DNA of 64,000 bases from Haematococcus lacustris. Taxonomy: Eukaryota > Chlorophyta > Chlorophyceae > Chlamydomonadales > Haematococcaceae. Under the pieces are notes generated by a model, which saw only the letters and a list, made by a program, of their open reading frames with translations, had not been told where the DNA came from and did not search any database. Every line of letters begins with the position of its first letter. Position 1 is the first letter of the stretch. Where the stretch lies: assembly GCA_030144725.1 (NCBI GenBank), contig JASKMD010000036.1, forward strand, positions 684,491 through 748,490. Direction: 5' to 3'. This document shows positions 1 through 64,000 of this stretch, in pieces. Made by a program: the position numbers and the translations under genes.

Positions 1-577
1 GGCCCTGCTTGTCTTGTCATCATCACCAATCAACTATCCCTGCCGGTCTCAAGCCCCCAGGCCCTGAGGCCCCTGCCCCTGCTCTTGCTGCATCGTCACA
101 CTGGCACCTCACCTTGGCTATCCTCACATGCCCACCTGCCATCACGTACCCCACTTACCACCCACCCCACCCGTCATACCCCAATCCACCCCACCCTGCC
201 CGCACCCCACCCCATACCGCCCGCATCGCCACCCTGAGCTTGGAGTCATGGCCAGAGTGCCAGGTTTTGATGCCAGCCGCCAGGCACCAACACCTCGCCA
301 GGTCAGGGCCAGGGCTTGCAGGGGAGGGGGTGGGGATTGGAGGGGGGCTGGGAGGGGCCCACCCTCACTCTGCCCCTGGTGCTCAGTGTTGGGAGTGTGA
401 CACCCTCCAGGGTCAGTCTCCCCAGTGAGCCCCCCTACCTGTGTCACAGCATGGTACAAGATAGCTGCCAGAGGGTTGCTACCCTCCCCTACCCCTCCCT
501 GCCCCTGCCCCTGTCCCCGCCCTAGCCCTGCCCCTGCCCTGACCCTGCCCTGACCCTGCCCCAGCCCCTGGCTTCAC

Positions 578-4884
<4,307 letters not shown>

Positions 4885-4974
4885 CAGCAGCCACGCAGGC
4901 GGCCATCCATCAGCTATCTACCACATGAAGCTGAAAGGGTGTATCAGTACCAATGCCTGGTCCATTTAGTGCTA

Positions 4975-5104
4975 TCTATGCGGCACCTTGGCAACTACTC
5001 AGAAACCTTTGCTAGTTTCTATGCGGCACCTTGGCAACTACTCAGAAACCTTTGCTAGTTTCTATGCGGCACCTTGGCAACTACTCAGAAACCTTTGCTA
5101 GTTT
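4975..5104. repeat. 43-bp minisatellite, 3 copies
   Basis: Three near-identical tandem copies of a 43-bp unit that begins TCTATGCGGCACCTTGGCAA. It lies upstream of the minus-strand Gln-rich gene. The rest of 4885-5490 shows no gene that I can support. Confidence 0.9.
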
Positions 5105-5489
5105 GCAACCCTCACCAGCAGCACTTGCAACCGATACCTGAGACTTTCTTGGCGCTCTGCGTATGCTGGGTGGCTCAGCGCTACATGGAATGCTTCGATA
5201 AAGAGCTCAACTGCCAGGTTGCTGACGTAATCGGCTATCGCGGCTGCCATTTAGGACAGCGCGCAGATTGCCCTTCGACTTGCGACAAGTGAACTTGCAC
5301 GTGCATGGTGTCGATTGTCCGTCCCACGCGCCGTCCCATTCGTAGCCTATATGGCTTCATTCGGGCAGAAGACGCTGTAATCCCTACGCTGTAATCCCTG
5401 CGCTGTTATGTGACGTAAATAGGGAGGGGTGCCTTCAGGGTAGGAGAGGGGGGCCCCAAGGAGGCTAGGATGGATTGGTGGGCTCAGAA

Positions 5490-5735
5490 GAGCCTTGGAC
5501 GTGGCTGGGGCCGTAAGTGCAGTTGGGTGCGGAGGGGGAGGAAGGGGCAAGGTGCAGGGGGCACAGGGGTAGAGTGATGCATCTGAACCGTTTGTGGGGT
5601 GGGAGCTGCAGGCAAAGTGGTTGTGAAGGGAGTAGGAGCGTGTACAGGTGCGGGAGCGGCGTGCTCAGGCTGAGCAGGACGAGCTGCACAAGCTGGCCAG
5701 CGTCAAGAAGCCTTAGGAAATGGACGAGGAGCGCA
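5490..5735 (+). pseudogene. Inverted copy of an exon and flanking intron of the Gln-rich gene
   Basis: The plus strand here repeats, in inverted orientation, about 250 bp of the gene at 567-830: intron sequence, the acceptor, and the exon encoding RERRAQAEQDELHKLAS. The copy has a TAG in place of a Gln/Lys region (VKKP-stop-EMDEER), so it cannot encode the original protein. It runs straight into the (GGGGCA)n array after the residues MDEER. The original exon is at 578-667, minus strand. Confidence 0.8.
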
Positions 5736-6280
5736 GGGGCAGGGGCAGGGGCAGGGGCAGGGGCAGGGGCAGGGGCAGGGGCAGGGGCAGGGGCAGGGGC
5801 AGGGGCAGGGGCAGGGGCAGGGGCAGGGGCAGGGGCAGGGGCAGGGGCAGGGGCAGGGGCAGGGGCAGGGGCAGGGGCAGGGGCAGGGGCAGGGGCAGGG
5901 GCAGGGGCAGGGGCAGGGGCAGGGGCAGGGGCAGGGGCAGGGGCAGGGGCAGGGGCAGGGGCAGGGGCAGGGGCAGGGGCAGGGGCAGGGGCAGGGGCAG
6001 GGGCAGGGGCAGGGGCAGGGGCAGGGGCAGGGGCAGGGGCAGGGGCAGGGGCAGGGGCAGGGGCAGGGGCAGGGGCAGGGGCAGGGGCAGGGGCAGGGGC
6101 AGGGGCAGGGGCAGGGGCAGGGGCAGGGGCAGGGGCAGGGGCAGGGGCAGGGGCAGGGGCAGGGGCAGGGGCAGGGGCAGGGGCAGGGGCAGGGGCAGGG
6201 GCAGGGGCAGGGGCAGGGGCAGGGGCAGGGGCAGGGGCAGGGGCAGGGGCAGGGGCAGGGGCAGGGGCAGGGGCAGGGGC
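5736..6280. repeat. (GGGGCA)n hexamer array, about 91 units
   Basis: Long, almost perfect GGGGCA array that begins inside the inverted exon copy, where the exon end GAGCGCAG runs into GGGCAG units. Strong G-quadruplex potential on the plus strand. The Ala-Gly, Arg-Gly and Ala-Pro frames through it are artefacts. Confidence 0.95.
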
Positions 6281-6509
6281 GTTACAACACTCTGGCAACT
6301 TAAGTGGTGCCCAAACTAAGGTAAAGAGGTGGTAGGAATGATGAACCCTCACCCTTTGTCGCACCACCATCTGTGTGGTGACCAAGAAAAGGCATCAAGA
6401 TGTAGTAAGGAAGATGAGCCCCAAACCTTCTAAGCATCTAGGGTGTGGGGCAGGACCAAGGCTCTCACCTAGGGGCAAGAGCAAGTTATGAGGCTGCCCA
6501 CCCCTGAAG

Positions 6510-7290
6510 TTATTGCAGCAGCACGTCATGCTTGTCAAAATGGGTGCGATAGCGTTGAAAGGGGGTGCCCTTGTGGGTTCGGGCTACTCCCAGCCTAGTG
6601 TGCATGACTACAGATCTGTGATCTGACACGGTGCGACAGTCCACATGGCATTGCTCTACAAACTGTAGCAAGGCAGTAGGGGCAAACATCCTATCAAGCA
6701 ACCATGGTGCATGGTAGAAGGAGGTGAAAGTGTGGGATGTAGGGATCAATGCTCTCATCACATGGAGCATGGCAAAAAGGCAGTCTTGAACACCATGCTC
6801 TCTAGCTGTGTGGTGCGCATCACGCATGGCAGCACACATGCTTGGCCTTGCATGGGAGACTGCATGCTCCGCACCCGTGACTCAGTTATACAGCAGCACA
6901 TCCGGTCCCGTTGTGCGGTGGGTGGTTCAGTTGGTGGTGGGTGACTCCTGCTCGACAAAGACCCGGTTGCCTAATGCCCAACAACCTGCTTCATGGTGGT
7001 GGTGGTGTGGCAATGCACCAAAGGGCACCGACGGCCTGGCTTGCCGTTGTGGATATGACGTCACCTACATTCACGGCTAGGTGCTTCTTGTCTTTCCATA
7101 GCTGCAGTGGCGTCTCTGTCTGTTGCAGTCCTGATGCCGTGCTTGACATGAACGTGAGGTCATCCGCAAACATGATATGCGTGATGGGATTGGCCATCAA
7201 CAACCACGAGGAGCAGCAGCGGAAGCAGCGGCAGCGTGCATAAGGCTTGGTTACTATCCAGGTCAGCATGTACACAAGCTGTGTAAGCAC
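6510..7290 (-). mobile_element. Eroded LINE (non-LTR retrotransposon) fragment, reverse-transcriptase region
   Basis: Two minus-strand fragments are collinear with the LINE at 28.5-31.5 kb. The first (6991-7290) contains PITHIMFADDLTFMSSTASG and KDKKHLAVNVG, matching the RT catalytic block THFMYADDLTLVSTSPHG and RKHLTVNVGK. The second (6650-6839) has AAMRDAHHTAREHGVQD, matching the thumb region AMRQACKRAREYGVLHD. Frames are interrupted, so it is dead. It is divergent from the 28-kb element, suggesting an older or different family member. The flanks 6281-6509 and 7291-7469 show nothing recognisable. Confidence 0.75.
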
Positions 7291-7469
7291 ATCACATCCT
7301 CAGGTGCACGTGAGGTACAGCAACAACATTATATGAGCAACCTGGCTCCTCTTCCCACGCCATTGACGAGAGCACGCAAGGGTCCTCTCAACCTCGCCCC
7401 TGCTGGCTGCAGCCAGAGCTAGAACATGTTGCGTGAGGGGCAAAGCACAGCCAATCATGCCGGTGGCTG

Positions 7470-8000
7470 AAAAAACTTTCGTTTAAATGTTGACTGGCCG
7501 GCAACCTTTGACTTGAACGTTCACTGTTTGTTGTCACCCTCGGTCCAAACGAGCACAAGCTATGTCATGCATGAGCACTAGCACTAGACGTCATGCCAAA
7601 CCATGCTGGCATGTTGTGCATGTCCACTTCTGAGATTGGTTGAAGAAAGGTCGTATGGATAGGCAGACCTGTCAGAGTAAGCACACAAATAACAAACTGT
7701 GTTTAACCCAACAAAATTACACTCCATGCAATGACATTGTATGTACGAGGGTGCAAAGAATATACAGGTATGCCGGGGCACCTTCCGCAGTGCCGGTGTT
7801 GTGCACCCATTCATCCCGCCCAGCCAGTAAGCCTGCGACCAGGGATGAAACAAAATCATCCTGCCTCGAACGGGGCTCGAACCCGTGACCTCTGGATATC
7901 CCAAGGATGGTAACCTGGTCATACAAGCGAGTACCCGGGAATCGAACCCGGATCACACTGTATGAGACCAACGCTCTAGCCAACTGAGCTATCAAGGCTG
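7470..8000 (-). mobile_element. tRNA-headed SINE, copy A
   Basis: About 530-bp element on the minus strand. Its 5' end (near 8000) is tRNA-like: GCCTTGATAGCTCAGTTGGC carries a box A, and GGTTCGATTCCCGGG a box B. A second tRNA-like 3' half follows, with another box B (GGGTTCGAGCCCCG). The 3' end is A/T-rich near 7470. The acceptor arms do not pair, so this is not a functional tRNA gene. A second copy, with the same ends but carrying an insertion, is at 12686-13678. Copy A preserves the empty site for that insertion (near 7675). Confidence 0.85.
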
Positions 8001-8845
8001 TGCGCTTGTGGATGCAATTGATTAACTTACAGAGCCATATATCTGTACGCTCTATACCCCAGCGTCTCTCGGCTACTCACCATGATGACGCAAGGACTCG
8101 TTATACATGCATGAACAAACTTTAATTAGCACGGAATGACATGTTTGATTGTGGGTAATCTCCCTTTGAGGAGGTTCTGGGCTTTGAAGAGGTGTAGGAG
8201 CACATGCTGTTGTCATCTTGAAGCCAGCGGTGTAACCAGTGATGCATGTAACCAGTGATGAAGTGTGTAGTCACATGCATTTATAAGGCAATTGGCATGT
8301 AACTACATTGTTACATAGTTATAGAGATACGCGTGTGATTACATGTAATGACGTACTATTACATGTGACTCTGCATCACTGGGTGTAATGTGCAGTGCAG
8401 GGGCATCGTGTGGTGCACCATGCTGCTGCCAGTGGATGTGCATTTGGGTGAGGCTGACATTGTGGGGAGGGGCAGCTTGCTTGGATTACAGATCCAAGTC
8501 ACCAAATGTAGCACTAGACCACATGTGGTAGTACCTGCCTTGCACCAAACCCTGGTCGCTTCCATGCGACGGAACCCCACCAACTGTCTGCCTTCCTCAC
8601 CTCTCCTTCCTTAGTGTGACACCTTCCCTAGTAGCACCCAATGTGACACCAAAGGACGACAACACCTGACTGGGCGGCTGGCTGTAGCGAAGGCGCAGGC
8701 TGCCCAGCCGGCTATGTTCTTCCCCTCCCTTCCAGCTGCTGAGAACCAGCCGCACTCACTTGCAAGGCCCTGGCATGACCCGCTGCCAGCAACCAAGCAG
8801 CCAGCCTTGAGAGGCTGAGGGCCTTCTATACCAAGGGCGAACTGG
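8001..8845. other. Gene-free interval with one small MITE
   Basis: AT-richer than its surroundings. Apart from the MITE at 8237-8381, I see no gene, RNA or repeat that I can support before the 3' end of the arabinosyltransferase gene. Confidence 0.5.
8237..8381. mobile_element. Small non-autonomous hAT element (MITE), 145 bp
   Basis: Terminal inverted repeats begin CAGTGATGCA at both ends (left CAGTGATGCATGTAACCAG; right, reverse-complemented, CAGTGATGCAGAGTCACATG). It is flanked by an 8-bp near-duplication, GGTGTAAC (8229-8236) and GGTGTAAT (8382-8389). An 8-bp target duplication and a CAG-initial TIR are hAT hallmarks. No coding capacity. Confidence 0.75.
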
Positions 8846-19925
<11,080 letters not shown>

Positions 19926-20881
19926 CTGTATTGAATATCGTGTAACTGCGGGCTCTCCCGCGATGCGGCTTGGCGATTCAAATGTCGACACGTGCCCAGT
20001 CCAAATCAACAGCTGTCGAGGACGCCGTCAACAGTATCGTCTGCGGCGAACTGGCACACATTAAGACGAGATGCTAAAAGATCTCTGCACTGGCGCACGG
20101 CTGCCTATGCGGTCGTGTCACTCACATACATGGAGCGCAAGGGGCAGGGTAACACGCCCGTGTAAGGTCCTTGGAGAGGCTTTTGTAAGTGCTTGTGCAG
20201 ATAAACACATAGAACAGGGATCGTGATGAAGGATGAGGCACTAAAACACTGTGTCACACAGGCAGGAAAGCGTGGAGAAGGCGAGGCCAGCATGCCTGAG
20301 TCTGGCTCACAGCGCTAGGCTTCTGTGCCTGCCTCTTGTTGTTTGCCCCGCCAACCGTGTGCCGTGTAGTGTCACTTTATAAAGAAGACATTGCTTCTAA
20401 GCTTTTAGAAAAGCCCTGACTTGTTGACAACAAGCTGTTGTATTCTGAGCAACTCCTGAACCCCGCAGCCCTCATGCTACACCACAATGAAGCAAGAGTC
20501 GTAACAGAACACAGGCTGCGAGCGCATCAGTGTGAAGGCTACTGCAGACATTGCGCAAGCGTCGACGTAGGCAAGTACATTGCAAGCCGTGTGAGCGGTA
20601 AAGCGGTCTTGGGTAAAGCGCATAATAGCGTCGCCTAAGGAACGTAAGCAACATAACCTCGCTTGTGACGACGCCTTCTGCTTCTACACATGAAACATCG
20701 TACTGACATGTCCCCGTCTGTCCGCAGGCAACAACTCCGCTCCCCCGTGTAGACAGAGTTGTGCAGCTAGGTCCAGCGGGGCACCCCAGGCGGGGAGGTC
20801 GTAGCCTGGGATGCAAGAGCATTGATACCAGACTTCATCAATTGTAGTCCAGCGAGGCTGGCTTTGGCAGCGGGTGGCACT
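19926..20881. promoter_or_regulatory. Divergent intergenic region
   Basis: 956 bp between the ATG of the minus-strand arabinosyltransferase and the ATG of the plus-strand gene at 20882. It must hold both 5' regions. I see no TATA or known operator that I would defend. It is less repetitive and lower in GC than the surrounding introns. Confidence 0.4.
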
Positions 20882-21559
20882 ATGTCCACAGGCTTGTCAG
20901 CTGGGCCTCCTCCCATCCCACCCTCTGGACCTGGGGCCCTCATAGCAGCTGCAGCAGGACTGCTCGGGGCAGCTCAGCACCCCAGCTCAGAAACTGCACG
21001 GCCGGCAGCTGACCCAGTACGCGCCGCATCAGCCTATGGCGCTCTGACAGAAAAAGACATCAAAGAGAGGGCCCTGAAGGTAGTAGCGTGCAGGGTAGGG
21101 AGCATGGGTAAGGTGCGCTGCACTGCATGCCAGTACCTGACGTGAAGCATCACTGGCAGGGGTTGCAGGGTGCTGTGGCTGCAGGTCTGCAGGGTGAAGG
21201 GACTAGCAGCAGACAGGGATGTGCCGGCGCGTCAGGGTTCAGTGTTAGATGTGCATGTGGTGGGTTGGGTTAGAGTGTGGCAGGTGCTGGCAGGTCGCTG
21301 AAGCTTGGCAGGGCAAGTTGATGAACAGGCAGTCAGTTTGGTGGACAGGGAGGCTCCTAAGGTAGGGCAGGGCAGGTCGCCAGGAGCTGTCTCACTTGTT
21401 GAATGTGGTTTTGTTGTTGCATGTCACCCTACTTCCTCACGCTCATGTTGCTGCTCCTCAACCTCACCCACTCTCACTGCTGTCCTTCCTGCCCGCTGCT
21501 GCTGCCCACCATTTCCGTGTCCTTTCGCTGCTGCTACTTTCACGTCTTCCAACATCCAC

Positions 21560-21597
<38 letters not shown>

Positions 21598-24500
21598 GCT
21601 ACTGTCTAGCATTCACATCTGTTGCCGCTACTGCGCTTGCTACTGCTGCTGGGGTGCTGGTACTGCTGCTGACTCTGCTGCTGTGTGGTGTTTGTGTGGT
21701 GGTGGTGGTGGTGATGGCCAGGAGCGTCAGGAGAAACGTGCCACCCTGGTGGTGGCAGTGGTGCGCAAGTTCATCCACGCCTTCTACTCAGGCCGCCAGC
21801 AGGTGTGCTGCCCTGCACCTGGCTGCTGCTGCTGCTGCTGCTGCTGCTGACCGGAGGGCTGGTGCCCTGGATGCCACTGGGGCAGGCTGTGCTGGGGATG
21901 ATGGATGGAGCACTGTGCAGGGGGCTGCCACACAGGGCCATGGCTGCGTACACACCCTGGTGCAGTGTGTCAGGGTGGTGCAGTGCACCCACTACACCCA
22001 CCTGCAGTGTAGAGTAGAGCACACCCAGAGTAGAGTAGAGCTGTGGTGCAGGGTAGAGCACACCCTGGTGCAGTGTGTCAGGGTAGAGCAGTGGGCAGGT
22101 GTCACACTGTGTAGGCAGGACTTGGGTGGGTACCTCATACTGCTTAGGCTGGGCGAGACTGGGCTGGAGACTGGGGCTGAGGCTGGAGGCTGGGTGAGCC
22201 AACCTCCTACCTTGAGAGGATTGTGTTCAAAGTCATCATCATCGTTATCAGCAGCAGCAGCAACAGCAACACACCTCACATGTGCTGCGCATGGCACCAG
22301 ACTGCTGCATGGAGAGGTAAAGCCAGCACAGCAGGTGTGGCTCTGTGCATGGCCACTGCCTCATACAGACTGGCTGGAAGTGACTCCCTGCAAGCAACAG
22401 CCTATGTGAGGCAGCTGCCTGCCCTGCCCTGCCCTGCCCTCCTGCTGCCCTTACCTTGAACCATACCACCAACACTGAGGTCGGGTGGCGACATAAATAA
22501 ATAGCAACCCTGCCCGTGAGTCCAGGGTCAGCAAGAAGGAGGCCACGACCAGGAGCTGGTGCTTAGGGTCAGCAGGGCTGCCTCTACCTGGGCCATGTTG
22601 TGCTTGTCGCAAGGAAGGCAGGGTTGTAGCGGGGCAGCGGTGGTAGGCCGGGGATGGCAAACACGCTGTGGCAGTTGTGTCGTTTGACGCTGGCAGCTGA
22701 TGCCTACGGAGCGCCTGGCCCCGACCAGATCCCGGTCCGACACACGAACGGTGTTTTGCGCGGTTGCAGATGATTGACGCGGCAAGAGCCGCAGATGCGG
22801 CACGCCGCGCTAAAGCAGGCAAGAAGGGCGGACGACGTGCCAAGAAGAAGGGAGCGGACAAAGCAGATGCGAAGAGCGTCAAGGACAAGAAAAAGGCGAA
22901 GAAAACACCCGTGGTGGGTTGACCCTGCTCTGCCAGCTGGTGTGCCTTACATTTCCCGACCTTACGTTCCCGACCTCACACTTCCAAACCTCATACTTTC
23001 TCCCAGCCGGCCAGGAACCCACGTTTGCTAGGGTAGCCCAGGCAGCCACACCAGGCTGGCAATGCCACTGCTCCAGCTGCCAACCGCCCCACATGCCTGT
23101 CTTCAAGAGTTGTCAATGTGCTTGACTCCACCCACTCCCCTTGCTGCTGCTGTGCTCACTGCCGCTGCTGTCCCCTACCCCTATCCCACCGCCCTGCTGC
23201 CCCCTACCCCTACCCCACCGCCCTGCTGCCCCCTACCCCTCTGCCCTGCTGCCCCCTTCCCCTACCCCACCGCCCTGCTGCCCCCTACCCCTCTGCCCTG
23301 CTGCCCCCTACCCCACTGCCGCCGCCCAGCAAGAGTCCTGGTCGACCTTTCTGGTGGACATGGACGAGCGCATCAACAAGCAAAAGGTGACCCATCAGTA
23401 GGCAGGGTCAAGGAGGGCCAGCCAGCCTGAGCGAGGGGGCCAGGGGGGGCTGCCTGGCCAGCCTGAGTGAGTGGGGCTGCTGCTGCTGTCTAGGCACTAG
23501 GCGGCAGCCACTGTAAAGCCACCACCGATTGGCAGCATGGCGGCATGGTCGCATGCAGGGGTTGGTGAAGCTTGGCAGTGTGGGTGCAGGGTCAATGAGC
23601 TGTGAGATCAGTGGCAGTGTAGGGTGGGCAGGCGGGTGGGTTAGAGGGCAGAGGGTGAGGGGAAAAGGCATGACAAAGCCAGCGTCAACAATGTCAGTGA
23701 GCAGTGACCCACCATCGTGCAAGAGGGTGGAGTGGGTGGGGCTTAAACAGGGGCTGGGGCAGCCAGCGGCCACGCATACAATACTGCCAGTGACCTGCAT
23801 GAGTGAGCAGTGAAGGCGGTGGCGGCGGGGTTTGTAGGGTAGGGAGGGCGGGTGTGGGCGGGGGCGGAGAGGGAATGCCTGCTGGCAAGTGTGATAGTGG
23901 TAGGTAGGCAGTGGTGGCCGGTGCTGGTGGCTCCACCTCCCTCTGTGCTGCCTGCCTGCCTACAGCGCGTGTTCCTGGAGGACCTGTATCGGGGCGTTGC
24001 CAAGTTAGACCCTCTTGAGCAGGGCCAGCTGGCCGCGCTGCTGTCCACCACAAACAAGAAGGTGGGTGCAGCTGGGCGGGTGGGCAGCTGCAGGCAGCAT
24101 ACGGCTTGGGGCTGGTGACCACATGCCTGGCCTGACCTGACTCGGCCCGACCTGATCTGGCCTGATCTGACCTGACATGACCCAATCTGACCTGGCCTTG
24201 CACAACTTGCTTGCCATCAGCCAAGCCGGCAGTTGATGAGCTGCTGGGGTTGTGTACAACGGGTTCGAGCTTCCGGCCGCTTGCACCTTCTTGCTACCCC
24301 TTCCCTCCCAATCTACAGCCTTCCTGTAGTCCCTGCAACCCTTGGCGACGCACTCCTAACCCTTCACCTGCTCCTTGCTCCTGCATGCCAACACGCCCAC
24401 CCCTTGCTTTGCACACCTCCAAGACAGCCAGCGTCCATCAGCGCTGCCATGGCTCGGCAGTCACTACCTGCTGCTGGTGGCCTAACCTGGCCTGACCTGA

Positions 24501-27500
24501 CCTGACCTGACCTGGCCTGACCTTATTTGGCGGGATTTAGCCTGGCCTGCTTTGAACTGCCTTGCTGGCCTGGCCTGGTTGCCCCGGCATGCCCCTTGTC
24601 TTGCAGATCCTGCCAGTGGACACCCTCAACATCAACCAGTGAGCGCATGACAGTTGCTGCTGCTCATGCTCATGCTCGTCATGCTTCACACCCTACTTCC
24701 CATCCACCAGTCGCCCATCTTCCAGCTGCTCTTGCTGCCTGTACCCCTGTTGCACATCACACCCACACCCTACCTACCTTTGCACCGCTGTTGAAGAGCA
24801 GGCTGCGGCTGCTGCCGCTTCCCCGCTGCTGTGACCGGTGCTGCAGATGCTTATGCGGCTGCTGCCCTGTCAGAGGGTGCTGGCCGCTGCTGCCCTCTCA
24901 ACGCATACTAACTCCTGCTGCCCTGCTAGAAGATACTCAGCCCTGCTGCCCTGTCAGAGGGTGCTGGCCGCTGCTGCCCTTTCAACGGATACTTACTCCT
25001 GCTGCCCTGCTAGAGGATACTCAGCGCTGCTGCCCTGTCAGAGGGTGCTGACCGCTGCTGCCACTGCTTGCGCCCTGCAGGCTTAACATCAAGGCGGCCG
25101 TCACTGCAGCCAGCAGCGCGTTGAGCCTGTCAGCAGACAGATCAGCAACACCCGGGGCTGGGCTGCAGCTGCTGGCTGACCGGGGCACCAGCCCAGAACA
25201 GATGCTGCAACACGGTCAGTGCATAAGACAACAGGCAACAGGGGTAGGGGGCAACAGGGGTAGGGGGCAACAGGGGCAGGGGGCAACAGGGGTAGGGGGC
25301 AACAGGGGCAGGGGGATGAATAAGACATGACAAGACAATGCATGCGACAGGGGCAGTGGTGATGGTGGTGGCGGTAACGGTGGTGGTGGCCACGAAGACG
25401 CTGCCATGATGTGTGGCCTCAGGCTTCTCAGAGGCTGACCTGCTGCGTGCTGGCGTGCCCAGACATCAGGTGGTGCAGGTGTCACAGCATGACGTGCGCA
25501 AGCTCAGGTGTGATCAGCCTGTGTTCGTGTTCTTTGGAGAGAGCCATGCAGCAGCAATGCAGGTCAACATCCTTTGCCTAAGTGCTCAGTAAGTATAATG
25601 CGAAGTATATGAAGATTAATGGTATTCACTGGTGCTCACCCCTTGACCCTGTCACTCTCACCCTCAGCAGCAGTGGCAGGGAGGCTGTCAGTCAGAACAG
25701 GCAAGGGGGGTGTTGACGGGGCCAGGCTAGGCAAGTGTGACGCTGAAGCATGCCGCCAGCGAGGCAGGCAACCAGGGCAGGGCAGGTGCAGCTGGGTGTG
25801 GGACACACATTGCTGTGACAGCCATCTAGGGATGGGCCAGGGGTGCTGCTGTCCCTACCTTGCTGCGCCTGGTGGCCACCGTGTCGCCAGCAACACTGGC
25901 TGCGGCGCTTGCCCTACATACTTGCCTACCCTACCCTACCCTACCCTACCCTACCCTACCCTACCCTACCCTACCCTACCCTACCCTACCCTACCCTACC
26001 CTACCCTACCCTACCCTACCCTACCCTACCCTACCCTACCCTACCCCAGCTGGCCAGTACTGACCAGTACTGTGGCTGACCGTGGCTGCGGGTGCTTGCG
26101 CTGCATACCTGGCGACCCTGCACACCCTGCCCCATCTGGCCAGCATTGTGGCTCAGACTATGTACCCTGCACCCTTCCCCAACTGGCCAGTACTGGCCAG
26201 TACTGTGGCTCAGCCAGCTACTATGTGTATTGGGGCCTGCGCTGTGAGCAGCACTGTGAGCACCTGCTCTCCCCGTCTGCTGCTGCCGCCTGCCCCAGAG
26301 ACGCGGGGCTGCAGGTGCCGGAGCTGCTCACCTCACCCACCGCCACCGGCCTGGCCAGCAGGCTGAGAGAAGGGGTGCGGGGCGTGGCTGAGTTGCGCAA
26401 GGTGTGGCCCACAGCCAGCCAGCTAGCCACACAGCATACCATGGGGTCACACCCCCCCCCTTACGCTGCTCCACATGCCCTGCTGGTGCTGGAAGGTCAG
26501 TCCAGGTTAGGGTTAGGGTTAGGGTTAGGGTTAGACAAAACACACACACAGTCCGGCAGTGCACACACACACACACACACACACACACACCACACACACG
26601 CAACCAAGCCCAACCGAATGTTGGGTGGGTCAGTCCGCCGCCCCCAGGTTGCATGCATGCACACACACCACACACTTTGAAGGTGACAGAGAGGGGGGCC
26701 AGGAGAGGGGACTGCTGCATAACCCCTGCGACACCACCCAAGTATCGCCCTGATCCGACCGTTGGGAACACCTTGACCTTTACCCGTACCCTCACCCTCC
26801 ACCTCACCTCCGCCCCTGCCTCAGCCCTGCCTCTGCCCCTGCCCCTGCCGTGATTCCCAACCCACCCTGCCTCAGCCCCTGCCTCTGCACCTGCCTCTAC
26901 CCACTGACCCTCTCTTTCCAAGCCTTGCTGGCGTGCGTGGCTGCAGGCAGGCTACTCCGCAGCCCAGGTGCAGGCAGCGGGGGCAGGGGATGCCTGGAGC
27001 CTGCACAGGGCTGGGTACTGTCTAGCTGAGCTGGAGGAGGCTCAGGTGTGACCTGGGTAGGGAGGATGGGGGGCCAGGCTGGGGGGTGGGAAGGCTGGGG
27101 ACCAGGCTGGGGGGGTGGGAAGGCTGGGGACCAGGCTGGGGAGCAAAGCTGGAGGGTAGGGGCCAGCGGCTGAGGGGGCAGGTGACACAGAGGGTAGGGC
27201 AGAGGGTGGGAAGGGCAGTGGGATGGGCAGTGAGAATATGCAGAAGGTAGGACGGGAAAAAGCAGGAAGAAGATGCAGAGGAGAGGGAGGCAGGGGTAAG
27301 GGTAGCAGTGGCTGGGCTGGTTCGGCTAGGGTGGGTTGAGTCTCAGAGCTTTTGGAGAAGCTGGAACTTAGGAACACTGCAGCAAGAAAGTCACAGCAGT
27401 GACTACGCTCGCGTCCAACGTGCAGGTGCCAGCGCGTGATTTACATCGCGTAGGCCTCTTGCAACCGGGCTCCGGCGACCCAGCTTTCCTCGGCGCTAGC

Positions 27501-27873
27501 CTCCGCGCAGTGATGCGCGACACGGAGGCCACCCAGATTCCGACGTACTTCTCGGCTGGGCCGGTGAGTGATTGCCGGGGTGTCATGTGTGGGTGAGCTG
27601 CTCGCTCAGAATGGGGGCCCAAGCGGCAGCGCCCTGTTCAAACGCGGTGCCTTGCAGCCAGGTCTTGGCGCTCACAGCACCGACGGTGCTTACACGGTGC
27701 AGGGGCCCACATGGCGCAACCTGGCAGCTACCGCACAGGCGCGCTCCTTGAGTGTGGGGAAGCCGGTGTATTCCGCGACCTCACCGCAACTACTGCTCGC
27801 CCAAACTACGCTGCCGGGGTCCGTGAGGTCGCGGAGTTCAAGCCCCATGTCGCGACTGGCACCAGCGCGGTGA
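20882..27873 (+). CDS. Unidentified multi-exon gene, about 460 aa
   Basis: Not recognised. In-phase exons: 20882-21079 (ATG, MSTGLSAGPPPIPP), 21722-21802 (ERQEKRATLVVAVVRKFIHA), 22770-22913 (very basic: RRAKAGKKGGRRAKKK, a likely nuclear-localisation or nucleic-acid contact patch), 23330-23386, 23966-24061 (RVFLEDLYRGVAKLDPLEQG), 24607-24638, 25081-25214, 25423-25507, 26299-26401, 26947-27045, 27426-27563 and 27658-27873. The C-terminal half has loose helical repeats of the type F/Y-S-x2-x-L/V-x2-AG (FSEADLLRAGV, AGYSAAQVQAAG, AGYCLAELEEA). The reading frame of the last exon is uncertain, since an overlapping frame stays open to 27944. Another open frame, 27963-28268 (NELRADSPSSTAVRPLG), could belong to the same transcript. 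Confidence 0.55.
24850..25060. repeat. About 85-bp tandem repeat in an intron
   Basis: Two to three diverged copies of a unit containing CTGCTGCCCTGTCAGAGGGT and GCCCTGCTAGAGGATACTCA, between exons 24607-24638 and 25081-25214. Confidence 0.7.
25924..26045. repeat. (CCCTA)n pentamer array
   Basis: About 24 perfect units of CCCTA in an intron. The Tyr-Pro-Thr-Leu-Pro frames through it are artefacts. Confidence 0.95.
26507..26534. repeat. Short interstitial TTAGGG tract
   Basis: Four to five perfect TTAGGG units, followed closely by CA dinucleotide repeats (26560-26600). The unit matches a vertebrate-type telomere repeat, also reported from some volvocalean algae. Too short to be a chromosome end. 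Confidence 0.8.
26620..26733 (+). repeat. Dispersed repeat, copy 1
   Basis: About 113 bp, beginning TTGGGTGGGTCAGTCCGCC and ending near ACTGCTGCATAACCCCTGCG. It recurs in the same orientation at 34451-34562 inside the transporter intron, with scattered substitutions. Confidence 0.85.
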
Positions 27874-28520
27874 TGCGGCATGGTGGAGGCTGCGTGAACG
27901 CGCTCGACTTTGCTAGTTGCGGCGACATGAGTCAACATCAGTGAACAACACAGCCCTAGAGCATGAGCGATGCCACGACTGACCGCCCCTGCGGGGTCGC
28001 CACCGGTACAGGCGGCCATTTGTCCCGCTCTCGTGTGGCCTCGTTGGCGATGTCGGTGAACGAGCTCCGCGCCGACAGTCCTAGTAGCACGGCTGTCCGG
28101 CCATTGGGGACTAGCGCAGCCGGAAACGACGTCTTAGCACGCCTCAATGCTCACTCACTGAGGAGAAGTATGCACCGCTCGCAAGCACACTCCCGTGGAA
28201 CAGGCCCAGTTCCGGACAGGAAGAAGGTAGCCGACACCGCTGAGGCTGAGACACTTATCTCTGCTTAAAGAAGAAGCGCAAGATTCAAAAATGCTGCTTT
28301 AGCACTCACCTGCACCTCACTAGAGCCAAGGAATGCCCTCCAGATCAAGATGATGTTGTGAGATGATGATGTGCCCCGTCCAACCCTCAGTCGGCCAAAC
28401 GGGTCACCATAACCTACCAGTTCTCGTGCCCATGCTGCTCTTGGGACGCTCGCAATGCACTACACACACAATTGTGCTTCACGTGGCATCCCTGCCCCTT
28501 GCTAGCTGTGTCGCAGGTAG
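27874..28520. other. Interval between the unidentified gene and the LINE
   Basis: Holds an open frame at 27963-28268 (101 codons, plus strand) whose status is unclear, then sequence with no gene that I can support, up to the LINE 3' end near 28520. Confidence 0.4.
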
Positions 28521-31470
28521 TGATGTGGCTTACACCGCTTAAGCCGTCAGCCGTTAGGCTGCTAGGCCGCCCTCCCCCTCAAGGGGTTCAGGACTTTCTG
28601 TAACGCACTTCATAGCAAGGTGCACAAACAAAGGTGCACATGGGCTCAACATGAAGTCATGCAAGTTCTCAATATTGTTCTGTAAAGTCATGGCAAACTC
28701 CGGCTGCTCCCTGATGGAACTCGTGGCAGTGCACTCAAAGATGAAATGCATGGCGTCATCCACTACCCCCTCTGTGCATCTGGTGCATGTGCGATCAATG
28801 AAAGTTACCCCCTCAAACCGAGCCTTCTCCACCCCCAGACCGCTGTTGCCTAACCTGAACCTAGTCAAGCTCGTGCGAACTTCTGTAGAGAGCTGTCTGT
28901 TCAGCAGATGTGGTGCCATGTGATTGATGCCAATGCCGTCCCCATGCTTGAACCATGCAGCATACGAACATCTCTCCCGATGCACCGTCTCAGGCAGTCT
29001 AGGGTCTCCCTCAAACCCAACCCAACGCCTCCTCCACCTCTCGAGCCACTTGACTTCCATAGCCTTGGTGCCTAGGACCATGTCCGGGCTCAAGGTAAAC
29101 TCATCCCCCATCAGCTCTCTGGCGGCCAGCTGGAACTGAGCGCTCCAACTAGCCTGACAGCTCCTGCCTAACTCCACATCTGCCTTGATGACCCTCATTA
29201 GCAGGTCACTATGGGAAAGTTTGGCAGTGTTCCAGAACTTGCATGCAGCCCTTAGCCAGTAAAGCTGGAGGGGCAGCTGCCCCAACTCATGCAGCACCAT
29301 CAGGCCTGACACTGAGCTACGTACCCTGGCAGCAAACCTGAGAAAGCTGAGCATGCGTGTTTGCACTGGGTTGGAGAGTTGCACACCATGCCCAAGGAAA
29401 GCAGTGCCCCATACCTGGCTGCCATACAGCCCCAAGGGGAGCACAAACGCTCTAATGAAGTGACACAGGGCATATGGATCATGCAGGACCCCATACTCTC
29501 TGGCACGCTTGCACGCCTGGCGCATGGCGAGGAACATGCCAGCCCTCATATGAGTGGCAGCAAAAGCAGGGGTGGCGCTGGGGTTGAAGTGCATGCCTAA
29601 GTACTTGAACTCTCTCACCACAGGCAGGATCTCATGCTTGTACCCAATGCTAGGTGCAGCAGTTTGTGAGTTGCCATTGAAGACCATCACCTTTGACTTG
29701 CCCACATTGACTGTAAGGTGTTTCCTGTCTGCAAAGCCTTGCAGCTGGCAGACCAGCCGCTGTAGCCCGTGGGGTGAGGTGCTCACCAGGGTCAGGTCAT
29801 CAGCATACATGAAGTGGGTGACAGGTGTGCCTTGCACCCTCACAGCATCAACAGGGCCAAGGAACTCCTTACTAATGTCGTGAACATAGAGAGCAAACAG
29901 GAGTGGGCTGATGGGGCAGCCTTGCTTGACACCTTGGTCAGGAGTCACTGGGGGGGTGCGGTGGGGGCCATCTATCAACACATAGCTATCATCCCTATAC
30001 AGACCCTCCAGGCAGGCAAGCAAGGGCTGTGGCAGCTTGACCCCATCGCGCAAGTGTTCCCACAATTGTTGTCGAGGTATGTGGTCATAGGCCTGTTTGA
30101 AGTCAATGAAGGCAGTGAAAAGCTTGCGGTGCTTGGCATCTGAGCTAGCCTTTTGAGCATGGACAAGATGGCGCAGAATGAACATGGGTTGCATGGTGCT
30201 GCGTCCCGGAATGAACCCAAACTGCTCAGCTGGCAGCACTTTGTGTGTCATGCACCAGGCAGTCAGCACATGCCGCAAGACGTTAGCATACAGGCGGTAC
30301 AACACACTACTCACAGCAAGCATTCTGTACTTGTTGGGGTCTGTGGGGTCTGTGTCCTTGAAGAGGGGGCTGATTCTAGCTACCTTCCATGCCGCTGGGA
30401 CAATCCCGGTGCGCATCATGCTGTGAAACCATGTGGCAAGCAGAGGGAGCAACAAGTAAGAGGCAACACCCTCCTCAACTATGCGAGCGTGCTTAATAAA
30501 GGGGGCTGGGAGCCCATCCAGGCCAGGTGCTGTGTCATTGTTGAGCTCACGTAGTTGTGCTTGAACAATGGATGTGATGTTGTCAAGATGGGGCAGCTCA
30601 TAGGCAGGCGGATGTGTTGTGACAGGGGCAGGGACAGAGTGAAGTCTGCCTCTCCCAAGAGGGACGGCTTGCAAATGGGCAGGCACAGCTTGCCTGGTCC
30701 TGGCTGGCTCAGGGATCACATCGGGTGCTTCATGTGTCGTAGTGGTGGTTGTGAAATAGGCCTGCAGATGCTGATGCCACTTGTCAATGGGAACCATGGA
30801 CTGCTGGCGTGCGTGCTTGACTCGGAGCATCTTGAGTGCATCCCCAGGGTTGTGCTTGAGCATGTCTTGAAGCTTGGCAGCTCTGTGCTTGGACCACGCA
30901 GACTTAGCTCTAGCAACCAGCCTCCTATAGGCCTGCTTTCTAGCCCTGTAAAGGTGCAAGGCCTCGCCGCTACGCAGAGCCTGCCAGAGTGCGGCTTTAG
31001 CCTCCTTGCATGACCGGTCAAACCAGGCAGGCTTAACTGTGGTGTGCTTGTCAACACGTGCCAAGGGGCAGAGCCTTGGCCTGAGCATCCCCGCACTGCC
31101 CGCAGCCCGTGAAATGATGTCATGCACAAAGCGGTTGATGGAGTCAGGGTGTGTGCCTTGCTCAACAGCCTGCTTGACAGCCATGACCTCCTCTTCTAAG
31201 GCAATGAGGGCACCCACATACCGAGCAGCATGATCTGGCTTCCATTGGAACTGTGGGCCAGTGTGGCAGTCAGCATTGCAGGTGTGGACGGGTGTAGTGG
31301 CTTGTGCTGGTGCCTTGAATGATAGGGTAATGGGGGAGTGGTCAAACTCATGGCAAGCGTCAGGGAAGGAAGATGTGTGGCTCAAAGAGTAAACCGATTC
31401 ACTCATAATGATGTGCTCCGTGCGAGTGCAGGTAGGGGCGCGGAATTCGGCTGTCAACAGGGCTTATCAT
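28521..31470 (-). mobile_element. 5'-truncated LINE with intact reverse-transcriptase ORF
   Basis: Minus-strand open frame of 967 codons (28554-31457). It begins inside the apurinic endonuclease domain: only its last part remains, with the diagnostic DHSPITLSF. A linker follows, then a complete reverse transcriptase (YRMLAVSSVLYRLYANVL, GFIPGRSTMQP, AFIDFKQAYDHIPR, GVKQGCPISPLLFALYV, catalytic THFMYADDLTLVS), then a thumb and a C-terminal zinc-knuckle-like CTRC-x11-H-x4-C. A stop lies just upstream of the first sense codon, so the 5' part is lost. The 3' end, near 28520 (TAAGCCACATCA on the coding strand), is shared with the fragment at 56285-56445. The long uninterrupted frame suggests recent insertion. 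Confidence 0.9.
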
Positions 31471-33021
31471 TAGATGCAAGGAGTTTTAATGATGCCATGT
31501 ATGATCATGATGCAGCCTGGGATGCTCCTTAGCCATTATAGTAGAAGGGTCGGCTCAGCAGAGCTTGACCCTGCACCTTTCAGCGTAAGTAACCTGTAAG
31601 TACCCGAAAGTGGAATGTCCTGCACTCGTCACTTGTTCGTGTCGGGTGGCTGGTGGTGCCCTTGGTGCCCATGAACCTGCCCTGTGGGTCTGACAGCTGC
31701 CAGCAGCAGGCCCCTCTGGCAGCAGCAGCATACCGGCAGCAGGCCCCTCTGGCAGCAGCAGCATACCCGCAGCAGGCCCCTCTGGCAGCAGCAGCAGCAA
31801 GAGCCCACCAGCAGACATGGCCACCAGGAGACTGGCTGACAAGCGTGGGACTGTGTTTGACCCAGCCATGCATGCAGATGAGAAAGGGGTTGGACCCTGG
31901 AGACTTCCAGGCATGCCTGCAGTCAGGGCAGCCTCGGGGTGTCCAACGAGGATGGCATGCTAGACAGCTGTCAAGGGTATACGCTGATCAGGAGCCAGCC
32001 CCTCTGGCAGCAGCAGCAGCCCCCAGCCCCCAAGCCCCAAGAAGACATCTAGGCAGTCGGCGCAGCCTTGAGTTGCGTTGGAATAGGTGCTCGCGAGATG
32101 TTAGTGGTGCACATCCGGTACATTATATACCCACGTAACACGTTGGGGGTGTGGGACGAAGATGGCATGCTGTACAGCTTTATGAGTACGAGCTGACCAG
32201 GAACCAAGTAGCGTGTGGTGTGAAAGGACACCAGCTCCAAGCATCAGGTCCCTCTGGCAGCAAGGCCTGGCTGGCAAGCGCAGATGTGAGTGGGGGACGA
32301 GCAAGTGCCGGTGCAAGCTTCCTATGCACCATGTACGGCATAGCAGCTGATTGACCCAGGCCTGCCACCAACACCTAGCTGCGGACAGACACCACTAAGC
32401 TCTAGCTGCAGACACCAGCTCTAGCTGCTAACAACCAGACAACCAGCACTGGCGTCACTATGGGCGGGCTGCAGGGGCTGCCTGCTGCCGTGATGTCATC
32501 TCCTAGTCCTAAACCAGACCAGGGCGCCATAATTTCTCCTTCACAGATCACGGCGTAGTCAACATCTGTCTGGGAGTCGGACCCAGCCTCAGAACACCTC
32601 ACCACTTACACTTCTCATTGGGGGACTGGAGATCACTTCTTCCAACACTTTATCCGCATGCAACCTTACTCAACATGGTCACCCAACACGGTGCGGGATT
32701 TCATGTGGTGCCCCATGGTGCAACAAGCCACCAGGTATAGTATGTGTATATGGACATGTTGGGATACGTTGGGACATGTTGCTGGGCCTGGTCAGGCAAC
32801 ACAGCCCCGGCTCATTTGTAGGAGGGTGTGCTGTGGGTGGGCGTAAGCTAATACTGGCCTGACGCTGTGACACGGTGGTGGTGGCGCAGGCACTGCCTAA
32901 TGCAGGCACCCTCATGAGGAACCAGCCACATCGGCGCATGTGTGTGTAACCATGAGTGGCCACATTTCCGTTGCGATAGAAGCACAGAGACACGTGCTCG
33001 TTGTGAGCTGTGCTAGTGCCA
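31471..33021. other. Gene-free interval with CAG-rich minisatellites
   Basis: Contains three tandem copies of a 33-bp unit (GCAGGCCCCTCTGGCAGCAG; 31700-31800). Two diverged copies of a longer segment also occur (31936-32020 and 32150-32270), sharing GATGGCATGCT, CAGCT and CTGATCAGGA/CTGACCAGGA, and each followed by CCCTCTGGCAGCA. No gene that I can support. Confidence 0.5.
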
Positions 33022-36000
33022 ATGTCACCGGCGCAGGAAGCAAGGCTACTTGACAGTACAGACAGCTCGATGGAGAAAGCGGACAACAAGCCCGCCCAAC
33101 AGGATGGACCATCAAAGGCTCACCCGCTGCTAGCCGCATCCTACTGCGCATTTAACATCGTCGTGGCCTGTGAGCACCTCTACCCTGCACACCAGCCCGG
33201 GATGCACAAATTGTAGCAGTGGGCTTTTGGCTCTGTTCTTTCAGGCATGATCGTGTTCGCAAACAAATGGGTATTCCAGCACTACAATTTCAAATTCGTC
33301 TTCGCCCTGACCTGGATTCACACGGTACGCCCCCCACCTCTCTCCAGTACAGAGCGTTTTGTTGTCTTGGACAACCACAACACATGTTTAAGACGTGCAA
33401 CAGGTGTTCACTTGGGTTGGCATGAACGTACTGAGCCAGATTGGCTTCTTCGTACCCAAGAAGATCCCCAATGTCAAGCTCATACCCATAGCACTGGGCT
33501 ATGTGGGGTACATTGTCCTGTGCAACGTGTCTCTCAACATTAACAGCGTCGGTTTCTATCAGGTGAGCAGTGGCGGCAGGGGCCGTGTCGATGTTGCCAG
33601 CCATTCAGAGCGTGTAACACCCATCTTACATGCTCAATGCACGCTACATTGCTGCAAGGCTTACACAGCTCGACACATTGCCGCATGCAGATCATGAAGA
33701 TTGCCATTGCGCCGACAGTGGTGGTCATGGAGTTTTTCATGTTCAACAAGCTGCCCAGCCGCCTCATGATCTGCTCTGTCCTGGTGGTGTGCGCGGGCAT
33801 CACAGTGGCGACTGTGTCCGACACGGTGGCAATCAGCAACTCAATGGGCCTGATTGTCGGAGTAGCAGCCACCCTGGTGACTGCGCTGTACCAGATCTGG
33901 GCAGGCTCGAAACAGAGGGAACTCCAAGCCAACAGCTCCCAGCTGCTGCACGCCTACACTCCGCACGCAGTATGGCTGCTGGGCGTGCTGGTGCCCATCT
34001 TCGAGCCCATTGGCTGGAAGGATGCCGCGCCAGGGACGCTGCTGGGGTACCAGTTCACCTGGGATGCCGTGGCAGCCATCGTCATCTCAGCCATGCTAGG
34101 CATCCTGGTGTCCCTGTCCACCTTCCTGGTCATCGGGACCACCAGCAGCCTCACCTACAACATCGTGGGGCATCTGAAGACAGTCATCATCCTGACTGGA
34201 GGTGTCCTTGTGTTCGGGGTGAGAGGTTTGCAGGCTGCAGGTTGAGCTGGCTGCGGGAGGCGATGTCACTCACTCTCGCACTCCCAAAGGGCACTTCCAA
34301 AGAGAACTTCCAGAAGGGGCACTCCCAAAGAGCACTTCCAAAGAGCAATGGACTTGGACAGCATGTCCCTTAGCGCCGCTGTTGCCCCTGAACTGAGCTG
34401 CAGCCTGAGCTTGAGGCATATCACCCCAATGGGTCAGTCCGCCACCCCAGTTGGGTGGGTCAGTCCGCCACCCCAGGTTGCACACACGCACACACACCGC
34501 ACACTTTGAAGGTGACAGAGGGTGGGGCCAGGAGAGGGGACTGCTGCATGACCCCTGCGACCGGTTAGATATTATTGCATTTCTATAAATTGAACTAGCA
34601 CCCTCCAGCACCTTGGCCCTCAACCTTGAGCCTTCATTGCAGTCGAACACACTAATTGTGGACCACTACAAAACAGTGTTTTTGTCTGTGTGGTGTTCCC
34701 ATCGCATGGCATGCTCATGGCCTACACATGGCATACACATGGTCACGGTCGCCTACCACCTATAGCATTGCCTGACCCGTTAGGGCTACACCGTAGAGTT
34801 GGCATGACAAAACATGCACTAATTGAAAGCTGACGACAGCTTAAAGTGGAAGGGAGCACACACTACTGTGCCACAGCAGGCTGCTGCTGCTGCTGGGCCT
34901 CAGGTGGCTTGTCTCGCAGCCGCTTGTAGCCCAGGCCAGGGTACTCCTTGCCCTTGGCTGGCAGCTTCCCCTGCTCTGGCCAGAAGCACAGCTCCAGTGG
35001 CCGCCACTTGCTCTCCCCAATGCGCTGCATGTTCAGCGCTGCATTGCAGTCCCGGTCTACCCACCTGCCTGGCTGCGGTGCTGGCTTGGCTTTGGCTGCC
35101 TTGCCCTTGCCCTTTGTGGGCTCAGCTGCCTCTGGCTCAGCCTTGGTGCGCTTGCTGCGCTTGGCTGGCAGGGGAGTGCTGGGCCCAGGCTCTGAGGCTG
35201 CTGCCTGTGTGGCTGCCTGGCTGCTGCGTGGGGCCTGTGGGGGCTTGCGGGGGGCCACTACCGGGCACCACATCATGCCCCGCACCGGCTGATCACGCTG
35301 CTGGCTCCAGGCTGGGCGCAGCAGGCGTGGTTCCACCTGCCCTGCTGGGGGCTTCCAGCCTGCAGGCCTGGTGGCCCTGCGCTTGTTCAGCTGCCTCTCA
35401 CAGGGCTGCTGGCCATTCACCGCTGAGCTGACCCGGGTGGTGCGGTGCTCATCCACAAGCACCACCCTGCCCCGCCGCTGGTCTGTGCCCCTGGGCCTGC
35501 ACACCACCTTGCGGCAGGCCCGCAGCACCGCATCAGCACCCCAGCCTCCCCCAGTGCCAATGCTAGCTGCGCCAAAGAAGACCACCAGCTGCTTGGCACG
35601 CCCATGGCGCTCCATGGACACCTCAGCCATGTCCTCCTCCAACTGCAGCCATGCACACAAGGCACAAGGCACAAGGTGGCTGACATGGTGGCACCAGGTT
35701 AGGCATGGCACAGTCAGCTACTCTTCCCACCATCTCAGTCCCTGACCTCTCCTCTCTCCTACCCACCCTCACCTTCTTGAAGAACTGCTCCATTGTCCGG
35801 TCCTGAGCTCCGTACAGCCTCAGCCGCTGCTCTGCCCACTTGGGGTCCAGGTACACCTCCCACACCGCATCCCAGGTGGCCAGGGTGACGGTGATGTGCT
35901 TCAGGTTGGCCACGAGGGAGGTGCCGGCTGAGCTTGCTGCTGCCAGGTGCTGAAGGTGGGGCTTGATGGGTGCCAGCCACCGCTCTGTGTCACGGCGGGC

Positions 36001-38022
36001 ATTGTTCAGGCCGCTGCCATGCTTGACCTGGCCCTTGGTCAGCTTCCACCGGCGCAGCTGGTCTGCCAGCAGCTGCCCTGTCCTTGGATCCCACACCCCT
36101 GAGGCTGCACTGACTGCCTGGGTGACGCCGGGGTCAATGCCCACCCCAATCTGCGTGGCTGGGTCAAACACAAACTCACGCTGCTCAGCTAGGCCCTTGC
36201 CAATGCGGGGCAGTCCCAACTCATGGGCCACTGCTGCTGCACCTGGGGCTGCCGCTGGGCTGCTGTTGCTGCTGGAGGGGCCTGCTGCTGAGGGTGCGGC
36301 AGGAGGGGTTGGGAGGGGGCGGGTGTAGTGCACACATACACTAACTCCGTCCGTCTCCACCGTCCGTTCAAACTCAAATCCCTGGTTGGCCAGCTGCTTC
36401 GTGCTGAACCACCTGTTCCAATGGTTGCTGCGGGCTGGCTCTGTGGTGAACACCTCTGCTGTCTCCCTTGTGAGCCCCAGCTGCTGGCACACCCCATGCA
36501 ACACCCTGCTGTCCACCTTGATGAAATGGATTCCTACCCTGGCCAAGGGGGTGAGGGTGAAGGGGGTTGGGCAGGTCAGGACCCTAGGACCTACCCTACG
36601 CCCGCCACGCTTTGGCTGCCCTGGCACGGGTGGGGTGGGGGGCTGCAGCATCATTGGGTCTTCGCTGTCCAGGGGCATGGGTGGCCCAGTGGGAGCTGCT
36701 GGTGGGGGGTGGCGGGCAGCAAGGCGGGCACTGGGTGGGCGCAGTGTGGGTGGTGCTGGGGCAGGCTCTGGCTCTGGCTCAGGCTCAGGGTCTGGGTCTG
36801 GCTCAGGCTCCCAATCCATAGCCAAGGCTGCTGGCTGGGCAGGGACACGCAGGGGGAGCGGGGGCAAGGGGGCAGCATCCAGTGCACGGGGAGGCTGCAC
36901 GGTTGGAGGTGTGGGGGCGTTGCGGAACCCCGGGGTGGGGTAGCCCACCAGGCATGTCAGAAACATCCGCAACACAAACAGTGACGCGATTACGCGGAGC
37001 TGAGAGTGGATCTCGGCCCTCAGCTGGAAGTGCGCCTTCAACTTGCGCTTGGTTTTCTTGCACCCGCGCAGCACGGCGCCACCCGGGACTTTAATGACCT
37101 GCGGCCAAGCAACATGACAGGCCGGGAAACAATGCGGGGACACTAACTAGTCGGGGACACAAACAAATAGTGCGGGGGCATACAAGGCGGGGGTGCGCAC
37201 CTGTCGGCGCTGGGTTTTCCATTCAGCCCTTCGCTCCTCGCGTTGTTTACCTGGAGGGGCGCTTGGACCTGCGCTGACACAGTTGCAACGGACCACACTG
37301 CGACTACGACGAACCTCGTTTACGCGGGCTTTCAATCGGAAGCGGCTCTTGCTCCGCGGCACTGGGCCGCTTCCTCGGAGGCATTGCGCCACTAGGCTCG
37401 TATCTACTAACACCTGCTGGTACCTACTTATACCCAGGAGGCGATGTCACTCACTCTCGCACTCCCAAAGGGCACCCTCCAGCAGGGCCCAGCAGGGCAA
37501 GCAGCAGGGCTGGGTAGACCGCAGCCAAGTGCTGCATGTGGCTGGGGTCTTTTGCACCATGATTCTCTTGGAGCCACATGTTGATACAGCCCGACCCCTT
37601 TCATGCTGCAGCGGCATATGTGGGTGGTGGTCATAGAGTGTGGTGCATACGGGCCATGCTGCTACCACTGCTGCAATGCAGCAAAAGGGCCCACTCCCAA
37701 GGCAGTGCCCACACAGTTGTGCTTCATGTTACACCACTGCCCCTTGCCTGGCCTCACCATCATCACCATCATCACATGGCCTCCAACAAACATGGCATTG
37801 TTGCAGACTCAGCGCCATAAGCAATTACACTGACATCACGTTGCTGTTGCTGGCTGGCTGCAGGACGGCATGCCTCTCAAGCGCTTCTTGGGCATCTGCG
37901 TGGCGATGTGCGGCATTGCCTGGTACACTCAGCTGCTGACCACTCAGTCCTCCCCAAGCCCTCGGCAACCAGTGGCAGCAGGGGCAGCAGTAGGGGACAA
38001 GGCCAGGAGCGTTGGGGCATAG
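33022..38022 (+). CDS. SLC35E3-like nucleotide-sugar/triose-phosphate translocator
   Basis: Multi-span carrier of the TPT/nucleotide-sugar transporter family, 357 aa (human SLC35E3 is about 313; plant relatives include UDP-sugar transporters). Likely in the Golgi or ER membrane; the substrate cannot be told from sequence. Five exons join in perfect phase: 33022-33169, 33245-33324, 33404-33562, 33691-34218 and 37864-38022. Motifs: MIVFANKWVF in the first helix, LCNVSLNINSVGFYQ, IMKIAIAPTVVVMEF, LYQIWAGSKQRELQANSSQL, TTSSLTYNIVGHLKTVIILT, and GGVLVFG joined across the last intron to DGMPLKRFLG and GIAWYTQLL. The last intron is 3.6 kb, against 75-185 bp for the others, and contains a Fanzor gene on the other strand. 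Start: the ATG at 33022 gives an acidic cytosolic N-terminus ahead of the first helix. Confidence 0.92.
34256..34293 (+). repeat. 38-bp direct repeat bounding the Fanzor segment, left copy
   Basis: Starts GGAGGCGATGTCACTCACTC and continues 18 bp further. Perfectly repeated, in the same orientation, at 37437-37474. It sits about 40 bp inside the transporter intron. Followed by short diverged echoes of its own end (CTCCCAAAGAGCACTTCC, 34300-34345). Confidence 0.95.
34294..34862 (-). ncRNA. Fanzor 3' flank, candidate region for its guide (omega-type) RNA
   Basis: In TnpB and Fanzor loci the guide RNA normally overlaps or follows the 3' end of the nuclease gene and runs to the element end. Here that region lies between the Fanzor stop (34863) and the left 38-bp repeat. 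I see two small hairpins just past the stop: AAGCTG-ACGA-CAGCTT (34827-34842) and GCATG-acaaaa-CATGC (34802-34817). There are also two copies of CACTAATTG and a dispersed repeat at 34451-34562. The RNA itself is inferred, not seen. Confidence 0.3.
34451..34562 (+). repeat. Dispersed repeat, copy 2
   Basis: Same element as 26620-26733, same orientation, here within the transporter intron between the left 38-bp repeat and the Fanzor gene. Confidence 0.85.
34863..37413 (-). CDS. Fanzor (eukaryotic TnpB-like RNA-guided endonuclease)
   Basis: Three exons join in phase 0: 37201-37413, 35773-37098 and 34863-35642, 772 codons in all. The N-terminal exon is basic and has no ATG; its upstream limit is uncertain. 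Exon 2 opens with VIKVPGGAVLRGCKKTKRKL, typical of the Fanzor/TnpB N-terminus, then a Pro-rich and acidic (EPEP) linker, then GIHFIKVDSRVLHGV, ETDGVSVCVHY and RuvC-I GVGIDPGVTQAVSAASG (D about 393). A helical block follows (WKLTKGQVKHGSGLNNARRD; LRLYGAQDRTMEQFFKKV). Exon 3 carries VVFFGAASIGTGGG, RuvC-II VLVDEHRTTRVSSAVNG (E about 578), a Cys-poor zinc-ribbon region, a Lys-rich probable nuclear-localisation stretch, RuvC-III WVDRDCNAALNMQRIG (D about 711) and a poly-Gln tail. All three catalytic acids are kept and no internal stop is seen. Established: Fanzors are RNA-guided DNA nucleases. Inferred: this copy is intact. Confidence 0.9.
37437..37474 (+). repeat. 38-bp direct repeat bounding the Fanzor segment, right copy
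   Basis: Perfect copy of 34256-34293. It lies just upstream (about 25 bp) of the first open codons of the Fanzor N-terminal exon. After it the intron continues, without recognisable genes, to the acceptor at 37863. Confidence 0.95.
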
Positions 38023-40421
38023 GCGGCTGCTTGCGCAAGGTACCGCCGCCACAGCGGCTGTGAGGCTCAACTTCACTTGACAAACGTCGTGCGTCACGGA
38101 TACTATCTATGACTGCTGCTGTGCATGTCACACATTTGCTGGGTGTGACCCGTCACACTTTCGTATCAGGTGTAGCTCACACCATGTGAGGTGATTATGT
38201 GTATCAGACAAAGGTGTGCTGCAAAGACTGGGTGGGGTGGGGCTTTGAGGTCTGGGGTGCAGGGTGGGGCAACTGACCCTGACACGAAGGTAGGCGGGGG
38301 GCCAGGGAAGGCAGGGGCAGGTCTTGACCGACCAGTGCTGCGCTGGGCTGTGTGGGCTGTGTTTGCTGACTTGAAAAAGTTCAGGATGCGCCGTTCACGC
38401 CGCGCTGGGTCCAGGCCACTTCTATCAGTCGCAAAGATTGTCTGCGACGCTCCAGAAACGCTCCAGGCCACAAGCAGCTGATAACACTAATTGGCGGCCG
38501 GACAATGAGTTAAATGTTAACTCTTGGACCATGGGGGATGGGCCAATGGCGGGGTTTACCATGGTCAGTCGCATTAGACAGGCAGGTTCGCGAGGTTGCA
38601 GGGGCCGGGTCCATGGTACAGATACAGACACATCATTGCCTCATCCCGGCTACTTGATTGTCACCTTTCGAGAGAATCTCACCCACAGCACCGAAACATG
38701 GCGCGACCCAACATAGACCATATCGGCGATGCGCGGAGTTAAAGCGCGGACTCCCTCTGAAAAACCCAGTGAAATGAGAAGGATTGGGTGGCAAAATGGG
38801 CTCTGGCGACAGGCACACACACCAGAAGGCTGAGCTGAAGCAGGCATTCGGCACACTAGCAGTAGCCTCCACAATGATGCGCTCGCAGCCTGTGTTTGAT
38901 TACAACTCATGAGGGCGGTGTAGCATGAGGGCTGTAGGGTTTGGGCGGCAGTAGGGTTTGGGTGGCTAGTTGTCCACGGGTCGCTAGCTTGTGAAGGCAG
39001 CCACATCCCCTAGAGGGGGTGGGCAGCCAAGCACCTTAACGGCTGATGGCTGAAGCGCCGTGTGTGGGTTGGTGTGCGTGTGTGGGTGGTTGACAGGACG
39101 GTTCTTCCTACCCCTGACCCTGACCTTGACCTTAGCCCTGGTTATGAGTCTGCAATTGCAATGAGCACCAAGGCAACCGCTGGTGATGGCATGCTGCTGC
39201 AGCAGCCTGTGTGGCAGATGCACGACCTGCATGTGAGTCGTGGCAGGGTGTAAGGGGGCAGTGAGACTGCTGCTCTAACCAAGACCCTCAGCCTGGTGCC
39301 ATGAAGCCGTGACGCCATGGCATATGGCCTGCCGTCAACTTCACCAGTCTGTGGCATGGGCCTCTTGCACAGCTCCGCGAGCTGTCCAATCTGTCACATG
39401 TCAATCTACATACATCCACATGTTCATGCAGTCACTTGTACGACCTCTGGGCCCTGGCATCTCATGTGCTTAGCTGCATCATGGACTAGCTGACCCTAGC
39501 CAGTCTGGCCTTTTCACCGCATGCTGCCGTTCGCCCTTCTTTCAACCCTACCCCACCACTCTCCTCCCCAACCCTCCCTTCCCTGCCCATGTCTTCCCTT
39601 GCCCATGCCAGGCCTTGAAGCCCCAGGCAAGCTATGCAGCCACAGTAGCTGTTAATCCCATCCCATCCCGTGTCATTGCTAGCATCCGCAGTAGGCCCTC
39701 CTGGTTTCCCTTCTCCCACCCCCTCTGCCACCAGCACACCACGCTAGGGCTACCCCTTCTCTGTCATGGCGGCTGCCCTCGAGCACCAACAGCTCAGAGA
39801 CCAGCAAGCTGTAGACCCCCACAACAGTTCAGATGCTGGCCCCTGGCATGGTGCACTGACTGGCCTGAAGCAAGCCAGCCAGCCATCTTGAGCCAGCAAT
39901 GCCTGCCTTGCCCAACCTGCATGACAGGCCTTGTTGTCGATGTCCTTGTCGTTGTTGGTGGCGGCAGTGGTATAGTCCACACTGGCTGCTGGCCTGGTGT
40001 GGCTGCTGACAAGCCTGGCCACAACCCCGCAGTCAGCACTAGCAGGTCAGCAGCAGCCCTGCGGGGGGGCCAGGACCCAGGCGGGACAGCTGGGGTGGGC
40101 AACTAGCTCGACCCCCAGGCTGGTCCGGCTCAAAACCACAGCTGGCTGGCTGGGACTGGTCTGGGCTGGTCTGGGCAGTGGCAGCTATGGGATGGGAGCC
40201 AGCTTTGCAGCCAACTGCTGCCTGCATTGACGCGCCCCGCACCCTGCTGCCCCAGCAGCTCTGTGCGCCCTGCCCTAGCGGCCTCCTGCCAACAGTCAAT
40301 CTCCTCCCTTGCCGCCTCCTGCCGCAGCTCTGTGCCTGTTTGCTGCCCCAGCCGCAGCTCTGTGCTTGCTTGCTGCCCTATACTTCCTGTGCTGCTGGTC
40401 TCCTGCTGGCCCTGCTGCAGC
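38023..40421. other. Gene-free interval
   Basis: Between the transporter stop and the adenylosuccinate synthetase stop. Open frames of 60-160 codons occur on both strands, but none shows recognisable motifs or consistent splice structure. The right end (40290-40440) has short repeats of GCCGCAGCTCTGTGC. The stretch 38380-38720 is lower in GC than its surroundings. Confidence 0.5.
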
Positions 40422-43400
40422 TCAGCAGGGTCCCATGCGAGGTTTGACCACGATGGCGTCACGCCCTGGCCCCACTCCAATCCACTTGATGTACACCCCA
40501 GACAGCTGCTCAATGCGCTGCACGTAGTCCCGGGCGGCTTGGGGCAGATCGGCCCACTCCCTCACCTTGCTGATGTCCTGCTGCCAGCCTGGCAGCGTCT
40601 CATACTGGACCTGCCACACCGACAGCCCCAGCAGCAAGCTTGGTTAGCAGCCAGCCCCAACAACAAACTTGGTTAGTGGCAGCAGGAGCAGCAGCAGCAT
40701 GCCCTTATAGCCAACACTGACACAGGCTCCAGGAGCAGCACAGCAGCAGTCTTGGTAAACAATGGCAACGAGGCAAGTCAGGCCAGATGAGTCAGAATGA
40801 AGTCAGGCCAGGCAGCTGACATGGGGTGGGGTGGGGTGGGGTGGGGTGGGGTGGGGTGGGGTGGGGTGGGGTGGGGTGGGGTGGGGTGGGCATGGGTCTG
40901 GCTGGTCTGCTCCTGACCTGCACTGACTCCAGTGTCTCCAGGTCAGCGGGCACTGACGCCAGGGTGCGGCCGTCAGGGGTGTGGTAAGCAGTGGCCACCT
41001 GTGACCAGTGTGACCAGTGTAACCAGTGTAACCAGTGTAACCAGTGTGACCAGTGAATTGGGATAAGGGTGTAGTAGGCAGTGCCCATCTACAACCCAGC
41101 AGGCCCAGGCAAGAGGACAGGCAGGTAGTTAGTCAGGGGCTGAGCGGGGGGCCAGGCAAGGGGGTCTGTAGAAGACCAGGCAGGGGGCAGCAGGGAGCCA
41201 GGCCCGGGATGGTTCAGCAGTTGGGGCCAGGCGTGGGGGCTGCCTGGAGGTCAGCAGGGGTAAGGGCATAGATATGGTGTTCTGCCTTCAAGATGTTGCA
41301 TGGGGGATTGCAAGCTATGGTCAATGCAGTGGTCAAGGGTCCAGGCAGGGGACCAGGCAGTGGGCATTATGAGCAATGGTCAGTAGCCAGGCATGAGCAG
41401 CTAGCATAGCGACATGTGGCCGGGCTCAATGCACGGCATACCATCAGGGGTCAGGGGCTGAGTAGGGTCAAGTGACGGGGTCAGGGTGGGTAGGCCAGGA
41501 AGGTGGTCAGCGCAAGGCATGATGCCATGCTCACAACACCCAGTTGCTGGCCATGACCAGTTCAGCTGCCTAGCTACACCCACTGCTCTGCCCACCTGGC
41601 TGCCTCTCTGCCCTCCTGCCTGCCTGCCTGCTAGCTCCCTTAACCTCAGTGCCTGTACAGCTCCCTGGCATCCACTGCTGCCAGGTGGTCCAGTGACGGA
41701 GCTGGCTGAGGTGGCCGCCGTCCAGCAAGGCCAGTGCAAGCTGCTGCATGTTGTGGAACGTTGGCTGGAGGCCGAATGCCAGTCACGCCATGCCAGGCAG
41801 GCTAGCTGGGGCCAGGTCAGGATGGGTGGGTACGGTAGGTGGTCAGCGCAAGGCATGATGCCATGCTCACAGCACGCTCCTGCTAGTCATGGCTAGTACA
41901 GCCTGCAGTCTACAGCCTGCAGTCCCCCCTTGTGGCTGCTGGCTGCCCCTCGATTCAGCAACAACAACAGCCTCTGTCAGTCATGGCTAGTACAGCTGGC
42001 TAGCTGGAGCCTGCAGACCTCCCTTGTGCCTGCTGCTGAGGTGGCTACTGGCTGCCCTAGGTTCCCTGATGCCTGACCTCCTGCTGCTGCTGTCCCCTTG
42101 ACCCCTAGGCTAGCTACAGCCTGCTGTCCCCCCTTGTGGCTACTGGCTGCCCCTAGGTTCAGCCGGACATCCCTGGTCCCTCTCCCTGACGCCTGCCACC
42201 CTGATGCTGCTGGCCCTGGGCTGCCACCTCAGCCTCTGCCAGCTGTGTTGCACTTGTGTAGGCTGCCTGCTAGCACACTTGCACCCCTCCTCCCCAGCTG
42301 CGCAGTGTCTCTGTGGTAGGCAGCTGCCCCTCCTCTCCCCCTGCATGCCTGGCCTCCTGCTGCTGCTGGCCCCTACATCTCTACCTGGGCTCCTGCCAGC
42401 TGTGAGGTGCTTCTGCAGGAAGCCGCCACCCCTGCGCCTCCTGGCTGCCTGCTGCTCTGCTGGCCGCTGCCGCCCCCTACCTACCTTGATTTCCGCCAGC
42501 TTGTCCAACACGTCTAGCTTAGTGAGGTTGATGTGGGTCAGGCCGTTGATGCGGGCCACGTAGCGCAAGGCAGGGATATCCATCCAGCCTATGCGGCGGG
42601 GCCGGCCTGTGGTGGTCCCGTACTCCCTCCCCACCTGGACGCAGGCATGCACCCGCACCTGACAACTGCCAGCTGACTGCTGTGATGTGACGGCAGAGGG
42701 ACCAGGCTGAGGAGGCTCATCAGGCTTATCAGGCTCATCAGGCTCATCAGGCGGGCTGGGCTGGGCTGGGCTGGGCTGGGCTGGGCTGGGTTGGGCTGGG
42801 TAAGGTCAGGCTCGACTGCCAGGGTGCATGTCAGGCGGGGCATGGCTGAGCAGGACTGGGCCACGCAGTTGTCGGCAGTGGAGCCGAGTTAGAGTGGGAT
42901 GCCTGACAGGTGATGAGGCTGTACTGCATTGATGCTTGAGACCAAGCTGAGTAGGGCTGAGCTGGGCAGGGCTACAGGCTAGATGGAGCTGGGCCAATGT
43001 GTGGGAGGCTGTGCTGAGCATGGCAGGAGCATGCAGGGGCAGAGGGGCCTGGGCTGGGTGGGTCTCAGGTCAGCCTTGAGGAGGGGGCTCACCTCTCGCA
43101 GCTCCTCTGCCAAGGTGCCAAACAGCTCTGTGGGGTATGGCCCTGACCCCACCCGGGTGGTGTAGGCCTTGACCTGCAGGCAACAGAGTGGCATCACCCT
43201 CACACCCCTGTGACCGTCTCACACTTTCACACGTTGCCTGCAGCAGCACCTGGTGATGGGGCGTGCCAGGCCCTGCCTCGGTGAGTGGTGACATCAGCCA
43301 AGGTGCAGGGTCAGCGGTAACCTTCGGGCACCAGCAGCGGCCTCAGCGGGCTACAAAAGGCTAGAGTCCTGGCTGGAATGACCTCAGTGAGCAAGTAGCA

Positions 43401-43436
43401 TTTAGGGAAACAGGCTAGTAGGCAGACAAGCCTGGT

Positions 43437-43519
<83 letters not shown>

Positions 43520-44711
43520 CAAGCAGGCAAGCCCCACAGCACCGGACAGCCATCTCAGCTACTCACCACACCTATCAGCGCCTCATACTTGTTGGGTGCC
43601 AGACCCAGGCCAGTGGCGATGCCTCCAATGGATGGGTTGGACGAGGTGACGTATGGGTAAGTGCCGAAGTCCAGGTCCAGCATCGTGGCGTTTGCACCCT
43701 CTATCAGGATGCGCTGTCCGGACTCGTAGGCCGTGTTCAGGTAGTCGATTGTGTCGGTGATGTATGGCCGCACCACCTCCGCCAGTTGCCGGTAGTAAGC
43801 GATGTCCTTCTCCACGTCGTACGTGAAGCCGTCCCCGAACCGCTTGCTGCCGTCCATGGCAAGCTTGCGCAGCTTGTCGGCGAAGGAATCAAGGTTCAGA
43901 ATGTCGCACACGCGCAGGCCGTTGCGCGTGGCTTTGGACGCGTAGGCCGGGCCGATGCCGCGCTTGGTCGTGCCGATTTGCTTGCCAAGACCCGCCAGCT
44001 CCGCCTCGCGCAGCCCGTCGATCTCTTTATGCAAGTCGAACAGCAGATGGGCGCGGTCGGAGATGAATAGGCGACCGTCAATCTTGATGCCGCGCTTCTT
44101 TAGACCCTCGATTTCCTCGAACATCCCAGGCAGGTGCAGCACCACTCCGTTGCCAATAACGCAAACCGTCTTGGGGTTGAGAATGCCCGACGGAACTAGG
44201 TGAAGGGCATAGCGGTTGCCTTGCTCGTCGTAGATGGTGTGCCCAGCATTCGCGCCACCCTGCGGGCGGCACCCCCGGCGAAGGGCCCGGCAACCGCGCC
44301 CAGTCTCAACCCAGCTTTACACAGCACTGCAACTGTGATGGGCTGTGGTCCCCATCGGAGTGCACAGTGCTGTGGGCGGGCGAAGGTCACCTTCACCCCT
44401 ACCCCGACACAATACCCTACAGCCCCCGGTTGTCCTGCAGGCTGTTGCCACACCTGGGCGCGTGCTACGATCTCATACTGCTGCGCCAGAATGTCGACCA
44501 ACTTGCCCTTTCCTTCGTCGCCCCATTGCGTACCCAAGACTACTGCCACGCGCTCCTTCAACCTCTCCTGCACCACCGCCGGCTGGGCAGAAGGCTGCGC
44601 TACTGTGGCTGCCCATGTTCGAGTGCGTGGAGCCCTGACAATAGGACGCTCCGGACAGGCGTGGTTGAAGCAGCCAGACGTTTGCGCACTGCGCTGCGAG
44701 TTCATCAACAT
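40422..44711 (-). CDS. purA: Adenylosuccinate synthetase
   Basis: Catalyses GTP-dependent joining of IMP and aspartate to adenylosuccinate, the first step from IMP to AMP. Six exons join in phase: 44454-44711, 43567-44259, 43093-43173, 42485-42634, 40918-40998 and 40422-40610; 483 aa in all, family-typical. Motifs: [20 protein letters not shown] (P-loop-like, catalytic Asp), [19 protein letters not shown] (catalytic His), [69 protein letters not shown], and VGPGRDAIV near the C-terminus. The first about 50 residues, before [12 protein letters not shown], are Ser/Arg/Ala-rich and fit a plastid or mitochondrial transit peptide, as in plant homologues. Intron 4 carries a stray ABC-ATPase exon copy. 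Confidence 0.95.
40823..40889. repeat. (GGGGT)n pentamer array
   Basis: About 13 perfect units of GGGGT, in the synthetase intron next to the exon at 40918-40998. Confidence 0.95.
41607..41802 (+). pseudogene. Copy of the last ABC-ATPase exon inside a synthetase intron
   Basis: About 195 bp nearly identical to 48408-48612. It includes the end of the upstream intron, the acceptor (CCAG|GTGGTCCAGTG) and the first part of the ABC exon, which keeps the frame [20 protein letters not shown] and [19 protein letters not shown], with Ala to Thr at one site. It lies on the plus strand, antisense to the host synthetase gene. It has no ATPase motifs and no promoter, so it is a stray exon fragment. Confidence 0.88.
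43437..43522. repeat. (GGCA)n tetranucleotide array
   Basis: About 20 units of GGCA in the synthetase intron between exons 43093-43173 and 43567-44259. Confidence 0.95.
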
Positions 44712-45387
44712 GCTTGCTTGCTACGCAGCTCAAACCCCGCAAACGGGGCGCTAAACCAGCTCCTCCTCCCTGCACTTTTGCTCCAGCAATCTTGTCGAGA
44801 GCTGCATGGGCGCTGAACGGTTTATGAGTAAACAGAAACTGCCAGGGCTGTGGCATGCTGCACTGCATAGACAATGCCGTAGCCAGGCTGGAGTGCACTG
44901 AAGACGTTACTATCTACTTGATAGCTTGACCCTGGCCTCATTAAACATGACATGACGTAGACTCGATCTCAAAGATGCAAGTCGGAGCTACGCACGGAGC
45001 TGATACATGAGCTCACGGTGCTTAGTCATCCACAGCATTGTTGCGGTGAAGTGAGAGTCGTGCAAGAGCCAATCTCCACAAACGCTGCGTGGACGCACGA
45101 CCTGCAGCAATAACCGGATGGGAGGCATGGCATACCCATTTGACATGCAGCCAGCAACATACATCATCGTGGCCTTGCAAGCCGAGAATACTGAGACATT
45201 GCCTTACCCATCTTTGCCTTGCCTTGCCTTGCCTTGCCTATCTCATCTTTGCCTTGCCTGTCTCATCACATCTTCATTTTCATCAGTTAATGCAAGGCCA
45301 TGGTGTCGCGCGCAATTTGCAGCCTCACACCGACAGTAGCACTCCATTGGTCTGCTTCAGCTCTCTGCTCCTCCTCAATACTCTGCT
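44712..45387. promoter_or_regulatory. Divergent intergenic region between synthetase and ABC ATPase
   Basis: 676 bp separate the two ATG codons, so both promoters must share or abut here. The pentamer CTTGC is repeated near 45210-45240. No core promoter element that I would name with confidence. Confidence 0.45.
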
Positions 45388-48300
45388 ATGGAAGTCCAGT
45401 CCATCAGCCAGGCCGTGGCAATTGCGGGCGTTCAGTTCGCATATCCCAGCTCGTCGACGCCATTCATCAAAGATTGCGACATCGACCTACCGCGTGGGAG
45501 CCGGTGGGCGGACAACCTCACATTCCCTGAGTCTACATGCTCCGCCCTCACGACTCAATCTTTAAGCCTGGCAACCCTTGCACTACAGGTGTCTATTGAT
45601 AGGTGCTAATGGAGCAGGGAAAACCACTCTCTTGCAGATTGTTGCTGGCAAATACATGGTTGGGCAGGATATGGTCCGCATCTTAGGCCGGCCGCCATTC
45701 CACGACACGGTGAGAGACTGGCCAGAGCATTCTGTCATTCTCCTACCATCTTTGGACATCAGCTTCTTCCTGCTGTGTGTGGTGCAGCGAGGTTGACTGC
45801 TGCTACTGCAGTAGCTGTGATACTTAGGCATGGCATGTGGTGTCTGTGCCCATGTGGGGCCATGCCTGCACCACGTGCTGTGCACAGGCTGAGAGTGACA
45901 TCATAGTAGCATGTTGTGTAATCCATTACCTTGTGTTCCATGTCATTGGGTCTGTGGCATGAGAGTGATGTACTGTGAAGGGTATGACGTGGCTGTGACA
46001 CACGACTCGCATGCTCCTCACATGGTTCCTCCCTTCACTGCGGTTTACAACGCAGCCCCCCTGGTGCTGCAGGCCTTAACCTGCTCAGGTCAGCTCAGCT
46101 ACCTGGGCACCTCCTGGCGTAAGGACGTGGCCTTTGCAGGCTATGGGGTGCCACTGCAGGTGAGAAGCGCCCGCCCGCCTGCTCATTCCTGGCGAAGCCA
46201 TCTACCGCCCCTCCGTCCTGTCCTGTCCGCCCGCTGCCCATCCGCCCCCCCTTTCACCCATCTGCCCCTGGCCTGCCTGCATGCCTGCACACCCACCCCT
46301 CCACCCACCTGCCCCTGCCCCTGCCCCACCCGCCTGCCGACCTGCGCCCCAACCTGCCCCTGACCTGCCTGTCTGTCTGCTTGGCAAATCTCCCAATGGC
46401 CAGTCTTCCCACCCACAGGCCTGCCTGCTCAAGCCCCCCCATACCGCCTGCCTGGCCCACAATCATAGATGCAAGCCCTGGCTCTGTCCCTGCTCCCTCA
46501 CTCCTATGCCCTTGTGTGACACTGCATCTGTGAAACTTGCAAGTGTGTGACTGACAGCAGCATTGGTGGAAGGGGCAGTACAAGCAGTACAAGCGCACGT
46601 CACTAGGGCATTGCTTGCACATGCTGCTGAGCATCATGGCACCCTGCATGCGAACTGGGATGTCGGACTGGCAAGCAGGACAGTAGGGTGACAATTGTAT
46701 ATCTAGTGTGGCTGTACTGCCTGGTGTGTGTACCTCCTGAAGGGTGACATCAGTGCAGGGAAGATGATCTTTGGCGTGGAGGGCGTGGACCCAGTGCGGC
46801 GCGCCCGCCTGATCACGCTGCTGGACATCGACCTGTACCAGCGTGTGAACACCATGTCTGATGGTCAGCGGCGCAGGGTGCAGATCTGCATGGGGCTGCT
46901 CAAGCCCTATGACGTGGGTGACCTGGCCTGACCTGACCTGGCCTGACCTGACCTGGCCTGACCTGGCCTGACCTGACCTGACCTGGCCTGACCTGGCCTG
47001 ACCTGACCTGGCCTGACCTGACCTGGCCTGACCTGGCCTGACCTGGCCTGACTTGGCCTGACCTGGCCTGACCTAAGCTGCCTTGACCTGACCTGACCTG
47101 ACCTGGCCTAGCCTGACATGTCTTGGCTTGACTTGACATGAGTAAACTCAAACCCACAGCTGTGCATGGCACTGCATGCCAGTAGGTGGCAAGTAGGTTA
47201 GTGTAGGGTTGCAGAGCCTGGCGAGCATCATGCAGCGTGGGAGGCTAGGCAACGCTGACAAGGACAGCAGGGGCAGCAAAAGGAAAGGCTAAGGTCTAAA
47301 TGAGCATGCAACAGCCTAAACAGGCAAGCAATGTGTGGGGCTTGATACCCCGCATGCCTCGGCCCCTCCCCTTGATCAAGCTAGCAGTCTTTGAACCATT
47401 TAGATTCAAGGAATCAGAATACCATGTATGACTGACCTGCAAGCCTGGCCCCCCTTTGACCCCCCCAGGTGCTGCTGCTGGACGAGATCACCGTGGACCT
47501 GGACGTTGTGGGGCGGCTGCAGCTGCTGGACTTCTTCAGGGCGGAGTGTGAGGAGCGCGGCGCAACCATCCTGTATGCCACACACATCTTTGATGGGCTG
47601 GAGGGCTGGATCACCCACCTGGCCTACATGGAGGATGGCAAGCTGGTCAAAAGTGGGTGGCCTGGCTGCCAGGAGGGGGTGGCCTGGCTGCCAGGAGGGG
47701 GTGGCCTGGCTGCCAGGAGGGGGTGGCCTGGCTGCCAGGAGGGGGTGGCCTGGCTGCCAGGAGGGGGTGGCCTGGCTGCCAGGAGGGGGTGGCCTGGCTG
47801 CCTGGTCCAGGAGTTCAGCGCAACCAGCTCTGACCAGCTTGGCCAGCTCAGCCAGCTTAACCAGCTCCAGCCTCCCTGTCTTCACTAGGCCTAACCGCCG
47901 ACCTGCTTGGTCTCACCTGCTAGCCCCCCAGCCAACCCTGAAATGCCTGCCTGACCCCTGACTGGCCAATGACCCCTTGACCCCTGACTAGCACACCTAC
48001 CTGCCTGCCCGCCTGCCTGCCTGCAAGCTCACCTGAACATGCCGCCCACTCCGCCCACTAACTTACGGGGCTCCACTGCCGCTACTGCACCCAGCCTCCT
48101 ACTACCAATCACCAACAGTAGCAGGCTGGAGAGGAGTAGATGAGTAAGGGGTGGGTGTAAGAATCGAGGATATGGCTGACTTCTGATTCGGCCCTTGTAA
48201 AATCCGGCTATTCAGTAAAGTAGTAGTTCAATAGGTGTCTGATCCTACCTCTCCTGGCTGACCTGGGCTTCTGGGTTGTAGTAGGGGCTACCTCATCTGA

Positions 48301-48725
48301 CAGACCTCAACCCACCTCCAGCTCCAACATGCTGACTACCTGAAATGAACCCGGACGACTTACCGCCCGACTCATAGCCCACATGCCTGCCTGCCTTCCT
48401 CTCTGCCCTCCTGCCTGCCTCTTTGCCCTCCTGCCTGCCTGCTAGCTCCCTTAACCTCAGTGCCTGCATGGCTCCCTGGCATCCACTGCTCCCAGGTGGT
48501 CCAGTGGCGGAGCTGGCTGAGGTGGCCGCCGTCCAGCAAGGCCAATGCAAGCTGCTGCATGTTGTGGAACGTTGGCTGGAGGCCGAATGCCAGTCACGCC
48601 ATGCCAGGCAGGCAGCATTGAAGGCGGCGGGTGGCGAGCAGGGAAGCAATGGCAGCGAAACAGCCATCAAGCCCAACAGGACACCTGTCAGCATGCCCTC
48701 GAAACACCTAGCCTTCTTCAGGTGA
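45388..48725 (+). CDS. Soluble ABC ATPase of the CAF16/ABCI (GCN-like) group
   Basis: Single nucleotide-binding-domain ATPase without membrane spans, 302 aa, close to yeast CAF16 (linked to CCR4-NOT) and plant ABCI19-21. Six exons join in phase: 45388-45503, 45589-45709, 46073-46159, 46743-46913, 47469-47652 and 48496-48725. Motifs: Walker [13 protein letters not shown], the family-specific [22 protein letters not shown] region, signature [16 protein letters not shown] (MSDGQ for LSGGQ, as in CAF16), Walker [14 protein letters not shown]-loop [11 protein letters not shown], and a C-terminal helix [20 protein letters not shown]. The stop at 48723 is preceded by a usable donor (TTCAG|GTGAAG), so an alternative C-terminus is possible. 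Specific role unknown. Confidence 0.93.
46917..47110. repeat. CCTGACCTGG/CCTGACCTGA pentamer-decamer repeat
   Basis: Tandem CCTGA/CCTGG pentamers starting four bases after the donor of exon 46743-46913. Intronic. Similar short runs occur at 24130-24190 and 24485-24530. Confidence 0.9.
47654..47806. repeat. 22-bp minisatellite, about 7 copies
   Basis: Unit GGTGGCCTGGCTGCCAGGAG plus GG, directly after the donor of exon 47469-47652. In phase it would read Gly-Trp-rich sequence, but the next true exon is at 48496. Confidence 0.9.
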
Positions 48726-50302
48726 AGGAGAAGGGTGGCAGCAGGCCGCGCCACCGCCAGCAGCTCCTTCGCGTCGCACGCTGCTCGCTGAATTTCTTCC
48801 CTCTTTCCTACTAATTGAAGCAGGATACATTGATGATGATGGCTTGCGCCGGCCACCGAAAGCGAGATAGATGTCATGCAAGGGAAGTCAATCAGGGCTT
48901 CCATGGTGATCATGGCTATAAGAATGTTCTATATGACGTCTTTCCAGTGGGTGGATATTGGAGGTCAAACAATCAACCACTGTTCCATCGCGGTGAGAGT
49001 TGAAAACGATTACCCGCGGAAGCATGGAGGTCTGATTTTGGCAGTTTCACAACCTTTTCGGCCTGCAGTGCTTGCAATAGCGTTGAGTTTGATGCAGGCA
49101 AGGAATTGCAGAGCATCATTCAGTCATAAATTGTGGACTTCATTTGGCTCACTTGCATGCCTAAGTTTTGAGCATGTCAGAAAATGACAGGAAACCGACC
49201 CCTGGTAGTAGGACGGCTGTAACTCAGGTGTCCCCCACTAACAGAAAATGACAGGAAACTGACCTTTGGTAATCAAAACGTCGCCGCGTCTCAGCCACGT
49301 GGTTTCTATTTATGCATTGCACACTACTGGATAGAAGACTCCTTCAGCTATGCGGTGCAACTTGTATCATTAAATACTGTGCGGTGTGCTGGGTGCTATG
49401 GCGGCTAAAATTTTCACATTCAAATCCATGCACTTTTTGCTCATGCGGGCCTCGCCGCGAGGGACCGCCGCGACCGACGTGGCCCAGGAGCACCTGCACA
49501 TAGTGAGGGACAATCGCCGCAGTCACGGCAATTCATTAATCAGGCATGAACTCTGGTGCAAGGATTAACGCGCCGCTTGCCAGTGGATGCGGAGTAACTC
49601 GCAGGTGCCAATGCAACAAACGCTGCCGAAATCGGTGCACTTTGTTGCGAGTATTTGCATGAAGATTACCAACCCCATGTTGGGGACTCCTGACTGTAAC
49701 TCTGCACTCATTGCGCCAAATATTATGCCAAGTGATTCACACTGTTGGCAACCCAGCCAGCTACCTTTCACCCATTACTAGAAAACTATGCAGTCAGTAG
49801 GCCGTGCACAGCGAAGCATCAAAGTTAGTAATTCAAACTTTTGCCGTTGCGGGGCATGCAGTCATCGCTTCAACCGCCCGCATCGTTTAGGCTGCTCTAC
49901 ATAAGCATACTCGTCGGCAGCAGCAGTCGGATCGGAAAGCGGTCGCGGCGATGTGGCACGTAGCCCACCTCCCCCCCATACCTAGAGGGCAATGCCACAG
50001 CTCGACCATTTGAACTTACAGCATGCTACTTACTAGGTTAAGCTCCTCTAGTACAGTGTTACAAACGCTCATAACCAGAGAAGCTGCAACTCCCTTTGCC
50101 GATCTCAGGGCCAGGTAAGTTACACTCCCCTACATGCCATCCAACTGCGTGCAAAGTTTCACACCCCGCCCCGCCCCCCGCCCCGCCCCCCGCCCCCCGC
50201 CCCGCCCCCCGCCCCGCCCCGCCCCGCCCCGCCGTGGTGCTCTGGGAGGGGTGGGCTGGGAGGGGGTGGGCTTGGGGTGGGGGCGATGGGGTGGGCTGGG
50301 AG
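48726..50302. other. Gene-free interval
   Basis: AT-richer stretch without supported genes. A short motif, CAGAAAATGACAGGAAAC, occurs twice (near 49168 and 49243). A C/G-rich tract of CCCCGCCCC units lies at 50163-50232, just left of the hAT element. Confidence 0.5.
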
Positions 50303-50418
50303 TAGGGCGTTCCCGGCCAGGTATTAATAATACCCAGGTATTAATACCCTGAGGAATTTGAACGAGGTATTAATACCTCACCGGCCCACCGGCGGCACCC
50401 ATCAGCGCCACTAGCGCT

Positions 50419-53326
<2,908 letters not shown>

Positions 53327-53504
53327 GCATCAACTACTGGCTGGGCTGGGCTGGCTGTGTGGCTTAGTGGAAACGGTTGTGCAGATAGAGATAGCGCAAG
53401 CAAAGTGGAATATTTTGACATGATACTTGGCACATAGCATTCTCTAGGGAGTGTAAGAAGTGTGGTGTAAACCTTAGATCGAGAAATAATTGGGCTGAGT
53501 AAAT

Positions 53505-53745
53505 GGACAATTTTCAGTACTGACTGGACAGTTTTTAGTAATGACTGGACAGTTTTCAGTATTAATTGAACAATTTTCAGTACTGACTGGTCAGTTTTCA
53601 GTACTGACTGGTCAGTTTTCAGTACTGACTAGACATTGTCAGTACTGAATGGACATTATTCAGCACTGACTGGACCATATTCAGTACTGACTGATCAATT
53701 TTCAGTACTGACTGATCAATTTTCAGTACTGACTGGAACATTGTT
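53505..53745. repeat. About 20-bp AT-rich tandem repeat inside the hAT element
   Basis: Ten or so diverged copies of a unit like TTTTCAGTACTGACTGGACA, between the transposase stop and the right terminal palindromes. It contains the palindrome CAGTACTG and could be another transposase-binding array. Confidence 0.85.
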
Positions 53746-54283
53746 CAGTCCGAAGGTGAGCATACCACAACCCTGACAGGACTCGATCTAGGGACCTCTC
53801 GCATAAGTGCCACTTCCAGGTATTAATACCTCTAGTACCGGTATTAATACCCGTAGTACCCAAAACAGAGGGCAGGTATTAATACCCGGCACGCCCCAGC
53901 CTGGGAGGGGGTGGTCTGGGGTGGGTGGAGGGGGATGGGAGGAGGGGGGGCGGGCATGGTGGGTTGTTGCATGCCGTGGCCTTGAACCTGCCTGGTGAAC
54001 ATTGTGTAACTATTACATTGTCAAACTGATTGAGGCCTGGGCTGTTTGATGTGCGATTTGTTTCAAGAAACTCGCCAATGGGTCAAGAACAAACAAAATG
54101 TTGCCAATTGCCTGTGGTTGCAGCGGGTGCAACACTGTGGAGGACACAGTAAAGGAGGGGGATGTGTACTCCGGTAATTCCTTAATGTGCGCCGACCCAA
54201 TGATGTAATTGGCGGAAGTGAGCCCAGCATGATGTTTCATTCACCCCGTCTAGGTGCCCTGCACGACCGGCAGGCATCGCGTT

Positions 54284-56034
54284 CAGGGCTGTGACAAGAC
54301 GTCGTCTGCAGACGAAAAGACGACGTCTGTCGTCTACGTCGTCTTTTCGTCTCAACCACCCGTCTTTCGTCTGTCAATCTGTCTTTCTGTCTTTCGTCTG
54401 TCAATGTGTGAATAGTGCCCGCCCCTGTGACCGCTTGCGGCCCCTGGCTCTGAGCGTTGTGCAAGCAATGCGATGGATCCGCCAGGCACATCAAATGCGC
54501 GCAGGCGGATGCAGTCGACGATGCAACAGCCTTCAATGCCCACTGCTGCAACAAACTTCGGGTGGCATGCGCCCATCGTCCGCATTGAACTCTGCATCGA
54601 GCTCTAAGAGACCGTTCCCATATCCCCCATAACTGACGGCAAGCGGCAGTGCCTACACTGCCCGGCTCAATTTGCGTGGTGGAGTCGCCAGCGTTCCAAG
54701 CCTTCGTGGCGGCCTTGAACCCATCGTTTGTGTTGCCATCTCGCTATTCGGTGGGTGTTGTCTTCTTGTGCACTAATACTTGTATTGTATCCACTTGGTG
54801 GCTTTTGTCTTCTTGTTTGTTGCATTTTGGTTGTGCTCGTCTTGTAGGCCTGCTTACATGATATTCTTGACCTGATGATGCTGCAGATGAGCGGCCACAT
54901 GCTATTGGAGGAGTACGCAGCTTCAAGGATGAAGTGACAAGCAGGCTGGTCATCACAAAGCACAATGTGGTGCGTAACAGCAGGCAATTGGGACTTTGTG
55001 TCGTGTTGTACATGCACAGTTGATGCTTCATCACTTCCTCACTCATTCACTACTGCTATACCCCCTCTATACCACCCTCTATCTCTATCATGTCCCTGGC
55101 CAGCATCAAAGCGCATGTTGATGCCGCTCATGACATGGGGGGGCCGCAGTGAGCAATCAAGACCCGGCTGCATTGGTGGCGCATGGGCAGTTACCTTCTC
55201 TGCACGCGTGTTTGGTGGCAGCCAAGCAGCCAACCACCCCCTCCCAGTTTGCAGACCCCTCCCTCTTCTCCGTGTAGCCGCACCTTGCATGAACCCCAGT
55301 GCCTTGTCTTGGCTGAGGCGGCAGTAAGAGCTGCAGGAGCAGGAACACCGCCAAGCTTGGCTTAGCGGAGGCTCATCCCCTTTCACAAAGCGCGGTATGG
55401 TGACAGCCAGGTGCTGTCCTTGGCAGCCATTTTGGACCCACGCTACAAGATGTACGGTCAAGCTTGCTGTTGGGCCGCATGTGGCTCCTCGCGTTCATCT
55501 ACTTCAACAAGAGGTCCTGGAGCGCAGACCTGAGCCACAGCCAGAGGCTGAGTGGCAGCAGTTTGGGCAGTGGATGCAACACATGCCCGCGGAAGCACCC
55601 AGGTAAGCGCACGTTGTATAACCATGTGTCTTGTACCATGTGTCTTGCACCATCCTTGAAGCATTTGTTTGTTGCTACACACATGACCATGAATTGTTGC
55701 TGTCAGCAATCTCAGGTGGACACGTGCTATTGTTTAGAGACCGCCATGGAGCCAAGATTTGCTCGAGCTCTGGGTTGTCTATATTAGGCTAGATCTGACC
55801 TCATGCATCAGATGTGAAGTGGAGGATAGCCTTCGTAGCATCGTGAAAGCAGCTGCAAGTTTACAAAGATATAAATAGGAAGAATAGAGGGAGCTCCGCA
55901 AATGCCAAATGTTGGTCGCATGCACCAAAAAAAGGAGCAGACGATTCGGTTGTCGTCTGCAGACGAAAAGACATCCCTCTTTCGTCTGTTCGTCTACGGT
56001 CTCGTCTTTTCGTCTTGTCGTCTTCACAGCCCTG
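54284..56034 (+). mobile_element. Decayed hAT transposon with perfect 8-bp target duplications
   Basis: TIR CAGGGCTGTGA at the left and its complement TCACAGCCCTG at the right. It is flanked on both sides by the identical octamer ATCGCGTT (54276-54283 and 56035-56042). Subterminal regions are dense in CGTCT/AGACG repeats (54298-54415 and 55950-56025). Total 1751 bp. It contains transposase remnants (next entry). Confidence 0.93.
54655..55460 (+). pseudogene. hAT transposase remnant
   Basis: Recognisable pieces: VVESPAFQAFVAALNPSFVL then PSRYS (54672-54750), SGHMLLEEYAASRMK (54890-54935), and HKARYGDSQVLSLAAILDPR then YKM (55385-55455), the conserved 'LDPRYK' region of hAT transposases. They are in different frames with stops between them, and the C-terminal dimerisation domain is missing. 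Non-functional. Confidence 0.8.
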
Positions 56035-56284
56035 ATCGCGTTGGGTGTTTGCCGGACATTTCATTTGTGCACAATCAGCTCACTGCGCCAAGTACATGGG
56101 GTCACAGGGATGCGGCTCACCGTCACAAGGCCCGTCTCGCCGCTATGATTTGTTCGCGGGCACATGTGGAAATACGCGAGCAAAGACTCTAGTGGATTGC
56201 GCTGATAGTCAGATGACGCGCATTGATTTGCAGCTACCCGACAAAATTGTGACAAATGCTATCGAAAACAATGAAGTATTGAGA

Positions 56285-56445
56285 ACAATAATGAGAACTT
56301 GCATGACTTCATGTTGAGCCCATGTGCACCTTTGTTTGTGCACCTTGCTATGAAGTGCGTTACAGAAAGTCCCAAACCCCTTGAGGGGGAGGGCGGCCTA
56401 GCAGCCTAACGGCTGACGGCTTAAGCGGTGTAAGCCACATCATCT
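56285..56445 (+). mobile_element. 5'-truncated LINE tail with 21-bp target duplication
   Basis: Matches the last about 160 bp of the LINE at 28521-31470: the end of the ORF (HDFMLSPCAPLFVHLAMKCV), then ACGGCTGACGGCTTAAGCGG and GTAAGCCACATCA. A perfect 21-bp direct repeat starting GAAAACAATGAAGTATTGAG flanks it at 56264-56284 and 56446-56466. This is a classic target-primed insertion. Confidence 0.9.
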
Positions 56446-56466
56446 GAAAACAATGAAGTATTGAGA

Positions 56467-57518
56467 GAGATCTTGCATGACCCATGTTGGGGCTTCCTTA
56501 GCCCCAGCTGCTCGAGAGTGAAGTTGGCCGAGCAACCAAACGTCCGACAGCTTGAGCGAAGCAAGCACCTTGATCTTCTTCCTTTCTGATGTGACCGCTT
56601 AGTGGAAGTTTCCCACTTCTTGTTTACACATTGTACACCCACGCAGGCGCCGACCCTCGCACATCAGTCCTGCCGTGGAACACCAGAACGCCCCAGCTTT
56701 CTCAGCGCCACATTTTGGCCCAACATCTCAGACATGGCCATGCAACCGTCTTAGCTTGACAACACTCCAAACATCACTAAGTTCCCATTCTGTATGATAG
56801 CTCCTGCCAGCACAGCGGAGAAGGAGGACAGGATGCATGAAAGAACAAAACATCGGGCAACCAAAGGCAGGCTGGAGCACACTTTCTACTGCTTGAGCAG
56901 CGCTACTGAAAAACAATGCAGCAAATCACGTAGGAGCAGCCATTCCCCGGCGCCCCCTGCCAATGATGAGATTGTCAGTCCGTGTATTAAGGGACTTCAC
57001 ACATTGCTGAAATGCAAAGTGCAAACTTGCCATGCTGTTCGCTGCAAGCACGAGCAGCTAGTCACACAAGTGTAATAGTAGTGCTTCACAATTGCAGCAC
57101 CATCGGCCCCTGTGAGCAGCACACCCACTTGCCCCACCCTAAAGACGCAGGGCTGAAAAGTGCAAATGTGAATTGCATGAACAGGGCTGTTAAGCAGCCT
57201 CAATGATGCATGGCTTACGGCTACAGCTAGGAGCTCCTCAACCATTGATCTTGGCAGTTTAGCTCTCACACTGCCTCAGGCCTCCCTTGTCGTGCGCAGC
57301 TCCAAGTGCCTCAGGTAAGTATACAGGTCACTGCAACTGCCACGATGCCAGCCATTGCAGCCAGGTTTGCATACACAGTTGCTGAGCACCCACACCCACC
57401 ATCATCACCATCATCAGCTCCACTTCACCAGGGTTGCCACCCCAGTCGCGACAGTACCTCCTCCCATAGGCCTGCCGCAGCTTACTTCAAGGCAGCACAC
57501 TGGCAGCAAGCGCCCACA
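56467..57518. other. Interval 3' of the kinase gene
   Basis: No gene that I can support. Short open frames on both strands lack motifs. Confidence 0.4.
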
Positions 57519-60500
57519 TCACTGGTCCAGGAACCCACACCAGGTGCGGATGTTCTCCAGCCGCTTGACCACCTCATCAAAGCTTGGTCGCTCATCCGGG
57601 TTGCTAGACATGCAGTCAGAGGCCAGCTGCTGGTATGTGGTGGGCGTGCCAGTCTGCCACTGCAGCTTCAGGCCCTGCTGGGCAACCTGTGAACAGAGCA
57701 TGCAGCAATTGAAAGAGCGGTATGTGCAGTGATGACAACCACTCTGGTGCTGATAGGTGTGTCTAGGGCACTAGATAGGTGCCCTAGCATGTCTAGTGAA
57801 AAGGGGTGCTAAGATGCAGATGTTGCCAGCCAGCGCTGCCTCGCCACATGACAGCCACCCACCTTGAGCACAATCTGTGCATGGGTAAGGCCACTCCATG
57901 GTCGGCTGCCAGTGAACATCTGCCACAGCAGCACCCCGAAGGAGTACACATCCATGGCCTTGCTCACAATCCCGTTCACCAGCGTCTGCACGCAGGCACC
58001 CAGGACAGCAAGGTCTCAGTCTGCTGGATGTCAGCAGAAACATCTCAACCACACAGCTCACTGCACACAGCCAAGACACTAGCACCCCAGCCTGTGAGCG
58101 CTGGCAGCCATCTGACATCTGCGTGTAGTATCAATATGTGGCGACGTGGCTGCCGCCCACACTGCCGCCCACACTACTACTCAGCTCCCAGCCCACCCTC
58201 AACAACAGCTGAAGCTTCAGAGAGCTGCAGTCATCATCAGACACGCTGCAGCCGAGGATTGGCACGGCAGCAGCCAGGGTGAAATTAAGTTTAGTTGCAG
58301 CACCCAGGCAGCTGTAGCAGAGGGAGATGTGAGAGCGTGCCAGATTGTCAGCTCACCTCAGGCGGCATATGGGTCAGGGTGCCATACGTCTTGGTCATGA
58401 TGCGATCCCGCACGTCCATGGCCCGAGCCATGCCAAAGTCTGCGACCTGCAGGGGCAAAGGGGGCCCTGCACTGCTCACAGCCCTTCCACAGGACATGCA
58501 GCACATGCCAACAAACACGCAGCACATGCCGCAGCACATGCAGCACACCAGGCACTCCAGGTCACCAGTCTGGGAGAAACATAAGGCAGGCATTTAGGGC
58601 ACACCCTACCAGCTTGCAGAAGGCTAATCAGGGCTGGCTAGCAGCTGTGAATTAAGCGCACGGTTCATCCCCTCCAGATGTATGTCCTGCAAGGCAATGC
58701 GACCAGCTGCAGTCCTCACCTTTGCCACAAACCCACGGTTGCCGACTGAGGTGCCAGGGCCTGAGGAGCTGAGCATGACATTCCAGCCTGTCAGGTCCCC
58801 ATGCACAATGTCCAGCGAGTGGAGGTAGCGCATGGCACTGGCAATCTCCATGGCGGTGGCAATGACAGCGGGCATGTGGGGCTGCAGGCAGCACACAGCC
58901 CAATCATATTAGTGGGCACAGTGGGGTGGGGTCACGCTGGGTGAGGTCAATCCACCCCAGAAAGGCACTCGCAAGTGAAGGGCACGCAATAAATGCACGT
59001 TATGTTCGGGAGTGGTCAGGTTGCTGTGTAGCCCACACCACCTGCACAGCAGACTCCCCGCACACAACACCAGACGACACCCCTGCCCACCTCAGACTTC
59101 ATGCAGTCAGGGTTGGTGCGCAGCCACCCGCGGTCCACAGCGTCTTGCACACAGCCCTTATCACAGAACTCCATGATCATCCTAGCAATGTCACACACGC
59201 AGACACAGCAGCAGGCATAACTAATGGCATTATCAACATGCAGCAAATCACCCCTCACACATACTGCCCTAACACCCCACAAGTCCCCAACACACTAAAC
59301 CTAGGGCCACTCACACCAACCTGGGCCTGGACCCTCACCTAGTTTCTGTGGCCCAGGTCTGGCTAGCAGCACTGCATCCACTTTGGCTGCATGCGTTGCT
59401 GTTGCTGCAAGTCCCTGCCCTTTGCAGCAGCCTGTGACGCCCCTAACTACAGCCACTGCTTCACTTCCCAAACCCCATAGCCCTCAGCCACAGTCCTTCT
59501 CACCAGGTCTGGCGCATGCTGTTGCTGGAGGACGCCACGGTGCTGCAGGCGTTGGAATCGCAGCTGTCGTGTTTCTGCATGGAGCTGCGGGACGCCGTCG
59601 CATTGCTCAGAGCAGCACGGCCCTTGATCTCCTCCACGCCGCTCATGCTGCCCCCCAAACTAGCATTAAGCCCCACTGGCAGCGCCTGGGGCTTCATCTT
59701 GCAGGCCTGCTGGACCAACAGGGTGTCCAGGCTGGCGTTCTGAGCCCCGCTGTCCACACCAGCACCGTCCTCCTCCTCGCCCCACATGGCTTGGTCTCCG
59801 TCACACTCCATGCCCACGTCAATCACGGCCCAACCATTAGCTAGCACAGCCTCCATGCCTGCCTTTTCTGAACAATACTCTCCGCCGGCATTGCTGGCAT
59901 ATGAGGGGACGTCGGTGGAGTCACGACCGGTCACGGAAGGGTTGCGAGTGGAGTGGGTGAGCTCACTGCCTGCTGACAGCAGGCCGGAGTGGGTGGCATG
60001 TCCGCTGTTGGCGCTGTCACTGGCCTTCACACCGGACTTGAGGCCGGACTTGCTGGCCATGCCCGGGCGCTGGCTGCCCAGCGCGTAGTCGTCCCAAGTG
60101 GGAGCACGACCCATAGGGACCTACAGCAGAAGCAACAGTGACAGGGGCATCAGCAACAGCAGCAGCAGCAGCAGCAGCAGGGGTATCACAGCAGAGTAAG
60201 GCTATGGAACAGCTGGAGATGGGACCCTTGGTGAGCATGCTGTCATTCAGCTGCTGGGGACCCAAAGCCTACCCAACAGCTACCCAGAGCTTGGAGAGGT
60301 AGGTTGGCTGGCCCTAGCTACAGCATTGCATTCACCCTGGTCAGGACCAAAACCAGGGATGCCACTTACAGAGCGGGTCACATACTTCAGCGTGGCCACG
60401 ATGTTCGGGTGGCGCAGCTCGTGGGTCATCAGGGCCTCCATGTTGGGGCCTGCATAGCCTGGGGCGCCCACTGGCTTCACATCGTCATCGACCACCTGCA

Positions 60501-63500
60501 CCATCACCACCACCCCAGCACTTACACAACCAGTGTCTCAAAAATGAGTCACACTAGAGTGTTATTTTGCAGTCTCTGCCAACCACACCCAGACAGGTTT
60601 CAGGTTGCAGCCTCGTGTGCATGTAGTGTCCCAGTCCCATCCATGGCCTGAAGGCACAACTGCAGACAACACGGCTCACCTTGATGGCCACAGGGGATCC
60701 GTACCAGGTGCCTGCAAGCACCCACAGCAGCAAGCTCGCACAACTGCCAGGAGCAGGGAGCAGGCACCAGGTGCCTATGAGCATGCCAGTTGTGCTGCAG
60801 AGCCTGGGCACCACCACTAGCAACAGCCAGCACTAGCAACAGCAGGCTGGTGCAGGCGGCTCACCATAGTACACCCAGCCAAAAGAGCCACGACCCAGCA
60901 GGTGAGCAAGCTCCAGGCCGTCAACGCTGCCCTCAGAACTGGCTGCAGCCATGTTGAACACAACACATGTCACACCTTACCACAGCACTAACACAAACGT
61001 CATGTCTCGACACACTCATCACCCTAAGCCACGCAAACAGGCTGCATGGGTTGCCACTGTCAAGGCCACTGTCTGCAGCTTGCCAGCAAAAGCATGGCAC
61101 TCACTGCTGGAGTAGGCCAGCGACGCCGACGGCGCAATGCTGGACGAGATGATGGAGCTCTGCTTGGAGCCCACTGGGTTCATGGTCATGAAGTAGAAGC
61201 GCTGTGCAGGGCAGCAGGCAGGCAACACACTGCATACGTCTCAACTCCTACTACCACCACAGCAGCCCTGTCGACATAGCTAATCTTCTAAATTAGCAAG
61301 CAGCTCTGTTGACATGGCCCAGTTTCACACCCTTACCATGTTAGCTCAACCTTACTTGCCATGACAAAGTAGCCATCAGTCCCATGGCTCTGGTTTACAA
61401 CATCAGTAGGAACTGGCTTGCACGCATGCACCATCATCCCTGCTGACTGAACAACACAGAAGCCAGTAGACCCCCAGCCCCTCACCTGTGCTTTCTCCTC
61501 GCTCCCGTCCACAGGCAAGAAGGACGGCACACCCAGAGTGATGGTGCTGTCATCCAGACCCTGGCGCCCAGCAGGCCTGCAGGACAAGCAACGACAAACC
61601 CTCTGGCCACGCCCATAGCACTGTGATGCATCATGCCATCACGCCTGTGCTGAAGTATTCACCTACCCTGCCCAGGCGAGCACCAGCTTGTGCTTATCCA
61701 CCTTCAGCTACTGCTATCAGCAATACTTCAGCCATGTCTGCCTGCACCTGCTTGTGTGACTGGCACCGCACCTGAACTGCAGGGAGAACACTTTGGTGAC
61801 GTTTGGGTCGCGAACACGCGCCATCTTGACCTTGGTGGCCTTCAGCTTCAGGGCTGCCTGGAGCAGCGCAGGGCTGGGCAGCGCGGTCCCATCAGTCATC
61901 TCCAGCACCTCACTGAGCAGCGAACCCACCAGAGTATCCCGGGTGCATCCTGAGAATGCAGCGGACACAGCAGCTTTGGGTACAGCATTACACCAGGCAC
62001 TCTGTGCCTTCAACCCACCCTGGCTTAGCCATCGCCTGTAAAGCTCACACAGCCTGACTACCACTACCACACCTTCCACAGCTCCAGGCATTTCTCAGTA
62101 AAGATACCTCTGCTGGACTTTGTGTGAGGGCCCTTAGACTCGGCAGACTGGCGGTTGCTCACCTGTGATACGGGTCCAGGATGCGTTGGAGTACACCACC
62201 CGCCACCCCTCTTCACTGGTGTCCAGCAGCACCACACACTGCCACAGGCAGCACACAATACCACAGGCACCCCTCAGCGCTACAGGCAGCACCAACACAA
62301 GCAGCACCACAGGCAGCATCAACACAAGCAGCACCACAGTCAGCAGGCATCACCAAAGGCACCATGCGACACCACAGGCCCCTTCAACCAACCTGCTCAA
62401 AGCAGTCCATAGTGCGCTGCAGGTGCGCATACGTGCGGGCCAGCTGCTGGTTGCCCTTCTCACGCAGCTTCAGCGCAATGTCCTGTGACAAAGACCCACA
62501 CAGAGCAGCACATACGTTTATGAGTAAACTTAACCCCTTCTACCATCCCACTTTCAAACAATCATCATACAAACAGGCCATGTCTCACACTGACAGCCTG
62601 CTCTTCCACCTCTGCCACGGTGATTCCACACCTAGCACTGCCTGGCTGGCACAGCTGAAACATTTGTCTGTGTCTTTGTCCCTGTCGCTTCTGCTGCACC
62701 CACCTTCTCCAGCTGACGCACCACCAGCTCACTCATGTTGTTCATCATCACACAGCTGGCAGCATCAAACACCCGGGGTTTCACGTCAGCAAAGCACCTA
62801 CACAACACAAAGACCGCCAGCAAGCACAATGAGCCACATGCACCTTCAGCTCCTTGCATCCTGCCCCCTCCAGCACACCAGCACTGCAAAGGTGCTGGTA
62901 CTGCCAATTCACCCCAAGTACATTGCCTGCCACTGGTGTGCTGTGCGCATTGCTCGCCACACAGCTGCCTTGTGCTTACAGAGTGCCCAGGCGGTGACCA
63001 TTGGAAGCGATGAGTGGAGCCCCACAATAGAAGCGTACCCCAGGCGACACAGTACACTTCGGGTTATTTGTGAACCTGCGGATGCAAGAGCAGTAAGGCT
63101 AGGTAAGCGGGCAACAGACAAGATAACCACCAGACAAGACGATGGGAGCTAGAGCTGGTCAAGGAGGCAACTCAAACATGCCCACTTGATGTGCTCTAGT
63201 ATGCAACAAGGCCAGACACCAGAGACATTCACCTGACATCCTTGAAGGTGTCTGGAATGACCAAAACCTGCGGGTTCTTGAAAGCCATGGACCACCCACA
63301 CAGTGTCCAGCGCCATGGGAAGTCACCTAGCAATGGGCGGGGGATGAGCAGATCAGTGCACAACATGTAGCGCAGGAGGGCAGGGAGGATGCAAGGGTGC
63401 CCATACCTGCTTCCCTCGCAAGGGCAGCATGCAAGCTGCTCACCTGCTGGCACTACATCGCCTGCCTGCTCGCTGATGAAAACCCGCTTTTCATCAAACA

Positions 63501-64000
63501 GAGCACACAGAGCTGCAGGTGCCTGCAAATGGCAGGCAAGCTACCTGTTGTTACTGCAGGTGCAGGAGCACTACTTTGCTGCATATCAGACTCATGGTTG
63601 CTGCAAATCCCGTCTCAAGCACGAGCTTACATTGAACACTGATGCCACGAGGCGCAGAATGGATGAAATCTCTGGGTCAGGTGCCCTGTCATTATTCATG
63701 GGTCCCAGCGCGCAAAGAGTTTCCATGCGCTCTGCCTCGCAGGGAGGACGAGGGGGGCCGAGGTGGTGCACCTGCGCCGAGGAAAGCGAATGGTGCTGAA
63801 GGCGCTGGCTATTGGCTGCGAGGGAACGCAAACTATCAGCCCCTCGAACTGCGGCTCTGGCAAGCGCCGTACATTTTCCTCATTGCGAAGCACGCCGCCC
63901 TAAGAACCCAAGCACCTGATAGGGCAGGCCTGACGCGGGCCCATTCTCCGGATCCAGCATATTCAGGATGAGGCTGGTGTCCGGGTTTGTGACGGCCTCA
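57519..64000 (-). CDS. GAF-PAS-TKL serine/threonine-type protein kinase (5' end open)
   Basis: Sensor kinase with an N-terminal GAF domain: exons 63631-63731 ([20 protein letters not shown]), 63444-63522 ([16 protein letters not shown]), 63233-63326 ([32 protein letters not shown]), 62980-63075 ([19 protein letters not shown]) and 62704-62797 ([20 protein letters not shown]). A linker exon, 62393-62482, leads to a PAS domain (62163-62238 [20 protein letters not shown]; 61774-61949; 61486-61576; 61105-61201). The kinase follows: [11 protein letters not shown] (60865-60942), PVAIK (60680-60711), [14 protein letters not shown] (60370-60495), a long Ser-rich insert (59504-60120), [14 protein letters not shown] (59091-59181), [11 protein letters not shown] (58720-58881), ADFGMARA with PPE (58357-58446), [15 protein letters not shown] (57863-57985) and [17 protein letters not shown] (57519-57686, stop). 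The catalytic loop has HGD instead of HRD. Sequence at 63910-64000 ([17 protein letters not shown]) may be an earlier exon or another gene. Confidence 0.9.

Follow-up and report, generated by a model that had tools for sequence, protein, structure and literature searches.

Among described systems, the most instructive for the locus reported here come from another green alga, Chlamydomonas reinhardtii, in which CRe-1, CRe-2 and CRe-3 are described as Fanzor1 genes carried by non-autonomous Helitron2 elements, with duplications of 7-19 bp directly after TTTT (Bao and Jurka 2013, PMC3627910). The same account gives a Fanzor motif, D-X(125,275)-[TS]-[TS]-X-X-[C4 zinc finger]-X(5,50)-RD, which it terms strictly conserved. 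A second description places the Fanzor fingerprint in a DPG at RuvC I and an alternative glutamate six residues before the zinc-finger position, the zinc finger itself being contained in many TnpBs and Fanzors (PMC10711439). For the assayed enzyme SpuFz1, the REC region is described as reading the target motif and holding the heteroduplex (PMC10432273). In Auxenochlorella, the most abundant repeat is reported to encode a Fanzor and is called an uncharacterized element (PMC12633428).

The window analysed here, a stretch of 64,000 nucleotides from the 308 Mb assembly of Haematococcus lacustris, holds a Fanzor-type nuclease gene lying antisense within an intron of a transporter gene. This arrangement, which the original prediction had proposed, was borne out by the RuvC motifs, a TnpB profile, a match to Pfam TPT and the exon join. 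Our reading, to which we assign a probability of roughly 0.8, is that the gene belongs to a non-autonomous, Helitron2-like element with a divergent Fanzor1-type nuclease gene, present in many copies, and that the copy in this TPT-type intron is a decayed, passive one that has lost a conserved block. The host features are as follows.

33694..34218, plus strand: host exon stretch 5' of the intron, from the Pfam TPT match and exon join
34219..37863, plus strand: intron of the TPT-type host gene, 3,645 nt, GTGAGA...TGCAG
34256..34359, minus strand: solo left end with no element body, 104 bp, in the same host intron

The upstream host exon piece matches Pfam TPT at 21 bits (E 0.00024), which is below the curated cut-off of 30. 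The exons flanking the 3.6-kb intron join in phase, as had been claimed, the junction over 34219-37863 reading GGVLVFG followed directly by DGMPLKRFLG. The nesting had also been called unusual, a point now weakened: the element has very many copies, and other family gene models carry further domains, with 13 of the 120 family proteins listed (of 817) having another precomputed Pfam domain within the same model. A model from another listing, P0134, is a second TPT transporter model joined to a family segment, so that nesting in TPT-type genes may not be singular. Kinase, TPT and squalene/phytoene synthase domains are joined to Fanzor-family segments in further H. lacustris gene models, and such combinations probably arise from automatic annotation fusing nested elements with host exons. 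The solo left end lies on the splice-donor side of the Fanzor element within the host intron; a 129-bp stretch drawn from it and from the DNA upstream of it (34403-34278) agrees at 98% with the extended 5' end of the copy L034.

The window's own protein is annotated as QJQ45_016532 of H. lacustris (P0008, 701 aa) and is identical across the searched region. The three minus-strand segments originally put forward (37413-37201, 37098-35773 and 35642-34863) do join into 772 codons plus a stop with no inner stop, and the three RuvC acids, D393, E578 and D711, are all present in IDPG, DEHR and RDCN. This frame opens with GTG. An ATG in the same frame, 17 bases ahead of ATG 37384, is present in 16 of 20 fetched copies, the codon at its position being ACG in the window copy, L031, L034 and L035 and GTG in L048. 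Starting instead at ATG 37384, a four-exon model gives 747 aa with no inner stop and GT-AG introns of 46, 102 and 130 nt, and is consistent in alignment with the NCBI models P0033, P0016 and P0008; the 46-nt intron between exons 1 and 2 is a prediction of this model. Its numbering, used below, is that of the 772-codon frame minus 25, giving D368, E553 and D686.

37315..37384, minus strand: exon 1, ATG, MPPRKRPSAAEQEPLPIESPRKR/G; protein start of the same kind as in NCBI model P0033
37201..37268, minus strand: exon 2, from the splice model; resembles the start of P0016, P0020 and P0033
35773..37098, minus strand: exon 3, with RuvC I (D368, DPG) and the deletion junction
36642..36649, minus strand: deletion junction, flanks with the short microhomology GCAGC; the window copy lacks 155 residues of the fuller protein
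34863..35642, minus strand: exon 4, with the alternative glutamate E553 and RuvC III D686

When the protein is compared with the two published definitions, it agrees with one of them. The DPG at RuvC I is present (D368 in IDPG), as is the alternative glutamate (E553 in EHRTTRV, followed by S at the first-cysteine position), and the RD of RuvC III (D686 in DRDCNAALN) completes the triad and matches the TnpB profile. By pattern, DPG and the alternative glutamate occur together in 113 of 215 family proteins, many of which are fragments or chimeras. The C4 zinc finger is absent from the window copy, with SSAV at its place (the first CxxC reading SxxV), and the motif of PMC3627910 is accordingly not found. 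The glutamate motif is recognizable in 177 of the 215 family proteins, where it is followed by CxxC in 0 of 177 and by S at the first position in 174 of 177; judged by motif, the zinc-finger cysteines are lost family-wide. With the finger motif of PMC3627910 lacking and the fingerprint of PMC10711439 present, we call the family Fanzor-like by fingerprint and not a member by motif.

The original prediction had looked to a profile search for a Fanzor or TnpB match, and the outcome was divided. A TnpB profile made from 90 viral-contig frames, with 430 shuffled or reversed sequences as controls, matched P0008 at E 2.9e-4 (the best control reached 0.3) and 184 of the 215 family proteins at E<1e-3, mostly via RuvC III. 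Profile-profile comparison with TnpB gave, in modest values for single comparisons, a probability of 68 and E 4.8e-5 for the RuvC half, where motifs I-III are collinear, against 53.5 and E 1.3e-4 for the whole protein and 0.2 and E 0.3 for the N half. PF07282 found no match in the window copy, either in a 730-aa model (E<=1) or in P0008 (E<=0.5); it scored above cut-off in five of eight relatives scanned (P0121, P0068, P0122, P0009 and P0092, some of them chimeric models) and at E<=0.1 in 9 of the 44 members of family set A2, the best E being 0.02. A Pfam search with the window protein and family led nowhere, as did a search of a phage collection; profile searches against solved structures returned no match or two unrelated chains at E 0.83; and the nearest NCBIfam model for the 44 members was TIGR01765 (putative transposase N-terminal domain), in 8 of 44 with a best E of 0.022. 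By these sequence measures, the window gene is real and Fanzor-like.

A protein search with the window protein found 817 matches at E<=1e-3 among 7,999 candidates scored. Among the matches listed from this search (120 of 817) and from two further family searches (116 of 116; 25 of 25), all were from H. lacustris and none from outside Haematococcus. Among the titles and abstract openings listed, none described this Haematococcus Fanzor family, and in the main text of the H. lacustris genome paper (PMC7617258) the words 'Fanzor' and 'Helitron' have 0 occurrences.

The limits of the element were set from its copies and its flanks.

34606..37471, minus strand: mobile element, 2,866 bp; in gene sense, left end CCTTTGGGAGTGCGAGAG..., right end ...CCAAGGTGCTG
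37472..37479, minus strand: left copy of the direct repeat, GAGGGTGC, behind TGCTG
34598..34605, minus strand: right copy of the direct repeat, GAGGGTGC, behind TGCTG
37480..37483, minus strand: target tetranucleotide GCTG, left of the direct repeat
34606..34609, minus strand: terminal GCTG of the element, equal to the target motif, from the right-end comparison
37437..37475, minus strand: left-end block, 39 bp, found alone also at 34256-34294
34615..34632, minus strand: subterminal hairpin near the right end, GGCTC-loop-GGGCC

The right boundary, at window position 34606, is common to 26 fetched right ends with unrelated sequence beyond it, except where copies have common flanks (L038 and the second L040 copy; L039 and L047). 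The left boundary is set by the direct repeat and is ambiguous by 4 bp: the GTGC half of GAGGGTGC fits the family left end too, so that 4-8 bases of the direct repeat are certain. The 13-mer TGCTGGAGGGTGC has two occurrences in the window, one at each direct-repeat place, and the empty site before insertion would read CCCTGCTGGAGGGTGCTAGTTC. The right-end 20-mer has 1,367 exact places in the assembly and the left-end 20-mer 547, of which 496 continue with TGG as in the element and 51 otherwise, while 34 bases of the left end with up to 3 mismatches find 789 places; the ratio of right to left ends is a rough one, since the two ends may have diverged to different degrees. The 39-bp direct repeat (34256-34294 and 37437-37475) was considered as an insertion-site duplication and rejected, being the element's own left-end block with TGG next in 496 of 547 cases. 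Many 5' ends among L031-L050 open with an array of units resembling GTGCCCTTTGGGA, and the length of this array varies by copy.

A flanking direct repeat of 8-13 bp accompanies 17 of 27 right ends, the other 10 having none. The context before these 17 repeats is GCTG in 13, ACTG, GCTT and GCTC in one each and none such in one, where two of the 13 GCTG copies have common flanks and are probably one event. When up to 20 random flanks per right end were drawn as controls, the mean best match over the 17 rows was 0.8-7.7 bases, individual draws gave 8-25, and for 6 of the 17, among them the window copy, the best control equalled or exceeded the repeat in length (up to 25 bases, in repeats). The weight of the repeat evidence rests on the preceding GCT, which the match criterion did not require. 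The direct-repeat search also gave a 13-base match for L035 and L044, two short copies of roughly 200 bp.

These features bear on the class of the element. Variable short duplications lie behind a fixed tetranucleotide (13 of 17 after GCTG), as in CRe-1/2/3, right ends exceed left ends (1,367 against 547 exact 20-mers), and a 3' subterminal hairpin is present; from this anatomy we infer that the element is Helitron2-like. The Helitron Rep domain PF14214 has 18 matches in the genome, five of them within open frames of 344 codons. PF14214 places include G000:C22:7543126, C56:4581401 and C143 (three places). An autonomous Helitron partner with the element's ends was not found, the pieces L171-L173 of two PF14214 loci containing neither AAGGTGCTG nor GACATCGCC. 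Helitron right ends generally follow the rule CTRR, from which the right end of this element departs. Both observations would suit a transposon of another class, not Helitron-like, that combines a fixed GCTG target with variable short duplications. We regard this as a minority possibility that deserves to be kept in view, as the variable duplications behind a fixed tetranucleotide, the right-end surplus, the 5' truncation and the internal deletions together fit what is described for CRe-1/2/3 (PMC3627910).

The gene had been taken as apparently intact, and this part of the original prediction did not hold: a conserved block of 155 residues is deleted at a junction peculiar to this copy, the family has no zinc-finger cysteines and the frame starts with GTG. 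Fuller copies carry extra DNA at window 36642-36649, amounting to 690 bp in L034, 1,425 bp in L036, 606 bp in L038, 602 bp in the second copy of L040 and 763 bp in L043; these five come from copies within 20 loci fetched by left ends, in which most remaining copies have different internal gaps, often larger. This additional DNA can be read as an intron with an exon part on each side. In L036 (1896-3322) this intron has a long tandem repeat with ALPCP in translation, and in L034 and L038 it has short GACCT-type repeats. The missing block corresponds to residues 189-343 of P0064, which are 35-40% identical to three second-subfamily proteins across 145-152 of the 155 residues; being common to two subfamilies at this level, the block is a conserved part of the protein. 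A search with the P0180 stretch spanning it found 25 proteins, 14 weaker ones among them at 30-44% identity. With up to 3 mismatches allowed, the genome contains a single instance of the 30-mer across the junction, and by this measure the deletion is private to the window copy. Its position ahead of RuvC suggests that the block is the REC region; a complete REC and WED region before RuvC is thus not found in the window copy, the 155 conserved residues being absent and their assignment to REC putative. The fuller copies are also damaged, L043 having lost part of exon 4 and L038, L040 and L046 having in-frame stops in the window's register, so that fuller does not mean intact.

The substitution pattern adds a further aspect. 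Across three exon parts, comparisons of the window copy with others gave dN/dS values of 0.12-0.44, which fits an ancestry of working proteins. In the same parts, 6 synonymous changes and 1 non-synonymous change are private to the window copy; the private changes of other copies vary, those in exon 3b being for example 0 to 6 for L036 and 8 to 6 for L043. The 6:1 ratio does not resemble decay and may predate the deletion. Taken with the family-wide loss, these values suggest that Fanzor-type proteins without the zinc-finger cysteines have multiplied under purifying selection.

If the ratio is instead read at face value, together with 747 open codons and all three RuvC acids, it would favour an intact, working Fanzor nested in the host gene, in a compact form that dispenses with the missing block. 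We consider this quite improbable: the block is maintained at 35-40% identity between P0064 and the three second-subfamily members, the stretch of P0180 across it leads to 25 proteins, and the deleted junction exists once. The same purifying signature could mark a Fanzor element that the host has domesticated as a gene with a new role, for example in silencing or RNA binding. Such an origin would have to be reconciled with element ends, a flanking repeat and a private deletion that are all still visible, with a copy that is one of very many, and with the matches listed (120 of 817; 116 of 116; 25 of 25), all H. lacustris and giving no orthologue elsewhere; we give it even less credence. The missing block might finally be an intron or an annotation artefact and not a deletion, given that fuller copies have a short-tandem-repeat intron inside the missing stretch. 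This explanation has the least to commend it, as the window's genomic DNA itself lacks the 602-1,425 bp at the junction, both sides of which are coding in fuller copies.

It had further been proposed that the locus could reveal a guide RNA and its target. The right end and the bases beside it can indeed be read exactly; the structural side of the proposal found no support, and the putative target motif recurs at the end of the element itself. Two features are relevant.

34606..34862, minus strand: 3' non-coding stretch, candidate guide-RNA scaffold, conserved among copies
34586..34605, minus strand: right flank, predicted guide position under the TnpB rule (after PMC10432273 and PMC10711439)

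Under the TnpB rule, a guide would begin at 34605. Folding of the final 150 nt was no more stable than that of shuffled sequence (z -0.61, 49 of 200 shuffles as good or better), and a two-sided change was seen in 1 of 33 consensus pairs, the hairpin at 34615..34632 having 4 consensus pairs and one two-sided change across 21 sequences. In the genome, the 24-base right-flank pattern occurs at its own locus and, with 3 mismatches and probably by chance, at one further place. C182 was tried as a paralogous empty site and rejected, with only short chance matches (E 1.1 and above) beyond the 24 bases.

Donor protection in TnpB and Fanzor systems is usually a matter of a missing target motif. As the element ends in GCTG, a resident copy would present both motif and guide, and the occurrence of GCTG at the element end and at the target site poses a question of self-targeting. 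One could speculate, and we hold it to be very doubtful, that the element's own GCTG defeats donor protection and that, if GCTG is the target-adjacent motif, Fanzors cut their own right junction, starting a one-ended, 3'-initiated transposition that leaves variable duplications. In a weaker form of the idea, deleted and finger-less variants may still bind right-end RNA and so act as a brake on full copies.

For the Helitron2-like element with a decayed nuclease gene, we suggest the following course. The element inserted downstream of GCTG and left the short direct repeat that is seen with its ends, within a family that has more than 1,000 right ends. At some point the window copy lost its 155-residue block, an observed loss for which the short-homology deletion and the domain name are our interpretation. 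Full-length relatives probably act like assayed Fanzors, with right-end RNA and flanking bases guiding the RuvC nuclease to the empty site, and by analogy with known Fanzors such guided cutting would favour retention or spread of the element. The window copy itself is most likely a passive passenger, spliced out with the host intron and presumably devoid of guided nuclease activity of its own. What appeared to be a striking single locus is, on this account, one member, probably decayed, of a Fanzor element family that is very large in this green alga. With flanks, repeats and a target motif readable at so many exact right ends, rules for guide and target can be tested on genome data.

Compared with known systems, the window family resembles CRe-1/2/3, as these are described, in having a multi-exon Fanzor1 gene within a non-autonomous element with a 3' hairpin, and in its right-end excess, 5' truncation, internal deletions and variable duplications after a tetranucleotide. 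The two differ in that tetranucleotide, which is TTTT in CRe-1/2/3 and GCTG in Haematococcus, and in extent, with 255 loci counted in the published description against 1,367 exact right-end 20-mers here. Unlike CRe-1/2/3, the Haematococcus family has lost its zinc-finger cysteines, and ends common with an autonomous Helitron were not found in the pieces compared. SpuFz1 and the other assayed Fanzors, in the account of Saito (2023, PMC10432273), are like the window copy in their RuvC acids and in a guide expected from the right flank; SpuFz1 differs in keeping its CCCC zinc finger and REC, in its target motif CATA and in demonstrated cleavage (PMC10432273). Auxenochlorella offers a likeness by description, as a green alga with a Fanzor-carrying repeat (PMC12633428). 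Prokaryotic TnpB is collinear with the window family by profile over RuvC I-III, and the family departs from it in having the DPG and the alternative glutamate in place of the usual TnpB signatures given in PMC10711439, and in having no zinc finger. What is new in detail is the Haematococcus family itself, with GCTG as its target and again as the last four bases of its right end.
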